From assembly GCA_030431455.1 (NCBI GenBank), contig JAUIJE010000014.1, forward strand, positions 124,001-188,000: 64,000 bases of DNA. The letters run 5' to 3'. The position numbers and the translations under genes were made by a program. The number at the start of each line of letters is the position of its first letter. Position 1 is the first letter of the stretch. The DNA comes from a bacterium (GTDB lineage Bacteria > Myxococcota > UBA727 > JAUIJE01). Positions 1 to 64,000 of the stretch are shown piece after piece. The notes below the pieces were generated by a model, which was given only the letters and a program-made list of their open reading frames with translations, was not told where the DNA came from and did no database searches.

Positions 1-336
1 GTGGTACGAAAGCGCGATGCCGGCCTGGTCATAGACATTGCGGATGTCGAGGTCGCGCGCGTCGAGGTGCAGCTCAGTGGCGCCCGGGGACTGGGCGATG
101 GTGAGATCGGCCACCGCCTCGATCCGGCGCCGGGAAAAGTCCACCCGCGCGTCCCAGGACAGGTGCCGCACCCGGGCGAGCTCGGGCCGGGCGTGGCTGT
201 GCGGGTCGAGGGCGGCCGGGCGCACGGGGGCAAACAGGCTCTCGGGCTTTTGCCACTCATCGGGAGCGGGCGCGCTCTGGGCACATCCGCCGGACAGGGC
301 GAGCGAAAGCAGGGCGAACATCGAGATCGTGCGCAT
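1..336 (-). CDS. M1-family (LTA4-hydrolase-like) aminopeptidase, lipoprotein, N-terminal part only
   Basis: The frame is open from the ATG at 336 to the window edge (112 codons, no stop), so only the N-terminus is present. It begins MRTISMFALLSLALSGGC, a signal peptide with a lipobox-like end, which suggests a secreted, lipid-anchored protein. The following residues (DPHSHARPELARVRHLSWD..VDF, then IEAVADLTI and LHLDARDLDI) match the opening beta-domain of leukotriene-A4-hydrolase-type M1 zinc aminopeptidases, which remove N-terminal residues from peptides. The HExxH zinc site would lie beyond the left edge, so activity cannot be judged. A terminator at 399-430 separates it from the upstream operon on the same strand, so it probably has its own promoter in 337-398. 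Confidence 0.75.
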   Translation of the reverse strand, partial: MRTISMFALLSLALSGGCAQSAPAPDEWQKPESLFAPVRPAALDPHSHARPELARVRHLSWDARVDFSRRRIEAVADLTIAQSPGATELHLDARDLDIRNVYDQAGIALSYH

Positions 337-398
337 CGGTTCTCCGTCGCGCGCAGCCGCGCATGGGTCGTGCGGGCCGCGCATACCGCGCGTTACGG

Positions 399-430
399 AA
401 AAAAGCCCCGCTGAGCAAGCGGTCAGGGGC
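399..430 (-). terminator. Rho-independent terminator of the HTTM-Rieske operon
   Basis: On the minus strand GCCCCTGA (430-423) pairs with TCAG-CG-GGGC and is followed directly by six T. The stem starts in the TGA stop of the downstream frame of the last operon gene. Confidence 0.7.
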
Positions 431-931
431 CAAACAGCGCGCCGCGGGCCTCGTCGAGGGTGGCCGCGGGGCAGGCCACGCTCGGCATCAGCAGCGGGCC
501 CAAGCCCAGGGCCACGGCCAAGCCCGGCCGTCGTCGTCCGGGGCCAGCCCAATGGTATGGCATTGGGCGTACACCTCGGCCACCGCCACCGCGGCCCCGT
601 GCAAGGCGAGCGCGCGATTTTGCACCTGGGGCTCGTCGGCGGCGAACACGCAAAGGCCCTCCACGATTTGGTCGAACCACACCGGGGCCCGGGTGCGCGC
701 GGGCCGGCCGCCCTGGGCCAAGCCGCGCACCTTCTCGTCCCCGTCGAACATCTCGACGAACACATCGAGATGTTCGGCCCCGATGTGGGCCATGGGCGCC
801 CGCAACATGAGGTTGAGCGCGGACACGTCCCCGGGCCAGGGGTGCTCGACGTGGACCGCGTCCCGGTCCAGCTCGTGGGCGGGCCGCTCGGCCCCGGCGG
901 CGAAGGCTTGGACCCGGCGCAGAAAGGTCAC
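423..931 (-). CDS. Small protein of the HTTM-Rieske operon, with a likely 1-nt frameshift
   Basis: The start is a GTG at 931 that overlaps the TGA of the Rieske gene (GTGA). Read straight, the frame stops at 488 (147 aa). From about 527 to 488 that frame becomes an unlikely run of Trp/Pro/Ala. The +1 frame instead continues with LAVALGLGPLLMPSVACPA..., has GC-ending codons almost throughout, and stops at 423 inside the terminator stem. One missing G in the GGG run near 527 would restore a 169-aa protein. This could be a sequencing error or a real mutation. The conserved-looking part includes VSALNLMLRAPMAHIG and a run of acidic residues. I do not recognise the family. Its position implies a role with the Rieske oxygenase and HTTM protein. 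Confidence 0.6.
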
Positions 932-2061
932 GGCGCGGCCCGGTCGGACACCGGGGGCGGGTCGGGCTCGCGCACCACCTGCAGGGTGCGCACCGACTCG
1001 CCGGGGAGGTCGGCCTCCGACCACAACGAGGGCGCGAGGCGGTTGATGTACTGCACAAACCGCGCGACGGGCGCGTCGATCTTCAAGAGGTTGCGCGGGT
1101 TGAAGCGCACGTTGTCGTAGACCGCGCCGTCCTCGTCGCGCAGGGTCATGAACATGAGCTGGGTGATCCACATCAGGGCCAGCGCGTAGAGCGCCATCGG
1201 GCCTCGTCGCTTTTTGGTCACGTAGATGGGCTGGACCTCGCAGCGGTGCTCGTCGACGGGGCGGTACGAGAAGAACATGTGAAAGCCGATGAACGGCCAC
1301 CGGCCAAACAGCCGGGTGCGCTTGGCCAGCGACAGGCCCCCGAGGTTGCCGAAGCCGTAGCGCATGCCGTACGCGTACGTCTTGCCGAGCATGAACTGCA
1401 CGAAGCGTTGGCGCAGGGTCTTGCCGGGGATCTTCCAGCGCAGCTCGAAGGTGAAGGTGTGACCGTCCTCGGCCGCGGTGGCGTCGAGGGAGGGGTTTTC
1501 GATCTCCATGCCGTGAATGGTGGAGAGGTGCTGGGCATCCAGCCCGTTGATCATCGTGACGTGATGGTGGCAAGGCCGGGTGTAGGGGGTGCCGTGCAGG
1601 AAGGTCAGCTCGCCTTTGTCCTCGAGGTCCGCGAGGTCGATGACGGGGACGGGGGCTTCGGTGGCGGGGAACACCCAGATGAAGCCGTACTTTTCTTCGG
1701 TGGCCCAGCGGTGCTGGCGGGCGTTCTTGGGGATGGGCTCGCCGCAGGGCACGTCGACACACGCGCCGGTGCCGTCGTAGCGCCAGTGATGGAAGTAACA
1801 TTGGATGGTGTTGCCCACCACCTTGCCCTCCCCGAGGTCGACCCCCATGTGCGAACAAAACGCATCCAGGCAGCGCACCGTCCCGTCGTCCCCGCGAAAC
1901 AGCACCACCTGCTGGCCGCACAGGACCATGGACTTGACCTGGCCTTTGGCCAGCTTGTTCGACGGGAGGGCGTGGTACCAGCCCGCGGGCACCACGTCCC
2001 ACCGGTTGAACACGGGGTGTTCAAAAAACGGCTGGGTGCGGCGGTTCTTGTGGCGGTTCAC
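928..2061 (-). CDS. Rieske [2Fe-2S] non-haem iron oxygenase
   Basis: 377 aa from a GTG at 2061 that overlaps the HTTM stop (GTGA). The N-terminal Rieske domain has the cluster ligands C69-x-H71 and C88-x2-H91. The catalytic domain has N172-x2-D175-x2-H178-x4-H183, the mononuclear iron signature of Rieske oxygenase alpha subunits, so both metal sites look complete. Such enzymes take electrons from a reductase/ferredoxin and hydroxylate, demethylate or desaturate a substrate. No reductase gene lies nearby. The domain order resembles single-component-type oxygenases such as sterol or chlorophyllide oxygenases more than ring-hydroxylating dioxygenase pairs. Substrate unknown. It is translationally coupled on both sides within a four-gene operon with an HTTM membrane protein. 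Confidence 0.88.
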   Translation of the reverse strand: MNRHKNRRTQPFFEHPVFNRWDVVPAGWYHALPSNKLAKGQVKSMVLCGQQVVLFRGDDGTVRCLDAFCSHMGVDLGEGKVVGNTIQCYFHHWRYDGTGACVDVPCGEPIPKNARQHRWATEEKYGFIWVFPATEAPVPVIDLADLEDKGELTFLHGTPYTRPCHHHVTMINGLDAQHLSTIHGMEIENPSLDATAAEDGHTFTFELRWKIPGKTLRQRFVQFMLGKTYAYGMRYGFGNLGGLSLAKRTRLFGRWPFIGFHMFFSYRPVDEHRCEVQPIYVTKKRRGPMALYALALMWITQLMFMTLRDEDGAVYDNVRFNPRNLLKIDAPVARFVQYINRLAPSLWSEADLPGESVRTLQVVREPDPPPVSDRAAP

Positions 2062-2975
2062 GACGAGAGTGTAGCAGACGGATCCGGCGGGGGCGGGTCC
2101 GAAAACCACCGGGGAAACCAGCGGGCGTACGTCGAGGCGGGCACAAACAGCAACAGCTGGCCGATCATCAGGCTGTGAAACAGCGGGCTGACCCGCAGGG
2201 TGAGCATCATCATGGTGTGCATGCCCACCACCACCAGCATCGCCCAGCGCCGGGTCGGCTTGGCCCAAATGCCGAAGGCCACGAACAGTTCGCAGGCGAG
2301 GGTGCCGATGCCCATCACCTGGTAGCCCCACCGGGGCAGGTCGATCTGGGACAACAGGAAGTCGCCGTAGCGCGGATTTTTGAACGCGAACTCCAACGCC
2401 CGGCCGTTGAGCCAATTGTTGCCGTCGACGAGCTTGGACAAAACCGTGAAAAAGTACACCGACGAGAACTGCAGCCGCATGATCCGCAGGCCGAACCGCG
2501 GGGCCCGCAACACCGGCCCGCCGGGGTGGTCCCGCAGCCGGTCGTAGGGCGCGGCCAGCAACAACAACCACTGGGTCAACGCCAACGCGCCGTAGGCCCG
2601 GGGCATCATCGTGTCCAGGGCGAACAGCACCAACATCGGCGCGAGGATTGCGACATGGATCAACCGTGCATAGCGGCGCACCACCACCAGGAGCAAAAGC
2701 CCGGTGAGCAACACCGCAAACAGCCCATACACCAGCCACAGCGGGGGCAACGGCTCGCCCAGCCACTGCCAGACCTTGGCCGTGCTGCGCAGCACCGGGC
2801 GGCAATACAGCTCCCAGGCGTGGCGCAGCCGGGGCAGAAAATACGCCAGGGTCCAGAGGGCAAAAAAGTGACGAAACACCACCGCCGCGGTCACCGGCTC
2901 GTCGTCAAAAAAGAACGTGCGGTACCGCGTTCGGGCGCGGGCCCACAGCGACGGGGCGGCCACTTGCTCGCTCAT
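2058..2975 (-). CDS. HTTM-domain membrane protein (vitamin-K-dependent carboxylase-like)
   Basis: 305 aa. The ATG at 2975 overlaps the stop of the upstream gene (ATGA). It has a cytoplasmic N-terminus, then about seven hydrophobic segments, with family-like stretches such as FRHFFALWTLAYFLPRL, LQFSSVYFFTVLSKLVDGNNWLNG and ELFVAFGIWAKPTRRWA. This pattern is typical of HTTM (horizontally transferred transmembrane) proteins, the bacterial relatives of gamma-glutamyl carboxylase. The family's activity in bacteria is mostly unknown, and carboxylation cannot be inferred here. The S-K-L-x-DGNNWLNG region is the best conserved part I can see. It sits between a one-TM partner and a Rieske oxygenase, all overlapping. 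Confidence 0.8.
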   Translation of the reverse strand: MSEQVAAPSLWARARTRYRTFFFDDEPVTAAVVFRHFFALWTLAYFLPRLRHAWELYCRPVLRSTAKVWQWLGEPLPPLWLVYGLFAVLLTGLLLLVVVRRYARLIHVAILAPMLVLFALDTMMPRAYGALALTQWLLLLAAPYDRLRDHPGGPVLRAPRFGLRIMRLQFSSVYFFTVLSKLVDGNNWLNGRALEFAFKNPRYGDFLLSQIDLPRWGYQVMGIGTLACELFVAFGIWAKPTRRWAMLVVVGMHTMMMLTLRVSPLFHSLMIGQLLLFVPASTYARWFPRWFSDPPPPDPSATLSS

Positions 2976-3613
2976 CGTGCCCCCGGGGCCCGCTGGGGGG
3001 CGAGGGGACCTGGACCGGGCTTGGACAGGGCCGGGGTGCGCAGGGGGATCGGGCTTTTGTGTTCGAACGTGCGGCGGCGCTCCTGCCGTTCGGCGAGGTT
3101 GCGGATGCGGCGGTAGCGGCGTTTGTCGACGACGATGACGTCGTGCACACGCTTTCGCTGCTTTTTGTGAGACAGCAGATGGACCCGCTCCCACTCGAGG
3201 CGCAGGGCCACCGCGTCGATGCCGTCTTGTTCTTTGGCCGCCTCGGCGAGCAACAGCGCGAAGCGGCGGACCTCGCGTTTGGCCCACCCGCGGTCTTTGC
3301 GCAGGGCCACGTGGTGGTCGTAAAAGCGCAGGTCGGTGAAGCCGCGCGCGTAGTGAAAGTACCGGCCGGGATCGATCTCGACCTCACGGCCGTCGTCGAG
3401 GATGCCGGTGACCACGAGGCGTTTGGTCTTGTGGTTGGGGTCTTTGAACATGCCCCAGGGGAACGACCCGTGCCCCGGCACCCGGTCGGGCAACACCCCG
3501 CGCACGAGCAGCCCGAGGGTGACCAGGATCCAGCCGAGCACGAAGAGGTGGGCGAGCACCCGGCCGGCCCGGTGCTGCCACAATCTCGTCAGGGGCGCTG
3601 GTGCAGAGCCCAT
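2972..3613 (-). CDS. One-TM protein, partner of the HTTM protein
   Basis: 213 aa from the ATG at 3613, first gene of the four-gene operon. A hydrophobic segment at about residues 17-40 (LAHLFVLGWILVTLGLLVRG) is followed by a globular basic domain containing PWGMFKDPNHKTKRLVVTG and HYARGFTDLRFYDHHVA. The C-terminus is rich in Arg, Lys and Pro. There is no domain I can name. The stop overlaps the ATG of the HTTM gene, so the two are probably made in similar amounts and may form a complex at the inner membrane. HTTM genes are often paired with a small membrane-anchored protein, and this may be that partner. Confidence 0.7.
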   Translation of the reverse strand: MGSAPAPLTRLWQHRAGRVLAHLFVLGWILVTLGLLVRGVLPDRVPGHGSFPWGMFKDPNHKTKRLVVTGILDDGREVEIDPGRYFHYARGFTDLRFYDHHVALRKDRGWAKREVRRFALLLAEAAKEQDGIDAVALRLEWERVHLLSHKKQRKRVHDVIVVDKRRYRRIRNLAERQERRRTFEHKSPIPLRTPALSKPGPGPLAPQRAPGAR

Positions 3614-3693
3614 CGTGTCGTTGTGACGCAGCCGGGCGGGCGGGGCAATGGGCGGTTTCCGTTCGAAGGGAAAGCTGGGGTAAAACCGCGGAC

Positions 3694-4407
3694 ATGAAGC
3701 GCGCGATGATTGTTCTGACGGTGTTGATAACGGCGGGGGCAGCCCAGGCCACGACCTCGCCCACGCTGACGTTGCGGCCGGCGGTGTTCGCCTTTGACGA
3801 CGGGGGCCCGGGGCCACACGACGTGCACCCCGCGTTCGCCAAGGCGTGGCGCGCGTTCACCGACGACGTCGGCCAGGTCAAAGCCAAAAAACGCAAAAGC
3901 GGGGGCGGCGGGTCGCAGATCACCATGGACGGCGACGTCAGCCCCCCCGGGACCCAGATCGGCATCGGGGGCCAGATCGGTTACCCCACCGCGTTTGTGC
4001 TCAAGGTGATGTTGATGGAGCGCATCGGCCTCGAGGTCGGGGTCGGGGTCGGCGTCGGGTGGTGGCACATCGGGGGCATCATCTCGGCCCACGTCGACGT
4101 CGTGTGGCACCCCCACACCCTGGCCCAGGGGAGCGGCTACCTGCTCAGCTGGTTTGTGGGGGCGGGGCTGTGGCTCGGCTTTGACGCGCTCCGGTTCTGG
4201 CTGCCGACACAGACCTACTACGGCTACACCTACCTGCCGTTCCCCGTGTTCGGGGTGTCGGCGGGGGTGCGGGTGCCGGTGGGCCTGTCGTTCATGCTCA
4301 AGGACCTGCCCCTCGAGTTCTACGGGGCGCTGGTCCCGTCGGTGCTTTGTTTTCCCGCGGTGGGCATCGGCCTCGGCGGGCAGCTGGGCGTGCGTTTTTG
4401 GCTGTAG
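3694..4407 (+). CDS. Secreted protein, possibly outer-membrane beta-barrel
   Basis: 237 aa from the ATG at 3694. It starts with a cleavable-type signal peptide (MKRAMIVLTVLITAGAAQA). The mature part has alternating hydrophobic/polar Gly-rich strands (IGIGGQIGYPTAFVLKVM, GLEVGVGVGVGWWH, FGVSAGVRVPVGLS) and ends GGQLGVRFWL with an aromatic-x-aromatic-Leu type end. This is the look of a small outer-membrane barrel, but I do not recognise a family. It is transcribed divergently from the HTTM operon with only 80 bp between starts, so the two promoters must share that gap. Confidence 0.65.
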   Translation: MKRAMIVLTVLITAGAAQATTSPTLTLRPAVFAFDDGGPGPHDVHPAFAKAWRAFTDDVGQVKAKKRKSGGGGSQITMDGDVSPPGTQIGIGGQIGYPTAFVLKVMLMERIGLEVGVGVGVGWWHIGGIISAHVDVVWHPHTLAQGSGYLLSWFVGAGLWLGFDALRFWLPTQTYYGYTYLPFPVFGVSAGVRVPVGLSFMLKDLPLEFYGALVPSVLCFPAVGIGLGGQLGVRFWL

Positions 4408-4508
4408 CCGCGCTCGACGACGAGCGGGGTTCGCCCCGGTGAGCGCGAGTGCCGACGAGGGGCGGGCAAAGAGTTGCGCGCGCCCCGTGAAATCGACATC
4501 CTGAGGGC

Positions 4509-6227
4509 GTGAATACCCTCATCGCGTTTGTCCTCCTCCTCGGGCTTTTGATTTTTGTGCACGAGCTTGGTCACTTTTTGGTGGCCAAGGCCTGTGGCGT
4601 GCGGGTGCTGACCTTTTCCCTCGGGTTTGGCCCGCGCCTGGTCGGCATCACCATCGGCGACACCGACTACCGGCTCAGCCTGCTGCCCCTCGGCGGCTAC
4701 GTGCGCATGTATGGCGACGACGTCTACACCGAGGTGCCCGACGACCAAAAACAGTACGCGTTTTTGCAAAAGCCGTTCTGGCAAAAGTCGGCCATCGCCG
4801 CGGCCGGCCCGGTGGCCAACTTCCTGCTGCCCATCGCCGTGCTCACCGTGGTGTTTTACGGGTCCGAGACGTTGCTCGCCGCCCGGGTGGGCACGGTGGT
4901 GCCCGAGGGGCCCGCCGACCGCGCAGGGCTTCAGCCCGGCGACACCATCGTCTCCCTCGACGACACCCCGGTGCACAGCTTCGCCGACCTGCAAAACCAC
5001 ATCGAGGCCCGGCCCGGGCGCGAGGTCGCGGTCACCGTGCGCCGTGGCGACGAGACCGTGGACCTCACCGTCATCCCGCGCAGCGTGCGCTCCGATGACC
5101 CGGTGGAGCCGGACAAGACCCTCGGCCGCATCGGGGTCATGCCCTACCACCGCGCCCCCGTCGTCGACGTGGCCGAACACAGCGCGGCCTGGGCCGCCGG
5201 CCTGCGCGCGGGCACCCGGGTGCTCGCGGTTAACGGCCAAAAAGTGAACCGCCAGGAGGAGCTGCTCGCCGCCCTCGACGCCGCCGACCCGGCGGCGCCC
5301 TGGCACCTGACCGTGCGCAAGGTGCTGCCCGACCAATCCCTCGAGGACGAGACCGAGGTCGTGGTCCCGGTCCAGACCGACTTCAACGTGCAGGTGGTGA
5401 GCGAGGTCGCCCGCTACGCGGTGATGCGCGACGAGATCGACGGGGACATCGCGGTGCTGCTCGACAAGGCCCAGGCCCACCAGGACGTGGTCGCGGACCG
5501 GCTCATCGCCCGGCGGGGCCTCGGCCCCTACGAAGGCCGGGTGGAGTCCGTGGCCGAAGGCACCGCGGCCGAGCACATCGGCCTCGGCAAACGCGACCGG
5601 CTGCTCTGGGTCGACGGCCACGCGTTGACCTACGCGGGGGAGGCGGCGGGGCGGCTGGCCGAGGACCCGCGCGGCATTCACGTGATGCTGTTCCTCGACG
5701 GGGCCAACGTGCGAGCGGCGATCTTCCGCATGGGGCCGCGCAAGGAATGGGGCCTCGAGAGCATTCGCACCTTTGGCGCATCTGTGGATAGCCGGGTGGA
5801 AGGCGGGGAGCGCATCACCCGCCCGGTGTCGCTGCAGGGCGCGGTGGGGCGCGCGGTGTCCGCCACTGGCATGCTGGTGGACAAGACCTGGCGGGGCCTC
5901 AAGATGCTGTTCACCCTGCAGGTCAGCCCCAAGTCGCTGGGCGGCCCCCTCACCATCGCCCGGGTGGCAGGCAACGCGATGGAGCAGGGCTGGGACCGCT
6001 TCATCGAGGTGCTTTGTTTCATCAGCGTCAACCTCGGTCTCATCAACCTGTTGCCCATCCCGGTGCTCGACGGGGGCCACCTGCTGATCTTCATCATCGA
6101 GGCGGTGCAGCGGAAGAAGCTCTCGATCAAACAGAAAGAGCGCGCGTTCAAGTTTGGTTTTGCCGTGCTCGCGTGTGTGATGGTGTTCGCGTTCTACAAT
6201 GACATCATGCGCGAACTGCTGAGCTGA
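4509..6227 (+). CDS. rseP: RseP site-2 zinc metalloprotease
   Basis: 572 aa, GTG start. RseP cleaves single-pass membrane proteins such as anti-sigma factors inside the inner membrane. The zinc motif HELGH is at residues 18-22 within the first TM segment. The second metal ligand motif LDGGH lies near residue 520 in the C-terminal TM region (NLLPIPVLDGGHLL). Between them are a PDZ domain (about 120-200), a second PDZ-like segment (about 215-285) and a third GRVESVAEGTAAEHIGL-type segment (about 340-400). The protein is roughly 120 residues longer than the usual 450, because of this extra region. The neighbours are not the common dxr/bamA/cdsA set, so the locus is rearranged. A methyltransferase gene starts 2 bp after the stop. 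Confidence 0.93.
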   Translation: MNTLIAFVLLLGLLIFVHELGHFLVAKACGVRVLTFSLGFGPRLVGITIGDTDYRLSLLPLGGYVRMYGDDVYTEVPDDQKQYAFLQKPFWQKSAIAAAGPVANFLLPIAVLTVVFYGSETLLAARVGTVVPEGPADRAGLQPGDTIVSLDDTPVHSFADLQNHIEARPGREVAVTVRRGDETVDLTVIPRSVRSDDPVEPDKTLGRIGVMPYHRAPVVDVAEHSAAWAAGLRAGTRVLAVNGQKVNRQEELLAALDAADPAAPWHLTVRKVLPDQSLEDETEVVVPVQTDFNVQVVSEVARYAVMRDEIDGDIAVLLDKAQAHQDVVADRLIARRGLGPYEGRVESVAEGTAAEHIGLGKRDRLLWVDGHALTYAGEAAGRLAEDPRGIHVMLFLDGANVRAAIFRMGPRKEWGLESIRTFGASVDSRVEGGERITRPVSLQGAVGRAVSATGMLVDKTWRGLKMLFTLQVSPKSLGGPLTIARVAGNAMEQGWDRFIEVLCFISVNLGLINLLPIPVLDGGHLLIFIIEAVQRKKLSIKQKERAFKFGFAVLACVMVFAFYNDIMRELLS

Positions 6228-6229
6228 CC

Positions 6230-6889
6230 GTGGCCGGGGCCGCCGACCTCGACGAGGACCGCCTCACCCAGCTCGCGCTCAACTGGGACGGCCTCGCCGA
6301 CGAGTACGCCGCGCGCCTCGGTGACGAGCTGTCCGGCAAACCCTTCGACGTCGAGTGGCTGGCCGCGTTCGCGCGGGCGGTGCCGGCGGGGGGCCCGGTG
6401 GCGGACGTGGGCTGCGGACCCGGCCACATCACGCGGCACCTCGCGGGGCTCGGCCTCGACGTGGGGGGCTACGACCTTTGTCCCCGGATGGTCGCGCGGG
6501 CCGCGCAGGATGCACCTTCATTGCGGTTCGCGGTGCACGACATGCGCGCGCCTCTGCCCGATGCAGGCACATGGGGGGGCGTGGTCGCGCTGTACAGCCT
6601 CATTCACCTCGGGCGGGCGGAAGCCGCCAGGGCCGTGGCGGGGTGGGCGCGGGCCTTGGTGCCGGGGGGGCAGCTCCTGCTCGCGGTGCACCGCGGAGCG
6701 GGCACGCACCGCGAGGACCGGGTGTTCGACCGGGACGTGCCCATGGCGATCACCCTGTACGAGCGGGACGAGGTCGCGTCCTGGCTGCACGCGGCCGACC
6801 TTTTGGTGCGCCGCTGCGAGGTGCGCGCGCCCTACCCGAGCGAGTTTCCGTCGGAGCGGGTGTACGCCTGGGCGGAAAAGCGCGCCTGA
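6230..6889 (+). CDS. Class I SAM-dependent methyltransferase
   Basis: 219 aa from a GTG 2 bp after the rseP stop, so the two are probably cotranscribed. Motif I of the Rossmann fold is clear (VADVGCGPGHITRHLA, about residues 57-72), followed by an acidic motif II (GYDLCPRMV), motif III-like FAVHDMRAPLPDAG, and VVALYSLIHLG. This is the Methyltransf_11/25 type of small-molecule methyltransferase; the substrate cannot be told. The C-terminus ends in YPSEFPSERVYAWAEKR, typical of this group. It faces the Gly-Asp lipoprotein gene convergently. The 87-bp gap holds a 14-bp GC palindrome (6911-6924) without a T-tract. Confidence 0.85.
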   Translation: MAGAADLDEDRLTQLALNWDGLADEYAARLGDELSGKPFDVEWLAAFARAVPAGGPVADVGCGPGHITRHLAGLGLDVGGYDLCPRMVARAAQDAPSLRFAVHDMRAPLPDAGTWGGVVALYSLIHLGRAEAARAVAGWARALVPGGQLLLAVHRGAGTHREDRVFDRDVPMAITLYERDEVASWLHAADLLVRRCEVRAPYPSEFPSERVYAWAEKRA

Positions 6890-6976
6890 GTCTGCCCGCG
6901 CACAAACAAGGGCGGCCGGCCGCCGCGTTTCGGCGACGACCGGCCTATGCAGTTCACCGTCGTGAAGAACGGTGCT

Positions 6977-9430
6977 TCAAAGAGAATTCACGTCGTAGAC
7001 CAGCACCCCGCTGGCCCCGCACAACAGCCAGAGCAGGTCGCCCTGGTGCGAGGCCTGGTGGCAGCTGTCGGCGTGGTCGAGACCCAACCGGGTGTCGCCG
7101 GTGAGGGGATCGATCAGGCGCACCGTGCCCGACGCGGCGACGAGGATGCTGTCGCCGGCCGGCTCCAGCGCGCTGGGGGTGAAGCCGATGTTGACCGCCC
7201 ACACCGGGGTGTTGAAGTCGCTCAGGGCCCGGGCCACCAAGGTGGTGCCATTGGCCACGCACGCGAGGTCAGGCCCGCAGCGCAGGATCTTCTGCGCCCC
7301 AATGTCCATGGAGTCGCGCAGCCCCCATTCGCCGGTGGCGGCGTCGGGTCCGTATACGTCGGTGCGGCCGGCGTAGGCCAGGTACACGCGGTCGTCGGTG
7401 ACCATCACCGACTTCGCCCCCAGGGGGATGGTGGTGTTGTCCCGGAACGCCTCGGTCAAGGTGCTGGGGTCGGACACGTCCCCCACCAACAGCTCGGCCT
7501 CGTCGTCCGAGGTCCACTCGGTGTAGTTCGCCACCAAGAAAGGCCCGGCATCAAAGTGGTCACTGAAGGGGACCACGCAGTCGAGCCGGCCGATGCCGCT
7601 GTCGGTCTCGAGGTTGAACACCTCGACGTAGAAGCTCGACTTCACCGCCAGCGCCCCGTTGCCGGTCAAGCGCATGCGGCCGTCCCATCCCCCGCCGCTG
7701 AACGGTGTGCCCGCCAGCAGGTCGAGGGAGGTGCCCGTGGTGGGGTAACGCGCCAGCCGGTACAGGTCATGGGACAGGAGCAGGTCGGCGCCGTCCATCA
7801 CCAGGCCGGCGACATCATCGCTGGTCAAGGTGGTGATCAAATCCGCGGCGTTGCCGGTGGGCGATGCCCCGTAGCCGGGCCCGCCCGCCACCCGCAATGT
7901 GCCTGCTTCGAGCCGAAGCTCGTGGGCCACCGGGTCGTCCGGGGTCACGACCCCGAGGTTGATCGCCACCCCGGGGATGCTCAGGTCAATGCGCTCGATG
8001 CTGCCGTACCCGAGATGAAGAATGCCCTCGACGACGACCGCGCTGGTGGGCGAGGTGGGCTGTACGCTGCCGATGTTGACCGGGGCCGACCCCGGGGCGG
8101 CGGTGTCGAGGTGCCACAAGATCTTGCCCGCCCCCACGATGTAGAGGTCGTCGCCGTCGAACGCCCCGGTCCGCGGGCCATCGACCACCGCCTCGTACAA
8201 CAATGTCATGGGAGCAACCGTGGCGTCGAACACCTCCACCAGGTCCGAGAACGTGTCGTACACCGCGGCCCGGGTGTGGTCTGCGTTGAGGACGTAGCCG
8301 TCGCCGCCGAGACTGACCGCGCTCTGCGCATCGGCGGTCTCGACGCGCACGTCGTAGTTGCCGCGGCCGATCACCCGGCCGTTGGCCAAGGTCGCGGCGG
8401 GGCTGCGCAGGGTGGTGAGCGGACCGAACCCCACCCGCGCGGGCGCGGCGGGGTCAGCGACATTGTATTCGTCGCTGGACCCGTCGGCGAACCCCACGCG
8501 CAGGGAACTCCCGCTTGCGTACAGCAACCGCACCCGCTCCCGGGTCACGGTGCGGGACAGCCGCGCGCCGTTGTCGTCCACGATGTCGAAACGCCACCCG
8601 TGGGCCACCGCGAAGTTTCCGTCTGACAGGGAGGCCATCCCGCCGTACGCGCCGAAGTAGGACCCCGCGGGCAGGGTGGGCACCGGCGGCGCCGCGCATT
8701 GGGTCAGGTCATCGAGGTCAACGACGTCGGTCGGGGCCGCGCAGGCGGCTTGGCCGTCGCAGTTGGTGCACCGTTCGCAGTCGTCCACCACCGCGCCGGG
8801 GGCGCAGTCCACGTCCTCCGCGCCACAACCACAGTCACATTGTCCATCGTCGAACTGGGCCGCGGCGCAGGTCCACCCCGCCGGGGGCGGCGTCTGGCAG
8901 GAGGCCACGTAGTCGGCGCAGCAGTCTCCCGCGGACACGCAGGCGGCGTCGCATTGGCAGGCGTTGCCCGCATTGAACACCCCGCAGCCAATCTCCGCGC
9001 AGGTGCTGGGGTCTCCGTCCCCATCCCCATCGCCGTCTCCGTCTCCGTCTCCGTCGCCGTCTCCATCGCCGTCTCCATCGCCGTCGCCGTCGCCGTCTCC
9101 ATCTCCGTCACCGTCGCCATCTCCATCTCCATCTCCATCTCCGTCGCCATCGCCGTCGCCATCCCCGTCACCGTCACCGTCACCGTCACCGTCTCCGTCT
9201 CCATCGCCATCTCCATCGCCGTCTCCGTCTCCGTCTCCGTCTCCGTCTCCGTCTCCGTCTCCGTCTCCGTCGCCATCGCCGTCTCCGTCTCCATCGCCGT
9301 CGCCGTCGCCGTCACCCCCGTCGGGCGCGCCCGCATCTTCATCGCCACCGCCGATGGTGACACGGCACCCCGCGCTCACCGTCGTCGAACCCAACAAAAC
9401 CAAAAAACAACAAAGACCCCAACGTGTCAT
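6977..9430 (-). CDS. Gly-Asp-tract lipoprotein with somatomedin-B-like module and beta-propeller-like C-terminus
   Basis: 817 aa from the ATG at 9430. The signal peptide ends in a lipobox-like SAGC (Cys22). Residues 39-140 are 51 uninterrupted Gly-Asp pairs. Next comes a compact Cys-rich module (CAEIGCGVFNAGNACQCDAAC...DCCADYVASC), which resembles somatomedin-B domains, then a second Cys cluster CDCGCG..DVDC...CERCTNC. The remaining ~600 residues carry repeated short strands (FAVAHGWRFDIVDD, LYIVGAGKILWHLDT, VYLAYAGRTDVYGPD) that look like beta-propeller blades. It is probably a surface lipoprotein; the acidic GD tract could act as a stalk and bind Ca2+. Function unknown. A second, unrelated-bodied lipoprotein with a GD tract is at 56818-58929. 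Confidence 0.8.
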   Translation of the reverse strand: MTRWGLCCFLVLLGSTTVSAGCRVTIGGGDEDAGAPDGGDGDGDGDGDGDGDGDGDGDGDGDGDGDGDGDGDGDGDGDGDGDGDGDGDGDGDGDGDGDGDGDGDGDGDGDGDGDGDGDGDGDGDGDGDGDGDGDGDGDGDPSTCAEIGCGVFNAGNACQCDAACVSAGDCCADYVASCQTPPPAGWTCAAAQFDDGQCDCGCGAEDVDCAPGAVVDDCERCTNCDGQAACAAPTDVVDLDDLTQCAAPPVPTLPAGSYFGAYGGMASLSDGNFAVAHGWRFDIVDDNGARLSRTVTRERVRLLYASGSSLRVGFADGSSDEYNVADPAAPARVGFGPLTTLRSPAATLANGRVIGRGNYDVRVETADAQSAVSLGGDGYVLNADHTRAAVYDTFSDLVEVFDATVAPMTLLYEAVVDGPRTGAFDGDDLYIVGAGKILWHLDTAAPGSAPVNIGSVQPTSPTSAVVVEGILHLGYGSIERIDLSIPGVAINLGVVTPDDPVAHELRLEAGTLRVAGGPGYGASPTGNAADLITTLTSDDVAGLVMDGADLLLSHDLYRLARYPTTGTSLDLLAGTPFSGGGWDGRMRLTGNGALAVKSSFYVEVFNLETDSGIGRLDCVVPFSDHFDAGPFLVANYTEWTSDDEAELLVGDVSDPSTLTEAFRDNTTIPLGAKSVMVTDDRVYLAYAGRTDVYGPDAATGEWGLRDSMDIGAQKILRCGPDLACVANGTTLVARALSDFNTPVWAVNIGFTPSALEPAGDSILVAASGTVRLIDPLTGDTRLGLDHADSCHQASHQGDLLWLLCGASGVLVYDVNSL
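9011..9316 (-). repeat. (Gly-Asp)51 coding hexanucleotide repeat
   Basis: 306 bp of GGN-GAY hexamers encode residues 39-140 of the lipoprotein. Third positions vary (GGA, GGC, GGG, GGT; GAC, GAT) while the protein stays perfectly GD, so the DNA repeat is degenerate but the amino-acid repeat is exact. Confidence 0.97.
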
Positions 9431-9730
9431 ACACACCTCCCGTGGGGCCTCAGACGAGGGGCGGCGCCAACGATTTTGCCCGCCGGGGGGCGAGGGTCGG
9501 CGGGCGCGGGCGCAGGGTCGGCGGCCCCGGGGGCGAGATCTCCGCGGCCACCGGCGCGCACAGGCTTCTGGGCCGCGGTGTGGCCGGCGACACGCCGGGG
9601 TTGAATATTCCCCGGCGTGACGGGACGCACAGAACATCGCAGATCACCGGGCGGTCGCTGTCCACAGTTGTGGCCCGGCGGTGCCGGCTGCCGTGGAAAG
9701 GCGGCCGCCACCGGGGGGCGGGCGGCGCCT
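9431..9730. promoter_or_regulatory. Intergenic 300 bp with a perfect 10-bp inverted repeat
   Basis: This lies between the stop of the 251-aa secreted protein and the start of the Gly-Asp lipoprotein, both on the minus strand. CACGCCGGGG (9591-9600) and CCCCGGCGTG (9610-9619) form perfect arms around the AT-rich TTGAATATT. There is no T-tract, so it may be a factor-assisted terminator for the upstream gene or an operator for the lipoprotein. Nothing else stands out in the gap. Confidence 0.5.
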
Positions 9731-10486
9731 TCAGCGCGACAGCGAGAAGCCAACCTCGGCTTCGCGGGCGGCGAAGAACTCGCCGCCTTGGGCGTAACCC
9801 TCATCCAAGGTCCCCGTTCGGATGTGCTCGACGTCCACCGCGCCGACCTCGACAAAGATGCCTTCCTCGGATGCGACCAGGGTCCCGGCGGGCACCACCA
9901 ATGTGCCGTCGCTCGACGCGGCCTCGAACACGTAGGGCTCTGAGCCGAAGGCGCTGCTCGCGACGGTGACCCGGACCAGGTCGTCGGCGTCGCCCGGCGT
10001 CCAGGAGAACACCATGTCGTCACCGGAAGCAGACACATTGCCTTCGGGGCCCACGAGGTCGAGCGGGGCGGGCACGGTCACGGTCGAGGCGGGCGCGCTG
10101 CTTCCGTACTCGGTCTGGTAGCTGACCTCACACACCGTCCCCGCCGGGAGCGCGGTCTCAAAAATCGCGTAGGCCCCATCAAACACCGCGCCCCACCCCG
10201 TGACCACGTCGCTGTCCTTCAAGGGAAGGGTCTCGTCGCCGCACGTCACCATGAACTCCTCGTCGTCTGAAGGCGTCCACGTGGTGCCCCGCTCTTCGTC
10301 GATGAACACCGCCTTGACCACGGTCGAGTCGTCGGCGTCGTCGACTTCGACCTTCAGGTATACGGGGTAGCGGTCGGCCAACGACAGCGGGTCGGACGCC
10401 GAGGCCACGCTGAGTGCGGACGTGGCACCGAGCAGACAGACGGACAAGACAGAACGAAATCGAACGGACATGAGCATTTGGGTCAT
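9731..10486 (-). CDS. Secreted protein, paralogue of the next upstream gene
   Basis: 251 aa. The ATG at 10486 is chosen because GAGGAG lies 7 nt upstream. A signal peptide (about residues 1-30, ending ALSVASA) precedes two beta-rich regions. ADRYPVYLKVEVDD, MVTCGDETLPL, GSSAPASTVTVPAP, SEPYVFEA and TLVVPAGTLVAS recur in equivalent form in the 275-aa protein encoded immediately upstream, so the two arose by duplication. There are two Cys, probably one disulphide. No family recognised; Ig-like folds are likely from the strand pattern. Only 37 bp separates the pair, and both probably answer to the TetR operators at 11387-11437. Confidence 0.75.
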   Translation of the reverse strand: MTQMLMSVRFRSVLSVCLLGATSALSVASASDPLSLADRYPVYLKVEVDDADDSTVVKAVFIDEERGTTWTPSDDEEFMVTCGDETLPLKDSDVVTGWGAVFDGAYAIFETALPAGTVCEVSYQTEYGSSAPASTVTVPAPLDLVGPEGNVSASGDDMVFSWTPGDADDLVRVTVASSAFGSEPYVFEAASSDGTLVVPAGTLVASEEGIFVEVGAVDVEHIRTGTLDEGYAQGGEFFAAREAEVGFSLSR

Positions 10487-10523
10487 GGGGTACTCCTCAG
10501 GGAAGGGCCGTGGACAGGCGAAA

Positions 10524-11351
10524 TCAGGGACGAAACTGGAACTCAGGGTCTTGGTGGCGGGCCACGGTGATGCTGCCGCCGTGGGCATAGCCATCGTCGA
10601 GCGTGGCCTCGGTGTGCAGAAGGTCGATGCGCGGCCAGGCGTTGGTGGAAAACAAGCTGAAGGAGTCGTCGATGGGCACGAGGGTGCCGGCGGGAATCAC
10701 CAGCTCACCTGCGGCCGCGTCGGCTTCAAACACATAGGGTTCGTCCTGCAGCTCGGCATCCTCGAGGGTGAAGCGCACGACATCGCCGGCCTCGCCCCCG
10801 GTCCAGGTGATGCGCAGGTCGTCGGTGTCAAGGAACACCGTGTCCTCCGGCATGGCGATCACCAGCGCCGCGGGCAGGGAAATTGGGGAGAGCGGTGCGC
10901 TGGAGCCGGCCTCGGCCTCGTACCGGAACACGCAGGACGTGCCCCCGGACAGCGCCCCCTCGAACTCAGCCCAGGCGCCGTCGGGGACCTCTTCGCCCCA
11001 GCTGATGATCGCCCCGCTGTGCCGCTCGAGGGGTGCGTGCTGGTCGCCGCAGGTGGCCTCGAAGACGTCGGCGGCGGGGGGCGCGCGCCGCCAGCCGTCG
11101 TCGTCGAAGAACCCGGAGACCCAGGTGAAGCCGACGTCGTCGTAGATGTCGACCCGCAACGTCACGGGGTACTGGTCGGCGAAAGAGCGGGGCGCCGGCT
11201 CGCCGGCGTCACCGGTGGGGCCGCCATCGGCGACGGCCTCTCCCTCGGCCCCCCCGCCGGCGGAGGCGGCGCTGAGGGTGGTGGCGACGAGGGCCAGCAA
11301 CAGCGAGATCGCGGGTCGGAACAGCCGAAGGGGGGCGGGGGGCAGGATCAT
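10524..11351 (-). CDS. Secreted protein, first gene of a TetR-linked pair
   Basis: 275 aa from the ATG at 11351, preceded by GAGGAAACC. The signal peptide (FRPAISLLLALVATTLSAASA) is followed by an acidic Gly/Ala linker and then a domain matching the downstream paralogue (FADQYPVTLRVDIYDD, EATCGDQHAPL, GSSAPLSPISLPA, DEPYVFEADA, ELVIPAGTLV). Function unknown. Two 21-bp palindromes lie between this start and the divergent TetR gene; the nearer one is 35 bp from the ATG, where a bound repressor would block transcription. Confidence 0.75.
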   Translation of the reverse strand: MILPPAPLRLFRPAISLLLALVATTLSAASAGGGAEGEAVADGGPTGDAGEPAPRSFADQYPVTLRVDIYDDVGFTWVSGFFDDDGWRRAPPAADVFEATCGDQHAPLERHSGAIISWGEEVPDGAWAEFEGALSGGTSCVFRYEAEAGSSAPLSPISLPAALVIAMPEDTVFLDTDDLRITWTGGEAGDVVRFTLEDAELQDEPYVFEADAAAGELVIPAGTLVPIDDSFSLFSTNAWPRIDLLHTEATLDDGYAHGGSITVARHQDPEFQFRP

Positions 11352-11386
11352 GGTTTCCTCACTGCGCGGCGATGAGGCCGGGGATC

Positions 11387-11437
11387 AAGGTGGACACTGT
11401 ACACCTTGATATCAGCAAGATGGACGTTGTCCACCTT
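11387..11437. promoter_or_regulatory. Two 21-bp palindromic operators of the adjacent TetR gene
   Basis: Site 1 (11387-11407) has arms AAGGTGgACA and TGTaCACCTT. Site 2 (11417-11437) has arms AAGATGGACG and TGTCCACCTT. The two sites match at 17 of 21 positions and are centred 30 bp apart, about three helical turns. They fill the gap between divergent starts at 11351 and 11459, as expected for a TetR regulator that controls itself and the secreted-protein pair. Confidence 0.75.
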
Positions 11438-11458
11438 GTGTGTGATGATGTCGGTCAC

Positions 11459-12052
11459 ATGCCGTATCCATCCCAGATCGATGCCGAAGCCATCGGCCAA
11501 GCCGGCTTGGCCCTGCTGGAAGAAGAAGGGTGGGGACAGTTCTCGTTGCGCCAGGTGGCGCGCCGGCTCGAGGTCGCGCCCAACGCGCTGTACCGGCACG
11601 TGGGCGACAAAGACGGCCTCGTCACCGAGGTCGGCGCGGCCGCGGCCCGGTTGATGTACGCGGCCATCGATCGCGCCACCGCGCGGCTCGACGGGTTGCC
11701 CCGGGTACAGGCCGCGGTGGGGGCGTACGTGGCGTTCGCCACCACCCGGCCCGACGCCTACCGGGTGTTCATGGAGGCGCTGCCCGCGCCGGGGGACGAG
11801 CGGGAGGCGCCTTGGGACCGGGTGTGGGAGCTGGTGCGCGACCAGGTGGAGGCGGTCATGCCGCTGTGCGCGGAGGCGGCTGCATTTGCATTGTGGGCGT
11901 TGGTGGCGGGACGCATCGCCCTCGCCAACGGCCCCGCCCAAGAGGTCGCCCCCACCGAAGGTCTCGAGGAGGCGGTGGGGGCGTTGTTGTCGGGGTTCGA
12001 CGCGATGGGCGAGGTCGCGTCACCGCTGTCCCCTTATTTTCCGCAACGGTGA
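11459..12052 (+). CDS. TetR-family transcriptional regulator
   Basis: 197 aa from the ATG at 11459; an upstream in-frame extension would run through the operators and is unlikely. The N-terminal HTH is typical (QFSLRQVARRLEVAPNALYRHVGDKDGLV, about residues 27-54, split by the recognition helix NALYRHV). The C-terminal helical domain is divergent and would bind an unknown ligand. It is divergent from two paralogous secreted-protein genes, with two matching palindromes in between, so local autoregulation and control of that pair is the simplest reading. Confidence 0.88.
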   Translation: MPYPSQIDAEAIGQAGLALLEEEGWGQFSLRQVARRLEVAPNALYRHVGDKDGLVTEVGAAAARLMYAAIDRATARLDGLPRVQAAVGAYVAFATTRPDAYRVFMEALPAPGDEREAPWDRVWELVRDQVEAVMPLCAEAAAFALWALVAGRIALANGPAQEVAPTEGLEEAVGALLSGFDAMGEVASPLSPYFPQR

Positions 12053-12083
12053 CCCGGTGTCGCGGCCCCGCCGGCCCGGGCCC

Positions 12084-12914
12084 TCAGCGGGACGGGTCGT
12101 CGGGGGCCGGCGGTTTGCCCAGGTGCAGCCCGAACCGATCCACGAAGCGCAGAATCCGGAACATGGGCTGCCCCCCTTCATCGGTGTCCGCGACCGCGGC
12201 AAAGAAAAACTCGTCGCAGTATTCGGTCTCGCACACGTAGCGTTGCCCTTGCAGCGATCGCAACAGTTCTTCGCTCTCGAGCACAAACGTCACCGGGATG
12301 CGGTTGGAGCTGCCCGCCCGCTCGGGCACCAACATCGCAAAGTAGAGCCCCTTGCGGGTGAAGGAGAAGCCGAGCAGGTCCCGCTTGAACACCGTGCGCA
12401 GGTGGGTCGCGGTGCGCTTCTCGCGTAGGGCGAGGTTGATCGCATCGAGGGTGAGCTCGTCGCCAAAGTCCTCGTCGAACCCCGCCCGGGCTTGGGACAC
12501 GCCCTTCACGAAGGCCTTGCGGTCGGGGAGAGGCGCCAGGTGCTCTTGGGGGACGTAGCCTTCCTCTTCCCCGGTGTGCACCGTGCCGTACAGCACCCGG
12601 GCGACGCCGTTTTTGGGTTGGCCCACGGTATCCACAATTTCGTTGCGAATGAACCCGTGGCCCCCCTCGCAATGACTTTGGGTCCGGGCCTGGGCCACCG
12701 TGGGGCAGGCGAACGCTTTTTCGTGAACCACGAACTGGTACCGAAACTGTTCCTTGACCTGCTCGGGGGCCTCGCCCTGGGTGAGGGCCTTGACCAACTC
12801 CAGCTCCTGTTGGCGCTCCTTGACCGCTTTTTGGGTCGAGCCCGGGCAGCCCGCGAGCGCGATGGCGCACAGGCCCGCGCCCCACGCGCCGCGCCAGCGT
12901 GGTCGGGCCCTCAT
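12084..12914 (-). CDS. Lipoprotein of unknown function in the recX operon
   Basis: 276 aa from the ATG at 12914, which overlaps the recX stop (ATGA). The signal peptide ends in a lipobox (GLCAIALAGC). A charged helical stretch (AVKERQQELELVKALTQGEAPEQVKEQF) leads to a possible SH3-like strand region (ARVLYGTVHTGEEEGYVPQEHLAPL) with Cys residues, and the C-terminal part contains YVCETEYCDEFFFAAV. I do not recognise a family. It is the last gene of a three-gene overlapping operon with recX and a zinc-ribbon membrane protein. Confidence 0.7.
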   Translation of the reverse strand: MRARPRWRGAWGAGLCAIALAGCPGSTQKAVKERQQELELVKALTQGEAPEQVKEQFRYQFVVHEKAFACPTVAQARTQSHCEGGHGFIRNEIVDTVGQPKNGVARVLYGTVHTGEEEGYVPQEHLAPLPDRKAFVKGVSQARAGFDEDFGDELTLDAINLALREKRTATHLRTVFKRDLLGFSFTRKGLYFAMLVPERAGSSNRIPVTFVLESEELLRSLQGQRYVCETEYCDEFFFAAVADTDEGGQPMFRILRFVDRFGLHLGKPPAPDDPSR

Positions 12915-13447
12915 GCCCACTCTCCGATGCGGTCCTCGGGGTCCGCGTCGATCACGCGGGCAGCGAGGCCGAACGAGAAACCGCGCCGGCAGAGCTTGGC
13001 CAGGTCTTTGCGCCGCTCGTCGGCGTCCAGCCTGCCCGCGTCGGGCTGGCCCGCGCCCGCGGGCGCGGTCCTGCGGTAGGGGCCGAGGCGGCGGCGGCGG
13101 GCGTAGCGGTGCGCGCTCAGCAGCTCGTCGTCGTCGGTGCGCACGGCGATGGCGGCATCGATGATCGGACCGGGCACGCCCTTCTGGCGCAGCTTTTGCC
13201 GCGCGGCGAACAGGGACTTGCCAGAGGAGACCGCGGACTGGACCACGCCCCGCGCATAGGCATTGTCATCGATGAGGCCGGCCCGCTTCATGGTGTCCAC
13301 CACCTCGGCGATGTGGGCCCGGTCGTCGTCCCCCACCGGGCCGAGGCGGCGCAGCTTGCGCAACAGGACCCGTTCGAGGTTTTTTTCTGACGACGCGAAG
13401 CGCTGCAGGTACCGCACCGCGGCTTGTTCGAGCGCGGCCGGGGTCAC
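12911..13447 (-). CDS. recX: RecX-family regulator of RecA
   Basis: 178 aa from a GTG at 13447 that overlaps the upstream stop (GTGA). Three-helix tandem repeats are visible: ALEQAAVRYLQRFASSEKNLERVLLRKL, then VVDTMKRAGLIDDNAYARGVVQSAVSSGKS, then RQKLRQKGVPGPIIDAAI. This is the RecX signature (RxLxxxxxS..xLxxxLxxKG; DDxxYAxxxV; LxxKGV). RecX limits RecA filament growth. The gene is not beside recA here but lies between a membrane protein and a lipoprotein gene. The Arg-rich stretch RRRRLGPYRRTAP is normal for the family. Confidence 0.85.
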   Translation of the reverse strand: MTPAALEQAAVRYLQRFASSEKNLERVLLRKLRRLGPVGDDDRAHIAEVVDTMKRAGLIDDNAYARGVVQSAVSSGKSLFAARQKLRQKGVPGPIIDAAIAVRTDDDELLSAHRYARRRRLGPYRRTAPAGAGQPDAGRLDADERRKDLAKLCRRGFSFGLAARVIDADPEDRIGEWA

Positions 13448-14340
13448 CGCGTCCGGTCCAGCACCAGCCGGGCGCCGGCCGCCCCGGTGACGCTGATGAA
13501 CCAGCCAAAGCCCACCAAGCTCACCACCGTGCTCACCAACAGCAAGAACGTGCCGAGGCTGTGCACCAATGCGGCCGCGACCGCGGACACCAAGAACAGC
13601 GGGTACAGCACCGAGAACATCCCGGTGACGATGAAAAAGCCTGCGAGCAGGCCGCCCAAAAGCGGCACCCAGCCTGCGCGGACAAGGCGCCGGGCCGCTT
13701 CGGCGGGGCCCAACCGGTGATGGGCCACCAACGCGCTGTAGGGGGCCACCACCGCGGGGGCGAGGGACAGCAATCCGGTGAACAGCACCGCGTAGAGCAC
13801 GCCGTTGCCGATGCTGAGACCGGCCACTCCCGCGACAAGAAACAGTGCATAGCCAAAGGTGCCGCAGAGGACGGCCCGGGCCGCGCTCCCCACCCAGTGG
13901 TCCTGGACTTTGCGGGGGAGCGGCGCGGCCAACAGCGAGGTCGCGACCAGCACGTGAATGGTCAAGAACAACCAGGCATAGCCGGGGAGGGTCTCGTCCA
14001 GCGACTCGCTGACGTCGGCCGCGGCGAACACGGGGCCGAGGCCGAAGACCAGGGACAGGGCGGTGAGCACCATCGTCGCCGGGAGCAGGCGCTTGACCAG
14101 CAGCGGCCACGACTGGCGCAGGGCGTCGAAATAGAACGCGGCGTACAGGTTGGCCCCCGCCTCCGCGGGGCCCTCGCCCCGGGCCGACCGGCACGCGTCG
14201 CACTCTTTGTGCTGGCGGGTCTTGGCGCAGGCGCGGCACAACGGGCCCGCGCAGTTGATGCAGAAATGGTCGCCGCGGTACTCGGCGTGACGAGAGCAGG
14301 CGCGGACCGCGACCCCGGCGCTGGCGGACGATTCAAGCAT
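13444..14340 (-). CDS. Polytopic membrane protein with N-terminal B-box-like zinc finger
   Basis: 298 aa from the ATG at 14340. Residues ~13-50 hold CSRH...HFCINCAGPLCRACAKTRQHKECDAC, a Cys/His pattern like a B-box or double zinc ribbon on the cytoplasmic side. About six TM segments follow (for example LLPATMVLTALSLVFGLGPVF, LTIHVLVATSLLAA and LGTFLLLVSTVVSLVGFGWF). Similar zinc-finger/membrane proteins are common in Myxococcota, but their role is unknown. First gene of the recX operon; the stop overlaps the recX GTG. Confidence 0.7.
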   Translation of the reverse strand: MLESSASAGVAVRACSRHAEYRGDHFCINCAGPLCRACAKTRQHKECDACRSARGEGPAEAGANLYAAFYFDALRQSWPLLVKRLLPATMVLTALSLVFGLGPVFAAADVSESLDETLPGYAWLFLTIHVLVATSLLAAPLPRKVQDHWVGSAARAVLCGTFGYALFLVAGVAGLSIGNGVLYAVLFTGLLSLAPAVVAPYSALVAHHRLGPAEAARRLVRAGWVPLLGGLLAGFFIVTGMFSVLYPLFLVSAVAAALVHSLGTFLLLVSTVVSLVGFGWFISVTGAAGARLVLDRTR

Positions 14341-14467
14341 GCGGTGAGCGTACCACAGCGGACGCGGTCGAACGTGAGGTGGGCCACGGGGCGCACAGAT
14401 GGCATGCTCCATCCAGCCGGTTGGGGTCCAGCACTGACATGGGGCGGCGACGCCCGAGGAGACGAGA

Positions 14468-15091
14468 ATGACCGGCACCTTGAAGAAGACCCGCGTGGCC
14501 CTGGCCGCTGTGACGTTCCTGTGCGCGGGCTGTCCCGGCGGCGACGTCAACACCGAAGCAGACGCCGAGCTGGCCTACGTGGGGTTCGATCCGATCTTGA
14601 GCCACATCATGGACCTGGGGTTCGCCGGCTTCAACGCCGCGGGCAGCGCGAACATCCCCACCCAGGAGGATGACGCGCCGGGTGACGGCACCATCGCGGT
14701 GGACGGACAGGTGGACCAGGGCAACTCAGACAACAAGGGCATGCGCCTGGACGTGGCCTTGGACGACTACTTCGACGGGCCGGTGGACAGCCCCGCCAAC
14801 GACGACGAGACCGCGTACGAAATTGTGTACAGCACCGCGGACGGCGCGCCCCTCGACTGTGACCTGCAGTTGAAGAACTTCCCCGACGGCACCCTCGAAG
14901 GCACCGTCAGCGGCACGGTGGTGATGACCGGCGACCTCACCGGCGACCTCGTGCTCGACCTGGCCATCGATGGCGAGACCGACCCCGACGCGGACGATGC
15001 CGAGAAGGTGACCCGCGCCGCCGGCACCACCCAGGTCACGGGCACGGCCACGTCGGACTATGGGGAGTACGCGGTCGACGTCGAGATCTGA
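14468..15091 (+). CDS. Acidic lipoprotein of unknown function
   Basis: 207 aa from the ATG at 14468 with GAGGAGACGAG upstream. The signal peptide ends in a lipobox (TFLCAGC, Cys near residue 22). The mature protein is strongly acidic with long runs of alternating residues (GTLEGTVSGTVVMTGDLTGDLVLDLAIDGETDPDADD), which suggests a beta-solenoid or beta-sandwich. One internal Cys is present. No family recognised. It is divergent from the membrane-protein/recX operon and convergent with mhpE, with 10 bp between stops. Confidence 0.65.
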   Translation: MTGTLKKTRVALAAVTFLCAGCPGGDVNTEADAELAYVGFDPILSHIMDLGFAGFNAAGSANIPTQEDDAPGDGTIAVDGQVDQGNSDNKGMRLDVALDDYFDGPVDSPANDDETAYEIVYSTADGAPLDCDLQLKNFPDGTLEGTVSGTVVMTGDLTGDLVLDLAIDGETDPDADDAEKVTRAAGTTQVTGTATSDYGEYAVDVEI

Positions 15092-15101
15092 TCGTCGGCG
15101 T

Positions 15102-16109
15102 TCAGGGTTTGGACAGCGACAGCGCCACGTCGACGATCATGTCCTCTTGGCCCCCCACCATCCGGCGTTGGCCGAGCTCGACGAGGATGTCGCGGGGATC
15201 GACCCCGTAGCGTTGGGCGGCGCGCTCGGTGTGGAGCAAGAACGATGAATACACGCCGGCGTAGCCGAGCATGAGCGCGTTGCCGTCGGTCTGGACGGGG
15301 CGCTTTTGCATCGGGCGCACGAGCTGGTCGGCGCAGTCGATGAGGGGGTAGAGCCCGATCCCGGTCTCGATGCCCATGCGGTCGAGCACGGCGATGAGCA
15401 CCTCGAGGGCACAGTTGCCGGCGCCCGCGCCCATGCCGGCCACGCTGCCGTCGACGCGGTCGGCGCCGGCTTGGATCGCGATCACGGTGTTGGCCACGCC
15501 GAGGCCGAGGTTGTTGTGGTTGTGAAACCCCACCGCGCAGCCGAGGGCCTGTTTGAACGCGTCGATGCGCTCGCGGGTGTCGTCCATCAGCAATGCCCCT
15601 GCACTGTCGACGACGTAGACGGTCTCGGCCCCGTAGGATTCCATGAGCTTGGCCTGGGCCACGAGGTCCGCGGTCGAAATCATGTGGGACATCATCAAAA
15701 AGCCCACCGTGTCGAGCCCGGCTTCCCGGGCGAACTCGATGTGCTGCTTAGCCACGTCCGCTTCGGTGCAGTGGGTGGCGATGCGGATGGTGTGCACCCC
15801 GAGCTCCTTGGCCCGGGCGATGTCAGCGGTGGTGCCGATGCCAGGCAACAGCAGGGCCCCCAGCTTGCTGTGGGACAGCGCGGCGCCCACCGCGCGGAGG
15901 TATTCCTCCTCGGTGTGCGCGGAAAAGCCATAGTTGAACGAGTTGCCGTTGAGCCCATCGCCGTGGCTGACCTCGATGATGTCGACCTTGGCCTCGTCGA
16001 GCTTTTGGGCGATCGCGACCATCTGCTCGACGGTGTATTGGTGGGCGAGCGCGTGCATGCCGTCGCGCAAGGTGGCGTCGTTGACGATGATTTTGCGTCC
16101 AGCGGTCAT
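15102..16109 (-). CDS. mhpE: 4-hydroxy-2-oxovalerate aldolase
   Basis: 335 aa. It splits 4-hydroxy-2-oxovalerate into pyruvate and acetaldehyde, the last carbon-cleavage step of meta-cleavage aromatic degradation. The DRE-TIM barrel starts with [16 protein letters not shown] (R15, D16 catalytic), carries HNHNNLG with the metal-binding HxH, and [12 protein letters not shown], all diagnostic of the MhpE/DmpG/BphI group. The ATG overlaps the stop of mhpF (ATGA). In this family the aldolase and dehydrogenase form a complex that channels acetaldehyde, so coupled translation fits. Length is normal. Confidence 0.93.
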
Positions 16110-17026
16110 GCTTGGCTCCCCTGCGCGATGGCGATTTCTTCGCCCATCTTGAGCGCGGCCGAGGTCATGATGTCGAGGTTGCCCGCGTAGGGGGGCAGGT
16201 AGTCGCCGGCCCCCTCCACCTCGAGGAACACGCTCACTTTGGTGCCGGCCACCACCCGCCCGTCGTCGAACCGTTGCTCGACCCGCTCGTAGACCGGGTC
16301 TTGTTTCAGCCGGTAGCCGGGCACGTAGCCTTGTACCCGCTCGACCATGGCCCGGATGGAGGCGGTGAGGGCGGCCTCGTCGTCGCTCTCCACCAATCCG
16401 TACACGGTGTCGCGCATGATCAGCGGGGGCTCGGCGGGGTTGAGCACGATGATGGCTTTGCCCTTTTTTGCGCCCCCCACCTGCTCCAGCCCGCGGGCGG
16501 TGGTGACGGTGAACTCGTCGATGTTGGCCCGCGTGCCCGGTCCCGCCGACCGGCTGGCGATGCTGGCCACGATCTCGGCGTAATGCACGGTGCCGATGTC
16601 GCTCATGGCCTTGACGATGGGGATCGTGGCCTGGCCTCCGCAGGTGACCATGTTGACGTTGTCGTGGCCGAGGCCCTCGTCGAGGTTGGCCACGGGGACG
16701 ACGTACGGGCCCACCGCCGCGGGGGTGAGGTCGACCACTTTTTTACCGCGGGCTTGCAGCAACTTGGCGTGGTGGAGATGGGCCTTGGCCGAGGTGGCAT
16801 CGAAGACGACGCCGATGTCGGCGAACGCTTCGTCGTCGAACAACCCTTCGATGCCGCGGTGGGTGGTGCGAATGCCATGGGATTGGGCGCGGCGCAGCCC
16901 ATCGGAGTCCTTGTCGATGCCGACCAACACCGCGGGGTCGAGCACGGTGGAGCGCCGCCGCATCTTTTCCAATAGGTCGGTGCCGATGTTGCCGGACCCG
17001 ATGATCGCGGCGGGGGTCTTGCCCAT
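16106..17026 (-). CDS. mhpF: Acylating acetaldehyde dehydrogenase
   Basis: 306 aa from the ATG at 17026, with GGAGG 7-8 nt upstream. It converts acetaldehyde, NAD+ and CoA to acetyl-CoA. The NAD-binding Rossmann loop GSGNIGTDL is at about residues 9-17 and the catalytic Cys is in [16 protein letters not shown]. The length matches MhpF/DmpF (about 300-316). It forms a two-gene unit with mhpE. No hydratase (mhpD), hydrolase or ring-cleavage dioxygenase gene is in the window, so the pathway must be completed elsewhere or the pair serves another 4-hydroxy-2-oxo-acid source. Confidence 0.93.
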
Positions 17027-17157
17027 AAAAGCCTCCAGGCCCGGGCGATATCGTCCCCACCCCCGGCTGAAAAGGCGGCGCCACGCCGCGTGGGTGGCCT
17101 GGCCCATCGGAAAAAGGGGGGACCCGGCCCGCGACCGGGCGCGCTAACGTCAGGGCT

Positions 17158-18162
17158 ATGAATTGGCGCATGGGATGTGGACTGTTGTTGCTGAGCGCGG
17201 GGTGCGGCGGGTCGTCGCTCACCGCGGACAGCGTTGATTTTGGCCCCGTGGGGTCGGCGGTGTGGGTGCAGCTCGACCTGGACGACGACGCCACCGGGGC
17301 GTTGACCGCGGGCGAGGTCGCCCACGCGGTGTTGCTCACCGACGACGCGGACGGGTGCGCGACCCTCACCGCTGCCATCGACGCGTGCGAAGACGCGGTG
17401 GATGAGGACAGCGCACTGACCGCGGCCGAGCGGTGTGAGCTGGGGGACAACCTCTACGAAGATCTCGCTGACGCGTTTGAGCCGCTGTACGGCGCAGGCC
17501 ACCGCACCGCCACGGCGTTTTTCTGGGAAGGCGACGGCGTGTTCGATGAGCCCGCGGCCCAAGCCTACACCGCGGGGGCGGACCCGGAAGACGATGGGGT
17601 GGCGCTCCGGCTCGACCTGTTCACCGCCAACCCCTTCGACGCGTTCGCCGATGCCTGGGACGAAGACAGCTGCGGCGCGGACCCAGACCTCAGAGGCGAC
17701 CTGGACGTCTACCTGCTGCAAAGCGGGAGGCTCACCATCGACGGCACCGAGCCCTTGACCGGCAACGGGGAGGGCGCGCTTCAGGACAAGGACGGTGATG
17801 CCGCCGGCAATGTCTCTGTGTCGTTCGCGGCCGATGCCTGCGAAATCCGCATCCGCAACAGCGACGCGGCCCGCTGCGCGGCGTTCGCGCTGCCCCCGCT
17901 GGCCTTCGCCGCGGTGGGGGGCACCGGCACCCCGGGGCCGGACAATGTGACCGCGTGCAAGCAGTACGTGGTGAAGGCCAACCAAGCCTACGAGGACTGC
18001 GGCAAGAACATCGTCATCGACCCCGTCGAGACTTGCCCCGCCGACCTCAACGATGGGCGGGACTGCCTGGATTTCTTCGACGAGCTCGGCGACAGCTACA
18101 TGTGCACGGGCGAGGACGTGACGTTCTCGTTGCCGGCCGAGCCCTGCGAAGCCCCGGCCTGA
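17158..18162 (+). CDS. Lipoprotein with C-terminal mini-cysteine domain
   Basis: 334 aa from the ATG at 17158. The signal peptide ends LLLLSAGC. Residues ~20-260 form an acidic region with several Cys and no clear family. Residues ~264-334 (CKQYVVKANQAYEDCGK.., CPADLNDGRDCLDFF, DSYMC) match the small lipoproteins at 47628-48494 in Cys spacing and in the LN-x-G-x-DC and Y-x-C motifs. The gene therefore fuses a unique N-terminal part to a module that also exists alone. It is divergent from mhpF with 131 bp between starts. Confidence 0.7.
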   Translation: MNWRMGCGLLLLSAGCGGSSLTADSVDFGPVGSAVWVQLDLDDDATGALTAGEVAHAVLLTDDADGCATLTAAIDACEDAVDEDSALTAAERCELGDNLYEDLADAFEPLYGAGHRTATAFFWEGDGVFDEPAAQAYTAGADPEDDGVALRLDLFTANPFDAFADAWDEDSCGADPDLRGDLDVYLLQSGRLTIDGTEPLTGNGEGALQDKDGDAAGNVSVSFAADACEIRIRNSDAARCAAFALPPLAFAAVGGTGTPGPDNVTACKQYVVKANQAYEDCGKNIVIDPVETCPADLNDGRDCLDFFDELGDSYMCTGEDVTFSLPAEPCEAPA

Positions 18163-18553
18163 CGCCCACGTTCGATCGGAGGTGACGTCGCGCGTGGTCA
18201 GCACGCGTCGCCGCCTCCGCTTGTCACGGATTTGTCATCCGAGGGTGCGCAGTCGACTGCGCGGTTGGCCGCGGGTGCGCAGCGCACAACGCAGGCCGGC
18301 CCCGCGGTGATCTCGTCGCCACGCGCCGCGCGCGGGGGACAGAAGCGCAGCGGTACGCGGTGGGGGCGAATCGATTCAGTTCCATTGTGGGGCGGGTCAC
18401 ACGCTGACACGTGAGTCAGACCCACCGGCGGAAATCATCCACCGGGCACAAACGTCTGGTCCGGCAACAAGTCAATCACGAACCATCGGAGGCGGGCTGC
18501 GTCCGTCGACGCCGACGTGCGTCCGGCGTGCGTGTTCGCCTCGAGGAGACCAC
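18163..18553. other. 391-bp intergenic region with tandem palindromes
   Basis: No gene seen. It contains the perfect 16-bp palindrome GCGCAGTCGACTGCGC (18247-18262) and, 28 bp on, GTGCGCAGCGCAC (18275-18287). Both begin with GGTGCGCAG. A possible hairpin (GCGCGT/ACGCG) sits at 18190-18208 just after the upstream gene. GAGGAG before 18554 is the ribosome site of the next gene. Confidence 0.45.
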
Positions 18554-19447
18554 ATGAAGAAGACAGCTGTTCTGATCCTGGGTGCTCTCGCCGTGTCGGC
18601 GGGATGTTCCACCACCCTCAACGTCAAATCTTGGGAGCCCGGGGAGGTGGCGGTGGGCGGCGCCGACCGCATGATCGTGGCCGACGCCGAGGGCCGCCGC
18701 AGCGCGCGCGAAACGGTGGCGATCTTGTTGGCCAAGAACGCCCAGAGCATGGGCTATTTCCAGGTCGACGACCTGTCCGCGGACGGGGTGAAGATCGACG
18801 TGCACGGTCGGGAGGCGACCATCGAACACTACGAACAAGAGATGAAGGGCAACGAGCTGTTCGTGCGCGCCGACGTGCTCGAGTGGAGCGCGGACCGCGA
18901 TGTCGAGGAGTACACCGAGACCCAAGGCACGGGAAAGAACCGTCGGCAGGTCACAAAGACCCGACCGGTGCTCAAGGGGCGGGTGTTGCTGCAGGTCACG
19001 GTCTCCGATGCCAAGGGGCGCGCGCTCTTGGCGGAGAAGGAGTTCGAGGGGATGAAGAGCTTCTCGGGCGACGTCGACCGGGAGGTCGCGATCGAAGGGG
19101 CGGCCGAGGAGGCGGTCAAAGAGTTTTTGGCCAGCATCACCCCCCGCCAGGTCACCAACGAGGTGCGCGTCGATGACAGCGACGACAAGCAGGCGTCGAT
19201 CATCAAGACCGCGGAGAACGGTGCGGTGGCGCAGGCGGCCGAGGACATGGGCGCGTTTGTGAAAGAAAATCCAAACAGCGCGTCCGGTCACTACAACCTG
19301 GCGGTGTTCTTGGATGCGCAAGGTCGCTATGATGAAGCATTGCCGATGTACGACAAGGCGATGAGCCTGGGCGGCCCCGGTTGGTACAGCGACGCGCGCG
19401 CGGCGTGCGCCAAGCGGTTGGGCGCGGCCGAGGCGTTGCGGAACTAG
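18554..19447 (+). CDS. Lipoprotein with C-terminal tetratricopeptide repeat
   Basis: 297 aa with GAGGAG upstream. The signal peptide and lipobox (LILGALAVSAGC) are followed by a mixed domain containing LNVKSWEPGEVAVGGADRMIVADAEGRRSARE and, later, VLKGRVLLQVTVSDAKGR, resembling lipoproteins that handle surface or stress inputs. The last ~70 residues (AAEDMGAFVKENPNSASGHYNLAVFLDAQGRYDEALPMYDKAM) form one or two TPRs for protein-protein contacts. Function unknown. The stop is directly followed by a copy of the intergenic repeat found at 22204-22449. Confidence 0.72.
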   Translation: MKKTAVLILGALAVSAGCSTTLNVKSWEPGEVAVGGADRMIVADAEGRRSARETVAILLAKNAQSMGYFQVDDLSADGVKIDVHGREATIEHYEQEMKGNELFVRADVLEWSADRDVEEYTETQGTGKNRRQVTKTRPVLKGRVLLQVTVSDAKGRALLAEKEFEGMKSFSGDVDREVAIEGAAEEAVKEFLASITPRQVTNEVRVDDSDDKQASIIKTAENGAVAQAAEDMGAFVKENPNSASGHYNLAVFLDAQGRYDEALPMYDKAMSLGGPGWYSDARAACAKRLGAAEALRN

Positions 19448-19484
19448 GGCGCATCTCAAGACCAAAGATGCCGAGCGCTCGCCC
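19448..19484. repeat. Degenerate single copy of the 81-bp intergenic repeat (left part)
   Basis: GGCGCATCTCAAGACCAAAG..GCGCTCGCC follows the TAG stop and matches the first ~35 bp of each unit at 22204-22449. Confidence 0.6.
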
Positions 19485-19563
19485 GGGCCCGCCCCAAACC
19501 GGGGGCGTGCCCATGGCAACGCGGGGCATAAAAAGCACGCCCGGCGTTTCACCCGGTTGTGCA

Positions 19564-19601
19564 CCCGTGGGGAACGAACGAAGTTCCCCACGGGTTTTGT
19601 T
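19564..19601 (+). terminator. Perfect 12-bp hairpin with T-tract just before the M28 peptidase start
   Basis: CCCGTGGGGAAC (19564-19575), a 7-nt loop, then GTTCCCCACGGG (19583-19594) and TTTTGTT. It is the strongest intrinsic terminator in the window. It ends 4 bp before the ATG at 19606, so it would also occupy the ribosome-binding region of that gene. Confidence 0.75.
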
Positions 19602-19605
19602 CATC

Positions 19606-20595
19606 ATGCGTCGTCGCTTGGCCCTGCTCGGGATCGCCGGTCTCCTCAGCGTGCCGCTGGCTCTGCCCAGTTGCCTCACCGCCGACCCCGGGGTGTACCC
19701 GGCCGCGCTCGACCGGCCCCCCGCCGCCGATCCGGTGCGCATCGCCCACGATGTCGACGTGCTCGCCGGGCGCATCGGGCCCCGCTCGCCCCAGACCCCC
19801 GAGGCCCTCGACGCGGCCGCGGCCCACATCGAGGCCCGCCTCGTCGAGACCGGGTACACCGTCACCCGCCAAGCCGTGCGCACCGATGCCGGCACCTTCG
19901 ACAACCTGTTGGCCCACTGCGGGCCGGAGGACGCCCCGCGGTTCGTGTTCGGCGCGCATTACGACTCTCACCCCCACACCCCCGGCGCGGACGACAACGC
20001 CAGCGGGACCGCCACCGTGCTCGAGCTCGCCCGGCTGTTGCGGGACGACGCTCGTCCCTGCGCGTCCATCCGGCACGACTTGGTGTTCTACACCCTCGAA
20101 GAGCCGCCCTACTTCCGCACCGGGGAGATGGGCTCGGCGGTGCACGCCCGGGCGCTTGTCGACCAGCATGTCACTGTACGCGGCATGGTCTCGGTGGAGA
20201 TGGTCGGGACCTACCACGACGCACCCGGCACGCAGGACTATCCCAGCGCCATCCTCGGGTGGCGCTACCCCGACACCGGCAACTTCCTCGCCGTCATCGG
20301 GCGCCCGGACGACGGCGACCTCGTGGACACCGCCGCCGCGGCGATGAGCGTCGACGCGTGCCTGCCCGTCTACGGCGGCACCGCCCCCGCGGCGATCCCC
20401 GGCGTCGATTTCTCCGACCACCTCAACTATTGGGACGCGGGGTTTTCCGCGGTGATGGTCACCGACACCGCCTACCTCCGCACCGCCCACTACCACGAGC
20501 CCACCGACACCCCCGACCGCCTCGATCCCGCGCGCATGGCCCTGGTCGCGTCCGGGCTGTGGGCCTTGGCCCGGGCCCAGCAAAGCCCGCCCTGA
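19606..20595 (+). CDS. M28-family zinc aminopeptidase, exported
   Basis: 329 aa from the ATG at 19606. The signal region (RRRLALLGIAGLLSVPLALPSC) has a lipobox-like end. M28 zinc ligands and catalytic residues are visible: HYDSHPHTPGADDNASGTA (first His and bridging Asp with the following DDNASG), TLEEPPYF (catalytic Glu and Glu ligand), VEMVGTY-D and SDHLNYWDAGF (His ligand). This fold removes N-terminal residues from peptides outside the cytoplasm. No Shine-Dalgarno is visible because a terminator hairpin ends just before the ATG, so the start may be upstream (in-frame codons run back through the hairpin) or the mRNA may be leaderless or hairpin-controlled. Confidence 0.85.
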   Translation: MRRRLALLGIAGLLSVPLALPSCLTADPGVYPAALDRPPAADPVRIAHDVDVLAGRIGPRSPQTPEALDAAAAHIEARLVETGYTVTRQAVRTDAGTFDNLLAHCGPEDAPRFVFGAHYDSHPHTPGADDNASGTATVLELARLLRDDARPCASIRHDLVFYTLEEPPYFRTGEMGSAVHARALVDQHVTVRGMVSVEMVGTYHDAPGTQDYPSAILGWRYPDTGNFLAVIGRPDDGDLVDTAAAAMSVDACLPVYGGTAPAAIPGVDFSDHLNYWDAGFSAVMVTDTAYLRTAHYHEPTDTPDRLDPARMALVASGLWALARAQQSPP

Positions 20596-20865
20596 TCCGG
20601 TGTGCCGCAACCCGGCCGGCCCGTTTCCGGATTCAGTGACAGAGGGGCCGAACCGCCGCGCGCCGGAGCGACACGTTCGGAAGCCAACCCAGGTGTCACC
20701 CGCCGCGGGCGGGGGGCGGGACAGGTTTGTCCTGCGGCGGCACCGTGGCGGCGGCGGGGGCGGGCCCTCGGGGGAGATTCGCCAACCTGCTGTTTTTATT
20801 AGTTTTTATTCGGCCACCTTCCGCCCCTGCCCCGCGGATCGCCCGGGCCACATCTGGGCTTGACC

Positions 20866-20897
20866 ATCACCAGATAGTTATATAAATATCTGGTGAT
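20866..20897. promoter_or_regulatory. ArsR operator: perfect 11-bp inverted repeat abutting the start codon
   Basis: ATCACCAGATA (20866-20876) and TATCTGGTGAT (20887-20897) flank GTTATATAAA. The repeat ends at the base before the ATG at 20898. Dyads like this are typical ArsR/SmtB autoregulatory sites. The preceding 20596-20865 holds no gene, only an AT-rich patch near 20790-20810. Confidence 0.8.
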
Positions 20898-21248
20898 ATG
20901 TCTGCCTCGCTCGATCTCGTCTTCGCCGCCCTCGCCGACCCCACCCGCCGGGCCATCGTGGCCCACCTGGCCGAACAAGACGCGGCGGTGGGCGAGCTCA
21001 CCGCGCTGTTCCCCATCACCCAACCCGCCGTGTCCAAGCACCTCCAAGTGCTGGAGCGGGCGGGGCTGATCTCCCGCCGCCGGGCCGGCCAAAGCCGGCC
21101 CTGCCATCTCGAGCCCGAGGGATTCAAAGACATTGCCGCGTGGGTCGAGAGCTACCGCGCGTTCTTTGAGGGCTCTTTGGACCGGCTCGAAGACTATCTG
21201 CAATCGATCCAGGGACATTCCGTCCCGACCCCCCCCACCGATGACTGA
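20898..21248 (+). CDS. ArsR-family (metalloregulator-type) repressor
   Basis: 116 aa. The winged HTH is clear: DLVFAALADPTRRAIVAHL, then GELTALFPITQPAVSKHLQVLERAGLISRRRAGQSRPCHLEPEGF. There is no CxC metal site in the alpha-3 region, so it is the non-metal type usually paired with AHSA1 proteins. The gene immediately downstream is such a protein, a well-known arrangement (SMC-type ArsR/AHSA1 operon). Almost no leader exists: the operator dyad runs up to the ATG, implying a leaderless or very short transcript. Confidence 0.92.
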   Translation: MSASLDLVFAALADPTRRAIVAHLAEQDAAVGELTALFPITQPAVSKHLQVLERAGLISRRRAGQSRPCHLEPEGFKDIAAWVESYRAFFEGSLDRLEDYLQSIQGHSVPTPPTDD

Positions 21249-21264
21249 GTCATCAGGAGATTCC

Positions 21265-22200
21265 ATGGCCGCCCATCCCGCTCCCTCCGTGCCCGCCTCC
21301 TCCCCTTCCCTGGAAGACTTGATGGATGCCGCCCCCGAGCGCTGCATGGTTGTCGAGCGGGTGGTGCGCGCGCCCCGCGCCCTGGTGTGGCAGACCTGGA
21401 CCGACGACGCCCACCTCGACAAATGGTGGGGCCCCAATGGCTTCTTGAATGAGACGCACTCGTTCGATTTTCGGCTCGGCGGCCGGTGGCGCTACACCAT
21501 GCACGCCGAGGACGGGACCGACTTCCCCAACTGGATCGAATACCTCGACATCGTGGCCGAGGAGCGGATGGTCTACGCCCACGGGGCGGAGGATGACGAG
21601 CCCGCGTGGTTCTTTGGCGTGGTCACGTTCGAGGACGCCCAAGGGGGCACCAAGGTGACCATGCGCTCGGTGTTCCCCTCCGCGGCGATGCGCGAAGAGG
21701 TGGTGAACAAGTACAAGGCGGACCGCGGTGGGCACGAGACCCTCGCGTGTTTGGCCGGCTATCTGATGGGTGTGGCGCAAGATCCGCGTCCCATGACGCT
21801 GTCTCGCCTGGTGTATGCACCGGTGGACAAGGTGTGGACGGCCTGGAGCACCGAGAGCGGGCTGCGATCGTGGTGGGGGCCGCGGGACATGACGTTGCCC
21901 GGGTGTGAGATCGATTTTCGGGTCGGGGGCGCCTACCGCATGACGATGCGGGGCGCGGACGGGACAGAGTACCCCTTCCACGGCACCTACAAAGACATTG
22001 TGAAGAACGAGCGCATCGTGTTCGACGCCGACATCGGCGCGGGCGAACCGATCTTGACCACGGTGACCTTCATTCCCGAAGGGGACCGCACGCGCCTGGT
22101 GGTGAACCAGACCGTGCCCCGCGACAAGAACGCCGCCGCCGGCCAGCAGGTGGGCTGGAACGGCAGCCTCGCCAAGTTGGCGGAAATGGTGGAAAGCTAA
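21265..22200 (+). CDS. Tandem AHSA1/SRPBCC (START-like) domain protein
   Basis: 311 aa. The ATG at 21265 is chosen because AGGAGA lies 5 nt upstream; an ATG at 21241 overlapping the ArsR stop lacks one. Two copies of the domain: residues ~30-165 (ERVVRAPRALVWQTWTDDAHLDKWWGPNGF... FDFRLGGRWRYTMHAEDGTD) and ~175-311 (SRLVYAPVDKVWTAWSTESGLRSWWGP... IDFRVGGAYRMTMRGADGTE). Most ArsR-linked AHSA1 proteins have one domain, so this is an internal duplication or fusion. These helix-grip folds bind hydrophobic ligands; no catalytic role is certain. Cotranscribed with arsR. Confidence 0.88.
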   Translation: MAAHPAPSVPASSPSLEDLMDAAPERCMVVERVVRAPRALVWQTWTDDAHLDKWWGPNGFLNETHSFDFRLGGRWRYTMHAEDGTDFPNWIEYLDIVAEERMVYAHGAEDDEPAWFFGVVTFEDAQGGTKVTMRSVFPSAAMREEVVNKYKADRGGHETLACLAGYLMGVAQDPRPMTLSRLVYAPVDKVWTAWSTESGLRSWWGPRDMTLPGCEIDFRVGGAYRMTMRGADGTEYPFHGTYKDIVKNERIVFDADIGAGEPILTTVTFIPEGDRTRLVVNQTVPRDKNAAAGQQVGWNGSLAKLAEMVES

Positions 22201-22203
22201 GTT

Positions 22204-22449
22204 AGAGCGCATCTCAAAATCAAAGACGCGTGCGCTCGCCAGGCCACGACGAGCGCCCGATCGGGCGTCTCGTCGCTGGACACGAGAGCGCATCCCAAAA
22301 TCAAAGACGCGTGCGCTCGCCAGGGCCACGACGAGCGCCCGATCGGGCGTCTCGTCGCTGGACACGAGAGCGCATCTTGAAATCAAAGATGCCGTGCGCT
22401 CGCCAGGGCCACGACGAGCGCCCGATCGGGCGTCTCGTCGCTCGACACT
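22204..22449. repeat. Three tandem 81/82-bp intergenic repeats
   Basis: Units start at 22204, 22285 and 22367. Each begins AGAGCGCATC, has an A-rich ATCAAAGA core and TGCGCTCGCCAGG, then GACGAGCGCCCGATCGGGCG.. and TCGTCGCTGGACAC. GAGCGCA pairs with TGCGCTC, and GAGCGCCCGATCGGGCG is internally palindromic, so each unit can fold into two stems. The array fills the gap between two convergent genes, from 3 bp after one stop up to and including the TAG stop of the other. Partial relatives occur at 19448 and at 52764-52786. Confidence 0.9.
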
Positions 22450-22897
22450 AGTTGGTTCGCCGGGCGGCGTAGTAGGCGCTGTCCGGCTTTCCCGCCATCA
22501 TGGGCCCGAGCACCTCGAAGCTCTTCTTGAGCAGGTCGCTCTGTTGGTACGCACCGAAGGCGTCGGCGGTGGCCCACTCCTCGTACAAGAGGAAGGTGTT
22601 CTCCGCGTCGGTGGACGCAAACAGCGCATAGCGCTCGCACCCATCCAGCTGGCGGACCTTGACCGACTCCTGGGCCATGTGGTCGATGAACGCCTGGCGG
22701 TGTTGCGGTTGGACATCGAGCTGCACACGGATCACCATCTTGGATGGGGCATTGGCAGGGGCGGACGTGGTCATGGAGCCTCCGGGGGGCGGGTCTTTTT
22801 GGGGGGTGGCCTGGGCACAGGCGCCGACGACGGCCACACCCAGCAAGAACGACAGCGCGGGCGCGGTCCAGCGCGCGCGACGAGGGGGATCAAACAT
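22448..22897 (-). CDS. Antibiotic-biosynthesis-monooxygenase (ABM) domain lipoprotein
   Basis: 149 aa from the ATG at 22897 with AGGAGG upstream. The signal peptide ends VAVVGAC. A linker rich in Pro/Ser/Ala precedes residues ~50-140: MVIRVQLDVQPQHRQAFIDHMAQESVKVRQLDGCERYALFAS and TFLLYEEWATADAFGAYQQSD, the ABM ferredoxin-like fold (YgiN type). Most ABM proteins are cytoplasmic, so the lipid anchor is notable. It is divergent from a MarR gene with two palindromes in between and probably under its control. The TAG stop is the last three bases of the 81-bp repeat array. Confidence 0.82.
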   Translation of the reverse strand: MFDPPRRARWTAPALSFLLGVAVVGACAQATPQKDPPPGGSMTTSAPANAPSKMVIRVQLDVQPQHRQAFIDHMAQESVKVRQLDGCERYALFASTDAENTFLLYEEWATADAFGAYQQSDLLKKSFEVLGPMMAGKPDSAYYAARRTN

Positions 22898-22915
22898 AAA
22901 ACCTCCTGTAGTCAA

Positions 22916-22946
22916 TTGGTAAACCAAGTTGACCAATATGGTCAAC
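22916..22946. promoter_or_regulatory. Two palindromes between the ABM lipoprotein and MarR genes
   Basis: TTGGTAAACCAA (22916-22927) is a perfect 12-bp palindrome. It is followed directly by GTTGACC-AATAT-GGTCAAC (22928-22946), perfect 7-bp arms. The AT-rich pair sits 19 bp upstream of the ABM ATG, a good place for a MarR repressor. Confidence 0.7.
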
Positions 22947-23034
22947 ATGATTTACCTTATGCCCGGGCGCCCGGGGCCCGGGCTGGTCGCGGCGGGGCCC
23001 TGCCGGTTGGGGCCGCGGCCTGCTAGAGGAAGGC

Positions 23035-23505
23035 ATGAGCTTTGATCCCCACGACCCGTTTGCGTTCCGGCGGCACCACCTGGGGCGCGCCCTGGCCCGG
23101 GTGCAGTGGATGTTCGACGAGCAGTTCTTGGTGCTGTTTCACGCCCGGGGCTTTGAGGACTTCAAGCAGGCGGACGTGTCCATCATCGCGCGGTTGCCGG
23201 TGGCCGAGGGCGCGCGCATCACCGAGCTGGCCCAGCGCATCGGCATCAGCAAACAAGCGGTGGGGAAGCTCGTCGACAGCCTCACCGCGCGCGGGTACGT
23301 CGAGCGCACCCCCGACCCCGACGACGGCCGGGCCCAACGGGTGCGCTACACCCCCCGGGGACGGGAGGCGCTGGCCACCGCGGGCGAGGTGGTGGCCGAG
23401 CTCGAGGCGGGGTGGGCCGAGGTCCTCGGCGCGGATGAGCTGTCGCGGCTCAAGACCCAGCTTCTGCGGTTGGCGGATGCGCTGGGGCCTCCGGACTATC
23501 TGTGA
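23035..23505 (+). CDS. MarR-family transcriptional regulator
   Basis: 156 aa with AGAGGA upstream. The winged HTH is clear: FKQADVSIIARLPVAEGARITELAQRIGISKQAVGKLVDSLTARGYVERTPDPDDGRAQRVRYTPRGREAL, with the DxRA(Q)xVxxT wing typical of MarR. The helical ends would form the dimer. Divergent from the ABM lipoprotein gene; the paired palindromes at 22916-22946 are its likely sites. Ligand unknown. Confidence 0.9.
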   Translation: MSFDPHDPFAFRRHHLGRALARVQWMFDEQFLVLFHARGFEDFKQADVSIIARLPVAEGARITELAQRIGISKQAVGKLVDSLTARGYVERTPDPDDGRAQRVRYTPRGREALATAGEVVAELEAGWAEVLGADELSRLKTQLLRLADALGPPDYL

Positions 23506-23514
23506 GCAGCCGGG

Positions 23515-24357
23515 TCAGGCGGTGGGCGCCGGCTCGTCGAGGTAAGGCGCCGGCTGCTCGATGATGTGCCGCACGATGTCGATCGCCTTGGCACAATAAA
23601 GCCCATCTTCGATGCGCTCGTCGAACGAGTACTTGATGGGCAAGCGCTCCACCACCTTGACCTCCGCGCCGTCGGCCACGACGTCCATTTGGGTCTGTCC
23701 CGCCACCGCGAACACCGGGATGTTCCCGTATTCGTACAAGTGGTGGTGGCCGGCATCGAGCTGGATCGAGCCGAGGTTGGCCAAAAACAAGCTGGCGTAG
23801 AGCGGGTCTTGGCGCAGCACCGCGCCGGGGAGCAGGCCCCAGTCATCGAGGGTGCGCATCGCCCAGACCGCGAAGCGCACCGCGAGGTTGGGCAACGCGA
23901 GCACCAACCCGAGCTCCTTGTCGGTGCTGCTTTTTTTGTCGCTGCGGCCTTCGTCGATGTCGCCTTCGATGTGCCGCACCAGCTTGGCGAACGACCAAGT
24001 CGGGTCGATGCGCCGCTTGAGCACCACGATGGCCCCGTCGTCGGACTTGCGCTTTTTGGCCGAGAAACTGACCCAGATGCCGCGGCGCTGGTAGAGCCGG
24101 CCCCCGGACACGAACCGGTTGAGCCGGGGACGCTGGTGGAGCACCTGGCCTGCGGCGAAGATCATCAAATGCAACAGGGTGGCACGAAGACCGGTCCGGG
24201 CCACAAAACCATCCAGGGCGGCTTTGGCCGCGGCGACCTCGATGCGTTGCTCAAAGTACACCACGGACTCGTTCCGGGTCCGCATGAGGTAGGGCATGAT
24301 CCGCCGGGTGGCGGGCATGTCCTTGACCTTGTCGCCGTCGGGCCGAAAGCCGAACAT
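23515..24357 (-). CDS. Stand-alone 2-oxoacid dehydrogenase E2-like acyltransferase
   Basis: 280 aa from the ATG at 24357, overlapping the upstream stop (TGATG). It resembles only the catalytic domain of dihydrolipoyl acyltransferases (CAT-like fold): MPYLMRTRNESVVYFEQRI near the start, ARTGLRATLLHLMIFAAGQVL, ANLGSIQLDAGHHHLYEYGNIPVFAVAG, and PIKYSFDERIEDG near the C-terminus. There is no lipoyl or E1/E3-binding domain. In true E2 proteins the last motif is (S/T)xDHRxxDG with catalytic His; here Glu replaces that His, while Arg, Asp and Gly remain. It may therefore be a non-classical acyltransferase or inactive. Operon partners are a lipoprotein and a GspC-like protein. Confidence 0.72.
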   Translation of the reverse strand: MFGFRPDGDKVKDMPATRRIMPYLMRTRNESVVYFEQRIEVAAAKAALDGFVARTGLRATLLHLMIFAAGQVLHQRPRLNRFVSGGRLYQRRGIWVSFSAKKRKSDDGAIVVLKRRIDPTWSFAKLVRHIEGDIDEGRSDKKSSTDKELGLVLALPNLAVRFAVWAMRTLDDWGLLPGAVLRQDPLYASLFLANLGSIQLDAGHHHLYEYGNIPVFAVAGQTQMDVVADGAEVKVVERLPIKYSFDERIEDGLYCAKAIDIVRHIIEQPAPYLDEPAPTA

Positions 24358-25004
24358 CAACGGGCGGCGGGCACGGGCTGCGGCGGTTGTTCGGCGGGGG
24401 GGGCATCGGGCTTGGTCATGGCCGCGGCCGCGGCCTCGAGCTCCTTGACCCGGGCCGCGAACGCACCTTCATCGACGAGGGTGAGGTGATCACGGATCTG
24501 CACGCGGACCTCACCTTCCGGGCTCAGGAACTTCTTGTTGGTGTGCAGGCCCCCGTCGATCTTTTCCCCCACGCCCCAGAGCTTGCCCGAGCCGTCGGTC
24601 ATCACCAGGTCGTAGCTCCACTTGGTCCACTTCCACGGCTCACCCTCGAACACCACTTTCCCGGTGAACCGACCTTGGTCCTCCGACACCGCGAAGGTGT
24701 TGCCCTCGGTGCGGGTCATGGTCGTCCGGCCCAATGTACCTTCATCCCACACCCACTCTTCGATGCGCCCTTCGTTGAAGTAGAGCACGCGCTTGGCCAC
24801 GGTGGGGCGCGCAGGACCGAGGGCGACGTTGCCGTCGGGGGAGTGCATGCTGACCTCCCCCACGTAGTACTCGACGAGGGGGGCCACCGCCCCCGAGGGG
24901 GGCTCGGCGCTGGCCGACGCGGCGGGGGCGTCCGCTTTTTCGTCGGGGCTCGAACACGCGAACAACAACAACGAGGACAAGGCGAGCAACGTGCGGGTCA
25001 TCAT
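24357..25004 (-). CDS. Lipoprotein of unknown function
   Basis: 215 aa from the ATG at 25004 with GAGGGG upstream; a second ATG follows directly. The lipobox is LLLFACSS. A Ser/Ala/Pro linker precedes a beta-rich domain (VEYYVGEVSMHSPDGN, RVLYFNEGRIEEWVWDEG, FAVSEDQGRFTGKVVFEGEPWKWTKWSYDLVMTDGSG), probably a lipocalin-like barrel, then a helical tail ending PPQPVPAAR. No family recognised. It is the middle gene of a probable three-gene operon; the stop overlaps the E2-like start. Confidence 0.7.
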   Translation of the reverse strand: MMTRTLLALSSLLLFACSSPDEKADAPAASASAEPPSGAVAPLVEYYVGEVSMHSPDGNVALGPARPTVAKRVLYFNEGRIEEWVWDEGTLGRTTMTRTEGNTFAVSEDQGRFTGKVVFEGEPWKWTKWSYDLVMTDGSGKLWGVGEKIDGGLHTNKKFLSPEGEVRVQIRDHLTLVDEGAFAARVKELEAAAAAMTKPDAPPAEQPPQPVPAAR

Positions 25005-25035
25005 GCGCCCCTCATAGTCCAACCACGCACCTGCG

Positions 25036-25842
25036 TCACCGCACTTGGTAGTCGAGGGTCATGTTCTGGCCGCGCCGTTTGACGTCGACCGAGAAGTCCT
25101 GTCCGTCCTTGAGCTTCTGGTAGAGCATCAGGGCTTGGTCGGGCGAGCTGATGTCGTAGCCGTTGACCCCGGTGACCACGTCGCCGCGCTTCAAGCCAAG
25201 CTCCTTGAACACCGCCCCCGAGCGCACCCGGGAGAGCTTGAAGCCGACCTGCTGTCCATTTTCATAGGCGGGCACGAACCGGCCGTGGGTGGAGAGCTGG
25301 GCGAGGTTCTCTTGGGCCTTTTGAATGGACGCGCGCGAGACCGAGAAGGAGTGGTCCGACGTGCGCTCGATGCCGGCGGCGATCTCGTCGGTGAGTTGTT
25401 GGCGGCGGCTCGGTCGCCGGGCCTTGCGGGCGGGGGCGCGGGGGGGCGCGGCGGCGGTCACCGTCGCGGGGCGGGCGGTGGTGACGCGCTCGAGCTCGTG
25501 GGTGGTCGCGTTTTCGATGCAGACAGATTGCCGGCCGATGGCGACGACGTTGTGGCCGCCCGGCAGCCGCTGGCAAGGGCCCACCGCGCGGCGGGTGCGC
25601 CGGGTGCAGGCGTTGACCGAGTAGAGGGCGGAGGACGCTTCCCCCCGGGCCCCGTAGGTGGCGATGGAGGCGATGGACTGACCGGGCTGGCTGTACACCG
25701 ACGCGCCCTTGAGCTGGAACGGCAGGTCGGTGGGGGCGGCGTCGGCGCACGCGGCCCCGGGCCCGGCGGTGGTGGTGGCGAGGGAGGCGCCGGCCAGGAG
25801 GGCGCCGATGGTCAGGGAAATGGGGAACAGCCAGAGCCGCAT
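25036..25842 (-). CDS. GspC-like protein with C-terminal PDZ domain
   Basis: 268 aa from the ATG at 25842 with AGGAGG upstream. An N-terminal hydrophobic anchor (LWLFPISLTIGALLAGASLA) precedes the HR-like region LPFQLKGASVYSQPGQSIASI, a Cys-containing loop, then a basic linker. Residues ~190-268 (FVPAYENGQQVGFKLSRVRSGAVFKELGLKRGDVVTGVNGYDISSPDQALMLYQKL) are the PDZ found at the end of type II secretion GspC. No other gsp genes are nearby, so it is an orphan and may be a duplicated or repurposed GspC. First gene of the operon with the lipoprotein and E2-like protein (31 bp spacing). Confidence 0.75.
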   Translation of the reverse strand: MRLWLFPISLTIGALLAGASLATTTAGPGAACADAAPTDLPFQLKGASVYSQPGQSIASIATYGARGEASSALYSVNACTRRTRRAVGPCQRLPGGHNVVAIGRQSVCIENATTHELERVTTARPATVTAAAPPRAPARKARRPSRRQQLTDEIAAGIERTSDHSFSVSRASIQKAQENLAQLSTHGRFVPAYENGQQVGFKLSRVRSGAVFKELGLKRGDVVTGVNGYDISSPDQALMLYQKLKDGQDFSVDVKRRGQNMTLDYQVR

Positions 25843-25891
25843 GTCGAGCCTCCTGAGGTGGTGGGCCTGAGACGGGGGCGGGGCCCGCGGG

Positions 25892-25912
25892 CATCACGTC
25901 CGGGGTGTGATG
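25892..25912. promoter_or_regulatory. Inverted repeat upstream of the GspC-like operon
   Basis: CATCAC and GTGATG flank a 9-bp GC-rich spacer, 50 bp upstream of the ATG at 25842. It may be an operator for this operon or for the small gene at 26074. Confidence 0.4.
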
Positions 25913-26073
25913 TAAAAGCGAAGCAAAATCAGTCATTTGCGAGATATTCAGCCTTGTCGCGCCCGCCGACACTGGGGTCCCTTGTGCGAGCGGTCACGAG
26001 ATCTCCCACCTGGTTCGGCCACCGGACCCGACGCCGCCGTTTCGCCCACGTTGTCCACGTCGGGAGCTTTTCC

Positions 26074-26202
26074 ATGTTCGTTCGCATAACGCTGACCATC
26101 TACCTCGCCCTCACCGCCGCCCTCGGGGTGGCCGCGCTGTCCGCGAGCTCCGGCATGGTCCCCGCGGCTGCGTTCGTGGCCACGACGAGTTTCGCCGGCT
26201 GA
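26074..26202 (+). CDS. Small exported or membrane peptide (42 aa)
   Basis: The ATG at 26074 has GGGAG 9 nt upstream. The product, MFVRITLTIYLALTAALGVA..., is essentially a signal/TM segment followed by ~20 small hydrophobic residues ending TTSFAG. Too short to assign. Support is the ribosome site, the plausible membrane segment and the position 50 bp before a lipoprotein gene on the same strand. It could be a leader peptide for that gene. Confidence 0.4.
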   Translation: MFVRITLTIYLALTAALGVAALSASSGMVPAAAFVATTSFAG

Positions 26203-26252
26203 CCTTTCCCCAGACCATCCACAACCGATCGTTCACCCGCTTGGAGTTCGCC

Positions 26253-27368
26253 ATGCTTCGCCGTTCTTTGTTCTCTTTGTCCTCCGCCGTGCTGATTCTG
26301 GGCACGTCGGGCTGCAACCTGCTCGGCCCCCAAGGCCCCTACGAAACCGGCTTGGTCGTCGTGCAAGAGGCCGAACAGGTCCGCACCACCCAGCTGTTCA
26401 CCCTGCGCGAAGACGGCGACGTCATGGAGCGCAAAGCCACCCTCGGGGTCGGCGACAGCTGCAACGAGGCCCGGGCCTCGGCCGGCACCCTGACCACCAC
26501 CGAGGTCGGGACCTTGACCACGACCTGGCGTGTGGTGGGCCAGACCGAGTCCGACCACCCGTTGGTCCCCGGCGCCGCCAGCTACGGGGCGATGGGGGTG
26601 TCCATCACCGAGATGACCTCGGTGTTCGAAGGCACCGCCACGGTGCACGAGACCTTCCGCGATCCCAACGGCGATCCCGACGATTGGGAAGAGACCACCA
26701 CCAGCGAGGTCGCCCGCACCACCGCCGCGGCCTACGAAGGCATGGCCGCCGACGAGTACGTGGTCGGCCTGTCCTCTTTGGGCGACCTTTGGGCGTCCCT
26801 CGACGACCCCGAAGCCGAGCTGTCCCCCCGCTTGGTCACCCGCAACAACGCCCAAGAACAAGACATCTGGGCGTCGGTGGACGGCAACACGTTGTTCATG
26901 GCCGAGGGCATGGACGAGGTGAGCGTCGGGGGTGAAAAATCCAATGGCCGTCGCGTGAGCGTGATGGCGGTCGGCGACGCCAACCCGGACAGCCGCCTGC
27001 TCGGCACCTGCGTGCAAGAGGTGGTGGGGACGTTCGAGTCGAACCACCCCGACCAACAAGACGGCACCGTGCGCACCGCGCACCTCGACCCCGGCTGCGA
27101 CACCGGCTTCACCCACGAACAAGTCGGCACCGAGTGGTGGGTGGGCAACGTGCTCGTCGAATCCGAGAAGGAATATGTCGACATCAGCGTGACCGACTAC
27201 GGCTACGAGTGGTTCGAAGACACCGGCGCGGGCTGCGTGCGCTACACCTCGGCGACCAAAGACAACTCCGACGCGACCCTTTTCGTGGAGTTCACCCAGT
27301 CCACCGTGGTCGAGACCCTCAAGACCCCCCGGTACGAAGTGCAGGCGGGTGAGGAAAGCGCGGAGTAA
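26253..27368 (+). CDS. Lipoprotein of unknown function
   Basis: 371 aa; the ATG at 26253 has GGAG 6 nt upstream. The signal peptide ends LGTSGC. The mature part is acidic, beta-rich and contains paired Cys (GDSCNEAR, GTCVQEV, PGCDTG, GAGCVRY), so two disulphides are likely. Motifs such as GLVVVQEAEQVRTTQLFTLRE and HPDQQDGTVRTAHLDPG do not match a family I know. It is flanked by two copies of TGACCTTTCCC(C)AGACCA (26200 and 27385) and closed by a good terminator at 27416-27443. Confidence 0.7.
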   Translation: MLRRSLFSLSSAVLILGTSGCNLLGPQGPYETGLVVVQEAEQVRTTQLFTLREDGDVMERKATLGVGDSCNEARASAGTLTTTEVGTLTTTWRVVGQTESDHPLVPGAASYGAMGVSITEMTSVFEGTATVHETFRDPNGDPDDWEETTTSEVARTTAAAYEGMAADEYVVGLSSLGDLWASLDDPEAELSPRLVTRNNAQEQDIWASVDGNTLFMAEGMDEVSVGGEKSNGRRVSVMAVGDANPDSRLLGTCVQEVVGTFESNHPDQQDGTVRTAHLDPGCDTGFTHEQVGTEWWVGNVLVESEKEYVDISVTDYGYEWFEDTGAGCVRYTSATKDNSDATLFVEFTQSTVVETLKTPRYEVQAGEESAE

Positions 27369-27415
27369 CGCAAATACATTGACCTGACCTTTCCCAGACC
27401 AACCAACACCGGCGG

Positions 27416-27443
27416 GCGGACCTTTGGGTCCGCTCGCTTTTTT
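27416..27443 (+). terminator. Rho-independent terminator
   Basis: GCGGACC pairs with GGTCCGC around a TTTG loop, followed by TCGC and six T, 48 bp after the lipoprotein stop. Confidence 0.75.
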
Positions 27444-27500
27444 GATTTCGCTTCTCATTCACGCGGCTCTCGTCAACAATGCCGGCGACGCGAGGTCAGG

Positions 27501-28097
27501 TTGAGCCCCCCCCGGTACAGTGCGACATTCAGAGCCCAAGCGGTGCGCGACGCCGCCGGCGCGACCTCCTATGCCGAGGTCGCCCAGGTCGCGCAGCAAC
27601 ATGGGGTGGCGACCCCGACGCTGCTCGCGTGGTTGACCCAGGACGCCCCGGCGTGTCCCTACCTGCAAAGCCAGACCGCGCGGCGCATCGTGCACGAGAC
27701 CCAATGCGCCGCCCCCGGGTGCGTGGCCGACGTCGACAACCCGCCGCTGTGCCCGATTCACCGGCGCGCGTTCCGCGCCGGCTGGGCAAAGCTCGCCAAG
27801 TCCAACTTTCGATTCACCACCCGGGGCAACTTCGAATGGACCTTCGCGGCCGCGGCCGCCGGCGGCCGGGTCCCGGTGCTGTTCGACGACGTCGCGGGCA
27901 TGGTGATGCGACGCCGCTACGGGCGGGCGCTCCTCGTGCACACCGCGGCCACCGGGCCGGAGGCGGCGATTTCGCTTGACGCGGATCTGGGGCTGTACGT
28001 GCTCGAGGTGCCGGCGGATTTCCAGATCGACTCGTGGCCGCGTTGCCATGTGACCATGACCCGGCGCCAGTTGGCGTTGGCGTCGGTGGCCGACTGA
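27501..28097 (+). CDS. Transposase-type HTH fused to a Cys/His zinc-finger-like domain
   Basis: 198 aa with a TTG start (AGGTCAGG upstream). Residues 1-46 (RYSATFRAQAVRDAAGATSYAEVAQVAQQHGVATPTLLAWL) match the HTH of IS3-type orfA transposase proteins. Then comes CAAPGCVADVDNPPLCPIHRRAF, a C-x4-C...C-x2-H arrangement that could bind zinc, and a ~100-residue domain of unknown type (FRFTTRGNFEWTFAAAAAGGRVPVLFDDVAGMVMRRRYGRALL). No IS ends, orfB or terminal repeats are seen, so it looks like a domesticated DNA-binding protein and not a mobile element. It is followed 96 bp later by the giant Rhs gene. Confidence 0.6.
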   Translation: MSPPRYSATFRAQAVRDAAGATSYAEVAQVAQQHGVATPTLLAWLTQDAPACPYLQSQTARRIVHETQCAAPGCVADVDNPPLCPIHRRAFRAGWAKLAKSNFRFTTRGNFEWTFAAAAAGGRVPVLFDDVAGMVMRRRYGRALLVHTAATGPEAAISLDADLGLYVLEVPADFQIDSWPRCHVTMTRRQLALASVAD

Positions 28098-28193
28098 CCA
28101 CGGCCCTTTTTGTCGTCGGCGGCAGTCCGCAATGAGACAGCTTTGGTTTGGGGTGCGTGGCTGGGTGAAAATCCCCCTCGACTTGGGGGATAC

Positions 28194-31100
28194 ATGACGA
28201 CACGAGGGTTGACGATCGCCGCCGGCGTGGTGCTTGCGGCTTTGGGCGGCTGTCCGGGGCCGGTGCCGGCCGTCCCGGGGGAGGCGGAGATCGGCCCCGC
28301 GGGCGGCGCGGTGCAGAGCGTCGACGGGCGGGTGACGTTGGATGTTCCCGCCGGCGCCCTCGATCGGTCCGTGCGGCTGTACGTGCGGCTGGGCGGGACC
28401 AGCGTGCCGGGCACGGTGGGGCCGACGTACGACATCGGGCCGTCGGGGACGGCGTTCGCGGCGCCGGCCACGGTGACATTTGTCGTCGACGATGTGTTCG
28501 ACGTCGACGAGCTCGGCCGGGCCCGGGTGGCCACCGTCGAGGGGGGCGTGTGGGTGGCGTTGCCCGCGCCGGCGCTGGACGAAGCCGCGGGCACCGTGCG
28601 CGGCACCACCGACCACCTCTCGCCGTTTGGCACCATCCGCGTCGAGGACGTGATCGGCCCCGGGCCGGTGCATCCGGATTGCACCGACAACGGCCAGTGC
28701 TACGCGCCGCTCACCTGCGCCAACTGCCCGCAGAACTGTGGCCCGTGTGGCGACCGGGACGGGGACGGGCTCGACGACAGCGTCGACAACTGTCCCGGCG
28801 AGGCCAACCCCGACCAAGCGGACGCCGACGACGATGGCCGCGGCGACGTGTGCGATGAAGACACATTGGCGCCCACCGGGGCCTGGCCGCGGGGAGGCAC
28901 GCAGTCCCAGGTGCAGCGCGCGGACTTTGCCCTCGCCGAGAGCTACCGGCCGGTGTCGTTCGACGCGTCCGCGTTTGTGCTCCCCGCGGGCACCCCGTTG
29001 GCGCTCACGCCCGGCCCGACGTGTGGGCCCACCGACGTGTGCATCGCCGACCCCGACCAGGTGTGTTCGATGTACCTGGCCACCGACCCCGCGCTGCTGT
29101 CCACCCAGATCGGCGAGGAGTTCTGGACCACGGGCGACGACGACGACGCCTACTTGACCTACGGGATGCGGGGCGCGGATCCGACCTACGGCGGCACCGT
29201 GGGGGTGTTGGGAATCTCGACCGCCGGAGCCTTGACCACCACCGGCCACGTCAACGTGACGGTGGCCGAGGTCCTCGCCCCGTTGGGGCTGGTGGCCGAG
29301 GATGAGCCCAGCACCGCGTTGCACCCCCACACCGCGCTTTTGGCCGACGGCCTGGTGGTGGTGTTGGCCACCGCGGAGTCTGTGCGCTTGTCCGATCTGG
29401 GCCCGGGGGACCAGCCCGTCCCCATCCCGGTGGTGTTCGCCCTCGACGTCGCCGCGGGCGAGCTGGCGTGGTCGGCGCTGGCCACGCCGCTGACCCGCGG
29501 CCTGGTGTTCGGGAGCCCGTCGCCGCGGGGGGCGTACGGCAACGCCTTCGAGATGGTCAGCCTGTCCGATGGGCGCTTCGCCGTGCTCACCGACGACGGG
29601 GTCAGCCTCGTGACCGCGCCCCCGGAGGGCGACGCGGGCGTGGCCACGTTCGTGCGCTTGCCGTCGTCGACCGGCTTGGCGTTCAGCGCCAAACACATCG
29701 CCACCGACCGGCACGGCCGGCTCTGGGTGCTCGGCGCCGACCACGACAACCCGCGTCCCGACGTCTGCTACCTCTCGCGCCAGACCCATTGGTTGCGCGG
29801 CTACCACCAGGACCTGACCCTCGCGTTCGAACGCAACGTCGACGACCAGATGGGCACGTTTGATCACCTGGTGGTCGACCAGGAGCGTGACGCAGGGGGC
29901 AACAACCAAACCGTGCTGCGCATCGTGGGCTTTCTGCCGACCCCTCCCTGCATCGACTTTCGGCGGCACTACCACAAGGATCCCAACACCTTCGTGGACA
30001 ACCCCGATGACGACGTGGGCTGCCCCAGCATGTTCGCGGACATCTGCCCCGGGCTCGAGTGCCCTTGCCAGGGGTGCAATGACTTTGCCCCGGTGGGCTC
30101 GTTCTGCGCCTACGACGACTTCTATGTGAGCATCAACGGGGCGCTGACCTTGCGGTTCGACGACACCCCGCTGCTCGGCGCCGACAGCCTGATCAGCGAG
30201 GCCCTCACCCCGTTGGCCCCCACCAAGTTCGGCGGCTTCAACGCTTGGCCCCCCATCGACGAGCTCGCCGAGCGCATGGCGTTCTCCTCGACGGGGGGAT
30301 TCTTCGCCGCGTCGGGCTACACCGCCCCCACCACCCAGACCGGCCGGGCCGATGTCCCGCTCCCGTTGCCCGGGACGCTGACCGACAACGACGCCCGGGC
30401 CATCACCGGACGCGGCACGATGCAAGAGTTCGATGGTTCTGCACAACTCGATGCGTACGCCGCCTTCGACTTCGCCACCGTCACGAGCACCAACATGTTG
30501 CGGTCCTTCCCCACATCCTCCGAGGGGCTCTTTTTCTACGCCGACCGGCGGGTCGACGGGGGCTACCTGATGCTGTTCGAGCCCACCTCCCGCGAATACG
30601 ACTTTGCCGCCGTGCCCGTCGACCAGGCCCCCCCGCTGCTGCCGAGCTGCCCCGACCCCCTCACCTGCGAGACGGTGGCGCTCGGGGTGGGCGGCTACGC
30701 CACCGCCGCCATCCCCGACGGCGACCCCTGGGTCGACGACGACCTCTTGCCCGGGACGGTGCCAAACCCCGGCGGTCTGTTGGGCTCGCTGTCGGTGCGC
30801 GGGGTGCCCGTCGACCGGGTGTGGACCACCTGCGTGCCCTACCGGCGCTTCGGGGGCGCGGGCACCAACTGCCCGGGGGTCGAGACCAACACCTGCGACA
30901 CCGAACAGATGGTGCGCGACTGGGAACGCTACCGGGCCGGCCAGACCTTCAGCGACGTGCGTTGGGCCGAGCAGTACACCGGCGGCGACATCCGCGTGGT
31001 GTGCGATCGCAGCACCCTCGAGCACGAGACCCGAACGGTGCAGACCCCCAACAAGGACCCTGAGTGCGTGACCACCACCGAGCGGGTGCGCTGCGGCCGG

Positions 31101-34100
31101 TGGGAGGAACACTTCGTGCCCGGCGAGGGACAAAACGGGCGGGTGCTCAGCTACGTGGTCGGCTTTGATGTGCGGTACCAGGCCGACGATCTGTCGATGT
31201 GCGTGGTCCAGCCTTCGGCCGCGCGGGCGGTGTTGGTGGACAAGCGGCCGGTCGACGTCGACGTCACCGACAGCGTGATCACGCCCGGCCAAAACACAAG
31301 CGTCACCATCACCGCCGACGGCGCGATGACCGGGGCGGTGGTCGGCGGGGACGCCACCTTGGACGCCAACGGCGCCACCACCACGTCGGGGGGCGACCCG
31401 GTGGCGGTGTTTGCGGGCCAAGCGGTCACCGTCACCGCCGACGGGCCGGGCACCATCACCATCGAGGTGGTGGTCACCTACAACGACGGCACCTCCGAGA
31501 CGGTCACCGTCACCATCGCGGTCGACGACCCCGCCACCGCCTGCGCGTACGGCGCGGGGGGCGGCTTCTCTGCGTGCAGCCAGCGCGCCCCCCACGACGG
31601 GCCCACGGGCCTTGGTGACTATGAAAGCCGGGTGTCGCCGGCCACCGCGGGCACCGGGGTGTTGCTGCACGACCGCTCGCTCAAGCTGAGCACGGTGGAT
31701 CTCGAGCTGTCCACAATTGCCGGGGACCTGTCCTTCGGTCGCGCGTACCGAAGCGCGGTGCCTCTGACCGACGGCGGTATTCTCGGCGGCTGGACCTTCG
31801 GTCTCGACGAGCGCCTGGTCGAGCAGCGCGACGGGGGCGGCCACTGTTCACAGGACGTGGCGTTCAACGCCGGCCACGACGTGGTGCTGTACGACGGCAC
31901 CGGCCGGCCCGATGTGTTCGCGCACCCGGGCACCACCAGCGCGGTGTCCTACAACGGGACCGAGACCGGCGCGGACGGCTTTTACACCGTCGACCACGGG
32001 GACGGCACGCTCGCCGCGCAGGCCTTTGACGCCGAAGTCGTCACCTACCAAACGCCCCCGGGCCGGTTCGAGACGTTGCGCGCCTTCCATCTCGATGTGC
32101 CCGCGGGCATGGCCCCGAGCGCGGTACACCCCTTCTACGCCGCGGCCACGTCGAGCGTGCGGCCGTATGAAGCCCGCTTTTTCACGTTGGATGGGCCGGA
32201 CGGCACGCGCCGGGTGTTCAACTGCCAAGGGCAGCTCATCCGGCTCTACGATGCCCAGTACCGCGAGACCGAACTTCTGTACGACGGGGCCCACAACCCC
32301 TTGCTCGGGGCCCGCGAACTGTCCGCGGTCGTCGACAGCCACGGCCGGACCACCACCGTGTCCTGGGCGCCCACCGGGAGCGGGGACGCGGTCGCGCGGC
32401 GCATCACCAAGCTCGAGGACCCGTTCGGGCGCACGGTGTCCTACGGCTATTCACAGTTTGGCGGTCACGTGCGGCTGGCCCGGGTGTTCGCGCGGTTCGC
32501 CGGGGATGACCGCACGGTGGAGGCCGAGACCCGCTACACCTACGACGACGACGGGCGCCTTCTGACCGTGGTGGGCCACGACGGCAAGCGCGAGATGGCG
32601 GTGAGCTACGACGCGGCCGGCCAGGTCACCAGCCAAGAGCTGGGCCGGGACCGGGTCGGCGGTGCCGTGGCCACGCCCACCGATCGGGTGGTCACGACCT
32701 TTTCCGGCGACGGCCCGGTGACGGTCACCACCGGGCGCGGCGACGCGGTGACGTACACGATGGGCGCGACCCCGCTCGGCATCCCCGTGGTCACGCAAAT
32801 CGCGTCACCGGGCACGGTGCTCGACGATCCGGCGCCCCAGCCCAGCCACCAGACGCTCGACCTCGTCACCGCCTATGCCCACGCCGACAACGGCGCGGTG
32901 ATCCAGATCGACTACCCCTCGGGCCGCGAGGTCGCGTTTGCCCACGACGACCGCGGCGGGGTGCTCACCCGGACCGAGACCCCGGGCCCCGCGGGCGGTC
33001 AGACCAAGACCACCGCCTACGCCTACGACGACGACTGCCACCTGGTGGTGCAGACCACCGCGCCCACCGGCCGGGTCACCACCCGCACGGTGGACGCCTG
33101 GACCGCGGCCACCCCCGGCCGCCGCTGCCAGATCGCGAGCGAGACCCGCGCCGCGGTGCGCGGGCCCGATGGGGGGCCGGCGGTGACGTATGTGGACTCT
33201 TTCACATATGTCGAAGCGGGCCGGAACCGCGGCCAGACGCTCACCGCCACCACGTCCCAGGACGGGGTGGCGGTGCGCAGCGACACCTGGGATCACGACT
33301 TCGAAGTCATCGTGGGGGCGCCGACAAGCCCCGCGGGCCAAACCCCGATGCGCAAACTCGGCACCCCGACAAAAAAGACCCGCACCGGCCCGATGCCGAG
33401 CCCCTGTACCAGCGCGCCCACCGTCGAAGAGACCTACGTCAACGACGAGCGCGGCAATCTCCTCGAGCGCCGGATCGAACGGGCCGCGGGCGACCTCGTC
33501 ACCACGTTTGTCTACGACATGAAGGACCGCGTGATCGAAGAGACCCACGGCGAGGGGGCGCGCAAAAGCAAGGTCGAACACCTCTACGACATCCGCGGCT
33601 TCTTGGTGCGTGACCGCATGCTCGTCGAGGACATGTTCGATCACCCCGCGGTGGACAAACAAAGCCCCACCCTGCGCGAGACCCACACCGTCTACGACCG
33701 GCTCGGGCGCATCCTGGCCACCGCGGTGCGCGAAGGTCAAGTCTTGGCGTCGGTGGCGGTGTCGTTGCACGACGCGGACGGCAACCAAATCGACACCTTC
33801 CGGCCCGGCCCGGGGGCGACCACCGCCCAGCTCGACGAACTGTGGCAAGCGGCCCAAGGGGGCGCGGACCCCGCCGACCTCGCGGACAGCCTGGTGCCCA
33901 CCCTTGACATGTTCGACGCCACCCGCGGGCCGGTGCGCATCTGGGAACACTTCGAGGTGGACGCGCGCGGGCAGCTTCTCGCCCGCACCGTGAGCGACGG
34001 CGGGCCGGTGCGCGAGGTGAGCAGCGACGTGCCCGGTGACGACTTCGTGCGCACGTACACCGAGCGGTTCTACCGGGACCAGGAAGGCCAGGTGGTGGTG

Positions 34101-37100
34101 CACGACCCCGGCCGCACCGACCGGCCGGGCGTGTTCACCGTGTCCACCTATGACGGCAACGGGCGCCTGACCCAGATGAGCCTCACCGACCCCGCGTGCC
34201 CCGCGGGGGGCGACCTCATCCAGACCCGCTACCTCGCCTACGACCTCGACGACGTGCCGCACACCGTCGAGCGCTGGGGCTCGCGGTCGGACACCGTCGA
34301 CGTACAGTCCACGCCCCCCATCTGTCAGACCCCGTCGTTGCTCGAGCGCACCACCTTCGACACCGACGCGTGGGGCCGCGTGCAACAAGAATCGCTCGAG
34401 GTCACGCCGGTGGCCGCGCCCCTGCTCGACCTGCACCCCGCCTACACGCTGAGCACGCAGTACGCGTACGACGACCTCGACCGGCGCACCTTCCGCTCGT
34501 TCTTGTCGCGCATCGAGACCGATCGCTACACCCCCGGGGACCAGCTCTGCGCGCACCAGGAGTTCATCGGGCTCGACCGGGTCAAGGCCGTGCTCGAGAC
34601 CCACGACGAGGCCGGGCTGGTCACCGCCCGGGAAGAGCGCCACGAGGCCCCTGGCTCGTCCAATCCCATTGTGGTCGCGTCGACGTACACCCATGACACC
34701 CTCGGCCGCATCGAGAGCATGACCAACGGGGTGGGCATGACCCACCGCTACCACTACGACACCCTCGGGCGCGAACGCGCGGTGCGCGAGCCGCGCGGCC
34801 ACGACGTCTACGGCACCGGCGAGACCTACGGGGTCTTTTCCGTGCGTACGTATGACGCCCTCGACCACCGCGTGTCCGAGACCCGCTACTCGTACACGCC
34901 GTCGCCCGCGCTGCGCGGCACCGACGTGCGCACCGAGACCTTCACCTACCGCGAAGACTTCCTGCTCGACCGCACCATCGGCGACGGGGCCGGTCCCCGG
35001 TCGCTCGAGGCCTTCGCCTACGACGTGACCGGGCAGCCGGTGCTCCACTTCCCCTATGGCCGGTCCGACGGCCGCGCCGCCACCACCGTGTACAACGAGC
35101 GGGGCCAACTCTTTGTCGAACGCACCCTCGACGGGGTCATCCGCCGCCGGGAGGTGCTCGCCCACGGCGAGCCCATCGTGGTCGAGGCCACCGCGCCGAC
35201 GGTGCCGGACATCGGCTTTGCCGACGCGGTCAGCACCACCCGGACCTTCCGCTACAACGGCCTCGGCCACCTGACGTTCGCCAGCGTCGACGAGGCGGGG
35301 CCGACGTTGCCCCACAACGTCCTGCTCCGGCGCAACAGCCGCGGGCAGGTCATCGAAGAAAGAACGTCCGCCGGACACGAAGTGCGCGCCACCTACGGGA
35401 GCCAGGGCGTGCGCACCGCGCTGATGTACGACGGGGCCGCCCCCGACGACCCCGACCTCACCTTCACCCACGACGACTTCGGCCGGCTCACCCAGGTCAC
35501 CGCCGCGGGGGGGCGGGCGCTGTTCGCGGGGCTCAACCGCATCGAGTACGACCACCACGGGGACAAGGTCACCGAGCGGCGGGTCACCCCGCAAAATGGT
35601 ACTGCGTTCTTCATTACCCGTTACCGCCACGACGAGCGCGGCGAACGCATGGGCATCGACCACTACCAGGGGGGCACGCAGCTCACGGACAAGTTCATGA
35701 CCAGCCGGCGCTTCATGGTCGGCCTGGACTTGGCCGCGACCTACACCGTGCCGGTGCTGGCCGGCGTCGAACAGGGCGGCTTTTCCCCTGTGCTCGACGG
35801 GCTGCGCGCCGACGATGGCCAGGGGGGCAACCGCTATGCGCATTTGACCCAGTACCCGCCCGGGGCGGACAGCCTCGGCGCCGACTATACGCTCTACCCT
35901 GGCGCGCCCTGGCCCGCGGCGTACAGCCTGTACCAACGCTCGTTGATGGGGGACGAGGACCGCGTCGATCAGGTCAGCTATTCCCCGTTCGAAGGACGGC
36001 CCTCGATCTCCTTCACGTTCAAAGAGCGCGCCCCCGACAGCTTCCGCATCGAAAACGTGCAGACCGTGTCCTGGCTCGGCACGGTGTTCGGCGACCCGTT
36101 TGCGTCGGGGCAGTTCTCCGAATGGCACCACCGTTCGATGGAATTTCAGGACGAAGGCGCCACCCCCGACATCGCGCCCCAGGACCGCATCATCGGCGTG
36201 ACCCACCGGGTCTTGCCCTCGCCCCCATCGGTGAACCTCAGCGCCTTCCCCCGCCCCGAGACCTACGACGGGAGCACCACCATTCCCTCGGTGCGCGACT
36301 ACGACATTCTCTACACCCAAAGCCAGCAGGCCGCGCGCCACGGTTTTTCCTCCGACGATGCTTTCTCGGGGGAGAACCTCATCGGGTACGGGGTGTTCGA
36401 TCACCGCACCCGCATCGAAGACGGCATGACCAATGGCATTGCGGCCCAGGTCATCGGCATCACCCCCGAGCGCGCGCAGGTGCAATACAACGACTGGGAC
36501 GCCCTCGACCGCCGCTTCCACGAACGGTTCTTGAACACCCCCGCCACCGGCCCGGGGGGCAGCCCCCTCACCACCGAAAAACGTCGCCGCTTCGTCTATC
36601 TCGACGAGCAGATGGTCAGCGAACACAACTTCCCCGCCAGCGGGGGTGAGCAAGCCGATCACCACATCCTCGGCGCGGCCGGTGACTTGCCCTGGGCCGC
36701 CTTGCACTTCGGGGAGCAGGCGCTGTTCGAGGATGTGTCCGGCACCTTCGTGGCCGGGTACGACGCGGCCGCCGAAGAGCTCACCGGGCTCTCGCAAGCC
36801 ACCTCCGCCAGCACCGCGTTCAAGAGTCAGCCCTACCTGAAGACCGCCAGCGCGCTCCAGGCCGACAACGACACCGGGCTGTTCACCTTTTTGACCGCGG
36901 CGTTCATGACCCCGTTCCCGAGTCTGCCCGACGGCCAGAACTACTTCCGCAAGACCTCCGCCGGGGCCGAGGTCGTGCCCTTCGACGGCAGCAGCTACAG
37001 CCCCGCGCTGGGCTACCAGCTCGACCTCACCTCACACCCGCACCACGGACATGAGCTTTTGCGCCTCACCACCTTGGCCCAGACCCAGGCGTTGGTGGTG

Positions 37101-38042
37101 GCGCTGGTGACCACGCCCATTGTGCTCATCGCCGGTGCTATGCCCTATTTGTGGCTGCGGGTGGCGGTGGCCGCGGTTGGCGTGGGGCTCGATGTACAAA
37201 GCGCGACCGACCTCTACCGCGAGGTGCGCTTCAACGGGCTGAGCGGCAACGCGGTGTTCATGGCCGCGACGTTGGGGCTGTCGCTGATGGGCTACCGCTC
37301 GACGCTGAACCAGATTCGCCCCCCCAAGCCGCGCACCGGCGTCAGTCGCCAGATGCAGAGTCTTCGAAGACGAATGTGGCGCAACGCCTTCCCCGAAGAA
37401 GCCGCGGCGATGCGTCCGCGTGCCTGGGGCGAACCACGGCCCCCGCGCTCGCGGGCCGTGAGCCTCGATCAGATCCATTGGGAGGCCAAGCGAATCACCC
37501 GGCCGCATCCATTGATGGATAGCAAGATGACCCACTTCGAATACTGCCACCGGGGCAATCTGGAGGAGCAAATCAAATCCGGGGTCTCGATACGCCGGGC
37601 CCGCATCAGCCAAGAGATGGAAGACCACATGCGGTTTGCGATCCGAGACGGTCGCGACGCCGACGTAGCGTTCATCGGGAAGGACAGCCGAACTCTCTCC
37701 AACGGCATGGTGGACGACAATCCCGCGTTCTTGAGCGCCTGGACGTCGCTTCGCGGTCAGTTCGAGTCGGTCGGGCTGCGGGCGACGTCGATCAAGACCT
37801 TCACCCGGAAGACGGGCTGGTCGCCCCACATGAACCTCGCGTGGGTGGAAGGCATTGTCCGCGGCCGAACCCCGGTGGTGTTGGCCAATCCCGTCGCGGA
37901 CTTTTTTGAGCGCCGCGCCGGGGGCGCCATGTCGTTCATGGAGCGCGAGTACACCTACCTCATCAACCGGGGGTACACCCTGCACCAGGGCAGGCAGATG
38001 GGCGGGGTGGGCTACGGGGTGTTGCTGCCGCCGGTGCATTGA
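28194..38042 (+). CDS. Giant Rhs-repeat lipoprotein (3,282 aa)
   Basis: The ATG at 28194 (GGGGGA upstream) opens a signal peptide with lipobox LAALGGC (Cys20). Domains: ZU5-like at ~25-145 (IGPAGGAVQSVDGRVTLDVPAGAL); a Cys-rich segment and a thrombospondin type 3 Ca2+-binding repeat at ~184-223 (DRDGDGLDDSVDNCPGE, DADDDGRGDVCDED); ~800 residues of beta-rich sequence; an Ig-like region ~1008-1112; a DUF6531-like Rhs start ~1148; dozens of YD/Rhs repeats ~1380-2700 (for example YDAAGQVTSQ, YNGLGHLTFASVD); a shell end near 2800; two hydrophobic segments ~2960-3010; then a C-terminal tip ~3045-3282. Rhs shells enclose and deliver C-terminal toxins, but a surface lipoprotein form suggests contact-dependent use. 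The tip has no nuclease or deaminase motif I recognise, and no immunity gene follows on the same strand. Confidence 0.88.
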   Translation: MTTRGLTIAAGVVLAALGGCPGPVPAVPGEAEIGPAGGAVQSVDGRVTLDVPAGALDRSVRLYVRLGGTSVPGTVGPTYDIGPSGTAFAAPATVTFVVDDVFDVDELGRARVATVEGGVWVALPAPALDEAAGTVRGTTDHLSPFGTIRVEDVIGPGPVHPDCTDNGQCYAPLTCANCPQNCGPCGDRDGDGLDDSVDNCPGEANPDQADADDDGRGDVCDEDTLAPTGAWPRGGTQSQVQRADFALAESYRPVSFDASAFVLPAGTPLALTPGPTCGPTDVCIADPDQVCSMYLATDPALLSTQIGEEFWTTGDDDDAYLTYGMRGADPTYGGTVGVLGISTAGALTTTGHVNVTVAEVLAPLGLVAEDEPSTALHPHTALLADGLVVVLATAESVRLSDLGPGDQPVPIPVVFALDVAAGELAWSALATPLTRGLVFGSPSPRGAYGNAFEMVSLSDGRFAVLTDDGVSLVTAPPEGDAGVATFVRLPSSTGLAFSAKHIATDRHGRLWVLGADHDNPRPDVCYLSRQTHWLRGYHQDLTLAFERNVDDQMGTFDHLVVDQERDAGGNNQTVLRIVGFLPTPPCIDFRRHYHKDPNTFVDNPDDDVGCPSMFADICPGLECPCQGCNDFAPVGSFCAYDDFYVSINGALTLRFDDTPLLGADSLISEALTPLAPTKFGGFNAWPPIDELAERMAFSSTGGFFAASGYTAPTTQTGRADVPLPLPGTLTDNDARAITGRGTMQEFDGSAQLDAYAAFDFATVTSTNMLRSFPTSSEGLFFYADRRVDGGYLMLFEPTSREYDFAAVPVDQAPPLLPSCPDPLTCETVALGVGGYATAAIPDGDPWVDDDLLPGTVPNPGGLLGSLSVRGVPVDRVWTTCVPYRRFGGAGTNCPGVETNTCDTEQMVRDWERYRAGQTFSDVRWAEQYTGGDIRVVCDRSTLEHETRTVQTPNKDPECVTTTERVRCGRWEEHFVPGEGQNGRVLSYVVGFDVRYQADDLSMCVVQPSAARAVLVDKRPVDVDVTDSVITPGQNTSVTITADGAMTGAVVGGDATLDANGATTTSGGDPVAVFAGQAVTVTADGPGTITIEVVVTYNDGTSETVTVTIAVDDPATACAYGAGGGFSACSQRAPHDGPTGLGDYESRVSPATAGTGVLLHDRSLKLSTVDLELSTIAGDLSFGRAYRSAVPLTDGGILGGWTFGLDERLVEQRDGGGHCSQDVAFNAGHDVVLYDGTGRPDVFAHPGTTSAVSYNGTETGADGFYTVDHGDGTLAAQAFDAEVVTYQTPPGRFETLRAFHLDVPAGMAPSAVHPFYAAATSSVRPYEARFFTLDGPDGTRRVFNCQGQLIRLYDAQYRETELLYDGAHNPLLGARELSAVVDSHGRTTTVSWAPTGSGDAVARRITKLEDPFGRTVSYGYSQFGGHVRLARVFARFAGDDRTVEAETRYTYDDDGRLLTVVGHDGKREMAVSYDAAGQVTSQELGRDRVGGAVATPTDRVVTTFSGDGPVTVTTGRGDAVTYTMGATPLGIPVVTQIASPGTVLDDPAPQPSHQTLDLVTAYAHADNGAVIQIDYPSGREVAFAHDDRGGVLTRTETPGPAGGQTKTTAYAYDDDCHLVVQTTAPTGRVTTRTVDAWTAATPGRRCQIASETRAAVRGPDGGPAVTYVDSFTYVEAGRNRGQTLTATTSQDGVAVRSDTWDHDFEVIVGAPTSPAGQTPMRKLGTPTKKTRTGPMPSPCTSAPTVEETYVNDERGNLLERRIERAAGDLVTTFVYDMKDRVIEETHGEGARKSKVEHLYDIRGFLVRDRMLVEDMFDHPAVDKQSPTLRETHTVYDRLGRILATAVREGQVLASVAVSLHDADGNQIDTFRPGPGATTAQLDELWQAAQGGADPADLADSLVPTLDMFDATRGPVRIWEHFEVDARGQLLARTVSDGGPVREVSSDVPGDDFVRTYTERFYRDQEGQVVVHDPGRTDRPGVFTVSTYDGNGRLTQMSLTDPACPAGGDLIQTRYLAYDLDDVPHTVERWGSRSDTVDVQSTPPICQTPSLLERTTFDTDAWGRVQQESLEVTPVAAPLLDLHPAYTLSTQYAYDDLDRRTFRSFLSRIETDRYTPGDQLCAHQEFIGLDRVKAVLETHDEAGLVTAREERHEAPGSSNPIVVASTYTHDTLGRIESMTNGVGMTHRYHYDTLGRERAVREPRGHDVYGTGETYGVFSVRTYDALDHRVSETRYSYTPSPALRGTDVRTETFTYREDFLLDRTIGDGAGPRSLEAFAYDVTGQPVLHFPYGRSDGRAATTVYNERGQLFVERTLDGVIRRREVLAHGEPIVVEATAPTVPDIGFADAVSTTRTFRYNGLGHLTFASVDEAGPTLPHNVLLRRNSRGQVIEERTSAGHEVRATYGSQGVRTALMYDGAAPDDPDLTFTHDDFGRLTQVTAAGGRALFAGLNRIEYDHHGDKVTERRVTPQNGTAFFITRYRHDERGERMGIDHYQGGTQLTDKFMTSRRFMVGLDLAATYTVPVLAGVEQGGFSPVLDGLRADDGQGGNRYAHLTQYPPGADSLGADYTLYPGAPWPAAYSLYQRSLMGDEDRVDQVSYSPFEGRPSISFTFKERAPDSFRIENVQTVSWLGTVFGDPFASGQFSEWHHRSMEFQDEGATPDIAPQDRIIGVTHRVLPSPPSVNLSAFPRPETYDGSTTIPSVRDYDILYTQSQQAARHGFSSDDAFSGENLIGYGVFDHRTRIEDGMTNGIAAQVIGITPERAQVQYNDWDALDRRFHERFLNTPATGPGGSPLTTEKRRRFVYLDEQMVSEHNFPASGGEQADHHILGAAGDLPWAALHFGEQALFEDVSGTFVAGYDAAAEELTGLSQATSASTAFKSQPYLKTASALQADNDTGLFTFLTAAFMTPFPSLPDGQNYFRKTSAGAEVVPFDGSSYSPALGYQLDLTSHPHHGHELLRLTTLAQTQALVVALVTTPIVLIAGAMPYLWLRVAVAAVGVGLDVQSATDLYREVRFNGLSGNAVFMAATLGLSLMGYRSTLNQIRPPKPRTGVSRQMQSLRRRMWRNAFPEEAAAMRPRAWGEPRPPRSRAVSLDQIHWEAKRITRPHPLMDSKMTHFEYCHRGNLEEQIKSGVSIRRARISQEMEDHMRFAIRDGRDADVAFIGKDSRTLSNGMVDDNPAFLSAWTSLRGQFESVGLRATSIKTFTRKTGWSPHMNLAWVEGIVRGRTPVVLANPVADFFERRAGGAMSFMEREYTYLINRGYTLHQGRQMGGVGYGVLLPPVH

Positions 38043-38167
38043 GTCGCGGCCTGGCGGACACCGGCCGAGGGCCCGTCGTCGACCACCGCGGTGTAGGCGG
38101 TGGCCCCACCCGCGAACAGCGCGGCGAGCAAACAGAATCCAAGCGTGAACTGCGCGGGGTGAACCAC
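38012..38167 (-). CDS. Putative small exported protein (51 aa)
   Basis: The GTG at 38167 is preceded by CTGGAGGTCCC, a good ribosome site. The product begins VVHPAQFTLGFCLLAALFAGG, a signal-like segment, and ends AATQCTGGSNTP. It overlaps the last 31 bp of the Rhs gene tail to tail. It lies 55 bp beyond the stop of a TetR gene on the same strand. Codons are mainly GC-ending. No relatives known; support is modest. Confidence 0.4.
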   Translation of the reverse strand: MVHPAQFTLGFCLLAALFAGGATAYTAVVDDGPSAGVRQAATQCTGGSNTP

Positions 38168-38222
38168 GGGACCTCCAGGACCGAAGCGGACACCGGAGAT
38201 TGGCGGTGGCGGGGCAGATCCG

Positions 38223-38825
38223 TCACCGGGGGGCGACGCCCAAGTAGCGCCCCACGATGGTGGCGATTTCCGCGCTCAACCGGGCGGGGTCGTCGGCCGC
38301 GCGATCGATGGACACGCGCATCGCGAGCGCGTCGACGGTGTGGAACAAAAAGTACGCGGCCAGCGCCGGGTCTTCGACCGCGGTGCGTGCCGGTTGGGCC
38401 GCGAGCAGATCGGTGAGGGCGTCGATCATGGTGTGTTCGCCCGGGCGTTCGTCCTTGCCCATCCCGGTGTGGCCGCCGAAGGCGAGCAGCGCCGAGTAGA
38501 GCGGGCGATTCTCGATGCGCAGCCGCACCGCCATGTCCACGATGGTGTTGATGGTGACCCAGAGGTCGGCGGTGCCGACCTCGCCGAGTCGGGCAAAGAC
38601 CGCGGCCGCCTCTTGTCCGGCGAAGCGTTCCATCAACGCGTCGGCGATGGCCCGCTTGTTCGGGAAGTATTCGTAGAGCGTGCCGATGCTGACCTGGGCT
38701 TCGGCCGCAATGTGATTGGTCGTGACCCCCTCGGGGCCATCGCGCACCAGCAGCTTGTGCGCGGCCGCAAGGATCTGCTCGACCTTGCGGCGGGCGCGCT
38801 CTTGTTGGGGGATGCGGGCCGCCAT
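38223..38825 (-). CDS. TetR-family transcriptional regulator
   Basis: 200 aa from the ATG at 38825. The N-terminal HTH is standard: RARRKVEQILAAAHKLLVRDGPEGVTTNHIAAEAQVSIGTLYEYFPNKRAIADALMERF. The ligand-binding part (WVTINTIVDMAVRLRIENRPLYSALLAF) resembles the group ending in TetR_C/AcrR types. It is located 9 bp after the stop of the PQQ-repeat lipoprotein on the same strand, so it may be cotranscribed with it. No palindrome near its start was obvious. Target unknown. Confidence 0.88.
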   Translation of the reverse strand: MAARIPQQERARRKVEQILAAAHKLLVRDGPEGVTTNHIAAEAQVSIGTLYEYFPNKRAIADALMERFAGQEAAAVFARLGEVGTADLWVTINTIVDMAVRLRIENRPLYSALLAFGGHTGMGKDERPGEHTMIDALTDLLAAQPARTAVEDPALAAYFLFHTVDALAMRVSIDRAADDPARLSAEIATIVGRYLGVAPR

Positions 38826-38834
38826 GGGCGCAGG

Positions 38835-41321
38835 CTAAGGCGAAACCGTGGCGGTGGCGAGCACATCGAGGCCGCCCATGACGTGTACGCGCAACGACGT
38901 GGGCAGCGCGAGGCCTTCCACGTCGAGGGTGAGCCCGGTGATGCGCCCCGCGCCGTCGAGGGTGCGCGCGGTGTGCCCGTAGTCGGCGGACACGGGCGCG
39001 GAGGTGGCGGCATCGAGCAACAACAGGGCATAGGGGCCGCCCGTCTGGTCGAGCCCGGCGGCGAGGTCCGCGCGCACGAGCCCGTCCTCGACGGTGACGG
39101 TGGCGGACACCGGGCCGGCCACGTCGGTGCGCGGGTGGCTTCGCAACAAAGACGTGCCGTAGGCCACGAGCTCGTCGGTGTCGGGGTGGCAAAAGCCGAG
39201 GGTGCGCAAAAAGTCCCCGTAAAAATAGATGCCCCCGCAGATGGCCGACGCGGACACCGTGGCCGAGGTCGCGTGGTCCGCGCCCGGGTTCGGCCCCGCG
39301 ATGCGGAACCGGTCAAACGCGATGTCCGCGCCCATCACGTTGAGCACAAACCCCTCCTGGTTGGTCATGGTCAGGGTCGTGCCCCGTCGAGACAGGGCCA
39401 AGGGGAACACCGAGACCGTGCCCGGGTCGCGCACGGTGCGGCCTTGCTCGTCGAGGGTCGCGCCCACGAGCCAGGCCACGTAGTCGTCGCCTTGGCCTTC
39501 GACCAGGCTGATCAAGTAATGCAACGAGTCGAACCCGATTTGGTTGTAGCTGGGCAAGATGCTCGGCAGCGGCGCGGCCAACCGGGCAAACTCCCAGGTG
39601 GTGGCCGGCCCCTCGCCGGGGAGGACCAAGTTGGGCGCGGTCCCGCCCGTGTCGGTGACCTCGACGACGAAGCTCTGCACAAAAGCGCCCCCGGGGGTGC
39701 CGCCGGAAAAGTGCATGCCCTGGCGCTCGGCCCCGACGAGCACATCGCCGGCCAAGGTGAGCGTGACCGTGCCGGTGGGGAGCGGGGTCTGGGGGGTGAG
39801 CACAATGTATTTGCGGTCGCCGGAGACTTGGGCGGTCAGGTCGGCGACAGGATCGCTCACCACGCTCAAGGTGTCGGCATCGACAAAGGCGAGGTCGGTC
39901 CGGCCCGCGTCGCGCCACACCAACGAAAAGGCGAGGGCTTCGGTGGGCTCGATGGCGGCGGACACCGCGCGGTGCAGCGCGCCGAAGGGGTCGGTGTACA
40001 GAAGCTGGGCCCCGTCGTCGTCGAGCACGCTTTCGCCGGTGGCGCAGCGGGCGTCGGCTTGGCCGGTCTCGCCGAGGCAATAGTCGTAGGGCACGCCGAA
40101 CACCTCGCCGCTTTCGCCCGCGATCACGATGTGGGTGGTGCCGAGCGCGGGGGAGGCGTTGAGGTCGTCGCGCTCGCCGTCGATGAGGGTGAGCGACCAG
40201 CGCAAGGTGCCGTCTGCGTCGAGCGCGATGAGCCGGCCGCCGCCGGTGCCGAAGTAGATCGTGTCGTTGCCGTCGACCGCGGGGGAGGAGCGGATGGTGA
40301 AGGTGGTGTCGTAGGTCCAGCGCACCGCGCCGTCCTCGGGCGCGAGCGCGTACACGGTGCCGTCGGCGGAGGCTTGGATGATGGTGCCGTCCGACAAGGC
40401 CGCGGGGGAGGCGTAGATGTGGTCGCGGGTGCCGACGGCCCAACGTTCGGTCCCGTCCCATTGGTCGTAGGCGCGCACAAAGCCGTCAAAGCTGCCGACC
40501 ACCATGGTGCCCTCGTCGGTGAGCAAGGGCGAGGCCGCGGTCGAGCCCAATGTGCCTTGACTCCAGACCTCGCGCCCGTCGGCGGTGAGCCCAATGACGT
40601 TGAAGTCAAGGCCGCCGAGCAGGAAGTTGTTGCCGAAGAAGATCTCGCCGGTCTCGGGGTTCACCGCGGGGGCGGACCAGGTCTGGTCGAGGAGCTCAAA
40701 GGTCCAGACCTGTTCGCCGGTGTGGCGGTCGATGGCGTAGAGCAGGAAGTTGTCGTTGGGCACGTAGAGCGTGCCGTCGGGTCCCATGGACACATTGCCC
40801 TCGAACCAGTTGATGATCGCATCGGTCTCGGCGGGGTCGTGGGCGGCGAACGTCCAGACTTCTTCGCCGGTGTCCGCGTCGAGGGCGTAGAGGTGGCCGT
40901 CCCCCGAGCCGAAGTAGACGCGCCCCTGGTCGTCGAGCAGCGCGGAGCTGTCGATGATTTCGCCGGTCAAAAAGCGCCACTTCTCGGCGCCGTCCTTGTC
41001 GATGGCGTAAAAGTGCCGGTCCGCGGACCCGACGTAGACGGTGCCGTTCTCGTCGATGACCGGGGTCGAAAAGATGCCCTTGCCGGTGGGGAACACCCAG
41101 AGCGCGGCCTCTTCGTCCCGCTCCGGCGCCACCGGGCTATGCCCAGTTTGGCGGGCGGTGCGGCGGAACTTCGGCCAGGGGCTGCCTGCGCGCAGGGGCA
41201 CGTCATAGGTGAACGCCGGCATCGGGTCGGTGGGCACGGGGTCCGGGCAGCCGGCGGCCGCGGCGATCACCCCCGCGAGCAGGGCCGTGCGGGCCGGACA
41301 AAAAGCATAAAAGTTTCGCAT
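38835..41321 (-). CDS. PQQ-type beta-propeller lipoprotein
   Basis: 828 aa with GGGGGTAACC before the ATG at 41321. The lipobox is AGVIAAAAGC (near residue 25). Residues ~50-420 hold at least seven PQQ-like blades of the form GxxxxxPxxxxxGxxYxGxxDxxxYAxDxxTGxxxWxF (for example STPVIDENGTVYVGSADRHFYAID, SSALLDDQGRVYFGSGDGHLYALD, SSPAVDGNDTIYFGTGGGRLIALD), the fold shared by BamB and quinoprotein dehydrogenases. No quinone-binding residues are evident, so a scaffold role is likelier. Residues ~430-828 are beta-sandwich-like and unique. Location: periplasm or cell surface. Confidence 0.83.
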   Translation of the reverse strand: MRNFYAFCPARTALLAGVIAAAAGCPDPVPTDPMPAFTYDVPLRAGSPWPKFRRTARQTGHSPVAPERDEEAALWVFPTGKGIFSTPVIDENGTVYVGSADRHFYAIDKDGAEKWRFLTGEIIDSSALLDDQGRVYFGSGDGHLYALDADTGEEVWTFAAHDPAETDAIINWFEGNVSMGPDGTLYVPNDNFLLYAIDRHTGEQVWTFELLDQTWSAPAVNPETGEIFFGNNFLLGGLDFNVIGLTADGREVWSQGTLGSTAASPLLTDEGTMVVGSFDGFVRAYDQWDGTERWAVGTRDHIYASPAALSDGTIIQASADGTVYALAPEDGAVRWTYDTTFTIRSSPAVDGNDTIYFGTGGGRLIALDADGTLRWSLTLIDGERDDLNASPALGTTHIVIAGESGEVFGVPYDYCLGETGQADARCATGESVLDDDGAQLLYTDPFGALHRAVSAAIEPTEALAFSLVWRDAGRTDLAFVDADTLSVVSDPVADLTAQVSGDRKYIVLTPQTPLPTGTVTLTLAGDVLVGAERQGMHFSGGTPGGAFVQSFVVEVTDTGGTAPNLVLPGEGPATTWEFARLAAPLPSILPSYNQIGFDSLHYLISLVEGQGDDYVAWLVGATLDEQGRTVRDPGTVSVFPLALSRRGTTLTMTNQEGFVLNVMGADIAFDRFRIAGPNPGADHATSATVSASAICGGIYFYGDFLRTLGFCHPDTDELVAYGTSLLRSHPRTDVAGPVSATVTVEDGLVRADLAAGLDQTGGPYALLLLDAATSAPVSADYGHTARTLDGAGRITGLTLDVEGLALPTSLRVHVMGGLDVLATATVSP

Positions 41322-41569
41322 GGTTACCCCCGGATGAGCCCGGCGCTGGTCACGCCCGGTCGCAAAAGTCAGAGATTACTCGGGTTTTGCCCGGGCGCAA
41401 GAGGGGACGGGAAGGCGGCGTGTCCGGTCAGGTCGGCCGCAGGAGGGGGGGCGCGGGAAGGTTCCGCACAAAATCGTCGCGGCTGATTCGTTCGCTGGGA
41501 ACGGTGCTATTGCGGATAGCAGGGCCGGCGATATGGCCCTCGCCGGGCCGGGCGGCGGCCGGGAGCTTC

Positions 41570-42370
41570 ATGAGCATCAGCAGCACCCGCGTGGAGCGCG
41601 CGCACATCCGGTTCGTTCAGGCGCACGAGAGCCTGCGCGCGCGGGTGGGCTGCTTTTGGGTCCTCACCGTCGAGCCTGACGCGCAGATGCGGTTGGTGCC
41701 CGACGGGAGCAGCACCCTCTACGTCGAGCGGTTCGCGGGGCAGGACCCGACCTGGTGGCTGCGTGGCCCCCTGCGCGAACCCCACGCGCGGCGCTTTTCC
41801 GGCACCGGCCACCTGGTGGGCATTCGGCTGCGGCCGGGCACGGCCGGCTTGCTCACCGGCCAAAAACAGCACCCCTTCGTCGACCAGCGCGTGCCCGCGG
41901 GCGAGGTCTTCGCCGGTGCCCGCGGGCCGTGGGACGATCGCGCGCCCACGCCGCGTCCCGAGGACGACATCGCGGTCCTCGAGGGCTGGCTGCGCGCGCG
42001 GCTTTTGCACAAGGTGCTGCCCCCGGTGGTGACCGCGGCCCTCGAAGAGATCGAACGCACCCGTGGCGCGGTCACCGTCGAGGCCCTCGCGGCCCATTGT
42101 CATTGCAGCCCCCGCCAGTTGAACCGTGTGTTGCGCACCTGGCTTGGCTATGGGGCCAAGCGCCACGCGAACATCGTGCGCTGCCAAGCCACATTGCACC
42201 GCCTGCACGAAGCCCCGCACGAGCCCGCGGCCGGGCTCGCCGTGGACCAGGGCTACTACGACCAAGCCCACCTGAGCCAAGACCTGGCGCGGTTGGCGGG
42301 GGACCCGCCCGGCCGGCTGCACGACGACGTGTCCGATTTTTCCAAGACCCTGTGTGACGACCTGCCGTAG
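41570..42370 (+). CDS. AraC-family transcriptional regulator
   Basis: 266 aa; the ATG at 41570 has GGGAG 7 nt upstream. The N-terminal domain resembles DUF6597-type sensor domains (VLTVEPDAQMRLVPDGSSTLYVERF, FSGTGHLVGIRLRPGTAGLLTG). The C-terminal AraC HTH pair is at ~170-255: VTVEALAAHCHCSPRQLNRVLRTWLGYGAKRHANIVRCQATLHRL and AAGLAVDQGYYDQAHLSQDLARLAGDPPGRL. The second HTH carries the usual GYYDQAHLSxDxxRxxGxxP consensus. It is divergent from the PQQ lipoprotein (248 bp apart) and may start a run with the membrane protein and cupin. Target and ligand unknown. Confidence 0.88.
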   Translation: MSISSTRVERAHIRFVQAHESLRARVGCFWVLTVEPDAQMRLVPDGSSTLYVERFAGQDPTWWLRGPLREPHARRFSGTGHLVGIRLRPGTAGLLTGQKQHPFVDQRVPAGEVFAGARGPWDDRAPTPRPEDDIAVLEGWLRARLLHKVLPPVVTAALEEIERTRGAVTVEALAAHCHCSPRQLNRVLRTWLGYGAKRHANIVRCQATLHRLHEAPHEPAAGLAVDQGYYDQAHLSQDLARLAGDPPGRLHDDVSDFSKTLCDDLP

Positions 42371-42381
42371 TTCTGCTGTTC

Positions 42382-42783
42382 ATGGGCAGAACAATCGCAG
42401 GCATCCTGTTGGCGATCGCCGCGTGGATGGTCATCGCCCTCGGCGCGGGCGCGGTCATGCGCCAACTGTGGACAGCGTACGCGGCCGCGGCCGCGACCAT
42501 GGCCTTTACCGGGCCGATGCTCGGTGCGCGCTTGGCGCTCGGGGCCTTGGCCACGGGGGCGGCGGGGGCGGTGGCCGCGCGGGTGGCGCCCCGCAGCCGG
42601 TGGGTCGCGTGGTCGACGGGGGTGGCGCTGCTCGTCTTGTTTGTGCCCCAGCATGTCACGCTCTGGGCCGTGTTCCCGGTTTGGTATCATGTGCTGTTCC
42701 TCGCCTCGCTGGTGCCGTTGTGCGGGCTGGGGGGGCGGCTTTTGCACACGGTGGGAGATGACGATGGGCAAACCACACGCTGA
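42382..42783 (+). CDS. Small membrane protein, about four TM segments
   Basis: 133 aa starting 11 bp after the AraC stop. Hydrophobic stretches: TIAGILLAIAAWMVIALGAGAV, AAAATMAFTGPMLGARLALGALATG, VALLVLFVPQHVTLWAVFPV and HVLFLASLVPLCGLGGRLL. There is no recognisable family. It overlaps the cupin gene by 20 bp, so araC, this gene and the cupin gene are probably cotranscribed. Confidence 0.68.
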   Translation: MGRTIAGILLAIAAWMVIALGAGAVMRQLWTAYAAAAATMAFTGPMLGARLALGALATGAAGAVAARVAPRSRWVAWSTGVALLVLFVPQHVTLWAVFPVWYHVLFLASLVPLCGLGGRLLHTVGDDDGQTTR

Positions 42784-43189
42784 CGACGACCGGCCGGCCA
42801 TTTTTCTGCCCCCGGGGGGCGGGCGCGTGTACGCCATGGGCCGGCTGTCGGCGGTGTTCAAGGCCGACCACGCCGAGACCGGTCACGGCTATTCCGTGTC
42901 CGAGTGGTGGCTCGATCCGAACACCGAAGGCCCCGGTCCGCACCAAAATGACGAAGACCACGTGTGGTATGTCATTGCAGGGACGATGCACGTGCTGCTC
43001 GGCGAGGACTGGATCGAGGCGCCCGCGGGCTCGTTTGTGCTCGTGCCCGGCGGCATGATGCACACCTTCGAGAACCGATCGAACGCCCGCGCGGGGTTGC
43101 TCAACATCAACAGCCAGGCCGGGTTCGAAGCGGACATGCCCGGCATCTCGGCGTGGTTCGAGAAGAACCCGGCGGGGGACGCGACTTGA
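42764..43189 (+). CDS. Cupin-2 domain protein
   Basis: 141 aa. The ATG at 42764 is favoured because GGGAG lies 6 nt upstream, inside the end of the previous gene. The single beta-barrel carries the two cupin motifs: GPGPHQNDEDHVWYVIAGTMHVLLG (metal ligands H, H or E, and E equivalents) and GSFVLVPGGMMHTFEN. It is related to small single-domain cupins that bind a divalent metal and modify or sense polar compounds. Cotranscribed with the membrane protein and AraC gene, so it may act on or with the AraC inducer. Confidence 0.85.
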   Translation: MGKPHADDDRPAIFLPPGGGRVYAMGRLSAVFKADHAETGHGYSVSEWWLDPNTEGPGPHQNDEDHVWYVIAGTMHVLLGEDWIEAPAGSFVLVPGGMMHTFENRSNARAGLLNINSQAGFEADMPGISAWFEKNPAGDAT

Positions 43190-43198
43190 CCGCGACGG

Positions 43199-44440
43199 TC
43201 AAGGCACCGGCTTGCCGCCGGTCTGCGAGACCATGGGGTCAAAGTGCCGGCCGAGGTCGTATTGGCGGTCGGTGTCGAGATAGGTCTCGATCGCGCCGGC
43301 CATGACCTCGGCCACCCGGGCCGCGGACGCCTTTTGTTCGGGGGTGGCGGGCAAGGGGCGGCCGTCGTCGTCAAAGCTCACCAGCAGGTCCTTGCGCACC
43401 TCGATGGCGAGCGAACTCGGGCGGTGGGGCGAGCGGCGGTAGTCGCGCACCACGGTGGAGCCATCCACAAACTCTTTGACCACCGCGTAGGCGTCGCGCG
43501 CCTTTTCAAACTGCGCTTCCTGCGACGGCAACGGTCGACGATAGCGATGCAAATAGCCGAACAAGGCATCGCCTTCCTGCGAGCGCAGGTTGGTGTTGAG
43601 CAACATCGCCCACACCAGACGAAAGTCTTCGCGCCCCACGGAATCGGGGTGGGCGATCTCGAAGCGTTCTTTCAAGAACCTAAAAAACGCCCACACCTGC
43701 GCGCGCACCTCGACGCTGCCCTCGGGCAGCGGGTAGGGCTGGTTGTGGCTGACCCGGAACCCCGAGCGTTCGAGGTTGAGGCTCAAGCGGTCGCGCAGCG
43801 CGCGGTTGCACGTCGATTCCGCGAGCATGTCCGGGTAGATGGGATCGAACAGCCCGACGGGCATGCGCGACTCGTGCTGGTAGTGATTGGGCACGGTGAC
43901 GATGGAGACGTCGGGGCGCTTGGTCTCCGACGGGTTGTGCGCGTCGTAGGTGTGGATGCCGATGTTGAGCAGCGAGCCCTCGACCCATTGTTCGATGGTG
44001 TCGCTCATCCGGTCATAGACGTGCAGGAGGTCCATCTTCTCTTTGTGGGCGAGCACCTCGCCGAAGGGCTCGGAGATGGACAAAAAGTCGAGCGCGTGTT
44101 CGGCCGATTTTGGGGTCGTGCCCGGGAAGCGGTTGAAGTCGAGCAGCACCCGCGCGATGCGCACCCGGGCGTAGCTGGACAGGCCGAGGGCCGCGGCCAG
44201 GCAATGGGCCACCCGGTTGGCGCCCCAGTCGCGCATGGTGTTGAAGCGCTCCTCGAGATCGATGAGCGGCACCCGCATCTGTTCTTGGTCGTCGAGCACG
44301 TAGCGCGCGGGAAGCGCGGCCCCGTCGTGCACGGTGTACACCAGGATGCGTTCGGGGGCGGGGGCGTCGAGTCGACGTGCCGACGTCGGCTCGACCGCGA
44401 TGTACTCAAAGGGGGACTCGAGGTCCTGGGGAAACTCCAC
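43199..44440 (-). CDS. N-formylglutamate amidohydrolase-like protein
   Basis: 413 aa. Features reminiscent of the FGase family: VYTVHDGAALPARYVLDDQEQMRVPLIDLEERF near the N-terminus, RVLLDFNRFPG, a His-containing SHNQPYPLPEGSVEVRAQ, and SSLAIEVRKDLLVSFDDDGRPL near the C-terminus. FGases hydrolyse N-formyl-L-glutamate in histidine breakdown. The protein is about 130 residues longer than the usual 260-290 and lacks hut neighbours, so it is probably a distant relative acting on another formyl- or acyl-amino acid. Some bacterial relatives are annotated only as hypothetical. Convergent with the cupin gene. Confidence 0.6.
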   Translation of the reverse strand: MEFPQDLESPFEYIAVEPTSARRLDAPAPERILVYTVHDGAALPARYVLDDQEQMRVPLIDLEERFNTMRDWGANRVAHCLAAALGLSSYARVRIARVLLDFNRFPGTTPKSAEHALDFLSISEPFGEVLAHKEKMDLLHVYDRMSDTIEQWVEGSLLNIGIHTYDAHNPSETKRPDVSIVTVPNHYQHESRMPVGLFDPIYPDMLAESTCNRALRDRLSLNLERSGFRVSHNQPYPLPEGSVEVRAQVWAFFRFLKERFEIAHPDSVGREDFRLVWAMLLNTNLRSQEGDALFGYLHRYRRPLPSQEAQFEKARDAYAVVKEFVDGSTVVRDYRRSPHRPSSLAIEVRKDLLVSFDDDGRPLPATPEQKASAARVAEVMAGAIETYLDTDRQYDLGRHFDPMVSQTGGKPVP

Positions 44441-44542
44441 GCGCGATCCTCACAGGGGGCGTCCTGGTATGGCAGGTGGACTCGGTCCTGGCCAGTATTG
44501 CGCGGGGGGGCCGCACCGAGCACGCCGTCGCCGAGGCGGCCG

Positions 44543-44570
44543 TGCAGTTCCTCTGCAGTATCTCTGCAGT
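44543..44570. repeat. Three TGCAGT iterons with exact 11-bp period
   Basis: TGCAGT occurs at 44543, 44554 and 44565 with NNCTC spacers, one helical turn apart. Direct repeats with this phase usually bind a cooperative activator or repressor. Confidence 0.65.
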
Positions 44571-44738
44571 TACTTTGTGCGCCGGCTGACCGGTCGCGGC
44601 GGCCCAAACAGCAATCGTTGGTGATCCCCCCCCGATCCCGGCCGGGAGGTGATGTCGCGCCGCGCGCGGGCCGCGGACAAATCTCCCTGAGGGGTCAAAG
44701 CGGATCAGAGAACATTGACCGCGGCGCGCCGATATCCT

Positions 44739-44758
44739 AAGTAACGATATCGTTACTT
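44739..44758. promoter_or_regulatory. Perfect 20-bp palindrome before the SnoaL-like gene
   Basis: AAGTAACGAT followed by its exact complement, ending 27 bp before the ATG and overlapping the presumed -10 element. It is typical of a TetR or LysR-type operator; the cognate regulator is not adjacent. Confidence 0.75.
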
Positions 44759-44785
44759 GATCAACCGCCCCCGCAGGAGCTCGCC

Positions 44786-45469
44786 ATGACCGTGTCCAAA
44801 GCCGCCCCCCGCACCCCCCTCGTGGCCCGGCCGCCGATCGAGACCGCCCCCCCGCAGACCGAGGCCGCGCCGGCGGCGGAGACGGCGCCAGAGACCCGCG
44901 CCGAGGTGTCCAGCGACGGCTTCGTCGGGTCCACCGCCGCGGCCGGCGAGGTCACCGCCGACGATCAGAAAGCGCAGAACAAAGAGACCATCCGCACGCT
45001 CTACGCGGCGATGGACGCGGGCGACGGCGCGACGATGGCGGGCCTGTACCACCCGGACGCGGTGTTCGAGGACCCGGCGTTCGGCGTGCTGCGCGGGCCG
45101 GAGATCGGCGCGATGTGGATGATGCTGACGAGCGCGTCGAGCGATCTGTCGGTCAAAGCCAGCAAGGTGGGCGCCAAGCCGGACAAGGGGGTGGCCCACT
45201 GGGACGCCGACTACACGTTCAGCGCCACCGGCAACAAGGTACACAATTCCATTGACGCCAAGTTCAAGTTCCAAGACGGCAAGATCATCGACCACAAGGA
45301 CAGCTTCAGCTTTCCCCAATGGGCCGGCCAGGCCTTCGGCCTCGACCGGTTCGGCGGGCTCGGCCGGATGTTGTCCAAGTCGAAGCTGCTGCAAAAGACG
45401 ATGCAACACTTTGCCCGGCGCCAGCTGTTCACGTTTATGGAAAAGCAAGGCATCGAGCGGCCGGGCTGA
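44786..45469 (+). CDS. SnoaL-like/NTF2-fold protein
   Basis: 227 aa from the ATG at 44786 with CAGGAG upstream. A ~55-residue Ala/Pro/Thr-rich N-terminus has no hydrophobic signal. Residues ~60-170 are an NTF2-like domain: NKETIRTLYAAMDAGDGATMAGLYHPDAVFEDPAFGVLRGPEIGAMWMMLTS, typical SnoaL-type start and FxDP loop, then VAHWDADYTFSATGNKVHNSIDAKFKFQDGKIIDHKDSF. The C-terminus is a short helix. The family includes polyketide cyclases and isomerases, but most members are uncharacterised. Likely controlled through the palindrome in its promoter. Confidence 0.82.
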   Translation: MTVSKAAPRTPLVARPPIETAPPQTEAAPAAETAPETRAEVSSDGFVGSTAAAGEVTADDQKAQNKETIRTLYAAMDAGDGATMAGLYHPDAVFEDPAFGVLRGPEIGAMWMMLTSASSDLSVKASKVGAKPDKGVAHWDADYTFSATGNKVHNSIDAKFKFQDGKIIDHKDSFSFPQWAGQAFGLDRFGGLGRMLSKSKLLQKTMQHFARRQLFTFMEKQGIERPG

Positions 45470-45530
45470 GCGCGTCCCGCCACAGCGAGATTTCAGCCGC
45501 GGGGGGTGGGCACCCGACTAGAGTCCGGCC

Positions 45531-47048
45531 ATGCCTTCCCGGTTGAGCGGTCTTTTCCCCCCCACCCCGCCGTCCCCGCGTGCACCGTCGACGACGACCG
45601 ATGCGCCGTCGACGACCACCACCCCCGCGTCCTCCACGTCGCGCCCTGCGCCCGGCCCGTCGCCGGCGGAGGTGCCGACCGCACACATCGCGGCCATGCC
45701 CCCGCGCGCGACCCCGGCGCCCCCGGCGCCCCGGACTGGGCTGTCGCCCCTGGGCGCCCGGTTTGTCGCCGCCGACGAGCAGGCGGTCGCGTTGCAGGCA
45801 TCGCGCGGACGCGCCCGGGACGCCCTCGCCGTCGACCACGAAGCCAACCCCCGGGATGCCGTGTGGGTGCGGAACATGTCCTACGTGCGCTACGTCGACC
45901 AGGCGCGGCAGGCGCTCGCGGCCGCGGGTTTGCCCACTTCGGCCGAGGGCGTGACCGTGCGGGTGGTGGACTTCCTCGAGGACGGCTACATCAATGCTCA
46001 TGGATCGCAGGTCGCCCGGGTGGTGGGCGGTGCCTACGGCTTCGCCCAGAACTGCGACCTCCGGCTCGACGCCACCCATATTTCGCTGCCGGTGGACAAG
46101 TTCGTGGCGGACTGGGGCGAGCGGCTTCAGCTGTCCGATGACCAGAGGGCCCGCTGTGCACAGTTTGGCCAGGCCCCCCAAGCGATGCGGGCGGGCACGC
46201 TCACCGACCCCGCCGAGCTGGGGCAGTCATTGGTCAACTACCTGATTCAGGGCATTCACCGTCGACGGGCGGACATCGCGGACACGGTGGCGAACAAGGA
46301 CCCCCACGGTCCGGTGGCGATCCTCAACATGTCCTACGGCTACGTCCCCTTGGTGGGGGCCAAGCTGCTCACGCGTTTTCTCGCCCGGCGGGTGACCAAG
46401 GACGATCCCGACGGGTCCCTGGCCGAGGCCATCCGGGCCACGACCGCGGATGGGACCATCGGCAGCCCCGACGTGGTCAAGTTCCTCCTCGCCCAGCTCG
46501 ACCGCCAACTCCAGGACCCGGCCACCGCCGCGGCGGTGGCCGAAGCGCGCGCGGCCTTGGCCCAGGACGTGGCTGATGCGCAGAAGCGGGGGGTGTTGCT
46601 GGTGACCGGCGCGGGCAACAACGGAGGCGATCGGGCCGACCACGACCTCGACCACCTGGCCCCCATCGACCGCGACATCGAGGGGTTGATCACGGTGGGG
46701 TCGGTGTGGCTCGGCAACGACGTGGATGACCCCGCCGACGACAAAGTCTCCGCGCACTCGTCGCCCGGGGAGGTCGACATCGCGGCGGTGGGGAGCGACG
46801 TGCCGTCGATGTCGAGCCCCGCCGGGTCCGAAAGTGGGACGTCGCTGGCCAGCCCCATGGTGGCCGCGGTGGCGGCGTTGATGGTCAAGGCCAACCCCGT
46901 CATCACCGCCGAGGCCATCGTAGAGATCTTGCTCGGGGGTCAGGTCACGCGCGACATCCCCGGGGACACCCGCGACGGGGTGGGCATGCTCGACCCGGTG
47001 AAAGCGGTGGCCGCGGCGGCGGCGTGGCGGCCGGCCCCGGCGGGCTGA
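45531..47048 (+). CDS. Subtilase-like (S8) protein with short Asp-His spacing
   Basis: 505 aa from the ATG at 45531. No signal peptide is seen; the first ~60 residues are Pro/Ser/Thr-rich. The catalytic triad candidates are D147 (VRVVDFLEDG), H157 (NAHGSQVARVV) and S438 (SGTSLASPMVAAVAALM), plus an oxyanion Asn-like VTGAGNNGGD at ~360. The last two motifs are textbook S8. In subtilisins Asp and His are ~30 residues apart, here only 10, so the canonical D-x-G loop is reduced or D147 is not the true Asp. A long insert (~165-330) separates His from the core. Substrate unknown. Confidence 0.75.
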   Translation: MPSRLSGLFPPTPPSPRAPSTTTDAPSTTTTPASSTSRPAPGPSPAEVPTAHIAAMPPRATPAPPAPRTGLSPLGARFVAADEQAVALQASRGRARDALAVDHEANPRDAVWVRNMSYVRYVDQARQALAAAGLPTSAEGVTVRVVDFLEDGYINAHGSQVARVVGGAYGFAQNCDLRLDATHISLPVDKFVADWGERLQLSDDQRARCAQFGQAPQAMRAGTLTDPAELGQSLVNYLIQGIHRRRADIADTVANKDPHGPVAILNMSYGYVPLVGAKLLTRFLARRVTKDDPDGSLAEAIRATTADGTIGSPDVVKFLLAQLDRQLQDPATAAAVAEARAALAQDVADAQKRGVLLVTGAGNNGGDRADHDLDHLAPIDRDIEGLITVGSVWLGNDVDDPADDKVSAHSSPGEVDIAAVGSDVPSMSSPAGSESGTSLASPMVAAVAALMVKANPVITAEAIVEILLGGQVTRDIPGDTRDGVGMLDPVKAVAAAAAWRPAPAG

Positions 47049-47051
47049 CGG

Positions 47052-47348
47052 TCAGCTCCCGCAGGGCCCGAGGTCGTCGTCGGTGTTGGTCAGTTTCTCG
47101 ACGAGGTCTTCGGTGCCTTCGATGCACTCCAACGTACAATCGTCCGCGAGCTCGCGATTTTCCCAGCACACCCCGTCGGGGCGGTAGATGTTGACGTTGG
47201 CCGGGTTGCGGTTGCGCACCTGGTCGAAATGCTCTTGGCAGCTGACGTAGATTTCGCACTCTGGGGTCTGCCCCACGCCGCACGCGGCGAGGCTCCCCCC
47301 GACGACAAACACCGCTCCCAGGGCGGTCAGGATTCTTCGGGCGCGCAT
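47052..47348 (-). CDS. Mini cysteine lipoprotein, type B
   Basis: 98 aa. The lipobox is FVVGGSLAAC. The mature part has six Cys: CEIYVSC, GVCWENRELADDCTLEC, GPC. It matches the next upstream gene (CAQYVECAAHY, GSCWEDAELATKCELAC, GPC), so the two are paralogues. The ATG at 47348 lies 22 bp inside the upstream gene's end. Function unknown; three disulphides are likely in the periplasm or at the surface. Confidence 0.72.
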   Translation of the reverse strand: MRARRILTALGAVFVVGGSLAACGVGQTPECEIYVSCQEHFDQVRNRNPANVNIYRPDGVCWENRELADDCTLECIEGTEDLVEKLTNTDDDLGPCGS

Positions 47349-47638
47349 GGGCCGCTGTCCTCTCCGGCGACCCGCAAGGCCGCATTCAGGGCCGCGAGCG
47401 CCTCTTCGCAGGCGAGCTCACATTTGGTGGCCAGCTCCGCGTCCTCCCAGCAGCTGCCGTCGGCTTGGTAGGCGGTCACGTCCGGCTCGTCGAGGTCGAA
47501 CACCGTGCTGTAATGGGCCGCGCACTCGACGTACTGGGCACAGGCGGGGGCTTGTTCGACGCCACAGCCCGCGGCCCCAAGGCCCAAGCCCCCGATGACC
47601 CCGCACCACACCGACAAGCGGCCGACCTTACCCCGCAC
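47327..47638 (-). CDS. Mini cysteine lipoprotein, type B
   Basis: 103 aa from a GTG at 47638 (GAGGGG upstream), overlapping the previous stop by 11 bp. The signal peptide ends GGLGLGAAGC. It has paired Cys motifs CAQYVEC and CWEDAELATKCELAC, and a C-terminal GPCAPEES. Paralogue of the 98-aa gene downstream. The tight overlaps of this gene row suggest one transcript. Confidence 0.68.
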   Translation of the reverse strand: MRGKVGRLSVWCGVIGGLGLGAAGCGVEQAPACAQYVECAAHYSTVFDLDEPDVTAYQADGSCWEDAELATKCELACEEALAALNAALRVAGEDSGPCAPEES

Positions 47639-47897
47639 AGCTGCACCCCTCGACGTCGTACAGTACCCCATCGTCCGTGCATGTGTAGCCCTCGGCCAGG
47701 CATTCGTACAAGGCGGTGCAATCGCCGCCCTCGTTGAGCGACGCCGGGCAGCTGGTCTCCACGTCGTACGGCGGACTGAACCCGCAGTCGCTGTACACCC
47801 CGTTGACCTCTTGCACGTAGGCCTCACACGCCATCTGGTTGGTCGAGCCGCACCCGGACACCAAAAGCAGGCCGACGAGGACGAACCCGCCGCGCAT
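47628..47897 (-). CDS. Mini cysteine lipoprotein, type A
   Basis: 89 aa from the ATG at 47897, sharing TGATG with the upstream stop. The lipobox is GLLLVSGC. Type A pattern: CEAYVQEVNGVYSDCG, TSCPASLNEGGDC, YECLAEGYTC, then CSC. It shares L-N-x-G-x-DC and Y-x-C with the next two genes and with the C-terminus of the lipoprotein at 17158-18162. Confidence 0.72.
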   Translation of the reverse strand: MRGGFVLVGLLLVSGCGSTNQMACEAYVQEVNGVYSDCGFSPPYDVETSCPASLNEGGDCTALYECLAEGYTCTDDGVLYDVEGCSCAG

Positions 47898-48178
47898 CAA
47901 GCGCCGCTGTCGCCACAGGACGGGGCGGGGTCGTGCACCACCGAGCCGTCGTCACACGCGTAGCTGTCGGCGAGGGTTTGGTAGTAGTCGACGCAGTCCC
48001 GCCCGTCGTTGAGCGTCTCGGGGCAGGTCTCTTGCTCGTCGAGGGAGTTGGGCAAGCCGCAGTCTTCGTAGGCCTCGTTGTAGGCATCGACGTAGGCCCG
48101 GCAGGGGGCGACGTTGTCGGGGCCACATCCGGTGGCCAAAAGCCCCCACCCAATGCCAAGCACGCACAACCGCTTCAT
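47897..48178 (-). CDS. Mini cysteine lipoprotein, type A
   Basis: 93 aa from the ATG at 48178 with GGAGATGTGGAC upstream. The lipobox is GLLATGC. Pattern: CRAYVDAYNEAYEDCG, ETCPETLNDGRDC, YYQTLADSYAC, DPAPSC. Closest in the window to the C-terminal domain of the protein at 17158-18162 (AYEDCG, CPADLNDGRDC, DSYMC). Confidence 0.75.
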   Translation of the reverse strand: MKRLCVLGIGWGLLATGCGPDNVAPCRAYVDAYNEAYEDCGLPNSLDEQETCPETLNDGRDCVDYYQTLADSYACDDGSVVHDPAPSCGDSGA

Positions 48179-48203
48179 GTCCACATCTCCTCGAGGCCGC
48201 CGC

Positions 48204-48494
48204 TCAGATGCACCCGGTGCACTGGTCGGGCGTGCCCTGAAGTACGCCGCCGACGCAGGTGTACGCGTCGGCCAAGCATTCGTAATACAGGGTGCAATCG
48301 ATGCCGCCCGAGTTGAGGTGCGCGGGACAGGCGGAGGCCTCGTCCAGGGGTGCGTACTCATTGGCGGGGTCGGCTTGGTTGCACTGGGCGACGGCGGCGT
48401 TGTAGCTCTGCACGTAATCCGAACAGGTCCCGTAGTTGTCGGGACCGCACGACATGGCCCCCGCGCACAGGGTGAAGAGCACTGCCCACCGCAT
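48204..48494 (-). CDS. Mini cysteine lipoprotein, type A
   Basis: 96 aa from the ATG at 48494. The lipobox is LCAGAMSC. Pattern: CSDYVQSYNAAVAQCN, SACPAHLNSGGIDC, YYECLADAYTC, then CTGC. First gene of the five-gene row; a 25-bp gap separates it from the next. It is divergent from hrcA, 111 bp between starts. Confidence 0.75.
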   Translation of the reverse strand: MRWAVLFTLCAGAMSCGPDNYGTCSDYVQSYNAAVAQCNQADPANEYAPLDEASACPAHLNSGGIDCTLYYECLADAYTCVGGVLQGTPDQCTGCI

Positions 48495-48569
48495 GCCGGG
48501 ACGTTACCATCCTCGCGCCAAAAGGCGACTTTCCGCGCCCCGGGCGCCGGCCTGCCGAGGCCGCGCATG

Positions 48570-48596
48570 TTGACAGGCCCCCTTCGGCACCGAAGG
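48570..48596 (+). promoter_or_regulatory. Possible hrcA control element (no CIRCE)
   Basis: TTGACA (48570-48575) is followed by the palindrome CCTTCGG-CA-CCGAAGG (48581-48596), 9 bp before the hrcA ATG. The usual CIRCE site (TTAGCACTC-N9-GAGTGCTAA) is not present in the window's hrcA-dnaK region. Confidence 0.45.
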
Positions 48597-48605
48597 ATCA
48601 AACGC

Positions 48606-49646
48606 ATGGACCCCGCGGCCTCTCTGGAGCTCAACGAGCGCGAACGGCTGGTGCTGTCGGCCATCGTGCGGCTGCACATCGAGGAGAAGGTGCCGGTCGG
48701 GAGCAAGACGCTGGTCGAGCGGCTCGACCTCGACATGTCCGCGGCCACGGTCCGCAACGTGATGGCCGCGCTCTCGGAAAAGATGCTCATCCACAAGCCG
48801 CACAAGTCCGCGGGCCGGGTGCCCACCGATCGCGGGCTGCGGTTTTTTGTCGACTCGCTCCTCGAGTACAAAGCCCCGCCCGAGGACCAGCGCCGCATCA
48901 TCGAACGCTCCATGGACACCGGGACCAACGTCGAGCGCGCCATGGACGAGGCCGGCCGGGTGCTCGCCACCTTGGCCCAAAAGACCTGCCTCATCCGCAC
49001 GCCCCGCGAGGACTCCGTGCGCATGTACAGCATCGAGCTCGTCGAGCTGCGCCCGGGCACGGTGCTCGTCATCCTCGTGACCGAATCCGGCCTGGTGCAA
49101 AACCGCCTGCTCGAGCTCCCCGACCGGTTGCTCGGCCAGAGCGTGGGGACCGCCGCGTTGCAGGCCTTGTCCCAAGAACTGACCGGCCGGGTCCGGGGCC
49201 GCACCCTGAGCGAAGCCCGCGCGGTGTTGCAGGGCGAGCTCGATCGCGACGAGCAGGAAAAGGACGCCTGGGAGACCAAGCTGTTGCAGCAGGCGCTGGC
49301 CGCTCAGGGCGAAATCGGGCTCAAGGTCGAGGGGGGCCAACACCTGGCCGACGCCACCTTGCCCGATGGGCTCAAGCGGCTCTACGCGGCCCTCGAGGAG
49401 AAATCGCGCTTGCTCGACCTGCTCGACAGCGCGTCCACCGCCGAGGGGGTGCGCATTTTCATCGGGGAGGAGAGCGGTTTTTCAGAGTTCGCCGACCTCT
49501 CGGTGGTGACCGCGACCTACGGGCGGGGGGCGAGCGTGCTGGGCTCCATCGGGGTCATCGGCCCACAGAACATGGACTACGGCCGGGTGGTGCCCCTGGT
49601 GACGTTCACCGCCGACGCGGTGTCTCGTTATCTCGGGCAGTCGTGA
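48606..49646 (+). CDS. hrcA: Heat-shock repressor HrcA
   Basis: 346 aa from the ATG at 48606. The N-terminal winged helix is typical (LNERERLVLSAIVRLHIEEKVPVGSKTLVERLDLDMSAATVRNVMAALSEKMLIHKPHKSAGRVPTDRGLRFFVDSLL). The C-terminal GAF-like dimerisation region includes VRIFIGEESGF and GSIGVIGPQNMDYGRVVPLVTFTADAVSRYL, the family's closing signature. HrcA represses chaperone genes and is tuned by GroEL. It starts the hrcA-grpE-dnaK run; dnaJ is not next to it in this window. Confidence 0.95.
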   Translation: MDPAASLELNERERLVLSAIVRLHIEEKVPVGSKTLVERLDLDMSAATVRNVMAALSEKMLIHKPHKSAGRVPTDRGLRFFVDSLLEYKAPPEDQRRIIERSMDTGTNVERAMDEAGRVLATLAQKTCLIRTPREDSVRMYSIELVELRPGTVLVILVTESGLVQNRLLELPDRLLGQSVGTAALQALSQELTGRVRGRTLSEARAVLQGELDRDEQEKDAWETKLLQQALAAQGEIGLKVEGGQHLADATLPDGLKRLYAALEEKSRLLDLLDSASTAEGVRIFIGEESGFSEFADLSVVTATYGRGASVLGSIGVIGPQNMDYGRVVPLVTFTADAVSRYLGQS

Positions 49647-49734
49647 GGGCTTGTCGGCGGGCGCGGCCGCGGGTGAAAAAGCCTTTTCGTTTGAGCCGAT
49701 GGCGTTATGTTCCAGCGGCCTGAAGGAGCATCAG

Positions 49735-50580
49735 TTGTCGAGCGGCAAGAAAAATCCCATGGACGATGCGGTGGCCGAAGCGTTGCGCAGCGTCGAGCGC
49801 TTGGAAAACACCGAGCCTGCGGCCACGGTCGCGTCCTCCGATTCGTCCAGTGACGAAGATTTTGATCCCGACAGCATCCAGGTTCTGCAGGCGGACGACC
49901 TGCCGCCGAGCGCGGACCCCAACGCCAAGAGCGATGCCGCCCCCCTCGCGGTCGATGGCCTCGACGAGGACATCCTGCTCGAGGACGACGGGGACGACCC
50001 GCCGCCGAAAAAGCCGTCCGCCCAGGACGCGATCTTGCAATCGATGATCGAGGCCAAGAACGAAGCCGTCGGCGCGCTCGAGCAGACCCAAAAAGAGGCC
50101 GCGTCGATGCGCGAGCGGCTGATGCGGGTGAGCGCCGAGTTCGACAATTACAAAAAGCGCCAATCGCGGGAGCGGCAGGACGCGATCAAGTTCGCCAACG
50201 AAGGGCTGCTCAAAGAGCTCCTGCCGGTGCTGGACAACTTCGACCGGGCCTTGACCGGCATGAAGTCGAGCGCCGAGGACAGCGCGGCCGCGGCCAACAT
50301 GCTGCAGGGCGTCGAGATGGTCGCCCGGCAGTTCAAGGACACGTTGGCCAAGGTCGGGGTCGAGGAGTTTTCCGCGTTGGGTCAACCATTTGACCCCTCG
50401 TTGCACGAGGCGGTGAGCGCGCGAGAAGACCCGTCGGTTCCCAACAATACGGTCGTCGAGGAATACCAGCGTGGGTATAAGCTCAATGGCCGGTTGGTTC
50501 GGCCGTCGATGGTGATCGTCTCCACGGGGGGCGCGTCCGGGAAAGTGCAAGCGGCACCGGGCGCCGAGGACGACGAATAA
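49735..50580 (+). CDS. grpE: Nucleotide exchange factor GrpE
   Basis: 281 aa. The start is taken as TTG at 49735, with AAGGAG 7 nt upstream; ATG at 49759 would be the fallback. An unusually long acidic N-terminus (~110 residues, Asp/Ser/Pro rich, QVLQADDLPPSADPN) precedes the coiled coil (VGALEQTQKEAASMRERLMRVSAEFDNYKKRQSRERQDAIKFANEGLLKELLPVLDNFDRAL) and the beta-domain ending VVEEYQRGYKLNGRLVRPSMVIV. It exchanges ADP on DnaK. The family norm is ~190-210 aa. Follows hrcA by 88 bp. Confidence 0.95.
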   Translation: MSSGKKNPMDDAVAEALRSVERLENTEPAATVASSDSSSDEDFDPDSIQVLQADDLPPSADPNAKSDAAPLAVDGLDEDILLEDDGDDPPPKKPSAQDAILQSMIEAKNEAVGALEQTQKEAASMRERLMRVSAEFDNYKKRQSRERQDAIKFANEGLLKELLPVLDNFDRALTGMKSSAEDSAAAANMLQGVEMVARQFKDTLAKVGVEEFSALGQPFDPSLHEAVSAREDPSVPNNTVVEEYQRGYKLNGRLVRPSMVIVSTGGASGKVQAAPGAEDDE

Positions 50581-50674
50581 CCGACCCGCGGGGGCGTGAC
50601 CGCGGCGAAATGCAACACGCTACAGCAGGTGCGGGTCGATGGGTTACACTCTCCGGCTCGCGGGGGAGGACGAC

Positions 50675-52532
<1,858 letters not shown>

Positions 52533-52534
<2 letters not shown>

Positions 52535-52588
52535 CGTCGCTTTGCGACGTCGTAAGCGGTTCGCGGCCTGACGTCGCTTCGCGACGTC
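52533..52588 (+). terminator. Tandem hairpins at the end of dnaK
   Basis: GACGTCGC-TTT-GCGACGTC (52533-52551) and GACGTCGC-TTC-GCGACGTC (52570-52588) are nearly identical, 37 bp apart, and the second is extended by GGCCT/AGGCC. No T-tract, so they may block 3'-exonuclease decay or terminate with Rho. Confidence 0.6.
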
Positions 52589-52783
52589 GTAGGCCGTCCG
52601 CCGCCTAAGCACCTCCCAGGACGCCCCAGCCCTCCGCTGGCGGCGTTCTCCCTCGCTTGCTCGGTTCACGACCATCGGGTCGCTCACCTCGTCGCGCTCA
52701 GTCCGGCCTTGCCAGCGAAACGCTGGAACGCCCTGGAAGGCACTTAGCGACTCTGTGCGGCGCGGGCGTGTCGTCGCTGGACA
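52589..52783. other. Intergenic remainder before the LysR stop
   Basis: About 195 bp without a gene. The last 20 bp (GTCGTCGCTGGACAC, then the LysR stop) match the end of the 81-bp repeat units at 22204-22449, again touching a stop codon. The rest contains short inverted repeats such as CCAGCG/CGCTGG (52710-52727). Confidence 0.5.
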
Positions 52784-53680
52784 CTAGCCGGCTTCTTGGG
52801 CGAACCAGGTCGACAACTCGGCGATCAGCGCCTGCAGGTCCGCCCGATCCTGGTCCGCTTCGCGGATCGCCGCGCGCCAGGTGCGGTGGGCGCGCGGGTG
52901 CACAAAGGGCCGCACCACCACGTCGTCGCGGGACCGCGCGGCCTTGGCCGCCCAGCGCGGAATCAGCGCCACCCCGCAGCTGGCGACCACGAGCTCAACC
53001 ATGGCCTCGGTCAAGGGCATGCGCAATGTGTGTGCAGGCTGCTCGCTGCCGAACCAGTCGCGCCCGATCGCCACCAGCTCGTCGACGGGCAGGTCGTGCA
53101 CAATGAGCGTGTCGTCGACGAGGTCGCGCGGCCCCACCCCCCGTGACCCCGCTGCGGGATGGCTGGGCAGAAGCACGACCACAAACGCGTCCTGCCCGAG
53201 CTCGAACACCACCGTCTCCTTCGGGGCCGGGGCGTGGGCGATGGCGAGGTCGATGCGCCGGCCGAGCAGGGCCTTCATCGGGTCTTTGCGGTGGTCGATC
53301 TTGGGCACCACCTGGGCGGTGGGGTGCGCGCGGCGAAAGCGGCCGATGACCGGGGCGAGCCAGTCGTAACAAGTGTGACATTGGGTCGCGACCCGGATGC
53401 GGGTGGCCTTGGTGGGGCGCAGGGCGCGCTCGAGAGCGGTCAGCTGCTCGATCAGGGGCGCGCCCCCCTGCACCAGGGTGCGGCCCGCGGGGGTGATGGA
53501 CAGGCCGCGGCCTTCGCGCACAAACAGGGCCAAGCCAAGCTTGCCCTCGAGGCGGGCCAGGTGGTGACTGACCGCGGACTGGGTGAGGCCGAGGGCGCGG
53601 GCCGCGCGGGTCACGCCCCCGTGCTCGTGAAGCGCACACATCAAGACCAGGTCGCGGCTGTCGAGGGCGGGGCTTTGCAT
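52784..53680 (-). CDS. LysR-family transcriptional regulator
   Basis: 298 aa from the ATG at 53680. The N-terminal HTH is clear (LVLMCALHEHGGVTRAARALGLTQSAVSHHLARLEGKLGLALFVREGRGLSITPAGRTLV). The effector-binding domain follows with the usual two-lobe pattern (IRVATQCHTCYDWLAPVIGRFRRAHPTAQV, DLAIAHAPAPKETVVFELGQDAFVVVLLPSHP). It is most like MetR-type or catabolic activators, not certain. Divergent from a GST gene with a 26-bp dyad in between, so it likely controls that gene. Confidence 0.92.
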   Translation of the reverse strand: MQSPALDSRDLVLMCALHEHGGVTRAARALGLTQSAVSHHLARLEGKLGLALFVREGRGLSITPAGRTLVQGGAPLIEQLTALERALRPTKATRIRVATQCHTCYDWLAPVIGRFRRAHPTAQVVPKIDHRKDPMKALLGRRIDLAIAHAPAPKETVVFELGQDAFVVVLLPSHPAAGSRGVGPRDLVDDTLIVHDLPVDELVAIGRDWFGSEQPAHTLRMPLTEAMVELVVASCGVALIPRWAAKAARSRDDVVVRPFVHPRAHRTWRAAIREADQDRADLQALIAELSTWFAQEAG

Positions 53681-53701
53681 AGATGAGCCAGACCGAACGA
53701 T

Positions 53702-53727
53702 TGATGAAAAACCATCGCTTTTCATCA
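53702..53727. promoter_or_regulatory. LysR-type operator
   Basis: TGATGAAAA (53702-53710) and TTTTCATCA (53719-53727) are perfect 9-bp arms around ACCATCGC. It lies 22 bp upstream of the LysR start and 41 bp before the GST start, the normal place for LysR control of a divergent gene. Confidence 0.75.
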
Positions 53728-53767
53728 TCCTAGCCGGCGGGCACAGTACGGCGCAAGGAGGACAGAG

Positions 53768-54439
53768 ATGAACACACCTTTGCTCTATTTTTCCCCCGGC
53801 TCGGTGTCGATGCCGGTGCACATGGTCCTGCGCGAACTGGGCCTCAACCCCGAGCTCAAGCGCACCCCCACCGGCGACGACGCGCACCTCACCGCGGCCT
53901 ATCTGGCGGTGAACCCCGCCGGGCGGGTGCCCGCGCTCGCCCTGGACGGGCGCGTGTTCACCGAGGTGTGGTCGATCCTGCGCTACTTGGCTGCGCGGCA
54001 TCCGGAGGCGGGGCTGGTGCCGGCGCATGCGCAGGACCGGGCCCGGCTCGATGAGATCCTGAGCCGCGCCCTGACCGCGGCCCAGCCGAGCTATCGCATG
54101 GTGATGCGCCCGGACCGGGTGTTGGGACCGGACAGCGACCCTGCCGCCCAAGAGGCGGTGCGGGCCGCGGGCCGGCGCGATTTTGCCGCCGCGCTCGACC
54201 AGATCGAACGCATCGTGGCCGACGAAGGGTGGGCGCTGGGCGACGGTGTGACCGTGGCCGACCCGGTGATCGCCACCCTCTCCGCCTGGGCCCGCTATGC
54301 CCAGTTGGACATCGAGCGTTGGCCCAAGTTGCGCCGCATCGGGCGCGCCTACTTTGCCCGGCCCGCGGCCCAAGCCACGCTGGTGGCGGAGGGGCTGGTC
54401 GACGAGCAAGGACGGCCCACCCCGCCCACGCGGGTCTGA
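53768..54439 (+). CDS. Glutathione S-transferase-like protein
   Basis: 223 aa with AAGGAG 6-7 nt upstream. The N-terminal thioredoxin fold: LLYFSPGSVSMPVHMVLRELGLNPELKRTPTGDDAHLTAAYLAVNPAGRVPALALDGRVFTEVWSILRYLAARHP (Ser/Pro and cis-Pro in VPAL, TEVWSILRYL G-site helix; the common ES.AI motif is altered to TEVWSI). The C-terminal helical domain is present with GWALGDGVTVADPVIATLSAWARY, typical of GST_C. It conjugates or transfers glutathione to unknown substrates. Divergent from LysR and probably regulated by it. Confidence 0.9.
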   Translation: MNTPLLYFSPGSVSMPVHMVLRELGLNPELKRTPTGDDAHLTAAYLAVNPAGRVPALALDGRVFTEVWSILRYLAARHPEAGLVPAHAQDRARLDEILSRALTAAQPSYRMVMRPDRVLGPDSDPAAQEAVRAAGRRDFAAALDQIERIVADEGWALGDGVTVADPVIATLSAWARYAQLDIERWPKLRRIGRAYFARPAAQATLVAEGLVDEQGRPTPPTRV

Positions 54440-54480
54440 CCCTCGCCTGTCGAGGGCACGCCGGGTGGTAGGCTCGTGGC

Positions 54481-55551
54481 GTGAGGCGGGTGATCGCGCT
54501 GGTGGTGGGGGGGATGCTCGGCTGCGGGCACACAGACCCCGCGCCGGTTGCGGCCCCACCCGCGGCGGCCGCGCCATCTGTGGTCGCCGCCGAGGAGCGC
54601 GCGGTCGTCGAGCCCCCGCCGAAGACCCCACCCCCGCCCGACCTTCGGCTCGCCCGGGCCCGGGTCCTGGCCGAGCTGGTGCGACCGCTGCATCGCCCCC
54701 TCACCGACGACGACCGCGCTGGTGGTTGGCTCGATTTTCGCGATGAGCCGGGCCAGACCTTCGACCGCTGGTTGGCCCGGCCGCCCCACGTGGCCACCCC
54801 CGCGCGCCACACCATCTACGTGTTGCCGCTCGGCCCTTTGAACAAGGCCAAGCGGCGCATTGTTGACAAAGTCACTGCATTTCTGCCGCTGTACTTTGGC
54901 TTGCCGGTGACCGTGCTCCCCCCCGAGCCCTTCGGCGACGTTCCCGCGGCGGCCAAGCGGCGCCATCCCGAGTGGGGCGATCGCCAAATCGACACCAACT
55001 GGATTCTGAAGCACCGGCTGCGGCCGATGGTGCCCGACGACGCCGCGGTGCTGGTGGCCTTGACCGCCCACGATCTCTGGCCCGGCGAAAACTGGAAGGG
55101 CGGCGGGTGGAACTACCTCCACGGCATGGCCAACTATGAACAGCGGGTGGGGGTCTGGTCGTTGTATCGTCTGGGCAATGCCGGCAAGCGCCGCACGCTG
55201 CTGCGCACCCTCAAGACCGCCTCGCACGAGATCGGTCACACCTTTTCCATGCTTCACTGCACCGCCTACCGTTGCAACCTGCAGGGCCGGCTCGGGGTCG
55301 ATGAATCCGACCGCACCCCGGTGGCCCTGGGGCCGAACTGTCTGGCCAAACTCGTGTACGCCACCGGGGTCGAACCCTTGGCTCGGTTCGAGAAGTTGGC
55401 GGCGTGGATGAAGCAGGAAGGGTTTCGCCGCGAGGCGGCATTTTTTCAGAGAAGCGCAGACACATTGCGGGCGGCGGGGTGGGACCCGGCGGACTGGCCG
55501 GGCGCGGGCTATGGGGTCGGGGTCGATCCGGTGGCGAGGAAGCCGAAGTAA
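54481..55551 (+). CDS. Archaemetzincin-family metalloprotease, lipoprotein
   Basis: 356 aa from GTG at 54481. A short signal peptide ends LVVGGMLGC. A Pro-rich linker precedes the catalytic domain: TIYVLPLGPLNKAKRRIVDKVTAFLPLYFGLPVTVLPPEPF, then VLVALTAHDLWPG, VWSLYRLG, and the zinc site KTASHEIGHTFSMLHCTAYRCNLQG. HExGHxxxxxHC with following Cys residues identifies archaemetzincins, which hydrolyse peptides poorly and whose natural substrates are unknown. The family is usually cytoplasmic, so a lipid-anchored form is of interest. It overlaps the convergent DUF420 gene by 43 bp. Confidence 0.83.
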   Translation: MRRVIALVVGGMLGCGHTDPAPVAAPPAAAAPSVVAAEERAVVEPPPKTPPPPDLRLARARVLAELVRPLHRPLTDDDRAGGWLDFRDEPGQTFDRWLARPPHVATPARHTIYVLPLGPLNKAKRRIVDKVTAFLPLYFGLPVTVLPPEPFGDVPAAAKRRHPEWGDRQIDTNWILKHRLRPMVPDDAAVLVALTAHDLWPGENWKGGGWNYLHGMANYEQRVGVWSLYRLGNAGKRRTLLRTLKTASHEIGHTFSMLHCTAYRCNLQGRLGVDESDRTPVALGPNCLAKLVYATGVEPLARFEKLAAWMKQEGFRREAAFFQRSADTLRAAGWDPADWPGAGYGVGVDPVARKPK

Positions 55552-55997
55552 TAGACCGCCACCGCGGACACCGCGGTCCAGAGCAGGCCGGCGATCACCC
55601 CGTAGGCGAGCCGGCGGTGGGTGGCGGAGAAGTCGCCCGGCAGCCGCGCGTCTTTGCGCCGGTAGCTGGTGAACGTGAGCCAGGCCCACACAATGTATGT
55701 GATCACCGCGGGCCCGATGTGGGCGATGAACACCCCCTTCAGCAGGGCCGTGCCCGCGTAGGGGCTGCCCGCAATGAGACTGCCGGAGCCCCCGTGCATG
55801 CGGATGCTGCCCTCCAGGGAGAACAGACAGACGAACAACATCACGCACAGGGCGATCTGCAGCCGGCGGTGGGTGACAAAGTCGCCCCGCCGGGCGAGGC
55901 GGGCCGCGCCGTAGGCCCACACCGGCGCGACCAAGTTGAACACGAGCACGATGTCGACCAACAGGTCGGCGCGCGAACCAAAAAAGCCCTGCGGCAT
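55509..55997 (-). CDS. DUF420-family membrane protein
   Basis: 162 aa; the ATG at 55997 has GGGAGGGACC upstream. Four TM segments are visible: LLVDIVLVFNLVAPVWAYGAARLA, LQIALCVMLFVCLFSLEGSI, LLKGVFIAHIGPAVITYIVWAWLTF, GVIAGLLWTAVSAVAVYYFGF. The pattern HRxLQ..L, KGVFIAHI and HRRLAY is typical of DUF420 proteins, found near cytochrome oxidase assembly genes; function not settled. No oxidase genes are here. It is convergent with the archaemetzincin. Confidence 0.8.
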   Translation of the reverse strand: MPQGFFGSRADLLVDIVLVFNLVAPVWAYGAARLARRGDFVTHRRLQIALCVMLFVCLFSLEGSIRMHGGSGSLIAGSPYAGTALLKGVFIAHIGPAVITYIVWAWLTFTSYRRKDARLPGDFSATHRRLAYGVIAGLLWTAVSAVAVYYFGFLATGSTPTP

Positions 55998-56117
55998 GGT
56001 CCCTCCCCGGGCGCGGCCTCGCCGCGGCAATCTGTCCGCCCGCCGCCCCCTCCGATCCCGCGTGGCGCGAGCGAAGGTCCCCGGGCGGCTTGGCGTGAAT
56101 CGTGAAACCGTCGCGGC

Positions 56118-56816
56118 ATGGAGAACATTCCAAATCCGTCCGCGCTGTCCACCTGGGTGTTCGTGGTCCTGGTCGCCTGGTGCCTCGGCTGGGCGGGGTG
56201 GGGCCTGTGGCTTGCCACCACGCGGGGCCGGCGTCCCCTGGCCCTCGGCGCGCTGCTCGGCTGGCTCGGCCTGACCGCGGGCCTGGCCGCCGCCGGGCTG
56301 CTCGAACGCTTCACGCCGCCCCCGCCGATCTTGTTCTTGCTCCTGAGCATGACCGGGGCCGCGGTGTGGTTCGCCCGGTCCCCCGCGGGGGGCCGGCTCG
56401 TCGACGCCGCCCCCGCTTGGGCCCTGATCGGGGTCCAAGGGTTTCGGCTCCCGCTCGAGCTGGTGCTCGCGAGCTGGAACGAACAAGGGGCCCTGCCCAC
56501 CGCGATGACCTTCCGCGGGGTCAACTTTGACATCGTCACCGGCGTGACCGCGCTTGTCGGCGCGGCTCTGGTCTGGCGCGGGGTGGGCGCACGCTGGGTG
56601 CCGGTGGTATTCAATGGCATTGGCCTGAGCGCCCTCGCGGTCATCATCGTGACCGCCCTCGGCTCCTTGCCCACCCCCTTCGCCTGGGTGGACACCGATG
56701 TGCCCTTGGTGTTGCCGGCGCGTTTTCCCTACGTGTGGCTGCCGATGGTGTGCGTCGGCTTCGCCCACGTGACCCACTTGCTCAGCCTGCGCCAATGGTG
56801 GCGCCACCGGGCATAG
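56118..56816 (+). CDS. Polytopic membrane protein of unknown function
   Basis: 232 aa with about seven hydrophobic segments (STWVFVVLVAWCLGWAGWGLWLA, ALLGWLGLTAGLAAAGLL, LFLLLSMTGAAVWFA, FDIVTGVTALVGAALVWRG, VPVVFNGIGLSALAVIIVTALG, WLPMVCVGFAHVTHLLSLRQWW). It contains the charged loop QGFRLPLELVLASWNEQGALPTAMTFRGVNFDIVTG, which may mark a conserved family. It is divergent from DUF420 by 120 bp and convergent with the GD lipoprotein (1 bp between stops). Confidence 0.7.
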   Translation: MENIPNPSALSTWVFVVLVAWCLGWAGWGLWLATTRGRRPLALGALLGWLGLTAGLAAAGLLERFTPPPPILFLLLSMTGAAVWFARSPAGGRLVDAAPAWALIGVQGFRLPLELVLASWNEQGALPTAMTFRGVNFDIVTGVTALVGAALVWRGVGARWVPVVFNGIGLSALAVIIVTALGSLPTPFAWVDTDVPLVLPARFPYVWLPMVCVGFAHVTHLLSLRQWWRHRA

Positions 56817-56817
56817 C

Positions 56818-58929
56818 TCAGGGCACGTCGGTCTGTCCGTCGGCGTTGCTGCCCCAACACTCGATGGTCTCGTCGAGGAGCAGCCCGCAGGCATGGTCTT
56901 GTCCCGCCGACACCGCGGCGAAGTCCCCGCCGTGCGCGTCGGTCTTGCCGTTGGCGTCGTCCCCCCAGCACTCGACCTTGTCGTTGTCGACCCGGACCAC
57001 GCAGGCGAAGCGGTCCCCCGCGCTCACTTGTTTCACCGTGGCCGCCCCCCCCGCGGTGATTTGGCCAAAGCTGTCGTCGCCCCAGCACAAGACCTCGTCG
57101 AGGAGGGTGAGGCCGCAGGTGTGGTCGTAGCCGGCGCTGACCTGATGGGAGGCAAAATCCGCCGGGGGGGTCGCCTGGCCGTCGGCGTTGTCGCCCCAGC
57201 AGGTGACAACATCGGTCCCGACCTCGCGCCCGCACACATGATCGGGCCCGGATTGGATCTGGGAGAACGCGGTCGCGGGCGGGGACGTCACCCCCGATGA
57301 GCCGCCATCGCCCCAGCACACGGGGGTGCGGTCGCTTTGCCGCAATGCACATGCATGGAGCGCCCCGGTGGTGACCCAATCGGCGCGAAAACCCGCCGGC
57401 GGCGCCGCGCGCCCGGACAGGTCGGTGCCCCAACACTCCGCGAAGTTCCCGCTCGCCCGCTGGCCGCAGGTGTAGCCATCCCCCGCGTCGAGGAACAAAA
57501 ACGCCACCCCGGGCGGCGGGTCCTCGCTCATCGCCCCCCAGCATTCGACCTGGCGGTTGTCCTTGCGAATCGCGCAGGTGTGCGCGGCCCCGGCGCTGAC
57601 CCCGACGAAGGCGGTGCTCCTCGTGAAGGGGCAGACGTTGCCGCCTCCACAATCAAAGTCCGCGCTCGACCGCGGCAGCAACCGGTGTTCGCCGAAAGAA
57701 TAGGTCAAGACCCCGGACACGCACGCGAACGAATCGGCGTCGGACATGGTGGTGGCCAACATCTCGGAGCCGACCCGGATGCTCAGGGCCCCGGCGTCGC
57801 AGCTCACGGTGGAGACCCCGAACCCGTCGGGAATGCCCCCGGTGCACGCGCCGCACACCTCGACGAACTGGCCCTCGAAGTCTTCGTCATCGAACCCCGG
57901 GGTCCACAGCATCGACGGGGTCAAAGGGGCCCCGGTCGACGGGACGCGAATGCGGTAGTGCAGCAGCTCGACCTCGGTGAGGTCATTGAAGTCGACGAGG
58001 GTGCCGACCACGGTGACCTCGTCTCCGATGTGCAGGCGGCCGATCGCGTACACGTCGTTGAGGTTGTGGATGTAGATGCCTTCGTGGGCGCCTGTGCCCG
58101 ACCGGATCCAAAACCCGGTGCGGGGCAGGCTGGCGTCCACCGCGGTGACGGTGCCCGAGACGGTCACGGGGGTGTCGAGCGCCAACGCGCCGAACATGTC
58201 TTCGATCGGCCGCGTCGCGGGGAACACGCACCGGTTGTCGGTGCTGCAGATGGCGCCATCCTGGCAGTCGGTGTTGCCGTTGCAGCCCACGTAGCAGCCG
58301 CCTTCGATGCACACCGGTCCGGGCCCGCCCGGCACCGCGGGACAGGTCGCGGTGTCGTTGCTGGTGCACGCGGTGGTGCACGTCGACCGATCGAGCCCGT
58401 CCACAGTCCCATTGGTGCAGGTCTCGCCCGCCTCACACGGCCCACACGGGCCGTACGGCCCGTAGCCGTACCCGTAGGTGCCGGTGGGTTCCTCCTCGGG
58501 GCTGACGTCCCCGTCGCCGTCGCCGTCCCCATCCCCATCCCCGTCCCCGTCGCCATCTCCATCTCCGTCGCCGTCGCCGTCGCCGTCGCCATCGCCGTCG
58601 CCATCTCCGTCCCCGTCGCCATCACCGTCTCCGTCGCCATCGCCATCCCCGTCGCCATCTCCGTCGCCGTCGCCATCCCCATCTCCGTCGCCGTCGCCGT
58701 CGCCATCGCCATCTCCGTCGCCGTCGCCATCTCCGTCTCCGTCGCCATCGCCATCACCGTCTCCGTCGCCATCCCCGTCGCCGTCGCCCACGCGGCACCG
58801 TCCGTCGACACACACTTGGGAGAAGGGACAGTCCGCGGTGTTGTTGCACACCGGGCTGACGTTGAGCCCCCAGTAACATCCCGGGGTCAGCCACAGGGCG
58901 ACAAACACCAGCCACCACCCGCGCATCAT
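56818..58929 (-). CDS. Gly-Asp-tract lipoprotein with OB-fold-like and RCC1-like repeats
   Basis: 703 aa; the ATG at 58929 overlaps the upstream stop (ATGA) with GGGAGG before it. The lipobox is FVALWLTPGC. A Cys cluster (VCNNTADCPFSQVCVDGRC) is followed by 47 Gly-Asp pairs (residues 48-141), then another Cys-rich region (CGPCEAGETC, CTTACTSNDTATC, DNRCVFP). Residues ~280-400 (VTVSGTVTAVDASLPRTGFWIRSG) look like an OB-fold domain. The C-terminal ~260 residues are RCC1-like repeats of the form AGxxHTCxxRxxxxxVxCWGxxxxG. Surface or outer-membrane attachment is likely. Coupled to the FlgO/CsgG-like gene. Confidence 0.82.
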   Translation of the reverse strand: MMRGWWLVFVALWLTPGCYWGLNVSPVCNNTADCPFSQVCVDGRCRVGDGDGDGDGDGDGDGDGDGDGDGDGDGDGDGDGDGDGDGDGDGDGDGDGDGDGDGDGDGDGDGDGDGDGDGDGDGDGDGDGDGDGDGDGDGDGDVSPEEEPTGTYGYGYGPYGPCGPCEAGETCTNGTVDGLDRSTCTTACTSNDTATCPAVPGGPGPVCIEGGCYVGCNGNTDCQDGAICSTDNRCVFPATRPIEDMFGALALDTPVTVSGTVTAVDASLPRTGFWIRSGTGAHEGIYIHNLNDVYAIGRLHIGDEVTVVGTLVDFNDLTEVELLHYRIRVPSTGAPLTPSMLWTPGFDDEDFEGQFVEVCGACTGGIPDGFGVSTVSCDAGALSIRVGSEMLATTMSDADSFACVSGVLTYSFGEHRLLPRSSADFDCGGGNVCPFTRSTAFVGVSAGAAHTCAIRKDNRQVECWGAMSEDPPPGVAFLFLDAGDGYTCGQRASGNFAECWGTDLSGRAAPPAGFRADWVTTGALHACALRQSDRTPVCWGDGGSSGVTSPPATAFSQIQSGPDHVCGREVGTDVVTCWGDNADGQATPPADFASHQVSAGYDHTCGLTLLDEVLCWGDDSFGQITAGGAATVKQVSAGDRFACVVRVDNDKVECWGDDANGKTDAHGGDFAAVSAGQDHACGLLLDETIECWGSNADGQTDVP
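58507..58788 (-). repeat. (Gly-Asp)47 coding hexanucleotide repeat
   Basis: 282 bp of GGN-GAY hexamers encode residues 48-141. Independent of the 306-bp tract at 9011-9316 in a different protein body. GAC and GAT mix freely while the peptide stays exact. Confidence 0.97.
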
Positions 58930-59765
58930 TCGCCTCCCACCGCGGCCACGGTCAACAACGCCACCCCGCCGGCCAACCCCACGGCCCCGGCCAACGCCGC
59001 CGCGGGGCCCGCGAGCTCGCCGATGACCGCGCCGGACTTGAGCGGTCCGGGGGCCCCGGGCCAGGCAAACAAGATCGCCTCGCTGGCCCCAAAGCAGGCC
59101 AAACCCGACAACAATGCCACTGTGCCAAGCCCGGCGGTGCCGAGCCCGGCCCACAACCACACGCTCCCGAGCCCGCCTTCGTCCTCGAGCACCACCTCGC
59201 CGTCGAGGGGGGCGATGAGCCGGGCCATGGCCGGGCGCAGCTCCTCTTCGAACTCGTTCACGTCGTCGACCCGCAGGGTCTCGCGGCTGAGGTTGCGGGC
59301 TTCGTCGGAGTCGAACAAGCTCACGGTCAACACCGTCCGGTCGCCGAGCTGCCCCGCAGACCCGAACACCACGTAGCGAATGCCCAATGCTCCTGCTACC
59401 TCGGCGAGGCAGGCGCTGGCGTCACACTGCATCGCCGCCCGGGACACCTCGAGGTTCACGAGGTTTTCGATCTCGGCGAAGGTCACGATCTCCCGCGGGG
59501 TCAACGCCCCGAGCTCGGCCACCACCAGCTCGTTCAACACCCGCACGGTGTTCTCGTCGACCGCGCCGGCCGCAAACTGGAGCACCAGGATGCGCTGGTC
59601 CTCGGCGGGCGAAGGCGCGGCCGCCTCGGCCGGGGGCGCGGGGGCCACCGGGTCTGCGGGCGCGGGTTCGGCCGGGGCCGGCGCAGGGTCGGCCGGCACC
59701 TCTTGCGCGGCCGCGGCCCACACCCACAAAGACGTCCCCACCAGCACCAGCAACTGTCGAATCAT
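58926..59765 (-). CDS. FlgO/CsgG-like exported protein with C-terminal TM segments
   Basis: 279 aa from the ATG at 59765. The signal peptide (LLVLVGTSLWVWAAAAQ) is followed by a Pro/Ala linker. Residues ~55-190 (RILVLQFAAGAVDENTVRVLNELVVAELGAL, TFAEIENLVNLEVSRAAMQCDASACLAEVAGALGIRYVVFGSAGQLGDRTVLTVSLFDSDEARNLSR) resemble a CsgG/FlgO-like alpha/beta domain that recurs in myxobacterial proteins. Two hydrophobic segments follow (LGTVALLSGLACFGAS, AAALAGAVGLAGGVALLTVAA). Its stop overlaps the start of the Gly-Asp lipoprotein, so both probably act at the envelope together. Divergent from the kinase gene, 166 bp apart. Confidence 0.75.
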   Translation of the reverse strand: MIRQLLVLVGTSLWVWAAAAQEVPADPAPAPAEPAPADPVAPAPPAEAAAPSPAEDQRILVLQFAAGAVDENTVRVLNELVVAELGALTPREIVTFAEIENLVNLEVSRAAMQCDASACLAEVAGALGIRYVVFGSAGQLGDRTVLTVSLFDSDEARNLSRETLRVDDVNEFEEELRPAMARLIAPLDGEVVLEDEGGLGSVWLWAGLGTAGLGTVALLSGLACFGASEAILFAWPGAPGPLKSGAVIGELAGPAAALAGAVGLAGGVALLTVAAVGGE

Positions 59766-59931
59766 GCCCCACCCATGCGAACGTTGTGCATACCACGTTG
59801 GCGGTCGCGCGGTGGGCGCCGGCCACCTCGTGGGTGGCGCGGTCAAGACAAAAATGGCAACAAAATCAATATCTTGTGACGCGCCGCACAGGGCCTGCCG
59901 CGCCCCGCGCGCGGTGTGCGAGGATACGGCC

Positions 59932-61479
59932 ATGACCGCGGGGCAGTATCGCGAGCTCGACAAACTCGCCGAGGGCGGGATGGCCGAGATCCGCGCCGGG
60001 ACCGGCCCCGACGACCGCGCGGTGGTGATCAAGCGCATCCGCATCCACCTCCTGTACGACGACGACCACCGCCGCTTGTTCGCGGACGAAGGCGCGTTGT
60101 GCGCGCGGCTGTCACACAAACACATTGTCGAGTTGCTCGATGCCGGCGAAGACGACTGCGGCCCGTACCTGGTGTTCGAGTACGTACCGGGCACCGATCT
60201 CGGCGTGGTCCTCGAGCAACGGCAAGCCGAAGGCCGCCCGCTGGAGCCGGCCCAGGTCCTGGCGGTGGCGTTGCCGCTGATGCGGGCCTTGGCCTACGCC
60301 CACAATGTCTGTGCAGATGACGGCGCCTCGCTCTGCGTGGTGCACCGCGACGTGTCGCCGGGCAACGTCCTGCTCGGGGACAACGGGGACGTGAAGCTGG
60401 TGGACTTCGGGGTCGCGGCCTCGACGCTGCGCACCGACGCCACCGTGGCCGGCGAGATGAAAGGCAAGTTCGCCTACATGGCCCCCGAGCAGACCCGGGG
60501 CGAGGCGGTCGATGCCCGGGCGGACATCTTCTCGGCGGGGGTGGTGCTGTACGAGATGCTCACCGCCGAGCACTTGTTCGACGCCGCCACCGACGCGGAC
60601 GTGGTGCACGCGGTGCGCACCTCGGCGGTGCCGGACATCCGCGCCAAAAACCCCGCCGTGCCCGACGAGCTGGCCGCCTTGGTGGGCGAGATGTTGGCCA
60701 AAGACAAAGACGCGCGCCCGGCCTCCGCCGCCGCCGTCGTCGAGCGCCTGCAAGACATCGCCGAGCTGTATTGCTGGGACCAAGGCCACAAGCGGCACGT
60801 GACCCGGCTCTGTCTCGAGCACCCCCGGGCGGTCGAGAACGCCGAGGACAGCGGCGCCCGCCGCCGTCACACCCAGCGGGTGCTCGGGGCCGACGCGGGC
60901 CTGACCGTGGTGCCCGACCGCGGCCGCGGGGTGCCGGTCTGGGCGTGGGCCTTTGTGCTCGTCCTCGTCGTGGGGGTGGGCGCGGCTTTGGCGTGGCCCG
61001 CGGCGGTGGTCGAGCGGCCCCTGCCCCCGTCGGCGGTGACCGGCCAAGACCCGCCGGTGCTCACCCCCGGCCCGCCGGACCTGACCCCCCCGGGGCCCAC
61101 CGAGGTCACGGTCTCGACCACGGTGTTGGCCGACCCGGTGCGGGGCTCGGCGCCCGCCCCCGCGCGCCCGTCGGTGCGCCCGCGCCCGGCGCGGTCGCGG
61201 CCGGTGAAGGTGGCCCAGGCCGACGCCGCGCCGCGGCCGGTGGACAAACGCCGCCCGGTGGCGAGCGGGTTTGGCGAGGTGTTCATCTCCAGTGAGCCGT
61301 GGGCGGAGGTCTACGTCGACGGGGCGAAGTTTGGCGTGACCCCGCTGGCGGGCAAGAAGCTCTCTGCGGGACCGCACACGGTGCGGCTGTACAACCCGCA
61401 CTACAAGCTCGAGCGGACCTTCACCGTGGACGTGGGCGCGGACCAAGCGATTCGCAAGTTCGTCGACTTGACGAAATAG
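59932..61479 (+). CDS. Membrane Ser/Thr protein kinase with PEGA domain
   Basis: 515 aa. The kinase domain is at ~6-275: [13 protein letters not shown] (Gly-loop), K34 in VVIKRI, H138-R-D140 in [16 protein letters not shown] in [11 protein letters not shown], and [10 protein letters not shown]. These are the key Hanks-type residues, so it should be active. A TM segment is at ~333-358 ([21 protein letters not shown]), then a Pro-rich extracytoplasmic linker. A C-terminal PEGA domain at ~447-510 ([42 protein letters not shown]) is common in myxobacterial proteins. It likely senses or signals at the envelope; the neighbouring FlgO-like/GD pair could be its partners. Confidence 0.93.
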
Positions 61480-61515
61480 CGGGCCCTCTTCCGGCCGGCG
61501 GTCGGGGCGCGCCGG

Positions 61516-62433
61516 TCAGCGGCGGCGGCGCAGGCGGCCGAGCCACAGCCCGGGCAACAGCACCGCCGCGAACGAACCCCCGACCGGGCAGCCCGAATCC
61601 GGCGGGTCGTCGGGGGCGGGCTCGGGCTCGGGTTGGGCCTCGGGCTCAGGTTGGGCCTCGGGCTCAGGTTGGGCCTCGGGCTCGGGCTGGTTGGCCAAAA
61701 GCTCGTCGGTCTCGTCGAGAAACGGCTGGATGAAGTCGTCGACGTGGGCGTCGACCCGCACCATGATCGTGTCCTCGCCGCAGGTGGACACCGCGTGCAT
61801 GATGCCCGCGACCTGCCCGTCGACGAACGCGGAGCCGCCGCTGTCCCCAAAACAACCGCCCCCTTGTCCCCCCGCGGCGACAAAGAAGTCCTCGTCGAGC
61901 CACTGCAGCGGGCTTTGCACCTCGCGTTTTTGGCCTTCGAAGTCATTGTCATTGGATCGGCCGAACCCGACCATGGTCACCGGGGCCCCGAACAGGTTGT
62001 TGGTCATCGGGGCGGTGCGGAACGGGGTCGGGTCCACCGGGGCGGCTTGGCTGAGGCGGAGCAGGGCGACGTCGTACGCGGTGCCCGCGCCGTCGTTTTG
62101 TTGCCAGTCGGGGTGCAGCACTTCGCGCCCCACCGTGACCTGCTGGCCGCCTTCCCAAATGGAGTCCCCGAACAGCACATTCAAAAACCCGCCGTTGTTG
62201 CCGTCGAGACAATGCGACGCGGTCAACACCACCCAGGGGTGAATCAACGTGCCGGTGCAGAAGATGTTGTTCCCGCCGTTGACCAGGCCCACGGTGCCCG
62301 GGTACCCGCTGGTGAGGGTGCCGTTGTAAATGGCATGTTCGCCCCGCGCTTCGTGGTCGACGTCAAACGACGACGGGGCGCAGCCGATGAGCCCGGCCAG
62401 CACCCAGGTGGCGAGGCCGGGGCGGGCCCTCAC
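61516..62433 (-). CDS. S1-family (trypsin-like) protease with PEPEAQ spacer and Cys-TM-Arg tail
   Basis: 305 aa from a GTG overlapping the upstream stop (GTGA). The signal peptide ends VLAGLIGC. The trypsin domain is at ~33-235: IYNGTLTSGYPGTVGLV, then His in LTASHCLD, Asp in YDVALLRL and Ser in CFGDSGGSA, so the triad looks complete. A spacer of three QPEPEA units plus PEPAPDDPPD leads to GCPVGGSFAAVLLPGLWLGRLRRRR: Cys, hydrophobic stretch and Arg cluster like MYXO-CTERM surface-sorting tails. Almost certainly an exported, surface-attached protease, possibly for prey or polymer degradation. Very close paralogue of the next gene. Confidence 0.88.
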   Translation of the reverse strand: MRARPGLATWVLAGLIGCAPSSFDVDHEARGEHAIYNGTLTSGYPGTVGLVNGGNNIFCTGTLIHPWVVLTASHCLDGNNGGFLNVLFGDSIWEGGQQVTVGREVLHPDWQQNDGAGTAYDVALLRLSQAAPVDPTPFRTAPMTNNLFGAPVTMVGFGRSNDNDFEGQKREVQSPLQWLDEDFFVAAGGQGGGCFGDSGGSAFVDGQVAGIMHAVSTCGEDTIMVRVDAHVDDFIQPFLDETDELLANQPEPEAQPEPEAQPEPEAQPEPEPAPDDPPDSGCPVGGSFAAVLLPGLWLGRLRRRR

Positions 62434-63359
62434 GGCGCCATCCGGCGCCGGCGCAGCCAGAGCGCAGGGAGCAATACCGCCGCGAACGATCCGCCCCCCA
62501 CCGGGCAGCCGGACCCGGCGCCGTCGCCTTCGGGCTCGGGCTGGGCTTCGGGCTCGGGCTGGGCTTCAGGCTCGGGCTGGGCCTCGGGCTCGGGCTGGGC
62601 CTCGGGCTCGGGCTGGTTGGCCAAAAGCTCGTCGGTCTCGTCGAGGAACGGCTGGATGAAGCTGTCCACGTGGATGTCCACCCGCACCATGGTGGTGTCT
62701 TGGCCGCACACCGAGCCGGCGTGGATGATGCCCGCGACCTCGCCCTCGAGGAACGCCGAACCGCCGCTGTCCCCAAAACACGACCCGCCTTGCCCCCCAA
62801 AGGTGGTGAAGAACGCTTCGTTCATCCATTCGATGGGGCTTTGCACCTCGCGTTTTTGGCCTTCGAATTCATTGTCATTGGATCGGCCGAACCCGACCAT
62901 GGTCACCTGGTCGCCGTAGTGGCTGTTGTTGAGCGGCGCGGTGCGAAACGGGGTCGGGTCCACCGGCGCGGCTTGGCTCAACCGCAGCAAGCCCACGTCG
63001 TACCAGGCCCCCGCGCCGTCCCCTTGTTGCCAGTTGGGGTGCAGGACCTCGCGGCCCACCGTGACCTGTTGGCCGCCCTCCCAAATGGAGTCCCCGAACA
63101 GCACATTCAAAAACCCGCCGCTGTTGCCGTCGAGACAATGCGACGCGGTCATCACCACCCAGGGATGGATCAACGTGCCGGTGCAGAAGACATTGCCGCC
63201 GCCGTTGACCAGCCCGACGGTGCCGGGATACCCGCTGGTCAGCGTGCCGTTGTAAATCGCCTGGTCGGTCTGGGCTTGTTGCGCCACGTCCCAATCAGAC
63301 GGCGCACACGCGGCCAGCGCCGCCGCCCACACCAGGCCAAGTCCTCGCCAACACTTCAT
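62430..63359 (-). CDS. S1-family (trypsin-like) protease, paralogue
   Basis: 309 aa from the ATG at 63359. The signal peptide ends AALAAC. The triad motifs MTASHCLD, YDVGLLRL and CFGDSGGSA match the downstream copy nearly residue for residue. The spacer has four QPEPEA units plus QPEPEG, one more than its neighbour, followed by SGCPVGGGSFAAVLLPALWLRRRR. Long stretches of DNA identity (for example around 63070-63125 and 62150-62210) indicate a recent tandem duplication or ongoing gene conversion. Its stop overlaps the second copy's GTG, so they are cotranscribed. Confidence 0.9.
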   Translation of the reverse strand: MKCWRGLGLVWAAALAACAPSDWDVAQQAQTDQAIYNGTLTSGYPGTVGLVNGGGNVFCTGTLIHPWVVMTASHCLDGNSGGFLNVLFGDSIWEGGQQVTVGREVLHPNWQQGDGAGAWYDVGLLRLSQAAPVDPTPFRTAPLNNSHYGDQVTMVGFGRSNDNEFEGQKREVQSPIEWMNEAFFTTFGGQGGSCFGDSGGSAFLEGEVAGIIHAGSVCGQDTTMVRVDIHVDSFIQPFLDETDELLANQPEPEAQPEPEAQPEPEAQPEPEAQPEPEGDGAGSGCPVGGGSFAAVLLPALWLRRRRMAP

Positions 63360-63381
63360 TTTCCGCCTCCGGCAACCCTAT

Positions 63382-63398
63382 GGTGGTATCGCACCACC
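63382..63398. promoter_or_regulatory. Inverted repeat between the protease pair and the PLD gene
   Basis: GGTGGT (63382-63387) and ACCACC (63393-63398) flank ATCGC, in the 102-bp gap between divergent starts at 63359 and 63462. It could be a shared operator. Confidence 0.4.
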
Positions 63399-63461
63399 CT
63401 GATTGTTCAACTGGATCCCCCCGCGCCCCGGGCGCGGCCCGGCGCGGAAGGCCGCCTCTGC

Positions 63462-64000
63462 ATGCCCTCGGACAACCAACGGGACCTGATCGGACTGCTC
63501 GACCGCCGCCAGCACCCTGGCTCCCGGGCCCGGGACCGGTTCATTCGGTTGTGGGGCACGACCTTGGCCCGGCTCACCCGCCTGGGCGGACTGTCCGATC
63601 ACAACCGGGTCACGCTCTACACAGATGGCGACGACGCCTTCGCCGCGATGCTCGCGGCGATGGAGAAGGCCCAAAAACGCGTGTGGCTCGAGACCTACAT
63701 CTACGAGCCCGACCGGCTTGGCCACAAGGTGCTCGACGCCCTGGTCGCGGCCCGGCAGCGGGGCGCGGACGTGGTGCTCATCGTCGACGACATCGGGTCG
63801 GGCACCGCCCCGGAGAAGTTTTTTGCCCCGTTGCGCGAGGCGGGGGGCGAGGTGCTGCGCTTCAACCCCGCGCGGTTGTTTCGCCGGCCCCGCGGGGGGC
63901 GGGTGACCTCACGGCTCACCCGCGATCACCGCAAGATCCTCATCGTCGACGACGACATCGGCTTCACCGGGGGCATGAATGTGTCCGAGGACTACGCGGG
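63462..64000 (+). CDS. Phospholipase D/cardiolipin-synthase-like protein, C-terminus cut off
   Basis: The frame is open from the ATG at 63462 to the window edge (179 codons). After a basic N-terminus, NRVTLYTDGDDAFAAMLAAMEKAQKRVWLETYIYEPDRLGHKVLDALVAARQRGADVVLIVDDIGS and REAGGEVLRFNP lead to DHRKILIVDDDIGFTGGMNVSEDY. The HxK(x4)D motif is HRKILIVD, the first HKD site. This arrangement (ETYIY, GS, GGxN) is typical of cardiolipin synthases and PLD transphosphatidylases. The second HKD lies beyond the edge. The start lacks strong support, but no other start is near. Confidence 0.85.
   Translation, partial: MPSDNQRDLIGLLDRRQHPGSRARDRFIRLWGTTLARLTRLGGLSDHNRVTLYTDGDDAFAAMLAAMEKAQKRVWLETYIYEPDRLGHKVLDALVAARQRGADVVLIVDDIGSGTAPEKFFAPLREAGGEVLRFNPARLFRRPRGGRVTSRLTRDHRKILIVDDDIGFTGGMNVSEDYA

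Follow-up and report, generated by a model that had tools for sequence, protein, structure and literature searches.

Two unnamed families of cysteine-rich mini lipoproteins in an operon-like row beside a Myxococcota hrcA-grpE-dnaK locus

The window analyzed here is a 64,000-nucleotide stretch of a Myxococcota genome (assembly GCA_030431455.1, contig JAUIJE010000014.1, positions 124,001 to 188,000). It had been predicted to contain a row of five small lipoproteins that overlap or nearly touch on one strand, and all five genes, encoding proteins of 89-103 aa, were confirmed (Table 1). They are transcribed in the order A1-A2-A3-B1-B2 from the minus strand and span ~1.4 kb, from 48494 to 47052. 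A gap of 25 bp separates A1 from A2, the A2 stop and A3 start codons have one base in common (TGATG), and A3/B1 and B1/B2 overlap by 11 bp and 22 bp, respectively. The start/stop overlaps at the last three junctions make translational coupling likely. In sequence, each of the five proteins has the hallmarks of a bacterial lipoprotein, a short N-terminal signal peptide followed by a lipobox (for example LLATG, LLVSG or SLAA ahead of the Cys), with Gly directly after the Cys in every case. The mature parts are 73-80 aa long and strongly acidic, with net charges of -10 to -15. On the opposite strand, a Subtilase-family protein (Pfam Peptidase_S8; 45531-47048, +) ends 3 bp before the B2 stop codon. 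The window also encodes two adjacent, closely similar trypsin-like secreted proteases of 305 and 300 aa whose ends overlap (61516-63332, -).

Table 1. Genes of the lipoprotein row, the type A fusion and the neighboring heat-shock genes (window positions).
Feature	Coordinates	Strand	Description
A1	48204..48494	-	Type A mini lipoprotein, 96 aa, 8 Cys beyond the lipidated Cys; first gene of the array
A2	47897..48178	-	Type A mini lipoprotein, 93 aa, 6 Cys beyond the lipidated Cys
A3	47628..47897	-	Type A mini lipoprotein, 89 aa, 8 Cys beyond the lipidated Cys
B1	47327..47638	-	Type B mini lipoprotein, 103 aa, GTG start, 6 Cys beyond the lipidated Cys
B2	47052..47348	-	Type B mini lipoprotein, 98 aa, 6 Cys beyond the lipidated Cys
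Type A fusion	17158..18162	+	334-aa lipoprotein with a type A domain at its C-terminus (17917-18150; domain E 1.6e-21)
hrcA	48606..49646	+	Divergent from the array, 111 bp between start codons; homologues of 41-44% identity in G012-G015
grpE	49699..50580	+	Homologues beside arrays or B genes in G010, G011, G012 and G162
dnaK	50675..52534	+	Shares 70-78% identity with the DnaK proteins encoded next to B genes in G162 and G012

An ORF filter (60-140 aa, a lipobox and six or more additional Cys) was run on third-order Markov controls (30 runs). They yielded 0.13 such ORFs per 64 kb; the real window yielded five, four of them in the row (A1 escapes the filter). Together with the homologues found elsewhere, these controls rule out chance ORFs.

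The two cysteine-rich families of the original prediction were both recovered, although the spacings it gave were one residue too long: the motifs are C-x2-Y-V in type A and C-x2-Y-x2-C in type B. The CPxxLNxGxDC box of type A is present, but A1 has one extra residue inside it. Alignment of 14 type A domains from this genome revealed a skeleton of six invariant Cys. Past the lipidated Cys, 19 of 20 type A domains contain 6, 8 or 10 Cys, and the lone exception has 7, with another Cys just upstream of the domain. In A1, A3, both G010 A proteins, G126 and G164, a Cys in the motif Y[YF]xC and an extra C-terminal Cys always occur together, the signature expected of a fourth disulphide. Type B is more uniform, with exactly 6 invariant Cys in all 25 aligned members (two counts of 7 in our tally include the lipid Cys) and an invariant Trp after the third. 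The disulphide-rich character proposed at the outset is thus supported by near-perfect even Cys counts, which derive partly from related sequences and from which the disulphides themselves are inferred. The pattern also extends beyond the window, recurring in homologues of other genomes. Disulphides can be made, since one VKOR and four DsbA-like thioredoxin domains are encoded in the genome. Beyond the Cys, only N22 and D61 (type A) and G59, W62 and A68 (type B) are near-invariant; these residues make a conserved metal site unlikely, and no ligand site is evident from the conserved residues of either type.

Treating types A and B as a single family is not supported. In an hhalign comparison the aligned part (30 columns, probability 87.6) was limited to the signal peptide, the lipobox and the first Cys of the domain, and the folds predicted by AlphaFold2 differ in layout. 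The type A model (A2; block pLDDT 88-98 over residues 21-90) consists of a long helix followed by two short helical turns, another helix and a beta hairpin, and the type B model (B2; block pLDDT 94-99 from residue 31) is a helical hairpin; one alignment row was omitted from the prediction input. Structure prediction, which had been suggested as a check, therefore gave confident models of both domains, and neither matched a solved fold: the best Foldseek E values against the PDB were 4.5 (A) and 4.2 (B), in a search whose sensitivity is lowered by small size. Type A was also without a Foldseek match among viral models. The two domains are putative new folds, although novelty is not established by these comparisons with solved structures and, for type A, viral models.

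The proposal that the proteins belong to no established family was upheld, as no consistent match for either type was found in Pfam, NCBIfam or PDB sequences. Pfam and NCBIfam gave scattered one- or two-member matches (best E 0.003) that were inconsistent across members and due in part to signal peptides, while profile searches of PDB sequences gave a best E of 0.81 for type A and nothing for type B. Literature searches found no description of such lipoprotein families. Types A and B are two unnamed families, described in no database searched. A phage or defense origin was rejected for lack of a consistent PHROGs match for type A and of any PADLOC match; a search for a plasmid match to B2 found none.

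Both domains are reused in larger proteins. The predicted C-terminal type A fusion was verified (Table 1), and three tandem A domains occur in each of two further lipoproteins of the same genome, of 273 aa (C22:27617-28300) and 616 aa (C8:97502-98212). B domains lie at the start of, or within, larger proteins in G122 and G172. In the 616-aa lipoprotein (L017 7182-9032), a long (GD)n linker precedes the three domains; a large lipoprotein in the window (56818-58929, -) also has a long (GD)n linker. No homology was detected by phmmer between the N-terminal part of the fusion lipoprotein and the lipoproteins adjoining B genes in G013-G015.

A profile search of Myxococcota for copy number, again as originally suggested, detected type A in 10 and type B in 28 of 195 genomes. 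The present genome (7.7 Mb) contains 15 type A domains in 11 genes: three in the array, the fusion, four stand-alone lipoproteins on the same contig ~106 kb from the array (C22:63894-65352), the two three-domain lipoproteins and one gene on C23. None of the other genomes searched has more than two type A domains. Type B is present here in two copies only. In trees that are rough, as the sequences are very short, type A splits into a subfamily containing the window genes and relatives elsewhere and a second found in this genome only (96/89), and B1 and B2 pair (87/79) inside a clade with G010 and G011 (97/97). This pairing suggests that type B was duplicated here. The description of the set as lineage-specific and expanding therefore holds for type A, but not for type B, which is phylum-wide with one duplication in this genome.

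Nor is the combined array specific to this lineage. A degenerate query of genome contigs matched two Myxococcota MAGs only, JAHDBA and JAHDGS (taken as G010 and G011), which belong to another family of the same order. In G010 an A-A-B array, and in G011 an A-B array, is divergent from grpE, so that, counting the window, three genomes of the order have an A-then-B array next to grpE or hrcA-grpE-dnaK. The first A gene in both occupies the same position as A1 of the window, with the same 8-Cys layout and, ahead of the CP box, an insertion that ends in Y-x-L/Y-P-L. The G011 A gene holds an assembly gap, a run of N at about 8020-8080 of L081, and its frame looks broken in the assembly. In G012, a fourth genome of the order, a single B gene is divergent from an HPt-like gene, after which come hrcA, grpE and dnaK. 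In G162, which belongs to another family of the phylum, grpE-dnaK precedes a Cys-rich ORF of another type (L087 3848-4111, -) and then six overlapping B genes. The position at the dnaK locus is conserved within the order, and outside it the conservation is suggestive.

Other B genes have different neighbors. Those of G084, G086, G166 and G179 adjoin a conserved pair of predicted secreted proteins, those of G013 and G015 adjoin two larger lipoproteins with HlyD/MacB-type genes, and HlyD/MacB-type transporter genes adjoin the second B copy of G012. The larger-lipoprotein pair is conserved beside B genes in G013-G015 (L085 6714-8128, L086 4110-5569 and L090 8494-10055), with HlyD and MacB-type genes following in G013 and G015.

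Taken together, we favor, at a probability of about 0.6, a translationally coupled operon of secreted, lipid-anchored modules with three or four disulphides and a binding or structural role at the outer membrane. The five genes would form a single such operon. Its products would leave the cytoplasm through Sec, receive their lipid at the lipobox Cys and acquire disulphides in the periplasm as they fold into two mini-domains that are unrelated or only very distantly related. Type A would contain three disulphides, or four where Y[YF]xC and the extra C-terminal Cys are present, and type B would be a helical hairpin held by three. Several slightly different copies may be made together as putative lipid-tethered modules, with the same modules presumably reused in larger lipoproteins. 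Disulphides and lipid anchoring can be well inferred from the sequences, and an outer-membrane location is probable; that the proteins act as a binding or structural set is a guess. B genes beside predicted envelope genes count in favor of an envelope module, as do the three-tandem, C-terminal-fusion and larger-protein copies in favor of modularity.

A less likely possibility is that the mini lipoproteins are functionally tied to hrcA-grpE-dnaK, for example as co-induced proteins or as periplasmic redox or folding sentinels. An array or single B gene does adjoin hrcA and/or grpE(-dnaK) in the window, G010, G011 and G012, and the six B genes of G162 follow grpE-dnaK in a separate family. However, only 5 of ~31 inspected B loci are at a heat-shock locus, and hrcA in G013-G015 lacks an adjoining A or B gene in the stretch examined, as well as adjoining grpE/dnaK, the B genes lying elsewhere. 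Neither a CIRCE element nor a sigma-70-like promoter that might drive the operon was found in the divergent gap between the array and hrcA, and the window as a whole has no CIRCE site. Given the window, the one match outside the order (G162) would arise by chance in a few percent of cases by rough estimate, and is suggestive only.

Equally unlikely, in our estimate, is a set of paralogues that differ chiefly so that their exposed surface varies, as a diversifying surface coat or as decoys facing kin or phage. In its favor, paralogues inside the operon are only 36-42% identical with Cys positions fixed, and type A is strongly expanded in one genome. Against it, the A-then-B order is the same in G010, G011 and the window, which speaks for roles that are conserved and not rapidly exchanged, and PADLOC gave no match. 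It is more doubtful still that two undescribed disulphide-stabilized mini-folds form an envelope arm of the Myxococcota heat-shock locus, as lipid-anchored sensors or holdases that couple the control of cytoplasmic chaperones to folding or redox stress in the envelope. Sets of small secreted antagonism factors (toxins or immunity lipoproteins) are the least probable, for although the proteins are small, Cys-rich, secreted and multi-copy, every member has a lipobox or is fused to a larger lipoprotein, no effector, immunity or secretion partner was seen in the neighborhood, and PADLOC and PHROGs gave no match and no consistent match, respectively.

CHCH, saposin-like, elicitin and CFEM domains are small, helical and held by three or four disulphides, as types A and B would be, but their Cys spacing is unlike by inspection and no Pfam, PDB-sequence or Foldseek match connects them. 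The favored envelope modules can also be compared with TraA of Myxococcus xanthus, whose cysteine-rich tandem repeats (TIGR04201), with cysteines that the authors expect to be oxidized, form a proposed stalk in a PA14/MYXO-CTERM protein (PMC3325183). Both are Cys-rich extracytoplasmic modules of Myxococcota that are repeated in larger envelope proteins, whereas types A and B are mostly stand-alone lipoproteins; TIGR04201 is not among their NCBIfam matches, a negative that holds only if this model is in the library scanned. Tgl and CglB are myxobacterial outer-membrane lipoproteins with type II signal sequences (PMC3325183), features that types A and B have or are presumed to share, but the latter are very small and occur in operon sets, and Pfam and NCBIfam scans revealed no relation.

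New here are A-then-B arrays beside grpE or hrcA-grpE-dnaK in the order, a lone B gene at such a locus in G012, and six B genes after grpE-dnaK in another family. Gene finders can easily overlook small Cys-rich lipoproteins, for which family models are few. Interest in the present ones rests on the absent database match, the strong type A expansion and the recurrence of the arrays at the dnaK locus. With confidently predicted folds, no library match and that recurrent position, the two families are targets for structure determination, and they raise the question of why some Myxococcota keep enlarging their lipoprotein sets.
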